A stretch of 64,000 nucleotides of DNA from Ectocarpus siliculosus (Eukaryota > Sar > Phaeophyceae > Ectocarpales > Ectocarpaceae), in contig FN649756.1 in the NCBI GenBank assembly GCA_000310025.1, positions 368,345 through 432,344 on the forward strand. The letters run 5' to 3'. The position numbers were made by a program, and so were the translations under genes. Below the pieces are notes generated by a model. The model worked only from the letters and a program-made list of their open reading frames with translations, was not told the DNA's origin and made no database searches. Positions 1-64,000 of the stretch are shown piece by piece; the stretch's first letter is position 1; every line of letters starts with the position of its first letter.

Positions 1-418
1 TGGCACAAAGCACATGATAAACCATCGCGTCTACCTATGTAACTTGTTCCTCCGACCTCCTTATACCTTGTTCGTGGCGGAAAGGGTTCTGTCTGCGGAA
101 ATCCTGCCACGTGGACATATTGAAACCACTCTTGCTCTGGAACCCAGATGTCGTCGATTTTGCCGTAACTGTCTTGTCTGATCTATGTACAGGAGGGAGC
201 ATCGGCACCGAGGGTCACGGTTTCAACACCGCCTCGACCACAGGAATCTCAGGTGGTGCACTTAAGGGTCCGTTGTACGTTACGTTTGTTGCGAGAATCG
301 TTAAACGGCACGTGATAATATAGTCCGATTTACTCAGGGTAACATACAAGTCTAGCAACCATCCTACAAGAGCCAGCGGTGCGTTGCTTGAGTCACTATT
401 AGTTGCTACCTGCCACAG

Positions 419-1273
419 AGCGAACGGGTTCAGCACCGTTTGATGTCGCGGGTGACCTGCAGCCCAGTTCCACTACCTTGTTGATGTTTCCTCACTTTGG
501 ACGGATGCAGCAGGGACTCCCAGCATCGCGTACTACGGTGAGCATCCCCGTCGGCCCTTCTGCAGCCCCTCGTCGAATGGAACCGCAAGATCGTGTTCCT
601 GCCCAGGTGAGTCGCCCCTTCGATCTCGACGGAGATCGTTCCTAAAGAGCTATGATACTGCGGTCTTCGTATTGGTCGCTGGGGGACGTTCAGCCGTTCT
701 ACCCCGTCTTCGATTTGATTCCCCAGCGAAAAGCATACTTGGGGCATCCATTCACGCTTCCAGCGCGCGGCCGTCCGCGCTGCTCGATTCTGCACCATGT
801 ATTTCATTCCAAAGGAAATCAGGCATGGTGCTACCACAGCCAAAACGCAATACACGTGCCTATTTGTAGTGTGGAGTCGTTGTCCTCGTGTTTGAGAGCT
901 GACGAGGTGCAGAAGAGGAGGAGACGCCGAAGCATTGGTGCCTTTTCAAACACATTGTACAGCACTCAGTGTGCTTAGTTTATCCGTTTCCGGCGTGCTT
1001 TGGTGACAGATCGAAGCCCTGTTCGGAGATCTGGAGAAATCATTCACCATCATAGCCGGGGGGTGCTTGGCTGCCTTTGCTGGCTTAGCCTCCGTGTACG
1101 CACCCGAGGTTTGGGCACCATTTCTCGTGTTGGGGATGTGTTTTTCCCTGGCTGCGGCGGCATCCGTCCTGCGCAAGTGGTGCTGGAGAGGAGGTCGGCT
1201 CGATCCAAGGAGTGCAACGGGATTTTCAGATCATGTTCACCAAAATCCGAGGAACGGCTTCGAAAACGTTTGA
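419..1273 (+). CDS. Candidate two-exon protein with two membrane segments, unidentified
   Basis: Exon 419-606 follows a CACAG acceptor and ends at a good GTGAGT donor. It gives about 62 Pro/Ser-rich residues. Exon 1010-1273 follows GTGACAG and joins in phase 0. It encodes a short acidic stretch (IEALFGDLEK), then two hydrophobic segments of about 20 residues each (near 1043-1105 and 1112-1165), a basic turn (RKWCWR), and a TGA stop at 1271-1273. The two-helix hairpin suggests a small membrane protein or the C-terminus of one. A further upstream exon at 193-252 is possible but its phase could not be joined with confidence, so the N-terminus is unknown. I do not recognise the family. The support is the matching splice phase and the hydrophobic profile only. 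Confidence 0.35.
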
Positions 1274-2130
1274 GGAGAGGTGTCCAGCAAGCTACTGTAG
1301 GTAGATCCGTCATTGTTTTGAACTCTTCACAGTTGGGAATGTTCCCGTCGCTGATGGCGCAGTTGTTTTTTTCCAGGAAGTGACTCATTGTCAATAGTGT
1401 GCTTCGGTAGCTGGCGACATCCCGCATTCGGCTGCTTCAGCTATCTAACCCACACGTTGTTGCGACAGTATCGACTTGAAGTTGAGTACTGTATCGTGCT
1501 GTCTACGTTCAGGTGTTTCCCTTGCTCATGGGAATGACGTTTCAGGGTTTGGTGGGGGAGGGAACGTCGTCTTCAACAAAGACTACGGGCCGCCCATTGC
1601 TGTGGTCTTGTGGACTGTCAGTGATGGAAACCTACACTGACAACGTGGATATGGCAAACAGCTTGCCGTAAGCCATCGATTTCACTTTTTTGGAAGCTAT
1701 GGAAGCTCTCCGTGGAAGTTGTGGAAGATTCCACTTACGTGGCGAACGCTTCCATTTTGCAAATTGTTTCATCATATCCCAGGATCTCTTGCATGAGCTT
1801 CCTGTGGTAAGTCGATCGTGGGATAGGACGCTGCGAACGATGGTGCTGTGGATGTTTTTAAATACGAGTGAACATCATCATGGTGCCTTTAGTAACAAGA
1901 GCGATTGAGAAAACCAACGTGGATGCGGAAAACATAAACATGTCCATCTGTAAGGCGTAGAAACAAGAACTCGACCTCATGCTGGAGTGGAAACGTCACG
2001 ACGTGTGCTCGCTGTAAGTGCGCGGGCCTTTGTGTGTGTGTGTGTTTTTTTATTATTAGCATCGACCGCGCTAACCGTCTGACCAATGAAAATACGTCAG
2101 TCTCAGTGCGGTTGAAAACACAAAACATGT
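1274..2130. other. No gene seen
   Basis: No recognisable exon, RNA or repeat was found. The short open frames here show no family motifs. There is a small GT run near 2031-2046. Confidence 0.5.
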
Positions 2131-3032
2131 CTAAATGCCATTAACTGGGAACCCGTGAGGGGGCGGCATGGGGGAGACTAATCTATTCTCCGGATCAAAG
2201 ACAGAAACGGTAGGAACAGAAGAAAACTGCACACGTCTACGAAGGCTGCTACCTTGCACTCGAGTTCGTTTTTGAGTGCTTTCACCGTTATCCTCCGTGC
2301 TTTCAACTTCATCGTTCCCGTTATCGTTTTCACAGCAACTCTTCGACATTTCTTCTCTGGCCCTGCGTCGTTTGTTGTGGGGGGGTGTACTCATGTACTC
2401 ATAGTCGTGTATGCCGTAGTCGTCAGACCATTGACCTCGCATCCCTACAAAGCCGGGACGGAGCACGCCGGTTTCTCACCGGACCAGGCTCTCACATCAC
2501 CAAGCGCGAAGCGCCGTGGGGTATTCGGCGTTTCGCATGAAGGGTGCACTGCATCCTGCTAAGGGTGTTCGGCATCTTGGCTTACTTCCTTGCGTACGGA
2601 TGGCAGCTGCGTATGACTTCATCTATTTTCTGGTGCTTTCACTTCCGGAGACAGTTATAAGCGCTGTGTAACTGCCTCGAGGGTGCTTGACCAATTTAAC
2701 ACAACGTGCGATTGTCCCCTTTGCGCGGAGTGAGGGTTCTCGACCCCGAACAACATAATCTACTCGACCACCATTCATGGTTCCCGCAAAAAAAAAAAAG
2801 GTAAAAGAAGTGGTAACCTGGTTGCCGAGCTCACGAAGTGATCGGCTTGTTTTACAACATCGCTGCCAAGCGACAAAAACCCAACTCCGATGGCAAATCC
2901 CCCCGGGGGGGGGGGGCGTCGTTTGTGGTGGGGAAGGTCATCTGGCTCGAAACTGTTGCTCTCTTCCACGCCATGATTCACTCCTCGACTGCTGTTTTTG
3001 TCTATGTCTTTGTCCTCCTCCCGTTCCCTCTT
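2131..3032 (-). pseudogene. Charged-protein exon split by insertion of element X
   Basis: Read on the minus strand, an open frame starts after an AG at 3033 and runs to 2916. It is highly charged (KREREEDKDIDK at its start, SFEPDDLPHHKRR at its end). The frame resumes at 2364 (RAREEMSK), continues through an acidic Asn/Glu stretch and RRRVQFSSVPTVSVFDP, and stops with TAG at 2131-2133. Without the inserted DNA the two parts join in one frame of about 116 residues. RVQF fits the general RVxF protein phosphatase 1 docking pattern, but that is only a short-motif match. The inserted 533 bp are flanked by an 18-bp duplication. This looks like the last exon of a host gene, now broken; the upstream exons were not found. 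The family is unrecognised. Whether the allele is dead or uses an alternative splice is unknown. Confidence 0.5.
2383..2915 (+). mobile_element. Element X, copy A (unclassified dispersed element)
   Basis: This is a 533-bp copy of a family also found at 18.5-19.3, 25.4-26.0 and 63.7-64.0 kb. It starts with a G-run and GTGTACTCATAG and ends with one 60-70-bp unit (TTTTACAAC...GATGGCAAA) and a long G-run. It is flanked by near-identical 18-bp direct repeats, GCGTCGTTTGTTGTGGGG at 2365-2382 and the same with one T-to-G change at 2916-2933. It has no convincing ORF and is therefore non-autonomous. A duplication this long suggests target-primed or endonuclease-type insertion rather than a cut-and-paste transposase, but the class is not established. 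Confidence 0.75.
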
Positions 3033-6000
3033 CTACTCCTACTGCTTCATCATGGCTGCCAAACGAATTCCCCTCATTGCCATCCTGGTTGTTTCTATCT
3101 GCACTACTACCAAGATCCCAACCTAGCTATTGGTCGTGGTGGAAACTGATCGAGACGTAGACTAGTCCCATGACGTTTGAAAACATCACGAGTTCGTACC
3201 CCATTTTTCGTGGTAAGACGTGTAGTCTGTACTGCTGTACACGTCAGGGTGTGTAGATCTAGAGCTGTTGTATACTCTTCAGAGTGTATTTGATTCGTAC
3301 AACTACAACCATCCAGGGCTTTTTTGCGTTCCCTCATCAGCAAAGGGATTCCCCGTGGTTTGTCGACACACAGGTTACGTTGTTATTGGTCCAACTTCAA
3401 CGGCCCGTCTGTCGTTTGCGACACCCTAAATACGGTTCGCATTGGTTCCAACGTATAGTCCGCGAGTCTGGCTGTCTGTACAGAAAGACTGACTGTTGAG
3501 AACATGCAAGGGCTGGTCAGGTGACATGCAGGATGGCCTTGCGTGTACCAGAAAATTCCAACATAGACTAGACAAACAAACTCGTTTCGTTGGTTTACGT
3601 TATGGACAATTTATTTATCTGTGTCGCGGGGTGGTTGGGACGCGTCGTACTATAGTCTACTACTGTGTACCGTCATCCTCGAGATCTGCTTTGTGTACCG
3701 CGTGCACTACTTTGTATTGTGCGATGCGCCCATGCTTTGTGCTTTTCATACAATTCCGCGAGCTAGAGTATTTCACGCAACTAATCTGTCGGAGGCGGAT
3801 ATACCACCTGTTCTTGATTCTCTGTCGCACTCGTCCCATTTATGCATAGAGACACTACTGGTTCTCTTCGCGAGTCGCGACATCTCTTTCAGTGCGCGTG
3901 CGTGCATGATGAACGACAAAACCCCAATCAATGAATGAGAGAGCCATCATCAGCGAGTACGCGGTACATCGTCGGAAGCCTGATGAACCTGCGCCGCCTT
4001 CCCACAAGCCATTTCAGGATTCTGTGCAATAGAGCTGCTGTGTATGATGTGCAGCTTTGCCGCACACTACACACCAGCTGTCTCGCAGTAGTGCCTGCTG
4101 TATCGCAGGATCGCACGCGGTTGGTGTCCTCACAGTCCCGCGGGGGACCCGCGGGGTGGGAGCAGAGAACCATGGGTTCCCGCAGGGAAATACGACCTGC
4201 GTGTCCGTAGATCCGAGTCGTCGGACCGTCGGACCAGACCCGAGCCGGAGCAGAGCATCAGCAGACCGACAGAACAGACGAGCGTTAAGGATGGCTGCCT
4301 ATACCCACCCATCGACATGGCCACACGTGATATTGACCTTGGGCGGCTTTCCGTTCCCCCACCTTGAAGACTGCAGGTGATCTGGTTCGCGCCCCACGTT
4401 GCTTCGATGATCGGTATGCAGACAGAATTGGGTCTCCGTGTACTTGCTTGTGTTCAACCCAACACCGCTTGCACAAGCAAGAGATGCCTTGCTTAAACAG
4501 CACGCCTGCCGACCTTCCCGGCACCGCCGACATGAAACGCACCCGGATAAACCCACCCCGCAGCAATCAAGCACAGTGGTGATGCCGTAAGTCCTCGTAC
4601 GTACGAGTTGTCGTCATGCTTTTCACCGACATATGCATAGTTGACTTTGGCGCAACGGCGGCTCTTCCGCTGCTGTTGCGTACTACAGCAGTATGTATGA
4701 GTACGGCACAGTATTGCAAACACGTGTGTTGTTCGTACGCTGCTGTGGCTGGTGGGTGCGCAATCGAGGCGGCTGTAGAGGAGCGCTCGATGCCTGTTGG
4801 TGGCAAGCACCCTGGTGATTGCCGGAGTGCACCAAGACTCATCGAACTCTCTTTCAAACTTGTTGTTCGTTGCTGCCGTTGCCGTCATACGTACAGCCAT
4901 GTTCGTTCCCGCCGGTTGGCGGTGTACCCGATGCACGCTGTTTCCAACCCTTCCCTCGCTCGGCTTAGAAAAACCACTCTCGCGACAAAGCCTCCTCGTG
5001 CACCCCGATGTCAACTGCTTCGCGCTCCGCCTCACCAAACACCTTTTGCGGTGGCTGACCGACCCAAACCAGGCAAGAGATCGTGCCGGGGCCTGCAGCG
5101 ACGGAAGACCCCACCTTGGTTAGGTTGCGGGGCGGCAGGACTTTCTGGCTCCAGAGGCGATTGGTCAATTCGATTTTCGGCGCAGTCTTCCACGGTATCG
5201 AGGGGATGTGGCCCAACCCTGACGAGTGAGAAACTACAGCAGTACCTGTGTCCTGGTGTCCAAGATTTTTAGACCGACTCTACTTGCTGTACGAACAACC
5301 CACATTGTGTAGTGCGTGTGTTCATGGATGTTTATTCGCGGGTAGATTTTTCGGCCGACTCTACTGGAACTACGGTAAGAACCCACATTGTGGAGCGTGG
5401 TGTTCAGGGTTGCTTATTCGCGGGTAGAGTTTTTCAGCCCACTCTTAATACTTGGTGATAGACTTTGCTTAGTGTCGAATTGCCTCTCGGCTCATGTGCT
5501 GTGCACTATCATGCTCCAGGGTGTGTGTAGTATTTTTGTAATAGAATTTGCCGACGCTTACATATGTAGCTGAACAATCAACGAAGGCGGTGCTTGTTAC
5601 TGTGTGCGAGGTATCTTAGAGTATCGAATTTCCGCGGCCCAACTACAGTACTGTAAGGTAGATGCTCGTCGAGGCATCACACGAGTCGGGGACAAGCAGT
5701 CTCCTATGGCTATTTTAAGACGACTGTCTCATTCCGAGCACATGAGCTACCCCGCTCCAAGTCACGGCCAATTGGGAATTTCGGCAGCAACTGGCGGCGT
5801 TGCAGTATAGCACCTGCAATGCACAAGGAGAAGAATGACGGGTGTCATTCTTCCGATAGATAGTTCAAGCGCAGACAATGCATGTTGGCGCTGGTGTGAC
5901 CGTACTGATGGTCCTAGAACTATTGAGCCGTTTTGTCCAAATAGCGTTGTCATGGTGCATGCACAGTACTCCAGAGGAGTGGGCCGAGCACCTGACCCTG

Positions 6001-6226
6001 GGGATATCGGCTTCGCACTGCTCCATTGGGACTGCGTTCACCCGGAGTTGCGTTTTGCCGGGTTACACGTACTGGTCGCGCATCGATTCCGCCGTTTAGA
6101 GCAGTACGTGTGTAGTAAGACGGGGAGGGTAAGCACGTGCAGCGCACGTTCCGTTTTTGCGGTGTTTGTGCTGCTGTTGACCGTGCTGCCTGCCGCCCCG
6201 CGTTTTTTTTCTTTTGCGCGCGTCAG
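3033..6226. other. No confirmed gene; likely upstream region of the kinase
   Basis: No recognisable domain was found in any frame. A 218-codon open frame at 4616-5272 (+) has an irregular Cys/Arg-rich composition and no motif. A minus-strand frame ending at 4965 (C-terminus ALSREWFF) follows a good CTGCAG acceptor at 5095 and could be a terminal exon, but it is unsupported otherwise. The first exons of the kinase, including its glycine loop, should lie in the right part of this stretch. A GTAAGC donor at 6129 ends one possible short exon with the right phase. Confidence 0.4.
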
Positions 6227-9200
6227 TTCGGCGACGTTTGTTACACCCTTCAGAGAAGAGGATCGGACCCACGTGGCGGTAAAGATGTCAAGCCTGGAGA
6301 AAATGGCAACAGTTTCGCAAGAGAACGCCTTCAAAGAAATCTCCGTCATGGTCAGTGGGATTTCGCTTCGGCAGTGCAATTTTCTCATGCTGGCCGGTGT
6401 GCATGGGGCTATCGACGACGAGGCACGACTGACTGCTGTTTGTGCCGCCCATTCCGCTGGCGACTTTGGCGTCGGGGGGTTGGCCAAGTTGCACAAGTAG
6501 AGCAGAAGCAACCCGACTGTTGCCTTTGTCGTAAAGCTGACGGGGATATGTACATGGCGTCCGCGTTCCGAGCCAGCTCATTCAGCCACGGAGCTGCATG
6601 GTCAGCGTCGGGTCCCACGGCTATTGTAGGAATCGCCGCGGACCTTGCTTGTTATTGACTGTATTCTTAATTTTGTCCTTGCTCCTCATCTCAATCCAAC
6701 CGTTTCACCCTTCCCTTGCTGCGTCTATCTGTCTTCCGCCCGTGCGTTGTACCAACCACATTTCTTTTTTGCCGTCTGGCTGACGTTGCAGAGGCACTTG
6801 ATGCAAGCGGGTGAGCACCCGCACGTAATGCCGGTGATATCGGCGTGCATGTCAACGTGAGTCTCCCGCTGCCACTGGGCAAGCAGCAGCCCGCCTGGGT
6901 TGGGTGTGCCCCTCAATCCGATGCGATTGTTGTACCTAAGGGCCGGTTGACTTCTGTGTGGTGGCTTGGGGTCACCGGTAAGGCGCTTGTAGATGTGTTT
7001 GGAAAAAGTCGTCGCGCGATCTAGGCGTCTCCGGCTTTGATGCAATTCTTTGTTTTTCTATTTAGTTTCTTGGCCAACGTTAGACAGTATCTGGGACTCT
7101 GACGGAGTCGATTAGTCGGCCTCCTCCTGTACACACGCAAGCACAAGCACCACGATACGGCTCAACAGACGGTGGAAAATAAACACAACAGCGGTGCTGC
7201 TTTTTGGCGATAAAGATCGGCGCTGAGTTAAACTGACACACGATAGTGTTGCTCATCTCGCTTGGGTGGAGCCAAAATATGAAAATATGTGCAGCAATCG
7301 CCGTGATACGTGGGAGCCCGCTTCTGCCAATCTTGTCTCTGGTTTTTCGATCCCATTCCCTTCCACGGGATTGAGCGATCATTTTTCTCCGACGGCCGTA
7401 GGAAGAGCCTTCGTTTGCATTGCAGGCGGTACGGTCCGGTACTTCGACATGAACGCCATGTCTGAGGTTTTTAGTCCGTCGCCAACGTAGCTGCTGCTCA
7501 AGTTTGGGCTACGTAGTGCAAGGTGGTCGATCCGATCTTCGCGGACACGGGTGAGGTGCATTGCCTCTTTGCTGTCTGTCTACACGTCTTCCGAATGAGC
7601 AGTCTGTGCCACCAGTGTTTCGTTTTCTAACGCATCACGGCCCCTCGTTGATGCACGTGCCTCCTTACGACACACCCACCTGCGATTCTAAGCTGCCGTT
7701 CTGCGGCCCCCCCCTTCTCCCCAGGACGCACTTGTTCGTGGTTACCCCCTTCTACATGGGGGGCGACTTGCTGTCACGGGTAGAACTGCACGGAACGGGC
7801 GAGGGCAACGCAAGAAGATGGTTCCGGCAGATACTTCTGGGGTTGGCGTACATACACCAGCAGGTGAGGACGACCACGAAGGACCAGTTCCAGGGGAAGG
7901 TGTGGGCGCGATGGCGGTGTTCATTCCTGGGGGTAGGCTTGGGCCCATTTTGCTGTATTTTTTCTTATCACATGCTTCCGTTTTCCGGCAAGCATGTACG
8001 TCGTCTTTGATTTTTTGGCCAATTGATTGAATGCTCTTTGAGGCGATCTACGCTCGGAAGTATGGTTTGAATCTGTGCTTCTGCTTGGTGCATCCTAGCA
8101 TTGGCGAGTTATGCTTGGGCTCTGTGGTGCTTTTGTTGCTACAGCGCAAGTGCAACACATCGGAGGAAATTCCTGAAAGTTTCCAATGGTTGATACCTCT
8201 ACCTGTTACAGCGGAGAGAAAGACGGTGCCGTAACGGGTGGTACTGGAACGGAAGGGTCTCGTCGAGATGAGATTACATTTTCAAACGCGTGTCGTTCGG
8301 CGGTAGCGTTAGCGCTGTCTTGGTTCCGGAAATGGCGGGCTTGAAAATTCGATCGATAGCAATTGGGTGTATGTTCTTGGTCTTGCTTGGTTGATTTTGT
8401 GCGGAAAAGTACCCACGAGTAGCATACCAGCATTTTTTTTTCTGAGGACGGTCGTCGTCGATCTTGAGTCTCAGAAGCAGATCCCGAAAGAGACGGAGGC
8501 CTCGCCCAATTCGATCGCGGCGTGTGAGGTGTGCCCACCAAGCCGGCCGGAGCATTCTACGCAAAATATGCTATTAGTAGGCTTCTGGTACGGCTTGTGA
8601 GAGGAGGTCAATTTTGTTTTTGGCCGGGGTCGTGCGGCTGATGAGCTGCGCGTTGGACGTAGGCCTGCTGGCGCGATGTGAATCGTGACAAGGCCCCCTT
8701 TTCCCGCGTGGGAGATGCTTATACCGTTTTTTCTTTCACAGCAAACTTCCCTTTCAACGCAGCGCGGAATACACCCGGTTTTTTTAAGACTTTGAATTGT
8801 TGGTGAATAGGACCCCGCTTGGAATCGTCACGCCTGCTTCTACGGCAGGTCATGCTGTACGGATTTACAGGACTAACCTTCTACAACCGCCTTTGCTCGG
8901 CACGTGCTCTTTATAGAAAGCGAACGGTATTTGCCTTTTTTTTTTTCTTCTGTTTTTATCGCTTCTCTCGATGTTTTTCGTCCTTCATCCGTCAGGGGCT
9001 CTGCCACCACGACGTGAGCCCTGAGAACGTTGTGATCACCAACAACGGGGAGGCGGCGGTGGTAATGGACTTCGGCATGGTGCAGCGACTGCAGACGGGT
9101 CCTAACGGACAGGTGGTGCCAATGCGCGACCAGCATGTGTTTGGGAAGATGAGGCAAGGTTTTAGGTTGGGCTTGAAAAACTGTTGCGTTCTCGTGTCTG

Positions 9201-10505
9201 CTGTTGCGGTTATTGCAGCTTTGTGTTCCACGAAGTATGTTCGTGTTACGCCGGTCGATTCACCCTCCAACTTGACCGGGAAAATCTCGTACCAGGAGCG
9301 CGCTACAACCACAACGCAGCTAAAGTGTGCTGCACGGAAACGGCCGGTGCCGATATCGGAAGAAGAGTCGATTGCTGCTCTTGCTATCACAACTGGTCCC
9401 TTTTTCCTCACCTGCTTACTCGCCACCATCCTGTTTCGTACTTAGTCACGAATGTGCCCACAAGAGTGCTCGATCGATAGCATCTCAGCTGACCGCGCAC
9501 GTATGTGCTTTATCGGGGATGGAATCTGCAGATACATGGCACCGGAGATCTGGGAGAACCGAGAGTACGACGGGCGGAGCGCAGACATCTGGTCCGTGGC
9601 GGTTTCGCTGCTGGTGTGCCTTGTCGGGGAGGAACAGTGGAAGGCACCCACCCGCGTACCGTTGGGGGATCGAGGGATCTATACGTACGTGTTGGTGACG
9701 TCTTTGTTGATGATTCAAGTTGCCATAGGTACCCGTCGGCGGCGGTTTTGTTGAGTGATTCATGTTACCATAGGTACGTGTTCGCGACGCCGCAAAGCTA
9801 CAGGTACGTGTTGGCGACCCTTTCTTTGAATTATGCATATTATTGCTGCTTTTGCTTGTTGTCGGTAGCAAGGTGGGCCGCCGCGATTTCCCTGCGTGTA
9901 TCGTCGCCGGCTCTTGTCCCTACTACTTCCAAACCATTTTCCTTCCGTATAATGGTGGCGTCTACGAGACTCGAATACTCTTAAGACCCCAATTTTTTTT
10001 TCTTTGGAATTATAGTTTCCCCCAAGTGCTATCTTCCATCACGGGTCATCGGGTATACTTGACGAGACCCCTAATGGCCTTCTTCTGCACGAAAGAAAAA
10101 CATGTGTGTAGTTCAGCGGAAGTGGCTCACTCCCGCGCCCGGTACCTTGGGCTAAGCAGTCGCAAGTGCTGAGTTGGATCAGGCTCTTGAGAGATGACGA
10201 ACTTGTGGGCAAACCACTTCAAAGATGCAGCAGCAGCAGCCGCAGCAGCTGTCACATCCACAACATCACCAACAAAGACTGGTTTCCCTCGCCACTTTGC
10301 ACAATTTTACAGTTCAGACATCTACGGCTACACGATCTTGGAGCAGCACGGGGCAGGAGTGATGCTGGAGAGGTGCAACTACGTGCCGAGAATGTCTCCG
10401 GCTGCGGCGGATGTCTTGCGCTACATGCTGATAGTCGACCGTGATGTTCGTCCGACCTCGGCGATACTCCTCGCGCAGCACCCCTTTTTCTCGGCGCAGA
10501 CGTAA
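6227..10505 (+). CDS. Serine/threonine protein kinase, six exons, 5' end missing
   Basis: Exons 6227-6350, 6792-6856, 7725-7863, 8996-9153, 9532-9684 and 10313-10505 join with matching phases into 276 residues plus TAA. The kinase elements appear in order. VAVK has its ATP-binding lysine at 6282-6284. A helix-C glutamate lies in AFKEISVM. HPHVMPVI precedes VVTPFYMGGDLL (hinge). The catalytic loop is HHDVSPEN (Asp at 9011-9013), DFG is at 9068-9076, YMAPEIW has APE at 9539-9547, and SADIWS, RDVRPTS and a final HPFF follow. The glycine loop is not in these exons, so at least one 5' exon is missing. All essential acidic residues are present, but HRD is HHD and the usual catalytic-loop lysine is serine. 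Serine at that place is something I recall from stramenopile kinases. Intron 4 begins with GC (AG|GCAAGG), which the exon phase requires. The substrate is unknown. Confidence 0.9.
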
Positions 10506-13017
10506 ATGACCCCTTACTTCTACTGTAGCCATTACGGGGGCTGCGTAGAGTCGATGGCCGGTGTGATTCTTGGAGAACGGGAGCACAAACGGCGAATAAA
10601 ATATTGGTGTTTTTTTTTCTTCTTTTTCTTTTTTTCGCTGTCTTGTTGCGTATGTTAACAAGGTGTGGTCCGGTCCGCACACGGTGTGGATATTCTTTGC
10701 TCTTTGCTCTTTGCTGTCTTTTTAAGGCGCTACGTGCTTGCGTCTCCTCTGAAATTTTGTTGCGGTTAGGTGTCGCCTTGTCTAGACATTTGGGATGGCT
10801 TGCATGTGGATTACGGAAAACCCTGTGGGTTATCGCTTCGTTTAAGACATTTGCAGAGGTATGCGTGTTTGTGGCCAGGATTCATGGAAGCCTGCTGCTA
10901 CTGCAGTTGACTGCTGATGCTGCTGTCGTCACTACTTGCGTGCAGCAATGGTGTTTGGAAGAACGTGCAAGCATGCCACACGTGATTGGCGTGCGTGCTG
11001 ACAGGTTGATGTGGTAATTTTGATTGGATTATGGGATAGCAGGTAATGCCGCTACTGCTGGTTTGGTGTGGTTCGATATCAGCTTTTCTCTTGGCAGAAG
11101 TTTAGGCGCCGGTTTGTTGCACGAAAGGAGGCTTGAAACAGAAACGCCGTGCTTGATCATTGTCGTAGTTCTCAGTGCGATCCGCCCACAAATATTATCT
11201 CTGTTGTACTTTTTGGTGCCTTTGCGGGTCGTGGTGGTGGTGTGGTGACCCTCCTGGTATTTGCTTTTTTGTTGTTTTTTTCCCCACACGTGTGTCCGAC
11301 CAAGATTCCTCGACGATGGACGCGATCGATCAGATTGAGCGCTCTCCGGCGTAGGAAGGTGTCTTGTGTTAGTATGATTTACTGCCGTGTGTGTTGCACG
11401 TTATTTCCCGGGTGTAGAGTACCGCTTTTTGTATCAACATCTGGGTCATTAAAGAGGAGTCCTTGGTTGTCATGTCAACTTGTGTTATAGTCTCGGGACC
11501 GGTCTGCATTCTCTGCTGGCTGCGAAGTTGAAAACCAGCGAGAAACGTGACCCTGGGGAGCGGATGAGGGGTCAAAGTGGATATTTGAAAATTTACCGCT
11601 TGCGCATGGATCCGCCTTGCGATGTTGTTTTCGTTGTTGAGATGGGCCCTGCTTCATCTCCTGTTGCCTGCTGGGGTTCGATCTAAACAAAGAATAAAGT
11701 CGGTTGGGATGGGTGTCAATTAATGAGGTGGACCCGTGTGTGACGCGCCGCTCTTTCGGCACACAGTGATGAACAATAGTGGCCAGGCAAAGAGTTTTGT
11801 TTTTTGTGGATTGAACCACGGGTGACTTTAACGAAGGGGCTGGCGTTCTCTTTTGCTTACTGCCTTCTCGGCAAATATTCTTGGATCGCGTAGTTTAAGG
11901 GTCAATCCCAGCTCTTGGACCCTCCTAGGCCTGGCTCGGCTCCTCCTTTCTCGCCTTGTCTGTATAGGGTACACAATTTCATGTAGATTCTACACAGAGC
12001 AGGATCTACGCGCTGAACACTGTTTAGATGGATAATCGGGACAGCCCGCAGAGATATGGCCAGCCTCGCGACCATGGCACGCCGCTAAGCGGACACCTAC
12101 CTACCGCAGTAGGCGGACCCTTTGTTTGTGTGTTGACCGGGGCGGTAAGAACGGCCGCTTCTATAGGCGGTGCTTTTGCTTCAGGCGTAAGCCTCAATGA
12201 GTTGTAAAGAGTAGGACGGCGTATTGCTATATTGTCTGCTGTCGCTTCGTACGAACGCCAACGAGAGGAACGTGGGCAGTCGCCGAAAAGTTGATAATGT
12301 TTACGCGAAATGTGGGCATGGTTGCTGTTACTGGATACCGAGAGGGTGAGCTAACGCCGTGCGGCTGCAAGCTCCCACTCTCTCGGTGTCGTGTTGATGG
12401 ACAGAGTACGGGTAGCCAGCGATCAATACTCTACACCTGCTTGGTGTGAGAGTCTTCGTGCTCGTGCTCGGCGAGGGTTATTGCGAGGCGGCGCAACCTT
12501 GAGCTTTGGATAACCTTGACAGGTTCGAGGCGAAAACTGCTGGGCGACAAGCAGCTCTTAATCTGGCCGTATCTCATTCATTGTCCGGACGTGCGTAGTT
12601 GATCGGTCTCACTCAGGGTCTTGGACATATGCGAGCCCGCAGACCCACCTGGCCTCTAACACAAGGGTCGATTCATAGGGTGCCCGCAACGGATGGATCC
12701 GACAAAAGTGGCCTAAACCTTGGCAAGCACGCTCCACCTTGATTGGCAAATACGCCCTAAACAACAACACAAGAATCAAAAGTTTTCACTCAGTATTGTC
12801 AATGTTTGGCTCAACGTGAGGCTCCTGCTAGCGCGAGGATGCTCGGTGATCTACGGCAGCTTTGAAACACCTGGATCAGCCTGTACTTGTGTCAGGGTAG
12901 TGCTCTGCCTGTAACGCCCTGTGCTAGCCGAACACTTCATGGCGGGGCGCGGATGGATTGAAAGTGTTTTTTTTTCTCTACCCCCTCTTCCTACGGGGCT
13001 TGTACATTTTCGTACTT
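10506..13017. other. No gene seen downstream of the kinase
   Basis: This stretch probably includes the kinase 3' untranslated region. It has several T-rich tracts (near 10610, 11265, 12967) and no recognisable exon. A 137-codon frame at 10604-11017 starts in a T-tract and reads as Leu/Phe-rich low complexity, so it is not called. Confidence 0.5.
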
Positions 13018-13502
13018 TTTCATGAAAAGTTTCATGGAAGTCCATGGACTTCCATGGACTTCCATGGACTTCCATGATCTTTCATGAAACATTTCATGGA
13101 ATTCCATGGAAGTCCATGGAACTCCATGAAACTTTTCACGGCATTCCGTGAAAAGTTCCATGGATGTCCATGACATTTTTGTCATGAAACTTTCCATGAA
13201 ATAATTTCACTCCTTGTCATGAAACATTTCATGGAATAATTTCATGGACGTTCATGACATGCTTTCATGAACGTTCATGACATGTTTCATGAACGCCCAT
13301 GAACGTTCATGAAAACAAATGTCATGATAGCCCATGAACGTCCATGGAATGTTTCATGGACGTCCATGGTCTTTCATGAAATATTTCATGAACATCCATG
13401 AACGTTCATGAAAAGTTTCATGGACGTTCATGGGCTTTCATGAAAAGTTTCATGAAAGCCCATGGACATCCATGAAATGTTTCATGAACGAACGCCCATG
13501 GA
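13018..13502. repeat. CATG-module palindromic array 1
   Basis: This is about 485 bp in which CATG recurs mostly every 10 to 12 bases. Two kinds of module dominate, TCCATGGA and TTTCATGAAA, joined by a variable two-base spacer (AG, CT, CA, CG, AT). Every module is its own reverse complement, so the array has no strand. The left part is regular; the right part holds more variants such as TTCATGAACG and CGCCCATG. Open frames through it read as Met/His/Trp/Ser-rich repeats on both strands and are artefacts of the repeat. Confidence 0.9.
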
Positions 13503-14270
13503 ATAATTGCTGCTTCTAGCACTGCACGAAAGGGAACACAGTCTCGCAAATCTACTCGTAGCGTTCGTCTTCTTACGTTTGACTTGACCAATAGGCTACA
13601 CGGTCGACTGGCGGGCTAGAGGCTGCTCCTCGATTCTCGTGGGGGTATGCATGATAACATTGCGAAGACGACCCTGTATTGTACGGCGTGTCTGCCATCT
13701 CTCTGCGATCTCCACAGCTACTCAGCGCCAGCGATAATGCAAACCATGCGAGGGCGGGACGCTGAAGCGTCGACGCGTCGGCGGAAAACCCGAGGATACA
13801 TGGGGATATGTCCCCGCCCCCCCCCAAAATTGAACAAAATTACCCCGATTTTCGATTATGTAGAGTACAGTAGGCCTACCTAACTAACTGAGTGTCTTTA
13901 ATTTGTGTTCACGACACTACGGCTTCGAAACGCACCTCACCTACCTCACTCGGCAATGGCTAGGTACCGGTTGGAAGCGTTTTTCCCTTTCGCAATCCTC
14001 CACCCCTCCATTATCCGACGGTTCGCCAGATCGGGTCTGGCTGTGATGGGACACCCATTCATTGCTGAACGCGACGAGCTGGCGGTGGAGGCCGTCGGCG
14101 AGGTTGTTGTGCCCGACCGTTTGGCTTCTTCTCCCGCGGCTCTGCTGATGGGCGGAGGATGGTGTCCACCACTAACTTTTCTTTCGGCTTGGAGCAGATG
14201 CACCTTGAGCCCGCCGTGTGATTCATCTCAATTATTATAATGGTAGTTATTTTTTATTTATTTTTATATT
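13503..14270. other. Unique spacer between the two CATG arrays
   Basis: This segment is non-repetitive. It contains a C-run at 13815-13825 and a 111-codon frame at 13905-14240 (+) with no recognisable motif. It ends in a TATTTATTT-type AT-rich stretch. It may be the core of a mobile unit flanked by the arrays, or ordinary sequence. Confidence 0.4.
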
Positions 14271-14843
14271 TTTCATGGAAGTCCATGGAGCTCCATGGAA
14301 ATTTTCATGAAACTCCTTGGACGTTCATGAAACATTTCATGGCATTTCATGGAACTCCTTGGACTTCCATGAAATATTTCATGAAGAGTTCCATGGACGT
14401 CCATGGACTTCCATGGAGCTCCATGGGCGTCCATGAAAAGTTTCATGGAAGTCCAACGAAGCCCATACGCATTTCATGGAGACCAATGTCCAACACTGCC
14501 GAGGCTCATTGGCGGCATTTATCAACCAAGTTGGCGTCACTGGAATATTTCTTGAACGTCCATGAAATGTTTCATAGACTTCCATGATGAAATATTTCAT
14601 GGACTTCCATGGACTTCCATCGACATGGTGTCATGGACTTCCATGGACTTCCATGAAACTTTCCATTTTTCCATGAACTTCCATGGACTTCCATGGACTT
14701 CCATGAAACATTTCATGGAAGTCCACGGAAGTCCATGGAATTCCATGAAATATTTCATGGAAGTCCATGGAAGTCAATGGACTGGTTTCATGGAAGACCA
14801 TGGACGTCCATGGACTTCCATGGACTTCCATGAAATATTTCAC
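14271..14843. repeat. CATG-module palindromic array 2
   Basis: About 570 bp of the same TCCATGGA and TTTCATGAAA modules as array 1, interrupted near 14450-14550 by about 100 bp of unrelated or decayed sequence. CATG spacing is typically 10 where GA is followed by TC, and 12 where AAA is followed by TTT. Regular runs of TCCATGGACT occur near 14600-14720 and 14810-14830. Confidence 0.9.
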
Positions 14844-15552
14844 CAAAAAATACTGTAATGTAGATGACTGCCTTCCTACCCGGTCTTCGGCTTCATTCCT
14901 GCAATTCATGTTGATTAGCATACCCCTTTTCACGGGTAGGCACCCCTATTACGACATCGCTCCCAGTAGACGATTACACCAGCGTGGTAGACTTTGCGAG
15001 TCGGCCCCCGCTTTGCGTACGAGGCGGGGGGGGGGAGGAGCCCGACCGACTACTACTACATACCTTCCAAACCTGTGGTGGGTGCAGTGTGTCCGTGGGC
15101 TGCCGCACCCTGGTTGTAGACTATAGTTTTCGAAGGAAACGGACTCACTCGCACATCACTCACTGGATCGTTAGGCTCCTATTGGCGTAGAAACGACTAG
15201 CCTGCAGACCAAGCAATGCACTGGAGTTGGAAGATTCATTATGTTTGCTCTTGATCTAAGAATGTTTCTAGGCTTGTGAAGTCCTTCGAAGTATGAAGCT
15301 GGGCGGTGTTGTCAGTAATCTTTTCGCTGGATGCGACCGTCACGGTTCCGTCACGTGTCCTACAAATTCTTCGAATCTTGTTCCGTGTTGTTGTGTTGTT
15401 GCAAGTGCGATATAAATACATGTCTTCATGTTTCGTCGCCGTTGGCACCAAGTACGTCCCAAAGCTGATAAAGCGACCTTAGGAAATGATGCAGCAGTGA
15501 AACATTACTGAAAGAAATCTTCTGGAAACCCTCTACTCTTTTTTCTTTATTT
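14844..15552. other. No gene seen
   Basis: Apart from a G-run at 15026-15034, nothing recognisable was found. Confidence 0.5.
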
Positions 15553-15843
15553 CTTCACTTCAAATCAGCGCTCACAGCACTAGTGCCGTTTACTCCAACC
15601 CGTGGTCACACAGAAGAGCCCTTCTCCACCCTCCCCTCCTACTTTGCCTTCGATTTTTAATGCGAGAAGAGTTCAGCACTCTCTTCCCTCTGTGCACACA
15701 CGAACGAGCGCTATCCACTAGACCAGGAGCGGAAGCGAGAGAAAAACTCACTTTGCAAGAAAAGCTCGCTTACGCCGGGATTCGAACCCCTGACCTGACC
15801 TCTAGAAGGTTTCGCGGATACCAACTAGACCACCAGGGCGACC
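15553..15843 (-). mobile_element. tRNA-derived SINE, copy 1
   Basis: Read on the minus strand, the element begins GGTCGCCCTGGTGGTCTAG. It has a box A-like TGGTCTAGTTGG, then a perfect RNA polymerase III box B (GGTTCGAATCC, on the + strand at about 15778-15788). A second box A-like TGGTCTAGTGGATAGC follows downstream, so the head looks like two tRNA-like units. The body ends near TTTGAAGTGAAG and an A-rich tail (AAATAAAGAAAAAAG in minus orientation). A second copy at 45543-45843 shares its whole length with small indels, which rules out a single-copy tRNA gene. The acceptor stem does not close properly. Confidence 0.85.
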
Positions 15844-17348
15844 GGTGTATGCTACTCCACGGTAACAAAGACGAGCGAGCGTACAGTGGTACCAAATAGT
15901 ATTTTGTTTCTTTTTTCTGCTGGATTCACCGTTAATTCTTCGGCGAAATGAATATAATGGTCATCCAGTATCAAGCTGTTGGTTTTGCGCTCGAACGTAC
16001 CGCCAGTTCTTACCCCAGCTTTCAGGTACTCACACCGATGCGCGTCTTGTAACCACACTCGCACTACTGTAGTGTTATATTCGATGCACTTTACGCGGTT
16101 CGTAGAATGCTCTAAACGATTCTCCACACCACAGAGTGAAATTCCCACCAGATCCGCTGTCACCTCTCGGGTCGACCATCGATTTCATTCAATTTTCGCA
16201 AACCTGACACTTCATGACGTCGTCCCCTGCTGCCGGCATTTCACCCAAGTCTTTTCGGCGGGTGAAACTGTCGTGACTCTTCCCACATAACAGCTGGCCG
16301 GGTGCCTGACTCTCGCCGAGTCTCGAAACGTTTTCGTCACTACTGGGTTACTTGTTTCAAGAACGTGTTGGCCATACGGAGTGAAGTTGGTTTCTAGTTT
16401 TCGGGCTAAAAACGTCTCCTACCAGGTCGCAACCACGCGATCATCTGCACAACCTTTCCAGTACTGCTCGTTTTCTTTGACGATCACACGTTTCCTCAGT
16501 CAATCGACATCACTGTCCTTTGAGAAACGAGAATGGTGTCGCTCCCACAGCACGTTTTCCTCGTGCAGACGAGGAAAGCAGGAGGGAGATAGCAGGACGT
16601 GAAACGAGAAAAGAAACGGAATGAAAGTGATGGAGAAGCCAGAATCAGGAACATAAGCCTGTGTCCGATGTAAGGCAATTGCTGTCCCTATTCCTCCCAT
16701 CACACCAGTTCCAGGTTTGGCGTATTGCTTGATGCTATTAACATTTCTGGGGTTCCTATGCATACAGAGTACAATTGACACACGGTCGATTGTCTTATAA
16801 TGTGTGCGAGAGCCTGACAGGCGAGAATCCGGCACCGAACACCCCGGGATAGTTTGTAGGGATGTGGGGGGAACGTCTTGGGGGTCGAGTGAAGCGGAGA
16901 AGTGATACCTGTGTCTTGATGTTCGAGCTCCTTACTCATTTGCAGGTAATTGGGGGGCATGGTCTGTGAAACTCCTGCGGTGAATTTCACTCCAGGGACA
17001 AGGATTGTTTTGTTACTTATCCTCGCTTGTCGAGTGGGGGGTGATGGGCTATGTGCATCGAGTACCCCTACTGATCTCCTTTTGTCCAGCATATCACTTG
17101 CTGCTAAGAATGTTTCTTTACGTAATTAATCTTTCGAAACAAGTCTGAAATCTTGGATGCACCCAGCATTTTTCGCGCACACAATAAACCCCGGGAAGTG
17201 TTCAGAAATCGTAAAACCAGCCCCTTTCCATGGCATCCGAAACACCGCGCGCATACACTACTCTCTATACCAGAGTTGTGAGCAGCACACGCCAGTGTGT
17301 GTGTCTTTTCGGTTCTGGAGCTTCAACATGCACCGACCAAGCATCACG
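15844..17348. other. No confirmed gene
   Basis: A minus-strand frame ending at 15852 and open to about 16163 has ordinary-looking composition (for example VKCIEYNTTVVRVWLQ) but no family match I know and no supporting splice sites. Nothing else was found. Confidence 0.4.
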
Positions 17349-19996
17349 TCATGGGTTGACCGCCATCGTCACCCAAGTAATAGGAGATTGTGGTACCCCG
17401 TCCGTCCCACCACGAGCACCTTTCATTGCTGCTGCCGCAGTTACGCCTGCCAGAATCGCTCCTCCCCCGTCCCTGTCTCCCGTGATCTTATGAATGCTCC
17501 GCGACTGCCCGTCGACCAGTCGCAGATGGTCCACGAAGCTCGGCCACAGCAGCACCAGGCAAAACTCGTCTGAGACCGAACTTCTTGACGCGTCCCCTTC
17601 GCTCACACTCGCCTCCTCTTCGCCCCCTCTTCGATGCGTCTGGCTTCCCTCCTGCGTCGTTCCTGTAGCTCCAGCATCGTCCGAGTGATCGGTTTGCGGC
17701 TCCGGCGGGACCTCTAGTCCCGGTATCAAGGAAGTCTCGAAGGAAGCTTGCGAGGCCGGGCTAATCTGGGTCCATTGGTGTCGCCGCGCCTTGGCCAGGG
17801 CCTCGTCGCTCTCTCCCGCATCGACCACCTGGAGCCTCCCCTTGACCCGAAACTGCTCCCGGGTTTTCTTCAGGCAAAAGCATACCTCCCCGGCTGTGGC
17901 AGAGGGTGGGGGGTTTGGTTAAACATCGGCAGCCAAGTCCTATCAGATCTATGAATACGTTGCCATCGTCGTACCTCCGCAACACTCGACACGAATGACT
18001 TTTGCAAACTGGCACCGAGACGAGTGGCCTTTGCAAGCGGGTCCGCCAAAATACCTGGCTAATGGAACTACCCACCTTCTACGGCTCATGATACCGTATC
18101 ATTGTTTCATCAGTGCATACTTACGGTGCCAAAAAATCATGATAGGAGGGCGCGCAAGACTATTGCTGCGGGGGTCCAACGGCATCGGAGGGAAAAACGA
18201 TCGATACAGCATTTGTCACATGCTCTAAAGAGCGTGTGCAGATTGGTGCCAACGGTGGTCTGTGCCTGCAACCTCGGTTGGGCCGGGAAGTTTGGCACAC
18301 GAGAGCACACAACTTGGTCTTGTTTCGCAGCGACTTCACAACTCCGAAAAGTGAATAATACAAAATCTTTGAGGCGACAAAAAAAAACCGGTCGAGGTTT
18401 CGCACCTATGCAAGGGAGTAGGCTTCATCTATGGCCGGTTTTCAGCTGCACCGATGCAACCTAGTACAACCCCCCCCCCCCCCCCCCTCCCCCCTTTTTT
18501 TTCTTCTTTCCTTCTTCCCCCCCTNNNNNNNNNNNNNNNNNNNNNNNNNNNNNNNNNNNNNNNNNNNNNNNNNNNNNNNNNNNNNNNNNNNNNNNNNNNN
18601 NNNNNNNNNNNNNNNNNNNNNNNNGGTAAAACCCCCCCCCCCCCCGGCTTAGGCCCCCCCCCCCGGTGTTTGCCATCGGGGTTGGGTTTTCGTCGCTTGG
18701 CAACGACGTTGTAAAACAAGCCGCCCCCCCCCGTGTTTGCCATCGGGATTGGGTTTTCGTCGCTTGGCAACGACGTTGTAAAACAAGCCAATTCACTTCG
18801 TGAACTCGGCAACCAGGTTGCCGTTTTTTTTTTACCTCTGTTTTTTTTTTTGGCGGTAACCATGAATGGTGGTCGAGTAGATCATGTTGTGCGGGGTGGA
18901 GAAACCTCACTCCGCGCAAGGGGGATGATCGCACCACGTTGTGTTAAATTGGTCAAGCATCCTCGAGGCAGTTACACAGTGCTTATAACTGTCTCTGGAA
19001 GTGAAAGCACCAGAAAATAAATTAAGTCATACGCAGCTGTCATCCGTACGCAAGGAAGTAAGCACAAGATGCCGAACACCCTTAGCAGGATGCAGCTCAC
19101 CCTTCATGCGACTCGCCGAATACCTCACGGTGCTTCGCGCTTGGTGATGTGAGAGCCTGGTCCGGTGAGAACCCGGCATGCTCCGTCCCGGCTTTGTAGG
19201 GATGCGAGGTCAATGGTCTAACGGCTACGGCATGCACGACTATGAGTACCCCCTCCCCCCCCCGCCTACACAGCAGTGCTTGCTCACCGGGATCAGCGGC
19301 AATCTCGGGGACCTTTTGGCTCCTTCTATCAGTGACAAACTTGAGGGCACCCTTGTCTTCGTAGAACCCTCGGAACACCCAGGTTCTGCAGGAAGCCCCG
19401 CCGCCGATCGCCGCCGTTGCGAGCTGGCAGTACTTGGCTGTTGGGTCGTTCTTGTGCCGTGCAATACTGGAAAAAAGGTGTGCGGATTGTGTACGCCCAA
19501 GCCGAGCATGAACGCTGGGAAGTAGCTGCCCGCTCGGTATGCCGCGATATTTTAAAAGAGACGTTGCAGGGTAGACTATGCATATGTGATGTACAGCAGT
19601 ACAGTAGAACCACGTCCAAAGGTATCTATAGTACATAGTAGTGGTACATGTGCTGCAGTCTACCGCCGTACCGTACACACACAGATAAACCCACAAATCA
19701 ACCGCACAAGGCACGACCTTGAGAGTCAATCTTGCGCCCACACAACCGTATCAACACTTGCCCGACGTTTCTGAGACTCGGTAATACATGCATGATCATG
19801 CATCTCTCTGACGCAGAAGACGTCGAGAAGATGCGTATTCGAGATTCGAGATTCGAGATGTAATGTGCTGTATGTAATTGTACAGCAGTAGTGTAGTACT
19901 CTCCACGATGCCGCCGTTGGAAAACGGCCCTCACCCTTGCTGTAGTGAAGCTTGCCATGTTGGTGTAGATGCTGTTCCGGTGGACGCTGCCGCCAT
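17349..19996 (-). CDS. Pyridoxamine 5'-phosphate oxidase-like FMN-binding protein (Alr4036-type)
   Basis: Three exons on the minus strand, 19996-19935, 19466-19288 and 17893-17349, join in phase to 261 residues plus stop. The start is the ATG at 19996-19994. The split-barrel flavin-binding fold is recognised from successive motifs: TWQASLQQG near residue 13, AKYCQLATA about 31-39, CRTWVFRGF 47-55, FVTDRRSQK 64-72 (FMN-phosphate contact region in the family), TREQFRVKGRLQVV 91-104, a Phe-Cys-Leu-Val and VDHLRL strand, and a terminal WVTMAVNP. Family members are usually about 190-260 residues. A Gly/Ala-rich insertion precedes the C-terminal Trp. Intron 1 is 468 bp; intron 2 (17894-19287) holds element X copy B and the assembly gap. 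Members bind FMN, but their true substrates are mostly unproven, so oxidation of pyridoxamine phosphate should not be assumed. It is divergent from the M20 gene. Confidence 0.92.
18469..19263 (-). mobile_element. Element X, copy B, inside an intron
   Basis: This copy lies in reverse orientation in intron 2 of the FMN-protein gene. Its G-run/GTACTCATAG end is at about 19245-19263, some 24 bp from the splice donor. Its tail has two of the roughly 67-bp units (near 18665-18725 and 18733-18790) and long C-runs. The far end runs into the 100-N gap, with another C-run and a pyrimidine tract at 18469-18524. The exact far boundary and any target duplication cannot be read because of the gap. Confidence 0.75.
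18525..18624. other. Assembly gap of 100 N
   Basis: There are exactly 100 N bases between C-rich homopolymer tracts. The round number suggests a default scaffold gap of unknown true size. It lies wholly inside an intron and does not affect the coding model. Confidence 0.95.
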
Positions 19997-20391
19997 AGCT
20001 GTTACTGCTGCACCCCGACCAGAGACGGAAGACAGGCTGGGAGCAAGCTTTGTCCAAGAGGTGACTCTCATCAGGTGAAGGAAGTAGAGCAACCAGGACA
20101 GAGAAGGGGCGGCACGGCGGCACGACACCTATGCACATCTCCTCGCTGGACTGTTGTTTTCCTCCCCCCCCTGCCATAATCCATGGGACGGAACTCCCAG
20201 AGGATCCAGCTCGCGTGTGCCCTCTGTGGCCCTGCTGTGGGCCCTGAAATCAAGCCAGTCCTCACAGCTCACGAACGCGCGACGTTTGCTTGGCAGGCCT
20301 CACACGAACACCCGTGGCAGCTAGTGCCTGCATAACTCACGCAAGCAACGAAGATAAGCAGTAAAGCAGTAACCGTACCGCTGTAGCTCCT
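19997..20391. promoter_or_regulatory. Shared divergent upstream region
   Basis: This 395-bp interval separates the start codons of the FMN-protein gene (-) and the M20 deacetylase (+). Both 5' untranslated regions and promoters must lie here unless there are upstream non-coding exons. No clear TATA box was seen. A short C-run occurs at 20163-20171. A bidirectional promoter is an inference from geometry alone. Confidence 0.5.
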
Positions 20392-23300
20392 ATGGCAGGA
20401 AACGTCAGCGGCAGCCAGCGAGGAGCTGGGTACGAGGACGTACGCAGCGATGAGGCAGTCAAGCTCGCAATGGATCTCATCGACGTCGAGAGCCTCAGCG
20501 GGCACGAGCAGCCCATGGCCGTCGTGCTCAAGGAGTGGCTGGAGAAGAGAGACTGGGTCGTGCAGCTGCAAGAGGTAGAGCCGCAGAAATCAACGGTAGA
20601 TGGTAAGGTCCGACACAACCTCTACGCCCGGCGCCCTGGCATCCCGGCGACGAGGACGGAAGGGCCTCGCGTGCTCTTCAACAGCCACATCGACACGGTA
20701 TGTGTGTTGGTGGTTTTCACTATCTTGTCTTGGTCGCGGTCCGCCCTAGTAGTGCTGCACGGCCGTGTGTGACGAGCTAGCGGTGTTTCTAAACATGAAC
20801 ATGACCGTACTGTATGCAGTTCTACAGCAGAAGTCGATAGAGAAGGACTGGCGAAAGATAGAATCCTCCGTTCGACTCTCCAGGTACGCATACATGCATA
20901 CGACGGTTTATGCGCATCGCCAATGTAGGACGACGTTCTCCGCTTTCGAGGTGCCTCATGAGGCGAAGTGTGTGGGCTCACGGCATCGGTTGCTGTTGGT
21001 GACCATGCTGAGGCTCATGTCCAACAGGGGTCACAAATGGAGCGACCCGCTCGCCCAAATATTCCTGCGGCGAAAATCACACATCGACGTGGGCTTGCGC
21101 TGGCGTTTGTAGGTCGGGCGCACCCAAAACTTGACGACTTGTCGTTCTTTTTGGTACTCCTGCTGAACATCCTCGTTTTGTAGTTCGGCATTGAACGCTA
21201 CTCGTGAGAGTGACTGACCTACTGCCTCTCTGAGAACACAGGAGACCTGGCGCAATAATGACACGTCAACAAACACCTCCGTTTTTTCGGGTTTGTTGAT
21301 GGGGCGCAGTCAAAACGGGACGATGCGCCGCGTTTTTGGCACGCCTGCGCTGGTCTGTGTATCATCTCACGCCACAGGCCGATGTATGCGGCTATGATTG
21401 GGTGATTGCTTCTCATACTTTTTCGACAGGTCACGCAAAAGCAACCCCAAATCCTAAGCCCCAAGTTGTTTCCAAAGATAAGAAACAACCGCCTGAAGTT
21501 TTTTTTTTTACCTGTACAAGCTGTGTGTCCGACACCTCCTCCATACTCTACGAAGGCGCCGCCGTGCATTTCGGGGGGCACGAGATCACTCGCCCACCAT
21601 ACGGCGCAGAACAGAAGATAGAGTTTTGAGTTCGGTTTGACCGCAGAGGGTTCGGCAGCAAAGCAAAGAATGAGAGCGAGTTTTGTCCATCTGTGCTTGG
21701 TCGAAGAGATCCGAACGAAAATGAACACCGCGAAGCTTATCCCCGCAGGTCCCTCCATTTTTCGGCGCCGAGCTGTGCGACGTTGACGGCGAGATGATCA
21801 TCAAGGGACGAGGGGCTTGCGATACGAAGGTGAGACAAGCGTGCTGTTTGGTGCAACTCCCCGCTACCGCGTCGGTACCACATGCCATTGCCAGCCTTTA
21901 TCCGACGGCGCATTCATGGTCCGAGAGTAGGGTATGCCAATCGGGTGCACGAGACAATCACGGGTGTTGGGCTCTCTTCCAGCGATGGGTGGAGGAGTAG
22001 ACAACTCACCAAACATCGTACGTGGCTGTGGACTTGTGGTTGTTGATCAGCGAGTACTCCTCTCCATTAGGACGAAAGTAAAGGGGTATGCATGCAGGCT
22101 TGAGCGAGATTGTGTGTGGCAAGCGCTGACGGCAGTGATGATTGTGCAAGCCGGGTAATACAACCGCGCGCGCGCAGACGGCTAGCTGCTTGGTTAACAC
22201 GCCAGAATGCCGGCCGCCTACGCTTGGTTCAAGCGTTAGAAACGAGCACTCTTATTATTCCTTATCTTCCATTCCCTCGCCAGCTGCGTTGGAGTCCGTA
22301 CTCCAGCACTATCTCCCCAACTTTCACCTGAAAACAGAGTGCTTGCAGCGGACAATCTGTGCTTCGACTGCTCTGACACTGTCAGCTTGTTGAATATTCA
22401 GCGCGTTCTGTAACCTGGAACTGAATGGTATCGTAGGGCATTCTGGCGGCGCAGCTGCTGGCGCTGCAGGCTCTGGCGGACGAAGGGGTGGATGACATCG
22501 GACTGCTGTACGTCGTATCCGAGGAGACGGATCACAGCGGGATGATCAAGGCCAATGAACTGGGTGAGGTGGAGTGTGTGGCACCAAGGGTTGGAGCACC
22601 ACGTAGTCGGGTCATGTCTCGTGAATGTGCTGCGGATGCAAGAACAATCTAGCACAGAGAGTGCTTCGTCTCTCTCTCTCTCTCTCTTTCTCTCTCTTAA
22701 CAGCGTTCCTATTGCGAGAATTCTTGTGCCCAAACATCTTCCTTTCGGTCTCTGGAGGGCACAAGAGCGGCCAGAACTCCTACCCCCGACTTCCTGTGAA
22801 GATCCGGTGCTGGAAGTGCGCATAAACTGCGCTTGTCTTCTTACGGGATTCGATAGATCACCTATCGATTGGTTGATGACGAACGATCCCAAGAACGGTG
22901 CATTGGAAACGTCTGCGTGATCCCACGAACAAATCGCGTCCAGCAAGAAAAAACCGAAGGCACAGCCTAGCTGAGGCAACACGTGAACATACATGCGAAC
23001 ACGAAGTTTCGTGCACCGGGAACAAGCAGGCATGTCAATATGGTGCCCCTCTCTCATACATTCCCAGGCATACATTGGTACAACCTTGATTTCTGTATTT
23101 TTTTGTTTTTGTCCTTCGCTGCACTATGAGAAACGGCTCAGCCCATGAACGGTGCGTGATGTTGTTTTGTGGCGCGTGTGACAGGGCTTGAACCGAGATA
23201 CATGATCGTGGGAGAGCCGACCGGTTCGAAGATGATGCGACTGCAGAAGGGCATGCTGAAAGTCCGTCTCTCCTGCCGGGGTGTGGCGTGCCACAGGTGA

Positions 23301-24925
23301 TCGCGCTCTGTCACGCATATATGTAGCATTGTGACGTCGTGCTGTCATTTTGTACGCTCTTACCCCTGATGAGGTAGGTGTGCACCGTTCTCTCGCAACA
23401 TGAGAATCCCCCGACAGGAGAACCGGCTGCCCACCTAGCAATAGACAAGTGACACGTAGTGCCTCACGATTTCGCTACCTTCGGCGAAAGCAAAAAGGTG
23501 CTAGGTACGGTGTACCAGCGGGTGGTTTCGAGCTGGAGGCTCAGAGTTTCGCTTCTTCCCCGCGATTCACAACCACACGCTCGCAAAGTCAACTGCGGAA
23601 TGGCGGGAACATATCCTAGAATGTCTGCATCCTGATTATTCACGAGCCCGCTTTACGTTCCGCCTCTCCCTTGATACCTCTCCCCCTAACGACATGAAGT
23701 GGCTACCCCCACCTGGGGGTGTCGGCCATAGACCCACTGGTGGAAGTGCTCCACGCCATCAAGCACCGCGCGTGGCCGTCCAGCGAAGAGCTAGGAGAGA
23801 CGACCGTCAACATCGGCCTCGTCGAGGGCGGTCAGGCGGCCAACGCTTTGGCGGAGGCTAGCGAGGCCATCGTCATGTTTCGCCTGATTCAGGAGCCGGA
23901 GGGGGTGCTCGACGCCGTCAAGGCTATCGCGGCGGAGCACGACTGCGCGGTTGAGGTGATCACGCAATAGCAATTACCCGTCGTATTTTTCTTGTGGGGT
24001 GACGTGATGTGGGAAACTCGCAGTCCGCGGACTTCACCTCTAATTGTCATTGAAATATGTTGCTCATAAGACACCGCGGTGGGAGCAGCCGCAGCAACAC
24101 GGCAATTGTTCACAAATTATGGTCACCTCTCGGGCGGGCAATCAGCGGCTGGCATCCTCCATATATTATGCGACCATTTTCTTGCCAAACACGAACATGG
24201 GCCAGTTTAACGTCTCGCTGTGCTCGTTACAGCTTGGTCTCGGTCCACCACAAACATTCTCTTGTTCCCTCTGCCGTTGTTCTTGGCCACGTTCAGGTGA
24301 TCTCGAAAAATGCTCCGGTATCGCTGGAGGTGCTTCCGGACTTCGAAGCGGATGTGGCAGCTTACAACACGGACATCGCGTGAGTTTGTTGGGCGTGGGA
24401 GACGAGTGATTTTTTCACCAAGTTTCGCACTCGGTGCATTACCACCGTGGTATCGCGTTAGGGGCCTTGTCGTCAATTTCCCTGTCCATGCGACTTTTTT
24501 TGCTCTGGGGTCTCCGCTGGGACGATGCCAGCACTGTTGCCGCGTGAATTGCTTCCAAGCCCGCTACGACTTTCGACATGTTGCAGTCATTGGAGTGCCG
24601 CTTGCTTACTTCTTTTTCGCAAACTTATGCGGGCAGACAGTGGCCCTCCTTAGTTCCATTCCGCGGTGAATTGCGTCGCAACGGCACCCCCAGAAGATGA
24701 AATAGACAAATATCATGCTGGAAACCTCGCTGCCCAATCCCTCCTCCTGTCGTGGATTTGTTTAGGTACTTCAAGCTGCCCAAGGGGCGGGCGCTGCTCT
24801 ACGGCCCCGGTTCCATCCACCACGCCCACAGCCGAATAGAGAAGATCGGTGTGACGGAGCTCAAGGACGCCGTAGAAGCGTACAAGAAGATCGCCAAGAG
24901 CTGCCTAGGCCGACCACCGCTATGA
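20392..24925 (+). CDS. M20 family metallopeptidase, acetylornithine deacetylase-like
   Basis: Seven exons (20392-20697, 21749-21829, 22437-22563, 23185-23296, 23700-23955, 24297-24379, 24766-24925) join in phase to 374 residues, stop TGA 24923-24925. All zinc-site motifs of the M20 ArgE/DapE/CPG2 group are present. HIDTVPPF has His99 and Asp101. GRGACDTK has the bridging Asp127. SEETDHSG has general base Glu158 and ligand Glu159. VGEPT has Glu182. GPGSIHHAHS near the end has ligand His343. The middle, exons 4-6, corresponds to the dimerisation (lid) domain. The length matches single-enzyme members of about 375 residues. The enzyme should hydrolyse an amide bond with two zinc ions. N-acetylornithine in arginine synthesis is the best guess, but M20 substrate specificity cannot be read from these motifs. 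No signal peptide is seen at the start (MAGNVSGSQRG), which suggests a cytosolic protein. The exon 5/6 junction uses GAG|GTGATC at both sides. Confidence 0.93.
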
Positions 24926-25431
24926 ACTGCCGGCGATGCTCTTTCGCCGAGGGATGTTTGTCATGCTTTTGCTTAGAGTGTTTGTCGTGCTTTTTACTTA
25001 GAGGTAAGAGACACGAAAGAGTGCAAGGAACCGTGCGTCTCGTTCGTTCGCCTTGTGGTGGCCAAAGAACATGCCTGTTACTCGTAGAAACACGGGGGAG
25101 TAATAAACGATGACTAGCACATTTTTGAATCCCGTAGGTGAGAGTATCGTCGATAGGACGAGAACATAGTCCTTGAGGGGTACTTCATGTGTGGCGGTCG
25201 CATGAGTTTACAGTTCCTTCTAGCACGAAGCTGAGAGTGAACGTAAGAGGTGGAGAGATTCCCCCCCTCTAGACCGAATTTCAAACCTCAATCGCCCCAC
25301 AACCAAGCTTGTGCCAACACCGAAAGTGGTGGCATTGGAAACATCTCGTCGACTGCTTTCCGTAGACGTACCGGGCTCTTTACGCACCCACTTCGGTATG
25401 GAGCAATCGACCTTTGAAAGTCAGTCTAGGG
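24926..25431. other. No gene seen; 3' flank of the M20 gene
   Basis: This is probably untranslated region and intergenic DNA up to element X copy C. It holds a short tandem phrase (GAGTGTTTGTCGTGCTTTT-like, near 24955-25002). Confidence 0.5.
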
Positions 25432-26025
25432 GGTGTACTCATAGTCGTGCATGCCGTAGTCGTTAGACCATTGACCTCGCATCCCTACAAAGCCGGGACG
25501 GAGCACGCCGGGTTCTCACCGGACCAGGCTCTCACATCACCAAGCGCGAAGCGCCGTGAGGTATTTGGCGAGTCGCATGAAGGGTGAGCTGCATCCTTGC
25601 TAAGGGTGTTCGGCATCTTGTGCTTACTTCCTTGCGTACGGATGACAGCTGCGTATGACTTAATTTATTTTCTGGTGCTTTCACTTTCCAGAGACAGTTG
25701 TAAGCACTGTGTAACTGCCTCGAGGATGCTTGACCATTTTAGCACAACGTGGTGCGATCATCCCCCTTGCGCGGAGTGAGGGTTCTCGAGCCCGCACAAC
25801 ATGGTCTACTCGACCACCATTATGGTTACCGCCAAAAAAAAAAACGAGGTGAAAAAAAAAACGGCAACCTGGTTGCCGAGTTCACGAAGTGAATTGGCTT
25901 GTTTTACAACGTCGTTGCCAAGCGACGAAAACCCAACCCCGATGGCAAACACCGGGGGGGACGGCTTGTTTTACAACGTCGTTGCCAAGCGACGAAAACC
26001 CAAACCCCGATGGCAAACAAGGGGG
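25432..26025 (+). mobile_element. Element X, copy C (most complete copy)
   Basis: A 594-bp copy that starts GGTGTACTCATAG, as copy A does. It contains the shared body (CGGGACGGAGCACGCCGG, CAACCTGGTTGCCGAG) and two about 67-bp tail units (from about 25896 and 25962), each carrying the small inverted repeat GTCGTTGCCAAGCGAC and followed by a G-run. The flanks carry an 8-bp direct repeat GTCTAGGG at 25424-25431 and 26026-26033, a likely target-site duplication. No ORF of interest was found. Confidence 0.75.
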
Positions 26026-26065
26026 GTCTAGGGAGGGTGCCATCTCTCCGCGCTTTACGGTCACC

Positions 26066-26297
26066 GGTGGCCAGAGGCAGGTTGTGGATAGGTTGGGGCA
26101 CCGATCACAACCTGGGGGGGCAGGTTGTAGGGAGGTTGCAGCCCACAGTGTGCAGATTTTCCCGCATCTCGGAGAGTGGCGTTATTCCAACCAACACAGC
26201 GGACAGCAAGCAAAGGAAAAATGGGTTCAAGGATTAACTCGGCCTCCCAACCCCCCCCCAGGTTGTAGTTTGTGCCCAACCTGCCTCTCTGGCCACC
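26066..26297. repeat. Small inverted-repeat unit, possible MITE
   Basis: GGTGGCCAGAGGCAGGTTG at the left and its near complement CAACCTGCCTCTCTGGCCACC at the right bound a 232-bp unit containing repeated GGTTGTAG and GGTTGGG phrases. No clear target-site duplication was found, so mobility is not shown. Confidence 0.45.
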
Positions 26298-26992
26298 AGT
26301 GGTACCTTGTACTAATGAACGCGTTTGTGTGTGTTTTCGTTTCGACCGTCGCACACGACCTTCATACGAACGAATCGAGTTTAGATGCAAGCCATCATCC
26401 CTTGTGATAAGAAATGACAGCAGTTTACCGAAGACTATAGCGCACATGGCCGGTGCTGTTCATAAGGTGGATAAGGTGGTCCGGGTATTCACGTTTTCCT
26501 TACATACGAAGGGCAACGGCACGTCGCGGGTTGAAGCCCTCACCTTCCGAGTACTTGTACTTGTGTTGGATGGAGACTAGACAATGACTTTTTTTTTAAG
26601 GAAGTTGAGGTGGGTGGCCAGTTTCCGCGTTCACCTTCTTCACAATCGAGGGTACCAAAACGAGGCACACATATGAATATTTGCGTCTACATTTTCTCTT
26701 ATCGTGCTCGCACAATTCTCAGTTTGACTCGCATCAAGCAAGGGGGTCGCGTTTGTGTGTGTTGTGGGCACCTCCATGCCACGCCTCCTTTCGATGGACT
26801 AGGAAGGGATCTCACCGTGTGCATCTTTGGGCAACAGCAGTGAGCGCGCCTGGAAGGAAGAGAAATTCCATCAAGTGCCTTATGTCAGTTTTTTTCCTAC
26901 CAAAACTTGAAAAGATGGTAGCAACACACGCCGGACACCGGTACTCTTTCAAAGTCAAGGTTCCAGTTTGACAAGCAATCGTTGGGCTCTAT

Positions 26993-27058
26993 AGAAGCCG
27001 AAATCAAACCATTAGACTAGTCAGCGCTGACTAGTCTAATGGTTTGATTTCGGCTTCT
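26993..27058. repeat. Perfect 66-bp palindrome
   Basis: The left arm 26993-27025 begins AGAAGCCGAAATC. The right arm 27026-27058 is its exact reverse complement, with no loop (centre AGCGCT). It can form a cruciform in DNA or a long hairpin in RNA. It extends to 26989-27062 with one mismatched pair. The flanks are unremarkable. Confidence 0.95.
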
Positions 27059-27062
27059 GTAG

Positions 27063-30000
27063 CTCCCACCTTTGAAGCCTGATTTCCCCCCCTTTTTGTC
27101 GCACCGGAACCAACCGTGGTAGTATCATTTATTGAGCTGCGCGACATCCATGAACATGCAAACGTTGGTTTGGCCGAAAAAAATATCAACCAAGTGCTCG
27201 CAAGGTGTTGTCGGCTGGAGCGTATCCTGAGATGGGCTTGTGGGGTAATCTCTTTACCGACAGGGTTGAGTGACACCTGCTGGAGAGCGGACATGTCATT
27301 GTTGGCTACAGAGAGCCGTTCGTTTTATCGCGCACCACCTCTCTACATACGGTCTGCAGTTCTACTGCGTATTTTGGTCTGTTGAGAGAGGGCTGCCGGG
27401 CTTTCCTTTACCAAGCGCAGGTCGCCGTATATCTTAGATTGACTAGATGATAAAGGGTGCTCTGAGATGACGCCCGGATTGTGTAACCGACGTCACCGAT
27501 AGATACAGTAGGGGCAGCAAGATGCGGTCTGTGTATGCCCGTGGGCGTTTCGTCTCTGAAACGTAGTCCGGGGGTCAGTCCATCTTTTACCCTCCCACGC
27601 CCTTACACCACGCACGTCCGACTGCCAGCTGGCAACACGCACAGTCGGCTAACTATCTGGCGGCTTCTGGCACGGTTTTGCGCTCTTGTCATTGGCGAGT
27701 GGTGAGAGCGGTTTTCTGGGGGAGAGGCTCGAAGCGAGGTGAGGTTGCGGTGGAGGTTTTTTATTTGGGGATAACATGGAATACACCACACGATTGTCCG
27801 AGACACACGAGACACACACGCACGAATTGGCCGGCGAAAAAGGAGTCCATAGTCAATGCATCCCTTTTCTCCACGCCTCATGTCACTCGGCAAGACAAGC
27901 CAGGGTCGGCGTGCCGTGCGCTTCGCTACATGGTTCCCTGTACAAAATGTGAACACATTCGTTCTCATGGCCTGTCTGTACGTCGGTCGCTCTCATGCTT
28001 CATGCACCCGCTCAATATTTGGCTATATTTTTCGGAACCTTTTTCAGCAGCTTCTCACTCGGACGGCGCCAAAAAAGCCTCGCGCCGGTGAGTATGAGTA
28101 GTGGAGCCTACCCAGTCTTTTGCACTGCATGGTGCAAAGTAAGGTGGTGCTCATTGTCCACGGTATGTAGCACTTGGTTCCGGGACTGGTGCGCCAAACA
28201 TGTGACATCGTCAAAATTCAGACCAGAAAGGAATTCATGTCCCTGTAGTCTACTGCGCGTGGGAGGAGCAGGTGCGAGGAGGATACGGGTAGGAAGGCAG
28301 AGTGTCCCCTATTACTATAGTCTACCTCAATGGGCTAGAGAGGACGCGATTAACCTCTTTTACGAGGACGGGCGAGAATGAGCTGGGTTTATGGAACAGT
28401 TACCACCCGAAACGACGTTGTTTTCAGTCTACTCCACCGACATGCGTAGTGTTGTACATTGAATTTCACGAACAGCAGTTTCTTCACCAGCTCTTTTCTC
28501 CGACGATTGTCGTGACAGCGCTGCTCTCATCATAAGTATTACACCGGAGCCAGTCGTCTGGCTCTCTCTGTCAATACCTTGGGTGAAAACTTCTGTACTC
28601 GGGAAATCCTCTTGTGAATGCCTGCGAGTGTCGTCGTTCATGTACTTACGGAGTGAAGTTCCTCGAGTGATGCAAATGGGGTACGTCGCTGTACAAACGC
28701 ACAGTAGCTTGCATATCGTGGTTTTGCGTTTGTATTGCCGAAGCATATTGGAGGGTAGCCCTCAACATGATGTGCAGATATATCTAAGGGCGCGTTTCCC
28801 TCACGCACAGTCGCTCGTAATTTTCACACATGCGGCGAGAGACAATGAAGGACCCATGAAGTTTTCGCCTCGGATGTTTGTGAATGAGGGGCACCAGGCC
28901 GAATTATGTACATATTCTTGCATCCTGTATCTCGGCCTGCGTCAGGTTTCGCACCGCCAATACCAGCAAACACGGCTACATGCCGCACTTGAGATGGTAC
29001 CCGGAACGCGTTACATCTAAGTTGTACATACTGTAGCTCCATGCTGTAGCGTTGGTGACGCCTTCGTCGACATATCATGGGGTGATACGGCGTTTAGTCC
29101 CGAACGAGCAACAAACACCTGGCCCTGCAAGCTCGCTGAAATCCAGGACCGCAGGGAGAAAGCTGCTACTGGTGTACATCTATCCTGGTAGGAGTTAGCA
29201 TTTTTTTTGTCCCTTTGGAAGACAAGCTCCAGCCCCAAACTATGAAATGCCTTCTTTCCTGTAAAAAGCATCCCAAATATTACATATTGTGCGCATGTAT
29301 GCGATTGCATACACGTAGTCCAGACTATGTAGCTTTACTTGAAGATAGTGTCCCGACGTGCTACTGAACGTAAATCGATGCAATTACCCCTCCTGCCAAC
29401 GTCTGCGCTACACAATGTTACCAATATGCAGTGAAACGTGGGGTATGGCTCCAGGCCGCGGCAGGGTCACCCTTGTCTCAGGGCATTCATATTTTACGCC
29501 TACATGGACCACCTAACCACTTCTATTGGCATGCTGTCGCTCGAATAACCGGGATATTCTCTTCGTTTGCTTAACACTTAATGCCCTGAAAATATTTCTA
29601 TTCACTCAAATATTCACTCCGGCTGCATCACGGGTGGTCACTGGTACAAGTTGTAAGGGGTTGGGGTGCGGCCGCAACCTATAACCTCGCGAACGGGGTT
29701 ATAAAACTCCATGCAACCTCGACTTAACGGCCAGCAACGCCACCCACTAACTAGGATTGTGCGAAGTGTTCACACAGTATTGCCTGCAACACTTGCGCAA
29801 GCCAAGTCTCAACCAAAGATCCCCACGAAGCTTGCCAAGTTGCCAGAAGGGGGGAGCATGGGCAGGAAAAATACCCCCCTTGGTGGATAGCAGTTGCGCT
29901 GCCCAGCCAAGCACCGCGCCAGCAGCGTGTCGATCGAAAGGGTGGTAGGTGATGTTTCGTTAACAAGTCAAACCTCCGTCAAATTGTTGGTGGGTGGAGC

Positions 30001-30654
30001 GGCAGCCAGACGTTGATCTCGCCTCTTTGGGAGAGATACTACGTACGTATCCCATGAATTCTGTCGTTTTCCTATGTGTTGGAGGTGCACCGGCAGAACC
30101 CAGAGCGTACAGTGACCACAAAATATCAGGACCAGTAGCATAGAACGTGTCTCTCTTGAGGCTGCTATTGCTCCATGTTCGACGGCGCTCTGTGGCATGC
30201 CGGAGGAATAAGGTCAATGTTCTCGCACCCATGTTGTTCTTGTCAAGCTGTAGCTCTTCAGTGTTTTGAGGTCACGCTGCGGCCTTCTCAGTGACGACGT
30301 CGGGCATTCCACTCATTTTCAACCCCATTGTTCAATCCGACATTGGACGTAGGAATAACACGACGACCCCTTTTCCCTGCCGGTTTCATTTCCCGATACG
30401 CCTACTCCCAGTTGGACCGACTCGCGACACATCAGTGGGAGTTGGGAGGCGAATGGATGATATTCGTGTTGTTTTGCTTTGGGTTACCACGCTGTCGTGT
30501 TGACGTCTGTCTCAAACCAGCGGCAACGTTTTTCGAGATTCCTGTTGCCAATGGAGCTTGACATGGTTTTGGGATCAGGAGCTGGCTGTTAAATCGCTCG
30601 CAGACGCAAATACTGTTGTGCAATGAATTGACGGGACTGTTTTTGGGAAGCCGA
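27063..30654. other. No gene seen
   Basis: No open frame here shows a recognisable family. The longest (28583-29020, +, 145 codons) has no motif or splice support. A run of TATAACC/GGTTATA phrases lies near 29690-29705. Confidence 0.45.
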
Positions 30655-30800
30655 TTTGTAATTTGCTCCACGGTCGTGTAGGGTGGGAAAGTTGCTTGTT
30701 ATTCCTGAGAAGGGTCGGCAAGGGTCTGAGGTGGGGATCCAACTTCATCTCACGGGGCACGCAGTTCAAAATGGGGTATGGGCACCATGGAGGTATACGT
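30655..30800 (-). repeat. 3'-end segment of the Ty3-type family
   Basis: On the minus strand this stretch (GATGAAGT.GGATCCCCAC, then ATAACAAGCAACTTTCCC) aligns with 48225-48350 on the plus strand. In both places it lies downstream of a Ty3-type pol tail in the same orientation (31438-32509 minus, 46390-46600 plus). It is therefore probably part of the LTR or 3' untranslated region of that element. Confidence 0.5.
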
Positions 30801-31437
30801 CCTGACCATCCCAAATCCTATCGTCAATAACGTACACCCTATTCATGCCTACAGCCACTCTTTAACAGAAGGGAGCAAGTCGGTTGCTCCTAGCTTCGGG
30901 TACTCACAGTTGTTGTTTGATCTCTTGTTTGAGCCTTCTTAGACCAGGTCCGCTCAGCGCTCACTCGGAGAGTGCGGGAGCGGGCTGGGCTTCTGATCCT
31001 CCTTCAAGTTACTTCGATACCAACGACGCCAAATACCCATATCCAACGAAAATTCACAATATCCACGAACCGCTCATACAACGCTCATACCGCGCTCATA
31101 CAACGCTCATGCACTGTAGTGCCTCCATTACATTAGCCCACGCCGGGAAGTGTCGTAGATGCAGATATTTATCTTGAAACCATTACGCAACCTCAAATAA
31201 AGATCGAAGATGCGACTTTCCAAACCTCCAAACCAAGCACAAAAAAGCAACTACAGCAGTATCGGAGAAAGAAGTATTCATCCCCGTCAAAGTAAGTGCT
31301 CCAAACCATCCCCACACCACACAATGATAACTACTGAGAGTCACATCGCCGACGACGGAACCAGCGGAAATCACAACAGGGTCCGGTCGTAGCGAAAACA
31401 TGAAGGTCAGGGAGACTATTGCAAATATGAAAGAAGC

Positions 31438-32509
31438 TCACACCACTCTCACACACACCGGCGTTCCGCGGCGTACACTGTATGAACAAAATAGAGAAAA
31501 TGTAGCGGCCCGTAGGCGGCCAAGTATCACAGCACAGATCCGGATGGGGCGACGGCTAGCTGCGCCACGACGCCTGCCTGGCGTCCACGACGCAACGCCA
31601 TCATCCGTGGAAGGGTTGGTCAACCCACGAGTACGGTGTTTTCGAAAGGACCAAGAACCACAAGGAGCATCCAAAACCGTGGAGTAACTATCCAACGGGA
31701 GAGACAGCAATCGAGGGCCCTTGGTATCCAAGAATCGAACAACGTACTGGCCGGCTGCGAAAGCAGTGATCTGCCCAAGCCACCAAAGTCCATCCAAAGC
31801 TTTACACCAGACGCGGGCACCAACAGGCACAACAGACACACAGAAGCGAGCCAACCAAGAGTTACGCGAAACCAACTACATACAGTAGTACCCGGGAGCA
31901 ATAAAACGTTCGGCCTGGTTCCGAGCAAGTTCTCGGTCGGCCGAAGCTATCCGAGCAGTATGGTAGGCCCGGTTTCTTCGTACGCGTTGACTAGCGCTAC
32001 CAGACCAGTAAACAAAGTAAAACGTGGTTTCGGTACCCCTGCAAACCAGACTCCCTTTCTCACGACGGCGTCAAGAGACTCATCCAGTGCGTCATGTATA
32101 AAACGGCTACCACACCGCTTCGTCCTCGTACAATTTGATGTCCCGAATGTTCTTCAACATCCAGACCACTAGACTCCTCCACAATATCGTCAGTAGTCAA
32201 ATTATACGGAGGCGACGTATTACTGTATGAGTGCAAAACGTATTTCGACAGGTTGGCCGGAAAATATTTCGGCAGGCCATCTGTGTCGTATGGATTGGCG
32301 CACGGTGTGCATCGCAAGACAGAGACACAGTTGCGAGATTCTTGTCCCAGCATGTCAGACGGCATATCCAAGTGAAGGAGTTTGCGCTCCACAGGTTTCT
32401 CATCCTGTGTATCCTCTGCTTTGGTCGAGCCAACGGCAAGGATCTTATACGGTCCGGTGTAGTTGAGCGAAAGCTTCGCTTTGAGCGCATGCCGCGCGCT
32501 CTGTTTCAT
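31438..32509 (-). pseudogene. Ty3/gypsy-type polyprotein C-terminal remnant
   Basis: The minus-strand frame 32509-32060 has LSLNYTGPYKILAVG, VSVLRCTPCANPYDTDG, LPKYFPANLSKYVLHSYS and a late YMTHW. This is the order of the post-integrase region of Ty3-type elements as I know it from stramenopile genomes. After a stop and frame changes, the family continues at about 31930-31600 with VWCKALDGLWWLGQI, YVVRFLDTKGP and a GSWSF end. The last part looks like a small Tudor/SH3-like reader module. Stops and at least two frame changes show that it is dead. No reverse transcriptase domain remains upstream on this strand. Confidence 0.75.
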
Positions 32510-32556
32510 CTGTTGATTCTATCAGGGGCACAGGTGCGACGGAGTAAGGGCGGGCG

Positions 32557-33510
32557 GTGGACGCCCAGCAATTTTCTGTCACTTTTGGTGGAGCCTCCAG
32601 GCCGGAAAGTGTGCGCGGGGACGATGTCTTCGAACCATACGACATGCAGGGGTCGGATATCGCATTCCTTCATCGCAGCGTCGGGATGCCTTTTCACGAG
32701 GTCACGTTTCACACCCCGAAGACCTACCCGACGCGGACACTGCCTGGGGAGCCTGCCGCCAGCTCGCTTTAGACGTCCTCCGTCCCACATCCCTGTCGCA
32801 GGTCGCCCTTAGCACCCTCTTCGGCAAAATTTTCATCAAGAACCTCACGCCCTTCCAGCGGCAGAATGTCTTCAGGCTTGCACATGCTCTACGACAGGCT
32901 AAATTCAACGATGGGCCTCAGGGATCTTCCTTGATCACCCCGGGTGGGGGTTCACAGCCGCCCTTCAACCGTGCGGTATCGACCTACGACAAGCGCGATG
33001 TTCTCCTCTCGGCATCAGGCATGGCGCCCCAGCGGGACTCGTCTCACTTCAGCCGTGGCTAGGGTGAGGGGCGCAACTACTCGGAGTTTGCGGCGCTGGC
33101 GTCTTCTACGTCTGATGGGTTCTCCACGCGTCGCAAATCGACATCCAGGCATGGTTCCGGATATGACGACAAGGGTAGCAAGCAGGGTTCTTTGAGGAAG
33201 CCTCACATCGAGCATTGGGGAATCAACCTTCACAGGACAACACCCGGTCTACCGCTGCGCGTCATCGCGGCGGGAGCAACAACGAGAACGAGGATCGTCG
33301 CTGGTCCAACAGATCTCAACCCACACGTCGCCGTAGCAGGAGCAGGAGCCGCAGCAAGGATCGGAGCAGGGCTAACAGGTCTACGTCTAGACGGCGCCGC
33401 AACCAGCACAGGAGCCGGAGCGAGGACGGCAGCATGGCCGCTAGCAGTGACAGCGGAGGTGGTAACGGTCGGCAGCGGGGGCACCGTCACGGTGACGAGC
33501 AAGTAGGGTG
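32557..33510 (+). pseudogene. Degenerate gag-like region with an Arg/Ser-rich tail
   Basis: Coding-like sequence runs across about 1 kb but with frame changes and a TAG at about 33059-33061. Readable parts include LFGKIFIKNLTPFQRQNVF and, near 33290-33450, a dense Arg-Ser region (RRRSRSRSRSKDRS). It precedes another gag-like frame on the same strand, so it is probably part of an old retroelement. An RS-domain host gene is the alternative. It is not assigned to a family. Confidence 0.4.
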
Positions 33511-33972
33511 TGATCGGGATGATTTCGTAGCCATGTGTTTTGAGGTGAAGAAAAAAGGCAGACCAGATGGAGGGTTTTCATCACTCTCCACCGCCTGTTT
33601 CCCGCCCGTCTGTTGCCGTAGGAGACCCGTCTGTGCCTTCCTTGGCTTTTTCGCTTGCCAACATGCAACTGCGAGAATACTCAGCCGCTGTGACCAATCA
33701 TGCTACAACCGCCGCTCGAGCATCCGGCCTCTATCTTGCCTCCGGATGAACGCCTTGAGTCACCACGCCGTGCTGCGTCGCATGCTCTACTTCGGCCTCC
33801 CGTACTGAAATGCTGTTGGAACGAGTCCTCCCTCTTCTTCGGACACTGACACATCGTCCTTGTTCTGGATGCTACTGTCGATACGGATGCACAACCACCC
33901 GCACCACAGAATTGCCCCCCTCGCGTACCACGACCCCTCGCCCTGTTTGTTTCGGAACCGACGGATCCTGCA

Positions 33973-35642
33973 ATGCCACGTGACAATGCCTCGAGTGCTT
34001 CTGGAGCTCCTGCCTCGCGGGTGGTGTCTGCAGAGGCAGCGGCGGTGTCGTCGGCGCCAGCAGTATCGGTCGGGGCGGCAGCGGTGACACCAGCGCCAGC
34101 GGTCCAGACTTCGATCGTGCAGCCTGCTTCGAGAGCAGCGTCGTCTTCGCTCCCGATAGCTTTAGCCAGTGCGTGTCTGCCAAAGCAACACCAGGGTGGA
34201 ATCTCGCTGTCTCCTTTGCCACACCCTTCGTTAGCGCCCCCCCCCCCTCCTCAGTACACGTCTTTTGCGACAGATTCAAGTTCTACGGCCGGAAAACCCG
34301 TCACACCGCTGGGACAGTTGGCATCACCGTCATTATCCCCGGGCAACGATAGCTTGCCGTTGTCCTCCGTGGACGCGAGAGCGACCCAAGGTGCTCTGGA
34401 TGCAGCGGACGCCGCTGCAGCGGAGCCAGATATCATCCGCATTCAAGACAAGATGGACAAGCTGAAGACGGGCCAACTTGATAGTGTTCACTGTTTGCCC
34501 CTTGGTCCCGATCGTGACGAATTTCCTCGTTTCGCGTCTAGTTGTCAGCGCGTGGTCACCGAAATCCTCACCAAAAGCGATGCCAGCATCAACAAAATCT
34601 ACCACCTAGGTCAGCGGATGGCTTCCGTTGTCGTGCAAACGTGTTCGTGCTGTTGTCGTTGAAGGCCAAACCACCAATCGTGCCACGATGAAATTGTTTT
34701 ATGCCACTTTCCAGCAGGTAGAAGCTCATCTAGGCATGAATCCGGCGGGGCGAGGTACACCTACTTCATCGAGAATATGGCTTCTGCCTGGGACTCCCAA
34801 GAAAAGAGCTCGGGGATTGTTCGTAGTTTTGGAGTGCCCAACAATGAGACCTGCGGAGAAGACATTAATCGGTTTAAGGCTTTGACAATGACTACAATGT
34901 CATGGTGTCTCATCACGCTTTGAAGTCTTCGGATGCGCAAGTGCAAATAGCTGTCTTGGACTCCATGTTGAAGCAGTTTCCGGGGTCTGGGCAGTTGAAT
35001 AGGGTTGAACAGCTCACCATGGAGGCCCCGTTTGGGAGGCATGAATATTGTTTGGACGACATGTGGGATAGTACACACACCTGCGGTGAATGGCGAAGAG
35101 TTCTTTTCTGTGTCTTCGATGAACTTTCGGAGTTCGCCTGCTGTTTCGCGTGTTGTAGCTTCTTCGGCGTTGAGTTCGGCTACACCTCCTGCTTGGAGCA
35201 AGGGCTCTTCGCCCGTTGTGATGAGTGTTGACCCTCTACCTAACGATGATCGGGACCCGTTTTGCTGCACTACAGTGATTGGCCGCTGCAAGGATACAAC
35301 CAAGCGGTGTACAATGTTTCCCTCGAGATGGCCAACACCAAACATGATCCACCACGAGGTGGCCAACACCAAACATGATCCACCATTGTTCACCCCCCTG
35401 GTCGCTAGCGAAGCCCGATGCGATGCATGTAGAATGTACAAGCTGCTTGCGCGAAGATGCATTTAGGGAAAATGCCTCAACTGCTTGGGCGAAGATCACC
35501 CCTTCAAACTTTGTACTCGCGGTTTCCTTAACGCCACTGGGTTGCTCAACCCTGACATCAAGCACCACCTGGAAAAATATCCTGAGCTGTGGAGTCAGTG
35601 GCAAAGGCGTATGAACTCCTATAGGCGCCCTTCAGGACGAAA
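33973..35642 (+). pseudogene. Old gag-like gene with zinc knuckle, interrupted by an LTR element
   Basis: An ATG at 33973 opens 229 codons with an Ala/Ser/Pro-rich N-terminal half, followed by DEFPRFASSCQRVVTEILTK. The reading then shifts frame near 34650 and continues (for example SDAQVQIAVLDSMLKQFPG). At 35473-35514 there is a perfect CX2CX4HX4C knuckle (CLNCLGEDHPFKLC), with a stop (TAG 35463-35465) just upstream in the same frame. The knuckle marks it as a retroelement gag. The frame runs on to LEKYPELWSQWQRRMN and is cut at 35642 by the LTR element. It continues after the insertion at 38553. Confidence 0.65.
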
Positions 35643-35994
35643 TGTTTGATTGCCCCAAGCCTAGTGCTGCTGGGATGAGCAAGGCTGCGCCGTTGGTAGG
35701 CGTGAAGAGATGTTAAGATGGAAAAGTCGTGATTAGGTTGCCCTTGTCGTAAGGGGAACAGGAGAGAGAGTGGCAACGGGAGGCGAACTCCCGTGCCGCA
35801 CACCAGTAGCAAGAAAACGCAGAACTCGGAACACTATGCAACAGGTCAAAGATACAGAATTCTAGACATGTCATAAGATACCCCGAAGATCTATGCCCCT
35901 TGGTGCCACTTTAGCTCCATGGTAGAAACCATCATACATGAGTAACTACAGCAGTAGCGTATTCGTGATGATGAAATAATCAACCTCACGAACA
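35643..35994 (-). repeat. LTR (3' LTR of element 1)
   Basis: This 352-bp repeat is nearly identical to 38189-38547. Next to it at 35995-36007 the minus strand reads GAATCAGGGAGGG, a purine-rich tract suited to plus-strand priming. That fixes it as the 3' LTR. Confidence 0.9.
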
Positions 35995-37222
35995 CCCTCC
36001 CTGATTCAGCACATCGTTACGGACGCTCGAAAAACCAAAGGATTCAATGGTACTCAAAAAAACTCCAAAAATAAAACAAACGAAGGGAAACCCGGCCACC
36101 GGATCACAACCCTCCGCCCTACTGTTTGAATTGTCAACACAAAACCATACAGCAGTAGCCACCTTGCAAACCCGCGAGCCTGCACACATCAGACATTATT
36201 ACTACTCCTCTTCAAGCAGCCCCCTCCCAGCAACAGGATCCCTACTGTATCAGGTTGCTGTTAGCACTGGAGTGCGTCTACTACCCCAAGCACCAATAAT
36301 GCCAAACCGCAGCGGAAAAACGTGTACCAACGCTAATCGCTCTCGATGACATCCAAAAAAGGGCGATCAACCATCCGGAAGATCAAGCAGTATCTCAACC
36401 ACAAACAGCCCAACCAACTTGTCGGTACTTCTACGGGAGACACTGGTCACAGACATTTTTTACTACTCCTTTTCAAGTAGCCCCCTCCCAGCAACAGGAT
36501 CCCTACTGTATCAGGTTGCTGTTAGCATTTGGAGCTCGTCTACAACCCCGAACACCTTGTTGATCCGTCACATCGGAAGAACATTTTAAAAGGGCAATCA
36601 GTCACATCGTAGGGAAGGGTGCCCCCCTCAACCTATACATCAATGAAAGATCAAGCAGCATCTCAACCACAGACAGCCCAACCAACCTGTCGGTGCTACT
36701 ACAATGGGAGACACTGGTCGCCATCCATCACGAAAGAGGGGCTGCAGTGCCCTGCGTCAACCCTCCCTGACTACATAGCAAGAACTCAACCTAAATTCGG
36801 CACAACGGGGCGCGTCTTCTTCGCACACCCGAACAAATCAGGCTGAAAATAATTCCGACATCATCAATCAAATCGGTGTGCCCGCGGTGCCCCGCAGGCC
36901 ATCAACCCAGAAATGAGACAACAGCGGAACTGCTATGCCATCATCAATTCTTTATTTCATGCAAGGACGCCACGTGCATCTACCTGCATGGTCGTCAACT
37001 GAGATGAGCACAGAAAAAACCAAGCGAGCGACATGTCGATTCAAGCGGGAACTCTGTGCGTACCAGCTCTATGTATCTGCGATAGACATCAGAAGGACAA
37101 CGCGCCGGAAAAAACAAAAATACCACATGGTTGGAAAAAGGCTGACCTGCTGGATGACGCGGGGGGGGTCAGGGCATTTGTTCAAAAGAAACAAAGATAC
37201 AACGAAGAACTGCAGAAAAACG

Positions 37223-38148
37223 TCAAAGTGCTTCGCGAGCTACGTCCAACTCCTCCTCGCTCATCCCCGCGTACGCGAGCTCAGCTGTCTCTACACCTTT
37301 CGATGCGCAGTCTTTCACATTGTGCCCCATTCCTCCGCATCTCTGGCAAATCTGTTGAGGGCATGCGCTTGCATAGTGGTTGCCGGAGTACACGTGACGT
37401 CGGATAGACTTTGCCACGAATGCCTCTTCGTCCCGTCAACGGCGCAAACCGCTGCTCAAGTGCACGCCATGCTGCAGAGGGCCCCTTATTCTGGTACACC
37501 ATCATCTTGGTGGTGTCGTCTACAATAGATCCAGTCAACATACTCCACAAGTCACGGTACATGGGAATGTCCTCATATTCTACCCCCTGCTCAACCATAC
37601 CGGCATCGTCCATCCCTAGCACCACAATGTCTCGGCTGTCTTTCAGCGCCCGAGTCATCCCGCACGTTTGCACGTGCGTGGTGAAGTCATTCTTGAACAT
37701 GGGCCAGGTCTTCTCGTGGCCGTTGAAGCTCAGCTGCTTCAGACGCGGGATCCGGGCCCTCGAGTCCGAAGAGTAGTGCCCGTCGGTCTTGTGGCGTTCG
37801 CTTCCGTGCGAGGCTTCTCCCTCCGATGGTGCTGGCCCCAGCAGCCCTTCCGCCCCCTCGGCATATCCTCCCCTGGTTGTGTTCGGCGCTTGATCCGGTG
37901 GTGAACCCGCGCCTGGAGGGGCGTGCCTTCCCCCCCTTGACTCTCCCCCGCCGCCCGCTGAGGCCACACTACCGGCGGGCGGTGCCTCGGGCACTACTCG
38001 AGGCAAGGCATCCATTATGCTCTCCAACTTCTCCTCCATGGTTCTCTCCATCCTGCCGCTGATCTCGGCAAGTGCATCCCGGAACTCCTCGCGAGTCGGG
38101 GGATCGTCGCCGGCGTCGCATGATCCTGCAGGTCCTCCTGACTGCATG
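37223..38148 (-). pseudogene. gag of LTR element 1, copia-type, one frame change
   Basis: The minus-strand ATG at 38148 (MQSGGPAGSCDAG) begins a Glu/Arg helical stretch (EEFRDALAEISGRMERTMEEKL). A Pro/Gly-rich linker and a capsid-like region follow (RLKQLSFNGHEKTWPMFKNDF, then AAWRALEQRF). Near 37410 the reading moves to another frame (AKSIRRHVYSG), where a CX2CX4HX4C knuckle (CQRCGGMGHNVKDC) and an acidic C-terminus ending near 37223 are found. The layout is that of copia-type gag. The single frame change may be a sequencing error, a mutation, or programmed frameshifting. Without it the protein would be near full length, about 300 residues. Confidence 0.75.
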
Positions 38149-38188
38149 GTATGCCCACTAGAATCGGAGTAAAGCGGTGACTCTAGAG

Positions 38189-38547
38189 TGTTTGATTGCC
38201 CCAAGCCTAGTAGTGCTGCTGGGATGAGCAAGGCTGCGCCGTTGGTAGGCGTGAAGAGATGTTAAGATGGTAAAGTCGTTCATTAGGTTGCCCTTGTCGT
38301 AAGGGGAACAGGAGAGAGAGTGGCAACGGGAGGCGAACTCCCGTGCCGCACACCAGTAGCAAGAAAACGCAGAACTCGGAACACTATGCAACAACAGGTC
38401 AAAGATACAGAAGTCTAGACATGTCATAAGATACCCCGAAGATCTATGCCCCTTGCTGCCACTTTAGCTCCATGGTAGAAACCATCATACATGAGTAACT
38501 ACAGCAGTAGCGTATTCGTAATGATGAAATAATCAACCTCACGAACA
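38189..38547 (-). repeat. LTR (5' LTR of element 1)
   Basis: This 359-bp copy is the upstream LTR for the minus-strand element. Just inside it the sequence does not begin with TGG, so a standard tRNA-3'-end primer site is not obvious. Confidence 0.88.
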
Positions 38548-38552
38548 CGAAA

Positions 38553-39264
38553 CACATACCGCAACAACTCTCAGGGCATGCACGTCGCTCATCTGACGCT
38601 TCGTACACAACATATTTCTCTACCTCGAAGCCCTCTGCTACTTCTTCGGAGTCCTCTACTTCGCCAAGCGAGGCTGGAAGGGTAAGAAATGACATGCCGA
38701 TGGCGTAGTTTAGCCGGTACTACGGTCAACAGCATCCACCGCGTACCCTTTTGGTGTCTCCCAAGATGTTCGTGTGCAACCTACTTCTTCTGATACACCA
38801 CATGTTCCCCAATCACCCTTTGTTTTCGGCCTGTCTTCTCATCGCCCGCCTCATCGCCTGCTGGTACTGGACACGAGAAAACCACTCCGGCAGCAGCTTT
38901 GTGGCTTGGGCGACAGGGAGGTAAGACGTCGAGCGGTTCACCTCAGCTCACCTCGCCGTCTCGGGTTTCAGAAGAAAAAATAAACATTATCCTCCGCTGC
39001 ACGTAAAGACTCTCCAGGTGTTGTCGGCCAGGAAACGTCTCGAGTAGCAAGCGAGCCTTCTTCCATCATCGTCGGAAATACCGCCCGTTCTCCTTCTCCC
39101 CTTTTTTCGCGACTTTTGTTGTCTCAGACAGTCCGTCGCCCCCGTGTGGCAGCACCTGATCCGAATACTACACGTTTTCCTCTGCTGCCCACCAAGTGTT
39201 GACTGCACCACCGCCATTGGGATCGGATGGTGGTGCCACCAAATTGTGGAAGGTTCGGCTCCTT
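38553..39264 (+). pseudogene. Continuation of the older gag-like gene
   Basis: After the second CGAAA the frame broken at 35642 can be followed again on the plus strand (TYRNNSQGMHV), though it soon decays. This segment lies between the two LTR insertions and belongs to the host element of both. The last bases before the second insertion are TGTCA (39265-39269). Confidence 0.5.
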
Positions 39265-39269
39265 TGTCA

Positions 39270-39514
39270 TGTTTGTGTGTGTACTCGGCAGGATACACAC
39301 AATTCTCCGAGATCTCCGAGGGGGTTACGCAGATGAGATAGATATGGGTATGATAGACAGGCTTGGTGCAGCAGGCTTTGCCTCTTCTTGCTCACGTCTG
39401 TCACTCGTTAAACTCTCTAATAAGCAAGGAACTTGAGTCACTCCTTTGTGCAACACGCTCTCGACAAGAGCCCGCGAGCGTGATAACATAGTACACGCGC
39501 CGACACCCCAAACA
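39270..39514 (+). repeat. LTR (5' LTR of element 2)
   Basis: This 245-bp repeat matches 43485-43725. Inside it the sequence begins CGATATCGTGGAG; a primer site, if there is one, would use the TGG a few bases in. Confidence 0.9.
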
Positions 39515-39839
39515 CGATATCGTGGAGTCAGCTGACGTCGGTATAGGGAAAGGTTCGGGAGGTAGGCACCGGAATACACGGACAGCAGCAGGGCGGTTTT
39601 TGCTCGCGCTCGTCAAGGAGATCCAGGGAACAGGGTTTGGAATACAAGGGCAGCAGCTGCAGGGCGGTTTTTGCCTGCGCGTGCCAAGGAGATCCAGGGA
39701 AAGCATTTGGAACACAAGGGCAGCAGCAGCCGGGCGGTTATTGCCAGCGCGCGTCAAGGGAGATCCAGCTACAAAATAATACATTGTGCCGCGTTTTATT
39801 TATTTTTTTGCGGCGTAATTTGGCGGAGGAAGAGAAGAG

Positions 39840-41926
39840 ATGGCGAGGGAGAAGGACATGACGGAGAGGGAATATGGGCATCTATCGGAGAAGAATGATG
39901 CACCGGCAAGAGTAATGGCTGCCGGGAGAGCGTCTACCTGGGCTGCTGGTGGAGCTGGTCTCGGTACACAACGGGTGAGCATGATGAATGACGGAAACTG
40001 TGCGTTGAGCGGCTACAGCAGCAGTCGCATACCGCCCAAAATCCCAAAAGATTCGGCGAAGGCCGTGAACTGGCTGCGGAGATTGCGGATTTTCCTGGCT
40101 AGCGAGGGTTTGGAGCAGACGCTTGAAGACACCTATCCCACTGGCTATGTTCCTGTCATCAGCTGTTTGGACTGCATATATCTGAACCGGGTTCATGGTG
40201 CGGCGCTCGTTACGACACACAAGCGGGCGTGGGGATATCTGTTGGAAGCAACCTGCGGCACGGACATTGAAGAACGGTTGGCTGCTTGCGACTGCGTCCC
40301 TGAGGCGTGGAGGGTGATCCGCGAATGGGTTGTGCCTACTTTCGACGCCGAGAAGACATTGCTTGTGCGACGGTTGGAGGCAGTTGAGATGTCCCCTGGC
40401 GAGAACCCGAAGCTTTTCTTTGCCAGAGTTGATGGCATCATCAACATCATGCGAGCTGTCGGCATTGAAAAATCCGAGCGGGAAATCGTCCACATCATTG
40501 TTCGCCAGCTTTCGCCCGAGTACGATGTCGAACGCAAGTCTATCCTGGCCGACCCCGCCATTCCCCGAGCGAAAGTGGAAAAAGTTGTTCGCACGGCATA
40601 CGCTAACAACGTCGAGATCAAGGAATTGGGCAAATCGAAGGCGATCGGTGGTTTGGGGTGCGGTCATGGCGGCGTCGGTCAGAAGAGGAAACAACGGCGG
40701 CGGCAGCAGCAGCAGCAGCAACAACAGTGGGTTCATCCACAACCACCACCTGTACACCACCCACCTCCTAATTTCCCGACGTGGAGATGGGGGGCTCTAT
40801 GACTGTGGGCGCAACGCCGTGTACCCGCAAGAGGAGTCAGCTCCGCCGCCAGGCGCTCCGATGGGTGCCGTTCATCAGTGCGTGAGGTGCGGGAGGCATG
40901 GACACTCACTCGGAGACTGCAATGCTTTGAAGGCCACTGCACTGCCTGCGGTGAGTATGGTCATCGGCGCCGCATGTGTTGCACAACCGGCCGCATGCAA
41001 CAGCACGTGCATGTCGGTGATGGAGAGGGTCTCAACGCGAGTGGCAACGACACTATGCCGTACCAGCAGCGGAAGCGACGACGCTGGAGGAGGCACAGGC
41101 ACAGGCATCAGCCGGAGTCGCTCCTCCCCTTTGCAGATGGAGCGGTGGCATGGGGCACAGCAGCTGCTGTGGGAGCGGCGACCGGTGGTGGTGGTTTCCC
41201 TCTACAGTGGCGGGGGGAACGGCCGCGGCGCAGGCACTCGCGGCTGGAGCGGCGGCATCGGAGGCAGCAACGGCGGCGAGAGCGGGGACCCCTGGCAACA
41301 GAGTCTTCCCCGCGGCGGCGGCAGGGGGAACGGCCGGGGAGCAGGCACTTGCTGTTGAAGCGACCGTATCAGTGGTGCCACCGGCGGCGGCACCGGCGAC
41401 GGATAAACTCGAAAGCATGAAAGAAGAGCTTGCTGACATACGGAGGCAATGGGGGCAATTGGCGGCCAAGAAACCGGCACTGCATGTGCCGCCGGGCCCA
41501 CCACTTGTGTCGTCAGCAGGCGTGGCTTCAGCAGCGGAAACAACGGTGGGGACGACGACAGGTATTGGTGTTTTCCCCGACTCGTCAATGGGGGGAACGA
41601 CCGGGACGCCGTCAACTGCAGGAACGGTGGCACTGGAGGTTTCGTCGACCTGCGGCCAGATACCCCCCGCCGTATCAACTGGGGGGGCGATCGCAGTGCC
41701 CACATCAGCAGCTCCACCGGCACCAGCAGCGCAAGAAGCGGAGGACGCATGCGATGAGGATGGCTGTTGGTTGGACAATGGCGACGAAGGCGGCAACAGC
41801 AACTGCGGCAGCGGCGACGGCAGCTTCGTGGCGTTGTCTGCGGGTGCGGGTGCGGGTGCGGGGCATCCCGGCGCCCATCCGACCGTGTACAATGGTATCG
41901 GCGTGGTGCGGGACGATGGGGGGTAA
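39840..41926 (+). pseudogene. gag of LTR element 2, copia-type, frame changes
   Basis: The ATG at 39840 opens 320 codons. The capsid-like part has AVNWLRRLRIFLASEGLEQTL, HKRAWGYLLEATCG, and the copia-gag pattern LLVRRLEAVEMSPGENPKLFF...VDGIINIM...IVRQLSPEYD. After a glutamine run coded by CAG repeats (40700-40728) the frame changes. The first zinc knuckle CVRCGRHGHSLGDC (about 40879-40920) is in one frame and the second, CTACGEYGHRRRMC (about 40943-40984), in another. An Ala/Thr/Val-rich tail with a short helix (KLESMKEELADIRRQWGQLA) ends at TAA about 41926 in a third frame. Several frame changes in an otherwise young element suggest decay or error-prone assembly at the CAG repeat. Confidence 0.75.
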
Positions 41927-42397
41927 TGCCAGGGCTGGACATTCGATCGAGGCTGGAAGGGTGCGGCATGAATTGAGAGGCTACGTGTTCGGGAGCTACC
42001 GTGCGAGATGACTGGTGGTTGCACCATGAGTCTACGCGCGATTCAGGCACGTTCGTGAGAATTATGTTTATTTGGCTTTCTATTTTCTGGGTCGATTTTG
42101 TTTGTTGAAAGCCATGAATTTGAGAACTGCGTCGACGTAGGCTGTTGTGTTGCGATGCGCACGAACGAACGTGGTGTTTATGGTCTGTGGTACATGTGTT
42201 TTTCATTTGTCAAGGATATGGTTTGCATAGTCTAGGACTTCACCGCGCCGAATGGTGCAGTTCATGTTGTTGGGTCACTGCTAGCACTGCTGTCGAAAAT
42301 CATGGGGGGGGATGAATGTGATGCTGAGATGCCATGATCTTCGCCGCAGTACAAGCAGAGTTCTAGCGGACGTTCGGGTTTGATTGTTCATTCTGTT

Positions 42398-42543
42398 CAC
42401 GTTTTCCGCGTTTTACCTGCGGAAAATGAGGAGAAGTCCTCCATTGTTGTTTGTTTGCGATTCCGCGTTTCACGTTTTCCGCGTTTTACCTGCGGAAAAT
42501 GAGGAGAAGTCCTCCATTGTTGTTTGTTTGCGATTCCGCGTTT
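42398..42543 (+). repeat. 73-bp tandem duplication inside element 2
   Basis: Two near-identical 73-bp units starting CACGTTTTCCGCGTTTTACC occupy 42398-42470 and 42471-42543. Decayed parts of the unit follow to about 42660 (CGATTCCGCGTTT phrases). Confidence 0.8.
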
Positions 42544-42702
42544 ACCTGCGGAGTTTGAGGCAACTTCATGATACTTGTCTGATTCCTCGTTGCTAGGATA
42601 AGAAATACATTTCTTGTTTATTCGCGATTCCGCGTTTTTCCCGCGGAGATCGGACGTAACTTCATGATATTCGTTTGATTTCTCGTTGTTTGGATCCGAG
42701 AG

Positions 42703-42850
42703 TTGTTGCAGCAGGGGGGCTGTTAGCGTTCGTGTTTTGGGAGATGATGCAGCAGGGGGGCTGTTAGCGTTTGTGTTTGGGGAGATGATGCAGCAGGGGG
42801 GCTGTTAAACGTTTATATTTTGGGAGATGATGCAGCAGGGGGGCTGTCAG
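42703..42850 (+). repeat. Four tandem units ending in polypurine-like GCAGGGGGGCTGTT
   Basis: Units of about 45 bp carry GATGATGCAGCAGGGGGGCTGTTAGCG-type phrases. The G6-C-TGTT core resembles the junction of the real polypurine tract and 3' LTR at 43475-43490 (AGGGGGGGC then TGTTTG). Confidence 0.8.
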
Positions 42851-43484
42851 CGTCCCTTGCACGAGCCTATGGTGCCAAAGACCCTGAAGTCCATGTCTGG
42901 ATGTTTGAGAAACGGCATAATTGGCGAAAGTTTCCTCTGGCGTCTTCGAACGCCGGGTTTTTAACGTTTGTCTATTTGTGCCGCATGTATTTGGTATTGA
43001 TGACTGTTCTGAACGATGTATTGGAGGAAGGATTTGACATATTTTGGTAAGACATGGTTGAGGCCTATGTGCTTCCGAAGCTTATTTGAAATTGGTCAAT
43101 GAGTTGAAACACAGTTTTGTGCGAGGATTTTGTTCGAGGTATTTGTTGACGCGTTTTGCCAGAATTGTCCGTCCAGAGTCTTTTTGACGTGGCTCTGATG
43201 TAATGTTGATCTTTGCTGAGTATTCTTCCAAGGATAATTCTTTGTGTTTGACTGCTTGAGAATGTGGCGACGACGTTTTCTCGAGAGGGGTGCTTGTTAA
43301 GACTCTTAGTGAAGTTCCATAGTCGTAGGAGGAGTAGTAACCTGAAACTTGAATATTCGATAGATCCGGGAGTTGAGATGATTTGTGGATACGAAAGATG
43401 AATGGTTTTTAGATTTGTTGCCGTTTTACCTGGCGATATGTACGGAGGATCTCGTAGATCGTATCTCGTTCCGAGTAGGGGGGC

Positions 43485-43725
43485 TGTTTGTGTGTGTACT
43501 CGGCAGGATACAATTCTCCGAGATCTCCGAGGGGGTTACGCAGATGAGATAGATATGGGTATGATAGACAGACTTGGTGCAGCAGGCTTTGCCTCTTCTT
43601 GCTCACGTCTGTCACTCGTTAAACTCTCTAATAAGCAAGGAACTTGAGTCACTCCTTTGTGCAACACGCTCTCGACAAGAGCCCGCGAGCGTGATAACAT
43701 AGTACACGCGCCGACACCCCAAACA
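43485..43725 (+). repeat. LTR (3' LTR of element 2)
   Basis: 241 bp, matching the 5' LTR except for the 4-bp indel and a few positions. It is followed directly by the second TGTCA. Confidence 0.9.
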
Positions 43726-43730
43726 TGTCA

Positions 43731-44816
43731 CGGGGGAGTAGTCAAGAGCACCCTGCACCAGGTAGTCAAGGTCCGTCTGCTGCAGGAACGACTTCTCGCC
43801 ACGAACAAGTCTCTAAGAGCCGAATAGTCTCTGCTAACATTGACCTCACCGGAGCCGCCGCCCTCAGCCCGCCCTCCGGATCACGGAGCGCTGCGACCTC
43901 GCCCGCTCCACCTGCCTCGCTTTCTGGGCCCTCACGTTCGGAGGTGGAGACCCGTCCGCCCGGCCAACCCCCGCCTGTGCCTGGTGCCCGTTCTTTTCAC
44001 CTTCGCCCGACACAAGCTCAGCCATTTGATGACACGCGTGAATACGCTTCGGACGACCTTCTCCTCTTCTGGAAACCTCTTTCCGTTTTCTCATAGTGGA
44101 CTCCATCGGCTTTCGACGTACTCGGGGTACGTTATTCATGTAGTGAGCAATCGATGATGTCTGAAAAAGCGAAGCTGTGTTAAGAGATATAGCATCGTAC
44201 GACCATATTATGGCTACGACTGATCCTGCGAAACACAAATCTTCAGGCCGTAAAGTGCGGCCGTTCGATCATGCTGAATGGGAGCGTCGTCGAGAAGAGA
44301 TTATGCTTCCTGGTCGTGTTTCAAATTTGCTCAGAACCAAGGCATGAAACAGCATCTGTTAGCAACGGGTACCCGTAGTCTTGCGGAAGCCAGCTCCTTC
44401 GACACTAATTGGGGTATAGGCCTGTCTGCTCGCCATCCAGATGTTCGTGACCCGTCCAAATGGCCGTTAAACGGGAAAAACCTGTTGGGAGAAGCATTGA
44501 TTGATGGAAGCTCGACGCCTCTTGCGAGATCGTCCGTTATCTGGCGAGGATTCCCCCGACTCTGCTTCCCCCGAGCCCCCCGTTTCGCAGCCTCTTCAAC
44601 CTGGTCAACGACGCATTCACGAGGTCGCCCCCGCTGGATGCCCGTCGGTTCCGGAGGATCGCAGCAACGACCCAGATTACCTTCGCTTGGACGCGCCGGG
44701 AGATCATGCTTCCGTCCGCGAAGGTCAATCTTCTTTTGTGGAACATCCTCGACACCATGTTCCTTTCGTTCGCATAGTCTTCTTCCCGCTACCCAAGGTA
44801 CCGAAAGCATTACATT
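43731..44816 (+). pseudogene. Decayed remainder of the older gag-like element
   Basis: After the second TGTCA the plus strand is again coding-like. There is a Ser/Pro/Ala-rich frame to 44096, then ATG 44210 (MATTDPAKHKSSGRKVRPFDH AEWERRREEIMLPG in two parts) ending at a stop near 44345, then further short frames to 44816. Several stops and frame changes are present. It is taken as the 3' continuation of the element seen at 33973-35642 and 38553-39264. This is inference from strand and composition. Confidence 0.4.
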
Positions 44817-45306
44817 ACCAGACATCTGTGATACTCCGATTCCCGCTTCCCGCATGCGTATTATCCGCGAAAATCCAGAACAATACGGGAATTCCCGTGT
44901 TTTGAGTTTGAAAGGGCCGGCGAGCTGTTCGTTTTGCCAGGCGGGATTCCCGTCGTCCTCCGTGCTTAAAGAGCCAATTCCCGCTATTTTTCATACATAT
45001 GAAAAAAGCACCATATAGTGAAAACACGCGGGAATTGATTCTTTACACCAAACCACACGCCAGAACGACGGGATTCCCGATTCCCGCCTCGAAAAAACGA
45101 ACAGCCCGCCACCGCTTTCAAAATCCTTCGCTGACGCTATGGATTCATTGCTAATCTATCTTAGACTTTTTTCTGTAGATAGAGATGGATTTATTGTGTC
45201 ATAGTAATAAAATATATAAAAAGGCGGGAATTCCCGCATATTTCTGGATTTTCACATGCTAACCCGCATGCGGGGAGCGGGAATCCGAGTTTGAAAGATG
45301 TCTGGT
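44817..45306. mobile_element. MITE with about 80-bp terminal inverted repeats
   Basis: The left end ACCAGACATCT, through CGATTCCCGCTTCCCGCATGCG, AAAATCCAGAA and GGGAATTCCCG, reads again in reverse complement at the right end (45225-45306). The unit is 490 bp, has no ORF, and is rich in GGGAATTCCCG palindromes. No clear target-site duplication is visible, so the superfamily is open. Confidence 0.7.
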
Positions 45307-45542
45307 GTGCTCCTTACTTGTTCTGTGTAATATACATGATGGCTACGCGCGTTCCTGGGATAACATAGTACCCAGTCTCAACACCACAGACCCCGAGGGC
45401 GGCAGTGCAACTAACAAGTTTCTTTTGCACAACAAAAGCAAGCGCACCCCTATACGGGCCACTCTTCTTCTCGCAAGAAAAAACTGAAGCCGGACTGCCG
45501 TAAGATTCCGGAGGGTTGATCTGTACAGGCTTAAGTTTTTTT

Positions 45543-45843
45543 GGCTTCACTTCAAATCAGCGCTCACAGCACTAGTAGTGCCGTTTACTCCAATCCGTGG
45601 TCACACAGAGGAACCCTTCTCTACCGTCCCCTCCTACGGTACTTTGCCTTCGATTTTTAATGCGAGAAGAGTTCAGCACTCTCTTCCCTCTGTGCACACA
45701 CGAACTAGCGCTATCCACTAGGCCTGGAGAGGAAGCGAGAGAAAATCTCACTTTGCAAGAAAAGCTCGCTTACACCGGGATTCGAACCCCTGACCTGACC
45801 TCTAGAAGGTTTCGAGGTTCCCAACTAGACCACCGGGGCGACC
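45543..45843 (-). mobile_element. tRNA-derived SINE, copy 2
   Basis: This is a 301-bp copy of the 15553-15843 SINE with the same box A and box B sequences (box B at about 45778-45788, + strand) and small insertions (TAG, GGTA). The tail side reads AAAAAAACTT on the minus strand. Confidence 0.85.
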
Positions 45844-46389
45844 ATAGACTCCAAATAAGCCCAGTATCCAGACGTTTCCCCCCATTCACTGTAAAGACTT
45901 CAACACATACATCCCGTTCGACTGTGGTCATATCTCGAATGGGTACAGTTAGCGCCCGCAATTAATTGAGAAACGCTTATTTCAAGTCCAGCCTCGAATT
46001 CTTATTGTGGGATACAAACTCAGCGTATGTCGTTCAATTTCTACTGTCAAGTTTCTTATTTTATCGTGCCGCCAAATCCTGGTAATTTTTCTTAAATCGT
46101 CGGTTTATTATTTTCTCTGCTCACGAGAGCTGGCGGAGAGCATAACCAAAACCGCACAACAGACAGCATATCGTGGCTCGCAGCCTGTCTGGTGTGCTGT
46201 GCCAGAGCCGGAGCGCCAGAAAGCGCCAGAGCCGGCAGGGGGGCGGAGGGGGCGCTGCAAAAAAACACACACTCCCCCTCGTCGTACGACTAATAATGCA
46301 CTTGGGAGGGGGGGAAGGTAGTGGGAGAGGGGGGAAAGAGCGAGAGAGATAGGAGGAGCTGTGGGGTGTTTCTTATTCGACTCGATCGC

Positions 46390-46600
46390 CATGAAGAAAA
46401 TTAACGGTGAGACGAACCGACCGGGTGGTCTCAAGGGCGGTTCGTACATCGTTCGATTTCTGGATGACCCAGGCCCAAGTGTTCTCCCCCTGCCTAAACA
46501 CCTCTACTCCATCGCCTTGGACGCCGTCTGTGGATCATGGTGTTTAGAAAAACATCGTTCGCGCCCTTTGGGAGGCACCCGTGGTCGCACTCCGCTCATT
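46390..46600 (+). pseudogene. Ty3-type polyprotein tail fragment
   Basis: The plus frame reads GGSYIVRFLDDPGPSVLPL, then ALDAVCGSWCLEKHRSR. This matches the module at about 31600-31800 on the minus strand (YVVRFLDTKGP...GSW). It is the last domain of a Ty3-type polyprotein; the rest is absent. Downstream DNA is T-rich (46700-46830). Confidence 0.65.
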
Positions 46601-47017
46601 CCTGACTCATTACCGTCGGTTATTCCCAACGTTTCTCTTGGCGTCGTCATTTGGTGTACGCGTTGGCCCCTTTTGGTCATTTGTGCCCTCCTTCTCGCCG
46701 GCGTTTGCGCCTTCCATTTTGTTTTTGTTTTCTTTGTTTGTCTGTTTTCTTTTTGTTTTTTTTTGTTTTTTTTGTTTGTTTTGTTTTATTTTTTTTCTGT
46801 TTTATCTCTTTTCTTTTGTTGGATTATTTTGCGTTTTGGACGCTGGGGCAACACCGTTTCAAGACTCGCGGTGTCGAGTGATCTTTTATTCCTTGTTGCC
46901 TGCATTCGTCTGAATCAGTGAACTGTCGCGACCTGGATGCACGTTCTCTCTCGCCTTTCCTTATTTTCTTTTGTTGTTGGTCTTTGGCTCTCTCGACGGG
47001 CTTCCTCCGAAGTTTCC

Positions 47018-47165
47018 TCGGTGTGGTTTGCCTCTGAACACTTGGAAAAAGAGTTTCCCAAGTTTCGCCGGTGTTGTTTGCCTCTGAACACTTGGAAAAA
47101 GAGTTCCCCAAGTTTCTTTCGGTATTGTTTGCCTCTGAACACTTTGCAACCGAGTTCCCCGTGTT
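47018..47165 (+). repeat. Three tandem units of about 62 bp
   Basis: The phrase TTTGCCTCTGAACACTT(GG), followed by GAGTT.CCC.AGTTTC, occurs three times in a row. The third unit is the most diverged. Confidence 0.8.
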
Positions 47166-48224
47166 TTCTTGGTTCGCCCTTTTGCCAACTAATTGTTTTT
47201 TTTAGCTTCGTCGTGCCGCAGAAGAGTGTCGCCTACGCCTATTGCTCCGGGATTCCATCCCGTTGCGTCGCCTCCTGCTGTGGACTCTCGTCGTCATCCA
47301 CCATTTGCTCTACTTCGTCTCCATCATTGCTACCTGCGGGCGACACCTCCGTCATCGTCGAGCCCCGGCGTCGTTGCAATATTGTTGTATGTGTCTCTAC
47401 GACTTTTCTGTGTTTTGTGTCTTTTGTGTGTCGAGCGCGACATCCAGCGGTTTGTCCGTTCGCTTCTCCGGCATTGATCGTTTATGTTATGCGTCCTTAG
47501 TTTTCTTTAGGTCTTGCCGTTGCCGTCTCTATACGCTTTGGGTACCTTGGCACGCTGGAAATCGTTTTCGGTACGTTAGCTTGTTGTTCATTTCCCCTGG
47601 CCTTCCTCGACGTTCTCCTAGAGTGCGTTGAGTTTTCCCTTTACGTCGCGTTCAGTATCAAAGGCCGTATTCGTTAGGAAGTTTGCTTGGGTTTTGAGTT
47701 TCGTTGCCGTATTTTGGACTCTCTCGTGTAGTCACCCCCATTCCTCCAGTTGTGATACGCGCGGGTGCGCGTAAAATGGTGGCGTGTGGCGTTTGGACGT
47801 TGACTTTGTTTCCTCTCTCTGCCGTCGTCTGTTGGGGATAGCTCGCGTGCTCTGCAGCACTGGATATTCTTCCTAGCTTTATCCCTTCATGGGTTTAGCG
47901 TAGTCATTGAGAGTCGGCGTTTTGTCTCGTGACCGTTCGCATCCTTCGTCTCAATGATGGTGTGGGGGTTGATTCGGGATAGTTATACAACTCACCCTCC
48001 TTTGGATGTTTTGTGAAGAGTCATATCTTCGATTCATGATCATAAATCATTAGCTAAAATCTTATGCTAGCTTTTAGGATTTGAGCATTGATTTGAGTAT
48101 AGAATCTGCATATATGATATTCAGGGTGGCCTAGTGTTAAGTAAAAGTGTGGTTGCTAGCATGAATAGGGTAGGATGTGGGTCGGTCCCAGGAGGTATAC
48201 CTTCAGACCCCTACCCTCTTAGAA

Positions 48225-48350
48225 TCGTCTATTCTGTGTACCCCCTGACATGAAGTCGGATCCCCACTTCATCTCAGACCCTCGCTGATCGTCTCTCAGC
48301 GATAACAAGCAACTTTCCCATCTCAACGTGGTCGTGGACAAGCGTGTCAA
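48225..48350 (+). repeat. 3'-end segment of the Ty3-type family, second copy
   Basis: Aligns with the reverse complement of 30655-30800 over about 110 bp (GATGAAGTCGGATCCCCAC, CAGACCCTCGC, ATAACAAGCAACTTTCCC). Confidence 0.5.
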
Positions 48351-48940
48351 CAACAGAACCTTCATCTATCTATCTTTAGGAGCAAGCTACCGCGCACGGC
48401 TTCACCTCCTTTAAACTCTCCCGTAACCCCTCGTTTCTTATGTAGTAGGTCAGCGGTCGCCCCTGTTTCTTACTGAGACATTTCTTATTGTGTGACCCAG
48501 ACTGAGCCATGCCTATTTTCTTATTTTTCGTGGAAAAGTGAGCCTCAATTGAAATTCTAAAAAAATAATTCTTAATTGTGGGCGCTAACTGTAGTCTTTC
48601 TGTGTTTGTATTTATGTTTCCTAATATGCCCGTTGATATGCTAAATGCACGTTGAATGTACGTACATGTGGAGAGCCCGAGGTAGGTGTGAAAGGAAGAG
48701 AAAGATGAAGCATTGGCTATGCGAGAGGTGTGTGGGTGATATGACTGTCTGCCATGATGTCATTGAGCAGAGGATGGACAACGTTCAGAGTTCGTTACTC
48801 GAGCGAGCGAGCCAGAGAAAGGTGAACAGCCCAAAAAATTATATGCGCCCACAGGGACGAATATAAGCCATGCACTGATGCACTCACACCTTTTTACCGA
48901 CGGAAATCTTGTCTGAGGAACAAGCGTCACGAACATGTAT

Positions 48941-49330
48941 GTTGTTGTTGTTGTTGTCTTCACATTAAAAACCGTTCCGATCTCTCTCTACCCAGTACCT
49001 TCGTATGTATGTCCGTACTGATCCAACACTCGACGCGGTCGATTCCCGTGGTCACAGGTTAACTTACCCTAAAAAGGTACACTCAAATAAACTGGCCCCG
49101 GGGTCCGCAAGTCAATAGAAATCAACGACAGATATAATTCTGGGATCCTCCGCTCCCTCTTCACGCTATGCGGGGTATCAACTGAGATTAGCAGTCACTA
49201 TCTATCATGGGCCGGAGAGAAAGAGGCACACTCCCTTGGTTCAATCTTGGTACTTCACAACGCAAGCAGAGACAAGTCCATCTGACACAGAAAAAGAGAG
49301 AAAAAAAGAGAGAAAAAAAAGGACAAAGAG
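48941..49330 (-). mobile_element. 3' end of a non-LTR element (5'-truncated copy)
   Basis: From the TTG microsatellite at 48941-48957 the sequence parallels 58275-58510: CTTCACATTAAAA, CCCAGTACCTTC, CGATTCCCGTGGTCACAGG, a CAA CGACAG phrase, then a purine-rich tract. On the minus strand this is a 3' untranslated region ending in (CAA)n. It is the tail of the family whose reverse transcriptase lies at 58770-60600. Only the 3' part is present, as is usual after incomplete target-primed reverse transcription. Confidence 0.7.
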
Positions 49331-49574
49331 AAAAAAAAGGAGAAAAAATAAAAATGGAAACCGTATGCGAAGAGAAAATAAATGAAAATAAAATGAAAAA
49401 ATGAAAAAAAGGGCGGGGACAAAGAGGGACCAGGCCGAAAATAACAGGAAGTATGAGGCAGAACAAGGCACACGGTGGAGAGACACATGTATGCGTTTTC
49501 TGGTTTCTTCAACCTGTCGCTCTACCACAGGCACGCAGGGGCAGTTTTCTGTCCCTCCAGCAGCAACTACATGA

Positions 49575-49900
49575 ACCCGCCTAAATCCCTAACGCTAACC
49601 CTGACCCTAACCAACCCCAAACCGACTCAATAGGTGCTAGGTTGACATTGGGTGGCTCAGTTCTAGGTTGTTGTGCCTGCTAGGGCTACGTTAGGGCTAC
49701 GTGGCTCAGTTCTAGGTTGGTGTGCCGGCATTTGGCGCTAGGTTGGTATTGATGGGATAATCTCTAGGTTGGTATTGCATGGATAGGTGCTAGGTTGGTG
49801 TTTATACGATCGACCTAGGTTGGTATGGCTTGGATAGATAGGTGCTAGGTTGGTGTTGACGTGGGTAGGTGCTAGGTTGTGTGGGCCTAGGTCGCTCTTG
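49575..49900. repeat. Telomere-like repeats and GGTTGGT minisatellite
   Basis: CCCTAACGCTAACCCTGACCCTAACC (in part) at 49585-49613 is an interstitial telomere-like tract. It runs into a degenerate minisatellite of (G)TGCTAGGTTGGTGTTGA-type units to about 49900. A second short telomere-like phrase, TTAACCCTAACCCTACC, is at 54114-54130. Confidence 0.75.
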
Positions 49901-52900
49901 GTTGGGTGGTTGTGTTGGTAATAACAGGTGTGGGTGCATGGCGTATGTGCGTCCCCATGGGTGTATCGAATATTCCTCGTGAAAAGCGGGTAATTACACA
50001 ATAACCCGAAGAGAGAGGCGGAGCGGGAAAATACGGGAAAAGCGGGGGGGAAATGGAGGCCTGTCAGAGACGCCGACAGAGAGAAATTTAAATTTCCAGT
50101 GGGCTCCCAGCGAATTATTTGAATGAGAGACAGGTGAATGTATCACCTTGCGGCTGGTGTGCACGTGTGAACACCTCAGATATCTCGGAATACTCCGGTT
50201 CAACCGGAGTATTCCGAGATATCTCAGGTCTCCGTAACAAAATTATTTCTCAGACCATCCACAAAAAGGTCCGGAGTCGGCTTTATTGATTAAGGAATAA
50301 TAAAAACACACACAGACAGTATATTAGGCTCTCTTCCGTTCCTGCTACGCCGAACACCTTCCTGGTGGTATTCGGCGTAGGCGCAGCTGGGAATAATGTA
50401 GGACCCCAGCCAATTAGTAGATCTCTTCGATAGGACTGACTGGCTGGCGCCTCTGCGACGCGGACGCTTCCTAGCTAACCGGACACGGACCTGAGTGTGA
50501 ACGTCAACGGATCTGTTTCGTTGTAGCAAGGGATTCCAGCAAGAAGTTACGGAGAGAAGAGACGAAGAGACACAAAAAGAGGAACAGATCGAGGGGAGGT
50601 ACAATTGTCGTGTTTGGTGCGTGCGGTACAAGAAGTCACGCCTTTTTTTACCAGTTGGCCAGGGGGGGGGACCAACAAGAAGATCGACGCGAAGAATTTC
50701 CTCTCAAAATAATTCCACACAAACTCGCACGACCGCGCCACCCTTCCTCTCACAAGTCCTCCTCCTCCTCTCACTCCAAATCAGCAAGAACAACACCCAT
50801 CTCGTGAACCCTGCGTTGTGCAGGTAAGCATCATCTACAGTATAGGTATCTACCTCAGCTACTACCCACTGGTTATTACTCCGCTGCCGTCCAGGCGGCA
50901 AGTAAGTGCTGGTTGTTGTTGGCAATCGATCTATGTGGTCAACTGTGCATGCCAAGGCTATTCCTTCGTGAGGGAAAGCGGTTGTGACGTGCGGGTTCTT
51001 TGTCTGCTGCGATCTTGTCTGCGCCGTCTGCGCCATGATTGTGCTGCTGATGATGACGCTGTTGGAGTTATGGGCTCTAGGTCCTCCTCCTGTGTCTACT
51101 TCTCACTGCCGGCGGGGGTCCGTAACTGCGCATCCTACGTACGTCTCGGCAACCCCACTGCGCATCCTGGTACTCTAAAACCAGTATCATGACGTGCCCA
51201 GAAAGCTAGTTTGTGCGCAGTGCGTTTTCTGTCTGGGCATTTCTGGGCATTTGGGGTTTGCGCCGAGAGAAGCCAAGGCGAAAAGGGGCCGCGGGAGGCG
51301 AGCTAATATCGCGGCGAGATCACAGCAATACCGGGGATACCCGGCAGCAGCAGCGCTCGAGAGGATCATGGCTGCTGCTGCTGGATCAGGAGATCGTCGT
51401 GGCGGGCCAGTGCAGCGTACAGGAGGCATATGATCCTCACCTTGTTGGGAGCCTGGTGGGTACCGCACCGAGCATACGATAGGTGAGCGCCGCTGTCTGG
51501 GCGGGTGTGCAGAGTCCAGAATCAACTGCTTCGTTCCGTTGCTCCGTTGCTCGTCACAGCAATGGTACCGACCACGGACTTCCTCCTTCCTCCTCTCTGT
51601 ACTCTGTGTTCGGCCATTTCCATGTTGTGTTTCATCTCCCCTCCGCGTGCCCCGAAACCTTCTTCTCAATTTGCAATATGGTGCGAGAAAGCCAGTTCCA
51701 CGTACATACGTATCAAAAATCTACTCTGTACATTGTTCACACATAATACCAGGTACATGAGATGGATACGTGCTGCTCAGCTGCTCTCTCTCTCCCCCTC
51801 TTTTTCTCTGTCTAACGGAAGAAGGGAGGATGCAAAATTGCTTGTCCTGTCGTGGGACGGCGAACTGACTGCTCTGTGAAAAGTGTCGCTACAGCAGTTA
51901 AAAGTACAAGGTATTCTTGTCGTCAGTGTGTGTCGTATTAATAGTGGCATACGGTACATCATCCATGCGTGCCCTTGTTGCCCCGGCAACCCGGGCCGAA
52001 CACGTGTTGATGTGCGCTATCAACGACCCAAAGAGATCGCTGTTACATACACTCTGACAATCGAACGCCCGTCTTGGTCACGTTTGTCTTGGTCACGTTT
52101 CAGGATTATTCCGGCTGGCGGATGGCGGACAAAGGAAAATATTGTTCGTTGTGTGGGACGTTCGTTGTGTGGGCCGTCCGTCGAGTTCATCTAGTCGTCA
52201 CCGGTGGTAGCAGCGACGGTACAGCTGGACCGTAGCAAATGTTTATTCGTGGCCAGGCGTTGTGGGGAAAGGGCGCTCGAACTTGCCGCTGCTTCCACCG
52301 CCAAAAAACCCAGGCATTCGATATATAGGTGAGATGGGGGGTTCATGTTGTCGCTTTGATGTTTGCTTTTGGAGGGCACCACCCTGCTGTTGTTGCAAAG
52401 GAATCGTCGGGTTCTTGAATAGCCGCAGACATGGTTCCATTCACTTGCCACACCCACCGTGTAGAAGCCACCATGTACAAGTGCTCTTTGAACAAGCAAC
52501 CGAGGTTTGTTTGTGGCATGTGGTACTGCTTTAGGTCCACCTGTCTGTGTGAATGATGATTGAAATTGGTTGACTGCTGTGTTGAAAATGGTTCGTTCCT
52601 GAGTGCCTAGAGTATACCCACCCTTAAACCATAAGGGCGAATATTAACGAAGAGCCAAAAATCAAAATCCAAATGGGCACAAAATCAAAAATCAATGTGC
52701 GTTATCGTGGAAAACTGAAAAAGAGGGTCGTGTACAAGTATGTTAACGAGGATAGGAGACAGATGAGCAAGATGAGGCAAAAATCAAAAAGACCTGGCGC
52801 CAGGGGAAGAGCCAGCAGCGCAGCGGTGATAATCTAGGGTGCGTTTTGCGCTCTTCTGTTCACGGGTTAGCCGATATCTCGCCAAAACTAAGTCACCTCG
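49901..52900. other. No confirmed gene
   Basis: Apart from the hairpin at 50173-50229 and a smaller inverted repeat at 50349-50385 (CTACGCCGAA and its complement), nothing is recognisable. Open frames of 100-160 codons at 51187-51669 (-) and 50818-51192 (+) overlap each other and lack motifs. Confidence 0.4.
50173..50229. repeat. Near-perfect foldback hairpin
   Basis: Arms 50178-50200 and 50202-50224 are perfect 23-bp complements around a single C at 50201 (AGATATCTCGGAATACTCC and its reverse complement). After a C-C mismatch, four more pairs extend it to 50173-50229. Confidence 0.93.
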
Positions 52901-52916
52901 GTACTAGTTTTTTAGG

Positions 52917-53100
52917 CGGATTCAGGCGGGGCGGTACTTCAATGTGGCGGTACTTTTTTGGCGGTAGGCGGTATTTCGTTTTCCGGCGGTACCGCCTTCG
53001 GCGGTTCCCGGTACCACCGAATGTGGCGGTAATTGTAATTACCGCCAGTACCGGGACCGCCCACCACGGCGGGAAAAAAACGGCGGGAATTTTCCCGAGG
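52917..53100. repeat. GGCGGTA/TACCGCC palindromic cluster
   Basis: GGCGGTA and its complement TACCGCC recur many times on both sides of a centre near 53010, with a smaller palindrome GCGGTAATTGTAATTACCGC at 53022-53043. It looks like a small foldback element. Similar GGCGGCAA phrases occur near 63200-63320. Confidence 0.6.
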
Positions 53101-53306
53101 TGTATACTGAAAAATACTTAACGAGTTGCCTCAAGAACGGTATCCGGAAGGAGCTGGAAGCATGGGCTGTTGGGCAATGCCAAGGTTTGGCGCCGTGAGG
53201 TGCCGAATGTGCCAGAAAAAAAAATTGTGTTGAAGCCAAAATGTCAACGGTTGCGAGCCACTTCAAGTTCGGTGTTTTGGGCCGCCACGGGTTGTGATAT
53301 CCATCG

Positions 53307-53637
53307 ATAACTTTCCGAAGAAGGAAGCAACAACAACAGCAACGCCACGCGGCAGGAGGTACCTCTCTGCTCCATCTTTCAAGCCCAAGGTCTGCTACGG
53401 TGGGGTATCGTGCGTGTAGGGAAAAACGTTTTGGTTGACCCTAAAAAATCCACGTCAGAGAGCGGCTAGTTCAAGTTCGCGCCGAATGTCTGCTCACAGT
53501 TTAGCTTTTCAGCGATAACTTTTCGAAGGAGGAAGCAACAGCATTAGCAATGCCACGCGACGGGAGGTAGTTTTACCCACCATCTGTCTCGTACAAGGTT
53601 AGATGCCTTGGGGTATCGTGAGTATGGAGAAAAAAGG
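53307..53637 (+). repeat. Diverged direct repeat, about 125 bp
   Basis: The segment from GATAACTTTCCGAAGAAGGAAGCAA (in part, 53307-53430) recurs at 53513-53637 (GATAACTTTTCGAAGGAGG). Both share GCCACGCG, GGAGGTA and GGGGTATCGTG phrases, with many substitutions. Confidence 0.65.
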
Positions 53638-53639
53638 CT

Positions 53640-56600
53640 GCAACTACTCTCTCCCGCACGGAACGGCCCGAAAAAGCCGCCCAGCCCTGTTCTGATCGTC
53701 AGTCCGTTCACCGCTTGTCGATCGGCATTTTCTCCTCGAGCACCCAACGAGCCGACCCGTTTTTTGGCTTGCCGGCGAGCAGAGTCTTCTGGCTACAAAT
53801 AATGGCCATGGTCTCGGTGGTAGCGTGCCGATAGCCCCTCTATGAGCAGTGTGCAGCAGGTCGTGTCGTACACTTGCTTTGCAGCGGCCTCGCGGCAGGT
53901 GCTCCAAGACTTTCGAAGTCTTGAACTCCTTGGCTCTTTGATTTGGATTTTGATAAGAAAAGTCCCCCGGGGACTTCTTCCCAGACAGAGGAACTATCAT
54001 AAAATCAAAGGGCGTCGTCAGGAGGTAGCAGATATTCGACCAATCAGATCTCGATTTTGATCTTGATTTTTCGATTTTGATTTTCGGCACTTCGTTAATA
54101 TACGGTCTAACCATTAACCCTAACCCTACCAATCCTACCGAGAACCCAGACACCGCGTCAAGGATGGCACGCATGTTTTTTTTTACGCATGGTCAGATTT
54201 TGTTCAGATTTTGTACGCGGGGCTCGGAGTAGGGGCATAATATGTCCAGTTCTTTTTCTTTCGCGTTGCTTCCGTGGGGCGGTAGGGGGTTGCCCCCCGT
54301 GTTGGTCTTGGCGCTTGCCCGTGACCACCATTTATCCATTTTGCCATGGGCTTCACGTCACGCCTATTTTGACGTATGTGCTATGACTGTCTCCTGTCAC
54401 TGGCGTTGTTCTTGTGTTGTTATTGGTCACACGTGCACTCCCCACCCTTCTCGACCTTGGATACGCACCCGGTTTTACCTTGCGTTGCGTTATGCATACT
54501 ACCGTACAGGTTCTTCTGGACAGAGGCTCAAGCGGGAGCTTCTTCCGGAACGGATGAAGAGGATGATAGCGAGGAGGGTGCGGGGGGTGGGGGCCAGAGG
54601 CAAGGAGGGGTGCCTGTCGTCCTGCTCAATAATCCAGGCCTCTGCGAGTGGTTAGAACGGGGGGGTGCGATGGTGTGTGGGGCCACACAAGGCGGGGAAA
54701 GTTTGTCATATTCTGCTTGTTGATGCATGACGCTTGTGGTAATGTCGTGATATTTACTTGTGGTAATGTGGTTGAAATGTGGCGATTTTGTTCCACGATG
54801 CTTGTGCTGTTCATGGTAGGCAAGTTAGTACGTAGTTGTAGCCTTCCTTGCTTCTTTGATTGTTGGGCCTGTGGGCGGTGTGTTTTGCAGCGAGCGCAGT
54901 TTACTCCGTCCCACTGCTGCTGTTGTTTTGGGTGGATGACGTCTGTTTCTTCACACGCGTGATTGGTTTCCTTTCGTTTACATTGTTTGGAATGTGTCAT
55001 GTTCGTCGTTTTGAATGCAGGTCTTCGTGAATTTGGGTGGTGGCTGCCCGTCAAATGCACATTGAAGAGTGCCTTATTAACCACACCGTCGTATGTCGCG
55101 ATCTGGCTCGCTGCTGATTCCGACAGAATGGTCCAAGCTCTGGTATAGGGCACTGCACCTGTTACTATTTGAGCATGCTTCTCCTAATGGCTGGACATGC
55201 TGTCGTTTCGTGAACTGTAGTTTAAAAAGTTTGGCCTGTGTTAGAGAAACCCATGGGCACAACAACCAACATGTGCATACCGTTATTTTATGCGGACTTG
55301 TGCGCACATTCCAGCGGAGTTGAAGGGTACAACATGACATACAATAAATGAGTTGGGATACCATGCTGAAGGAACATACAATGAACACAAGGTAGGTAGT
55401 GATGTGCGCAATCAGTAGGATGGATGGCAACAGGGGGCTCCCTTTATACACACCGTGCACGCCTCATGAATCTGTCGTACTTAGCATGAATCTACCGTGG
55501 TACAGCAGTATAGCTCCATCCGAACCGTGCATCGGCACCGTACAAACCACAGCCGAAGGTTCGGCGGTCTGGAGTCGTTTTCTCTGTACCTTCTGCCCTA
55601 GTGTGGGTACAGCAGTCAGGCGCTGTGTCATCAGGTATGCAAGAGTGAGGTAACGCAGCAGCAGCGGGATTGCTGTCGGCACCACAACAGCAGTCGACAC
55701 TTGCTGTAGCCCCACTAGTAACTCGTGTCCCTGCTTCTTCCACTCAATCTCCTACCCCGGCAGACACGCGTTCATCGACCATACACATGGGCACACGGCA
55801 CACACATAGCCCACACACACCACACACACACACACGCACAAAGCGGCCGTTGGCTTTTATCTCGCAGGCTCGATATAATAATATATTGTCAGTTGATATT
55901 TTTGAGACGATTTCACAGAATTTCGGTCGATAGTAATCATCCATCAAGATGAAATCGCGGCGAGATTGAAGTGTTGATTTTTTTTTCTGGGCATGCCCAG
56001 AAAGTGCCCAGATGCCCAGAAGTTACTTGAACGGATGCGCACTCCCGCTTTTTTTGCTGTGGATCACATTGATGTTCAGCGACAACCATAAAAAAAAAAA
56101 AATGCAGCATGATGACACTGGTTGCCAACCAGCCAACTGCCGACCGAAGCGTGGCTGAATCCTTTCGCGATCCAACTCAACGCAAGCACCGCAGACAGAA
56201 GGAAGACGGAGAATACAAATATTTATGGGGTTTTAGGTACGAACGACCAACAACGCCCCGAAAAAAATAATCGGTCATCTGAAATTTCATGGGGTTTTTG
56301 GTAGTTGTTACCAAGAGCTTGGCGAAGTCCCGTTGGCGCACCTTTTTCGAAGATGTAGTAGGTAAGTCGGCCTTCCTTATGTTGCACCCAGAGGGACCGT
56401 GTCATAAATCCATCGGTAATTTTAACCCCGATTATCTCGTGCAAAATACCAGATACCGACAATACTGGTAGTAAACAGTAGTAGATAGGGCGGGGCTAAA
56501 TGATCCGCGGGGTAGTAGCCGACTCGTCTTCCTACAACAGCAGTATTATAATCGTTGCTATCGTCAAGAAACTTACACGAAAAAATACTGTATGTATCGA

Positions 56601-56929
56601 CTATTGCCGCACCGAGTGCAGGATGGATTGGTGACGCGCGTCTTGGTTGAAACGCAAAATAGGCATTATATCCACGAAATGAAATGGTCGAGAGCTCCCG
56701 AACTACATACATACATAATGATGTAGAAATAGACAGCATCGACCGTAGCCGCGCCGCACACGTCGGCCGTAGTCACAGACCCACTCGACCTCTATCACCT
56801 TATGCCCCCCCCGCCCACTGGGGGCGGGGGGGGCGATGCTTCATTCACCCTACATAGTACAATTCATACCCAAAGAAATCAAGAAATCAATCAAAAGCCA
56901 AACAAATATCAAATCAAGTCCAATCAACA
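53640..56929. other. No confirmed gene; one candidate acidic exon
   Basis: At 54523-54670 (+), after a CTGGACAG acceptor, a frame reads AQAGASSGTDEEDDSEEGAG and later VPVVLLNNPGLCEWLERGG, which looks coding. No partner exon could be joined. Otherwise there are CA repeats (55797-55840) and G/C runs at 56803-56835, and nothing else recognisable. Confidence 0.35.
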
Positions 56930-58150
56930 ACCGAGTAAATATCCGAATATGTGCATAGAAACCGGCAAAGAGATAACGACATCTGAACACCCGCCCGGAG
57001 ACGATCATTTTGCAAGTTCATCACAAAGTCCCGGTGGAATGCAAACTCCTTCTCCGGCAACACCTTGGTGAGAAAATCTGCGTGCTGATACTTGGAGGAC
57101 ACGTGAATCACATGGATCTCCTTCTTTTCACATACGCGCCACCTCAAAAAGTGGTGGCTCACATCGATGTGCGAGTTGGAGTTGGAAATGGGGTGCTTGG
57201 CGATCTGGATAGCCCCCTCATTGTGGTCGAACACAGGAATGCACGGCGTACCAGCCACCAGCAACATGAATCCCCACACCTGCCTTGAAAACATCAACTC
57301 CTTCACGACATCACCCGTCGCCACGTGTTCTGCCTCTGTCGTAGAAAGCGTAACGCATCTCTTGAGTATTCGAAAACCATGTGATAACACCTCCTGCACA
57401 CATGACTACTCCTCCTGACACCGACCTCCTGTCGGCCGCCTTCGATGCGTACTCCGCGTCAAGGAAAGCCACTAAACTCAAAGAAATACCGAATGAGCTC
57501 GTCCTAACAGTGTATCCCACAGGATACCTAGTGCCGCTTGCCAGTGAATCATCTTCGGCGAACTGCAATACCTCGGTACTGCTCTCACTGCATTCAAAAT
57601 ACTGGTCGAGAAAACCGGGCCCCCCACAATAACGTTCCAATCAACTCACGAAACGGGTGCCTCACATCAGGCTCATCAAGATCAAAACCCAAATCTTGGA
57701 CGATGCACTCAAAGGAATGCTTCCTCCACTCTCCACATCATACTGCTCTCCCAACTACTCGACATGCGTCGGCTGAGCAATTTTGATCCTTCCTGCCTCT
57801 CTGTCTCTCTCATAGAAATATCCCGAATACCGTTTGAGTTCACCTAGGTTCTTCGTGGGTACCAAACTGTTCATTGTCCTCACCAAACTGGTCGCATCTC
57901 TCATTCTCTCCTCCTACAACAAGAATGTCATCATGAAAAACAAGAACGACCACTACCTTACCCCCCCTCAATCAGACGAAAAACACATACATCAGCCTTG
58001 GACTGCTCAAGCCCGAGGGAAAAACAAATCTTCTCCAACATTGCAAACCACTCCCTGGATGCCTGCCTCGAAACCCAAATGTGCTTGAAACATGTGAGAT
58101 CGCTACACATGTTGCCTGCGTAGTGAACATTGCAGTCGTGGAGTGCCACA
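56930..58150 (-). pseudogene. Ty1/copia reverse transcriptase-RNase H remnant
   Basis: Reading the minus strand, 58149-57958 has WVSRQASREWFAML and a QSKADVCVF phrase of copia reverse transcriptase. The catalytic-site region appears near 57920-57945 as VFHDDILVV, with HDD where YVDD is usual. Then 57640-57311 gives DAEYASKAADRRSVSGGVV and ITWFSNTQE, and 57399-56930 gives LSTTEAEHVA, SHIDVSHHFLRW and HADFLTK, the copia RNase H signature. Several frame changes break it. The integrase and gag parts are missing. It is the only reverse transcriptase of the LTR class in the window, and it is inactive. Confidence 0.8.
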
Positions 58151-58274
58151 AGGTAGCCCCCCTGCCCTCACAGGTACTGCTGTGACCCAGATCAACATGC
58201 GAAAAAGCTTATTCTTCCGAACACCAGGTGCCCAGGACTCAAACCTCTCTGCTGGACGAAATCATCCTGTGACA

Positions 58275-60600
58275 TTGTTGTTGTTGTTGTTGTTGTTGTC
58301 TTCACATTAAAACCCGTTCCGTTCTCTCTGCCCAGTACCTTCTTCTGTCCGTACTAGTCTAACACTTACTTGACGGGGTCGATTCCCGTGGTCACAGGCT
58401 AACTTACCCAATAAAGGAATACGAAAATAAAATGGACCCGAAGGGTCGGCAAGCCAACAAAAGTCAACGACAGATAGTCTAGACCACTCTGCTCGCCTCT
58501 ACACGCTATGCGAGGTAACCCGAGATTGGAAAAAGATAAAAAAGGAAAAGGAAAAGGAAAAGAAAAGGAAGAGAGCAGATGGAGAGAAGGGAAAGAGACG
58601 GAGAAAGACAAAGACAGAGGAAGTCGCACGCCGTGGCGACAGACAGCAAACAAACAGAACAACACAAAACAACACAAGACAAAGCGGACCACTCGCGCCA
58701 GCCCATGCACGCCATCGCTCGCGGGGGGTTGGTGCAATGGTGCAGTGCCGGATACGTCAAGCAAGGGGTTCAAAAATCGGCACGGTGTTTCGCGCCACTC
58801 GGTCCGCCTCTTGGCGTTTCCTGCCTTTCCTCGCCGTCTCGTCCGCCTGCTGTACCCCTCCCACCCCCGTGGTTGTTGCCGTGTTCGTGTTGCTGTCGGG
58901 CTTCTTGTTTCGTTTGAGCGCTCGTTGTCGGCAAGCCTCCTATTCCTTCTTGTACGAGGAGGCCATGAACCTCTGCAGTACCCCTGTGTGCCACGGTACC
59001 CCCCGGTCCACCTTCGCTGCTTCCATCCAAGTTGTTTTCGTGACTCCGAAGAAGCATGGCTCGGCGTCCGTAGATCCGTGCTCTGCTTCGAAAATCTTCA
59101 GGTCGTCCTTCAGGCACATCTGCCAGTTTTGCTCCGGTTTCCCCCTGCCTGGACCCTCCCCCCCCACCAGTTCGCCAAGCATCACCCGATTCGGGAGTTG
59201 TCCGTCTGGCTGCCGTGCCAGCGCTCCCACGAACAGCAGGCGCCGTTGCCGGATAGTGGTTTCCACGCTCTAGCACCCTACCCTCTTCAGGGTCTGGGCG
59301 TAGGAAAGTTGCCGGTAGGTGCCCTTCTTGCGTTGGTAACCGATAGCTCGCAGGAGCAGTCGGTGGTGTATCGTCCGCAACGTCCGGTATTGGTCTTTAC
59401 GTGGGGCCCATGTCATGCAGCCGAACAGTAGTGCCTCCATCGCCTCAGCCTGGAGCAGGCGAGTATTCAGTCGGAACGGTGCTTTCGGCCTGTCGAAGAG
59501 CTCCTGGCCATATCTCCTGACGCACGCCCACGCTGCTCTGCTCCGGTAATTGATCTCCCGGGTGAGGTCGCCATGTTCGTTGACGAGGCCACCTAGGTAC
59601 CGGAATTCAGTCGTCTGGGCATACCTCTGCCCTGCTGCCTCGATGATCAGCGGTGGCGGCGGGGGGGGCGGTGGTGCTTTTTGTCTGCTTCTCCTTTGCG
59701 CGCATCAGGAGCGTCTCCGTCTTCTTCTCCGAAACCGTCAGCCCGAATTCCCCGAACACCTCCACGATGACGGTCATCATTCTCGCCAGTCCTTCGGCAG
59801 ACCTCGATACGATGCCGGCGTCATCGGCATACAGCATCCCCCATACCGCCCTCCGCACTCGGTCAAGTGGTGTCCTCGCCTCCGCTCCCGTCTCCTCCTC
59901 CAGGTACACGAGGTTCTGCAGAATAACATCATCCTCGCTGAATCGAATGGCAACGACCTCGATGACCGCGGCGAAGAAGATATTGATCAGCAGTGGGGAC
60001 AGCACACACCCTTGTCGTAGGCCTTGTGTGACCGAGAACCAGGCCGAAAACTCTCCGTCGTCCATGCGCACCCGCGCCCGCATTCCGTCGTCGAATTGGC
60101 GGAATAAGGCGATTCTCTCCTCAGGAATCCGTGCCCTGGCCAGGACCCTCCACAGCAGCTCTCGGTCTACCGAATCAAACGCCTTCTTCAGATCGACGAA
60201 TCACATGTAGAGTGGCATTTTCCTTCTCCGCCCCAACTCCTGGAGTCGGCGCACGACGAACAGCATGTCGAAGTTTGATCGCCCAGGTCGGAACCCATTG
60301 TTCCTCCGGGAGGATGTTGTTGGTTTCGCAAAAGGCGTTTAGGCGGTTGGTGATGATCTTGATGGGGACCTTGCCTACGTGAGATAGGAGCGAGATCCCC
60401 CTGATTTGTTGTAGTTTGACCGGTCACACTTTTTGTACAACACCTTGATGGTTGCGACCTTCCACTCTTGGGGGATCTGTCCTCCGTTCCACACCTCAAC
60501 GAGGATGGCACGGAGGTGCTCCAGGACGATGAGTTCCTCGTCGTCATCGTCGATCTTGAGCAACTCTGCAGGGAGGGAGTCATTGTGTCTTTGGGTTAGA
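58275..60600 (-). mobile_element. Non-LTR retrotransposon, 5'-truncated and inactive
   Basis: The minus strand holds a reverse transcriptase in order. It has LPAELLK and IPQEWKVATIKVLYKK (60580-60430), a frame change, ISLLSHVGK, GFRPGRSNFDMLFVV, and then [17 protein letters not shown] with an in-frame stop just before it (near 60204). [11 protein letters not shown] and the catalytic [11 protein letters not shown] follow (about 59820-59850), then [17 protein letters not shown]-type C-terminal region (RRLLFVGALARQPDGQLPNRVM) ends near 58940. About 500 bp of 3' untranslated DNA with a CT-rich tract ends in (CAA)n at 58275-58299. No endonuclease domain was found upstream, so the copy is 5'-truncated; stops and frame changes make it dead. 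Confidence 0.85.
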
Positions 60601-60849
60601 AAAACAACACAAAAAAGTGAATACCGACAATCACGAAATCTATTCCCGAACTTTGACAAACCGTCCTGTAGTGATGGTGATGGCCATGTCGTTACGGCTG
60701 CAAATACGACACTGATTGTCAATCCTCGATCCTTATCAATTCCAGGAACAAACAGAAAATCAACATGCAATGCATATCCAATATCGAAGCAGACAATATG
60801 CACACATTCAATTAGTCGTGATGCTGTGGCAATATAATCATGACACACC

Positions 60850-63699
60850 TATCTATGATGATTGAGAACAGCATCGAAAACGTGGCATCTTACTGGGAAA
60901 GTGGTTTCCCCTAGCCGATGGTACATGGAAAGACGCGACAAATACGCGTGGAATTACCGCGGAGCCTTCCACAAAGAAAAATGTCACACGAAGATAGTCA
61001 ACAAGCATGACGATAGTAGCGGCCTCCAGGCAAAATACAAACAGTGGTCCCATGGCCGCAAGGATTCAAGCCAATAACCCTGTTCCATCACCAAGATCCT
61101 TTCTGAATTTTCTACGCAGCCTCCTGCCGTCATATTCTTCCAGGTGCAAACTCCAAAGAATATTCCGAAACAAGCCTAAAACAGAACAAAACAGAACAAA
61201 ACAAATCAAATCGGAATTCACTAAACCGCCGCCGCACGTGGTTTCCCTCCTCGCGGGACGATGCATCCTCTGCCGCGGGTCTCTCTCCGTTTCCTGCTGC
61301 GACATGGTTGCCATCACGTTTGTCCGCCTTGTTGGGAGTGGTCAATTCTGTCGCTCCCGAAGGATTGACTCGTCGGACATGGCGGGCGTCGGAGGGGAAT
61401 CGCAAATTAGTGTGGTTCCCATGTAAAGTTTTGCATGTGTAGGACACTGGTGCATACTACTTCGTACTTCGAAGTATGTGATTAACGATGCCCCCTCAGA
61501 CTCAACAGAGTCTGATTTGCACAAGCAACGCCTGCATACATACATTTACATACACTGCCAATTCTTCCCTGAAAAGCCCGGGCTGGTACAATTGCAACAA
61601 TAGATCACGGTGGCACATACCTTGAGAACAAAACCTAAACAAAAGAAAGTCGGACAAAGCATCCTGCTGACGACCCTACAGCACTATTTATCAGCAGAAT
61701 GCCTGTATGATGCAATCGATGAGTTGAGAGTCTGGTTTTGTTCGGGTTCGACAGCAGCGACACGAAGCCGCTCAATCCGTGTATAATTGAAATGCTCGGA
61801 ACACGAACATACTGCCTGTGGAGAAATCAAAGCTCCCGTACACAGCGACGGGTGATCGTAAACCAAAGATTAGCTCCTCCGATGCTACGCCACTCGGTAC
61901 GCTATTTGAACGTATGGTGGACCAACGGGTGATTAGTCCATTGCAACACAACACACGGAAGTTGTGAAGTCCACCACAAAACAGCACGCTTCACGCATGC
62001 AGAAATGGTGGTGTGGGGACCGTCTCGCCGAGAGCTTTCCGACAACGTGACGCTGGGCTCAAGCATCCTGTTCGTCTTGGAATACTCGAGCTTTAACAAT
62101 CGATACAGGGGGTGTGGTATCTTATGTCACCTACGTTAGACCTGTGTGCATACAGATAAGGCCCGCAGCTAAGAAAAATTCTGTAAGAAAACAAGGTCAA
62201 GTTTTTACGAAGAATACGAAAAAAGGGCTAAGAAACATGGCTCAATCTCGGCCACAAAATAAGAAACATCCCAACAAGAAACATGACGGTGCGATACCCC
62301 CAAGACATAAGAAACAGGGGGTAGCTGGGGGGGCGTATTCAACAAGAAACGTCCTACTGCTGCTCCTTCCGTGCTCCCACCCCCCTACCTAGCTGAACAG
62401 TGCATTTATTTTGGGTGGGGGGGGGAAGTGGTTGTTTTCGCGGTGCTCTCCCCGCCCCAGTGCTGCCGCGGGCTGCGGTCCCCGCTGCACTGCTGCTGTG
62501 TTGTGCTGTACTGCAGTATCGCCACACATCGCGGACCACCACATGCTGTCCCGCTGTACGGTTTGATGGCACTCTCGGCCGCCTCCGTTGAGGGCTTGAA
62601 AAAGTTGCTTGTCCTCAGAGATCAAAAGGCACTGTCTGCATGATGGCTTGGTATGTTTTGCTTTCTTCGCCAGAAATAACAAGAAAATAAGATAATAGGA
62701 GAATCATCAGGATGCGACAGCCCAAAGGTGAAATAATCCGTTTTAAGAAATTGGCAGACTTAGGCTGGTCCTTCTGCCCAGAATAGATTGGCTCGACCCG
62801 ATTTTGACGTTTCTTATCTCCGGGCCCCATCTGTACATCAAACGTACGTTCCATACCGATTTGGTCTTCTTCGGTAGTCTCTCAGCACAGCGTGACGCAG
62901 CAGCAATGTTGTAAAGCTATCCCCCGCGAGCTGTGTGTATGCCACGTCTTGTGTGGCGGCTGACAGAGGCCACGGAACCATTGGACCCACGGAATCTGAG
63001 GTGGCGAGAGTCGACAGTGTTGTGTGTGTGTTTTCGTCCTATTTATTGTGGCGACAGTCCCCTACCAAGCCTATGCATACGGCTGTTTAAATCCACAAAA
63101 TGGAGCGCCAGAAACACGGGTCTACTCAACCATGTTGATGAATATCCTGGGTGCCTTCTGTGGCAACGAAATCGCCGGAGGCACAAAACCTTAAACGTGG
63201 CGGCAACTTGTTGGCGTTGCTGACATACAGCGGTGAATTTCGGTGGTGAAGTTCTTTTTGCGCCCAAAAATCGGCGGTATTCGGGTGGTTTACCGGAATC
63301 GCCCACCGGGGCGGCAAATTTCGTGGCCGACCGAAACATTGCCGACTTGTTCCTAGGAAATTTCCAGCAGACTTGTTTAGAGTAGAGGGAGAGAGAGAGT
63401 CACGAGATTTGAAGGCGAACCACGCTTTTCTTAAACGGATACCGCAGCGGTTGCTCCTGTAGCTTGTGGCATGGGTAGTTTGGCCCTTCTCCCTTTGTGG
63501 TAACGCTGTGGCGTGTAAGTGCGTCTTCGATTTCTCTTCGTGCCAAACTTCCGTCACGGCGTAAGTCAACGGCACGGCGATCGAGTCGCGACGTACGGGA
63601 AATACACCCCGCAAGTATCTCGCTTCCCCACCCATCCACATTTTTTCCAGCCTCCCGAAAAACATGGGGTAATGATCAGTGGTTGTTATGGTGTTTAGC
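60850..63699. other. No gene seen
   Basis: No motif-bearing frame was found on either strand. Small features are AACAGAACAAAA repeats at 61180-61205, a TTCGTACTTCGAAGTA palindrome near 61461, and a G-run at 62417-62426. Confidence 0.45.
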
Positions 63700-63702
63700 C
63701 GC

Positions 63703-64000
63703 CCCCCCCCAACCCCCGGACCCCCCCACCCCCGGACCCCCCCCCCCTCCCGGTGTTTTGCCATCGGGGTTGGGTTTTCGTCGCTTGGCAACGACGTTGT
63801 AAAGCAAGCCGCCCCCCCCGGTGTTTTGCCATCGGGATTGGGTTTTCGTCGCTTGGCAACGACGTTGTAAAACAAGCCAACTCACTTCGTGAACTCGGCA
63901 ACCAGGTTACCGGGTTTTTTTTTACCTCTGTTTTTTTTTGCGGTAACCATGAATGGTGGTCGAGTAGACCATGTTGTGAGGGCTCGAGAACCCTCACTCC
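63703..64000 (-). mobile_element. Element X, copy D, cut by the window end
   Basis: C-runs at 63703-63750 are followed by two of the roughly 67-bp tail units (GCCATCGGGGTTGGGTTTTC near 63760 and again near 63829) and then the conserved CTCGGCAACCAGGTTACC and CATGAATGGTGGTCGAGTAG phrases. The copy lies in the same orientation as copy B and continues beyond the window. Confidence 0.8.

What the first reader, a model, noticed from the sequence alone, without database searches (positions are those of the whole stretch)
13018..14843. Arrays built from two self-complementary CATG modules with matched inter-module pieces
Both arrays consist of CATG cores every 10 or 12 bases. Where the bases after one CATG are GA, those before the next are usually TC; where they are AAA, the next are usually TTT. 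So both the modules (TCCATGGA, TTTCATGAAA) and the pieces between them tend to be palindromic around a free two-base spacer. Variation appears to preserve the dyad symmetry. The 10-bp phase is close to one helical turn. This could be a phased protein-binding array, a cruciform or RNA-hairpin former, or the product of unusual palindromic amplification.
Basis: seen in the sequence. Interest (0 to 1): 0.7.

Follow-up and report, generated by a model that had tools for sequence, protein, structure and literature searches.

The report
Jumping gene with palindromic repeat ends
The two strange CATG-rich stretches are the repeat-filled ends of one small mobile DNA element, present in dozens of copies in this alga's genome, whose 10- and 12-base palindromic words may serve as landing sites for the enzyme that moves it.

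Summary
They are the subterminal arrays of one non-coding DNA transposon at window 12995-14870, with a 764-bp unique centre between them. Dispersed copies share its sharp ends: left end-pattern 41 matches, right 42, backwards controls 0. Of 19 two-ended copies, 10 have a perfect flush 8-bp target-site duplication and 14 match at 7 or more of 8 bases with at most one base of slip; mismatched flank pairs: 0 of 340. One insertion has a paralogous empty site with a single copy of the 8-mer. Arrays are strung from two words: CATG+GANNTC (10 bp) and CATG+AAANNTTT (12 bp). Symmetry is strong across the spacer and weak across the CATG core. Position-by-position compensatory change is weak. The 12-bp word recurs mainly every third unit, so cores average 10.6 bp apart. 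Neighbours are direct repeats, not inverted ones. The form matches foldback-like elements (Galileo, Tm1, Tetris). Transposase and superfamily remain unidentified. I think the arrays are multiple transposase or host-factor sites; this is inferred, not shown.

The parts
12995..14870 (+). Non-autonomous DNA transposon copy, 1876 bp
   Evidence: Similarity to other copies stops sharply at these ends; end patterns dispersed in the genome with 0 control matches.
12987..12994 (.). Left target-site duplication, CTTCCTAC
   Evidence: Equals 14872-14879, with a one-base slip on the right; 8-bp duplications flush and perfect at 10 of 19 copies, 14 of 19 allowing one base of slip and one mismatch.
14872..14879 (.). 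Right target-site duplication, CTTCCTAC
   Evidence: As above.
12995..13037 (+). Left imperfect terminal inverted repeat, 43 bp, starts GGGGCTTGTACATT
   Evidence: 30 of 43 positions match the right end reverse-complemented; 500 shuffles: mean 12.4, largest 23.
14828..14870 (-). Right imperfect terminal inverted repeat, 43 bp, reads CAGTCATCTACATT inward
   Evidence: As above.
13021..13500 (.). Left subterminal array, 43 CATG cores
   Evidence: its first CATG is at base 27 of the element (27 or 39 in all 19 two-ended copies).
14274..14832 (.). Right subterminal array, 38 CATG cores, with a degenerate stretch about 14479-14560
13507..14270 (+). Unique non-repetitive centre, no recognisable protein
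   Evidence: 10 places in the genome (this one included) match at least 745 of 764 bases at 92-100% (a lower bound); no Pfam match from the ORF 13905-14240.

Best explanation
The feature is one copy of a non-coding, foldback-like cut-and-paste DNA transposon family. An unidentified transposase moves it in trans and makes 8-bp target-site duplications. Each end has an imperfect ~43-bp inverted repeat, running into an array of about 0.1-0.75 kb of self-complementary CATG words spaced 10 or 12 bp. Shown: the ends, the dispersal, the duplications, a paralogous empty site, the constant place of the arrays, and an array-length difference between two records of one insertion. Inferred: the arrays act as many extra binding sites for the transposase or a host factor, about one helical turn apart and readable in either orientation. 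Also inferred: array length grows and shrinks by direct slippage or unequal exchange.
For: Sharp shared ends; 41 left and 42 right end matches against 0 in controls; target-site duplications in 14 of 19 copies against 0 of 340 mismatched pairs; paralogous empty site of the L018 insertion in L044 with a single CTTCGAAC. The left array begins at base 27 or 39 in all 19 two-ended copies. Most of these loci were fetched because their arrays matched, but five (L047, L048, L051, L052, L053) were chosen from the end-pattern lists, and all five have arrays at both ends. L051 and L053, one insertion with the same duplication CGAGCGTT, differ by 115 bp of left array, bounded by a 14-base direct repeat with one mismatch. 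Mean spacing 10.6 bp and phase kept. Precedent: footprinted and gel-shifted THAP-domain sites in Galileo ends (PMC3688188, abstract and passages).
Against: No transposase was found. Of 20 hAT-dimer and 45 MULE domain matches (six-frame, lower bounds) none lies inside a copy; the nearest are 10.3 kb (C3) and 14.5 kb (C115) from an end, both on the outer side. The KDZ and P-type searches rang nowhere, controls included, so they say nothing. Five of 19 copies (L009, L013, L020, L027, L035) show no duplication by the test; for L009 a looser search finds a shifted match with one mismatch. Substitution in CATG cores (5.6%) is no lower than in the centre (4.5%), so constraint on the cores is not shown. 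No binding data exist.
Confidence: 0.7

Rival explanations
1. The arrays are passive minisatellites inside a transposon: slippage-prone palindromic words that expanded by replication errors and have no role in movement.
For: Neighbouring pieces are direct copies; spacer identity is raised at lags 1, 6 and 8 units; a 115-bp array length difference exists between two records of one insertion; cores diverge no less than the centre.
Against: All 19 two-ended copies keep an array starting at base 27 or 39, including five picked by their ends alone. The third-unit order is kept in 12 of 17 copies at p < 0.05 although spacers 32 bp apart match less than chance (0.146 against 0.231); copies are related, so this is suggestive only.
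Confidence: 0.35
2. The arrays work as RNA or single-strand hairpins: transcripts fold back and feed small RNAs that silence the family, or strands form cruciforms.
For: Very strong predicted folding of each array as single-stranded DNA (z -23.4 and -21.7).
Against: Palindromic words fold by construction; little compensatory change within a word length; no Rfam family at gathering score in the window. No expression or small RNA data.
Confidence: 0.15
3. The arrays are heat-shock-element clusters that make the transposon stress-responsive: TTCATGAACGTTC is a run of alternating nGAAn units.
For: Three 3-unit runs (GAAnnTTCnnGAA or TTCnnGAAnnTTC) in the element and none in the other 62 kb of the window; 16 of 17 copies have 1 to 4.
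Against: Only a few runs among 81 cores; the commoner GA..TC words break the 5-bp phase. The motif definition is recalled, not from a call.
Confidence: 0.05
4. The arrays are unrelated satellites or chance repeats, not part of a mobile element.
For: The arrays alone look like minisatellites to Tandem Repeats Finder.
Against: Shared centre, ends and target-site duplications.
Confidence: 0.01

Closest known systems
Tm1, Mutator/Foldback family of root-knot nematodes (PMC3169594; passages read)
   Same: Composite inverted ends with variable numbers of a short (~14 bp) internal repeat, asymmetric terminal motifs, 8-10 bp duplications, MITE-like copies among its groups.
   Different: Tm1 duplications are mostly 9 bp and some members encode a putative transposase (Mutator, by the title); here they are 8 bp and no transposase was found. 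Words here are 10/12 bp and palindromic.
Galileo, P superfamily, Drosophila (PMC3688188, PMC3573991; passages read)
   Same: Long internally repetitive ends; tandem repeats expand and contract; many copies reduced to ends.
   Different: Galileo's tandem repeats are about 210 bp in D. mojavensis and the transposase is known; here the words are 10-12 bp.
Tetris, foldback element of Drosophila virilis (PMC4079207; passages read)
   Same: Non-autonomous, 8-10 bp duplications, tandem repeats inside the ends, transposase not found.
   Different: Its repeats are about 220 bp and also form satellite arrays.
Drosophila FB element (recalled; not read here)
   Same: Ends built of ~10-bp repeats grouped into ~31-bp units (recalled).
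   Different: Different sequence and 9-bp duplications (recalled).

Membership tests
Foldback-like DNA transposon (structural class) | Long inverted ends made of internal short tandem repeats | tested here: met
   43-bp imperfect inverted repeat (30 of 43 in this copy) plus subterminal arrays at both ends.
Foldback-like DNA transposon (structural class) | Ends able to fold back | tested here: met
   Each array folds with z -23.4 / -21.7; prediction only, and each array was folded on itself, not with the other.
Foldback-like DNA transposon (structural class) | Target-site duplication | tested here: met
   10 of 19 flush 8/8; 14 of 19 with slip or one mismatch; control 0 of 340.
hAT superfamily | 8-bp target-site duplication (usual for hAT: PMC12730594, passages) | tested here: met
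   shared with other superfamilies.
hAT superfamily | Both ends fit the hAT end consensus (A second, G fifth; recalled) | tested here: not met
   Ends begin GGGGC and CAGTC in this copy.
hAT superfamily | hAT transposase in an autonomous relative with the same ends | tested here: inconclusive
   20 hAT-dimer matches, none inside a copy; the two best loci, L049 (cut by the contig end) and L050, lack these ends and arrays.
Mutator-like (MULE) | About 9-bp target-site duplication (range 8-11 recalled) | tested here: inconclusive
   All ten flush perfect cases are 8 bp.
Mutator-like (MULE) | MULE transposase in an autonomous relative with the same ends | tested here: inconclusive
   45 matches, none inside a copy; the nearest is 14.5 kb from an end on contig C115, on the outer side.
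KDZ / Zisupton | 8-bp target-site duplication (PMC12730594, passages) | tested here: met
KDZ / Zisupton | KDZ transposase | tested here: inconclusive
   Search rang nowhere, controls included.
P superfamily (Galileo) | P-type transposase | tested here: inconclusive
   Search rang nowhere, controls included.

The most novel reading that the evidence does not exclude
The transposon ends carry a helically phased lattice of orientation-free palindromic sites. The 12-bp word is inserted about every third unit to correct the 10-bp repeat back to the DNA pitch (10+10+12 = 32 bp, three turns), so that dozens of transposase or host-protein dimers line up on one DNA face at both ends. The array would then be a mechanical docking filament, not a set of separate sites.
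Probability: 0.25. Interest if true: 0.6.

Novelty: new variant of a known kind. Interest (0 to 1): 0.38.

Why it matters
Why some DNA transposons carry long repetitive ends is unsettled. In the passages I read, Galileo is the case where sites in such repeats were shown to bind the transposase domain (PMC3688188). This family offers a natural series: same ends, variable arrays, and one insertion held in two records with different array lengths. That makes array length, phase and mobility directly comparable. It also explains a striking repeat that an annotator could take for a regulatory array.

Tried and rejected
Palindromic amplification: rejected, neighbours are direct copies. Selection on the CATG core: not shown. 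Differences are core 5.6%, inner 10.2%, outer 15.2%, spacer 21.1%, centre 4.5% over 12 copy pairs that passed the filter (the number of pairs tried was not printed; L035 and L047 were left out and copies with runs of N other than L053 were dropped). The high spacer rate can come from exchange between units or misalignment. The 32-bp period as a recent duplication unit: not supported, spacers three units apart match less than expected; six units (64 bp) match more. A long autonomous copy: the 5.4-kb C53 copy holds about 1.3 kb that lies outside the element in L010, so part of it is nested DNA; the 10.8-kb C211 copy has 9,851 N in its fetched stretch; ten ORFs, nine from the C53 and one from the C3 copy, had no Pfam match up to E 0.1. 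An empty site for the window copy itself: its left flank is unique. Viral contigs: 0 matches to one exact 25-base pattern. A 507-bp duplication in L018 lies beside a run of N and is probably an assembly artefact; five of the 19 copies (L013, L018, L025, L033, L053) hold runs of N, so their lengths are uncertain. Organism: no RuBisCO large subunit found; 87 light-harvesting matches, one reading matched solved fucoxanthin proteins.

Full report
Setting. The window is contig C31:368345-432344 of a 189.5-Mb genome in 492 contigs. The genome has 87 light-harvesting matches, and one reading matches solved fucoxanthin-binding proteins best (409 bits to a chain named FCP17). It is therefore a fucoxanthin alga; that it is a brown alga is my inference. 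No tRNA (ARAGORN, bacterial code) and no Rfam family at gathering score was found in the window.

Check of the observation. Left array: 43 CATG, right array: 38. Of 79 neighbour intervals 42 are 10 bp and 16 are 12 bp. Pieces of six bases are mostly GA-NN-TC and pieces of eight mostly AAA-NN-TTT. Pooled, the outer two bases are complementary across the spacer in 40 of 58 pieces, against 24.9 by shuffling. Across the CATG core they are so in 34 of 81, against 29.5 (p 0.15). In the loci held at that time (37 with qualifying arrays) the figures are 749 of 1208 against 487 +/- 16 across the spacer and 740 of 1901 against 665 +/- 19 across the core. So the main unit of symmetry is the piece between cores, and flanks on the two sides of a core assort almost freely. 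Within a length class, compensatory change is weak: outer-pair odds ratio 1.65 in 10-bp pieces and 0.53 in 12-bp pieces. An excess of fully matched 10-bp pieces does remain (506 of 848 against 404 +/- 10). Copies are related, so family counts are not independent.

What it is. A BLAST of window 10000-18000 against held loci showed that similarity runs through both arrays and the sequence between them and stops at 14870 in five loci. The left end is GGGGCTTGTACATTTTCGTAC at 12995. Genome-wide this left pattern has 41 matches with up to 2 mismatches and the right-end pattern 42 with up to 3; the backwards controls had 0. A joint inward pattern gives 85, control 0. The centre 13507-14270 matches 10 places (this one included) over at least 745 of 764 bases at 92-100%, and others in part (a lower bound).

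Mobility. Among held loci 19 copies have both ends within 5.6 kb. In 10 the eight bases before the left end equal those after the right end exactly; with one base of slip and one mismatch allowed it is 14. Mismatched left-right pairs gave 0 of 340 under either rule. Two of the ten, L051 and L053, are one insertion in two records. Five copies (L009, L013, L020, L027, L035) fail this test; L009 has a shifted match with one mismatch in a looser search. For L018 the joined flanks, with one copy of the 8-mer removed, align across the junction to L044, an unoccupied paralogous site (85.6% over 306 columns).

Anatomy. Ends are imperfect inverted repeats (30 of 43 in this copy; 500 shuffles mean 12.4, largest 23). 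In all 19 copies the first CATG array begins at base 27 or 39. Most of these loci were fetched because their arrays matched, which favours copies with arrays; the five chosen from end-pattern lists (L047, L048, L051, L052, L053) also have arrays at both ends. Most copies are 1.1-2.0 kb; a 781-bp copy contains N, and 2.65-kb and 5.4-kb copies also occur. The ORF in the centre, 13905-14240, gave no Pfam match.

How the array is ordered. Successive 12-bp steps are separated by exactly two 10-bp steps in 98 of the 150 gaps listed, against 25 expected. Singly, 12 of 17 copies reach p < 0.05, the window copy with 5 of 10 gaps against 1.6 (p 0.018); L010, L017, L020, L043 and L048 do not. Mean spacing over the 10- and 12-bp steps is 10.6 bp ((848 x 10 + 360 x 12)/1208). 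Phase coherence peaks at 10.6-10.7 bp per turn: 0.897 against 0.827 in 300 shuffles, largest 0.855. This fits helical phasing, but inherited 64-bp repeats also fit: spacers six units apart agree in 0.368 of 76 against 0.229, while three units apart only 0.146 of 137 against 0.231. Adjacent 10-bp pieces are identical in 37 of 234 (expected 16) and reverse-complementary in 13 (expected 19.5), so growth looks like direct duplication. L051 and L053 differ by 115 bp of array, bounded by a 14-base direct repeat with one mismatch; L053 also has a short run of N in its centre.

Function. Differences between copy pairs are 5.6% in cores, 21.1% in spacers and 4.5% in the centre (12 pairs). The core is not slower than the centre, so I cannot claim selection on it. 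The binding-site reading rests on precedent: Galileo's THAP domain binds sites in internal tandem repeats of its long ends (PMC3688188, abstract and passages), and multiple sites are called a convergent trait (PMC3573991, passages). I give it about one in two, given that the transposon identity itself is close to certain.

Family. Structure fits foldback-like elements. The superfamily is open: 8-bp duplications fit hAT and Zisupton/KDZ (PMC12730594, passages), and P and some Mutator-like elements (recalled; Tm1 shows 8-10). hAT and MULE domains exist in the genome, but none was found within a copy; nearest 10.3 and 14.5 kb, on the outer side. KDZ and P-type searches were silent in the controls too. 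In the Ectocarpus transposon survey KDZ is abundant (PMC12477816, passages); the word foldback does not occur in its main text.

Novelty in print. Three searches that paired transposon terms with algae or brown algae found 0, 52 and 16 papers and listed 0, 10 and 10. None of those listed describes CATG-word foldback elements in an alga, judged from titles and abstract starts. Four other searches on foldback ends and binding sites listed none either. This covers only the open-licence library.

The check changed wording and added.

Noticed in passing
window 18653-18789, 25896-26026, 63744-63878: A 67-68 bp unit with poly-C/G and GCCATCGGGATTGGGTTTTCGTCGCTTGGCAACGACGTTG (or a close variant) occurs three times, each time as a 2.0-copy dimer with 95% matches, in both orientations.
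   Followed up: no
window 39840-40802 (+): ORF with a weak copia-type gag match (E 4.8e-6, 26.6 bits against a cut-off of 27).
   Followed up: no
window 44278-45018 (+): ORF with a NADAR domain (E 1.7e-14); the Ectocarpus survey mentions NADAR domains of Gypsy elements (PMC12477816, passage).
   Followed up: no
window 8819-9445 (+) and one further ORF of 49 scanned: Weak ABC1-kinase match (E 3.3e-4) in the first ORF, and a pyridoxamine-phosphate-oxidase match (E 1.1e-10) in another member that the table does not name: likely exons of host genes.
   Followed up: no
window 42396-42853: Stack of tandem repeats: an exact 73-bp dimer, then 96-bp and 41-bp repeats.
   Followed up: no
L051 and L053 (contigs C349 and C30): The same insertion in two records, nearly identical but 115 bp different in the left array: probably two haplotypes; good material to study array turnover.
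   Followed up: partly
window 12995-14870: Three heat-shock-element-like 3-unit runs in the element, none in the rest of the window.
   Followed up: partly
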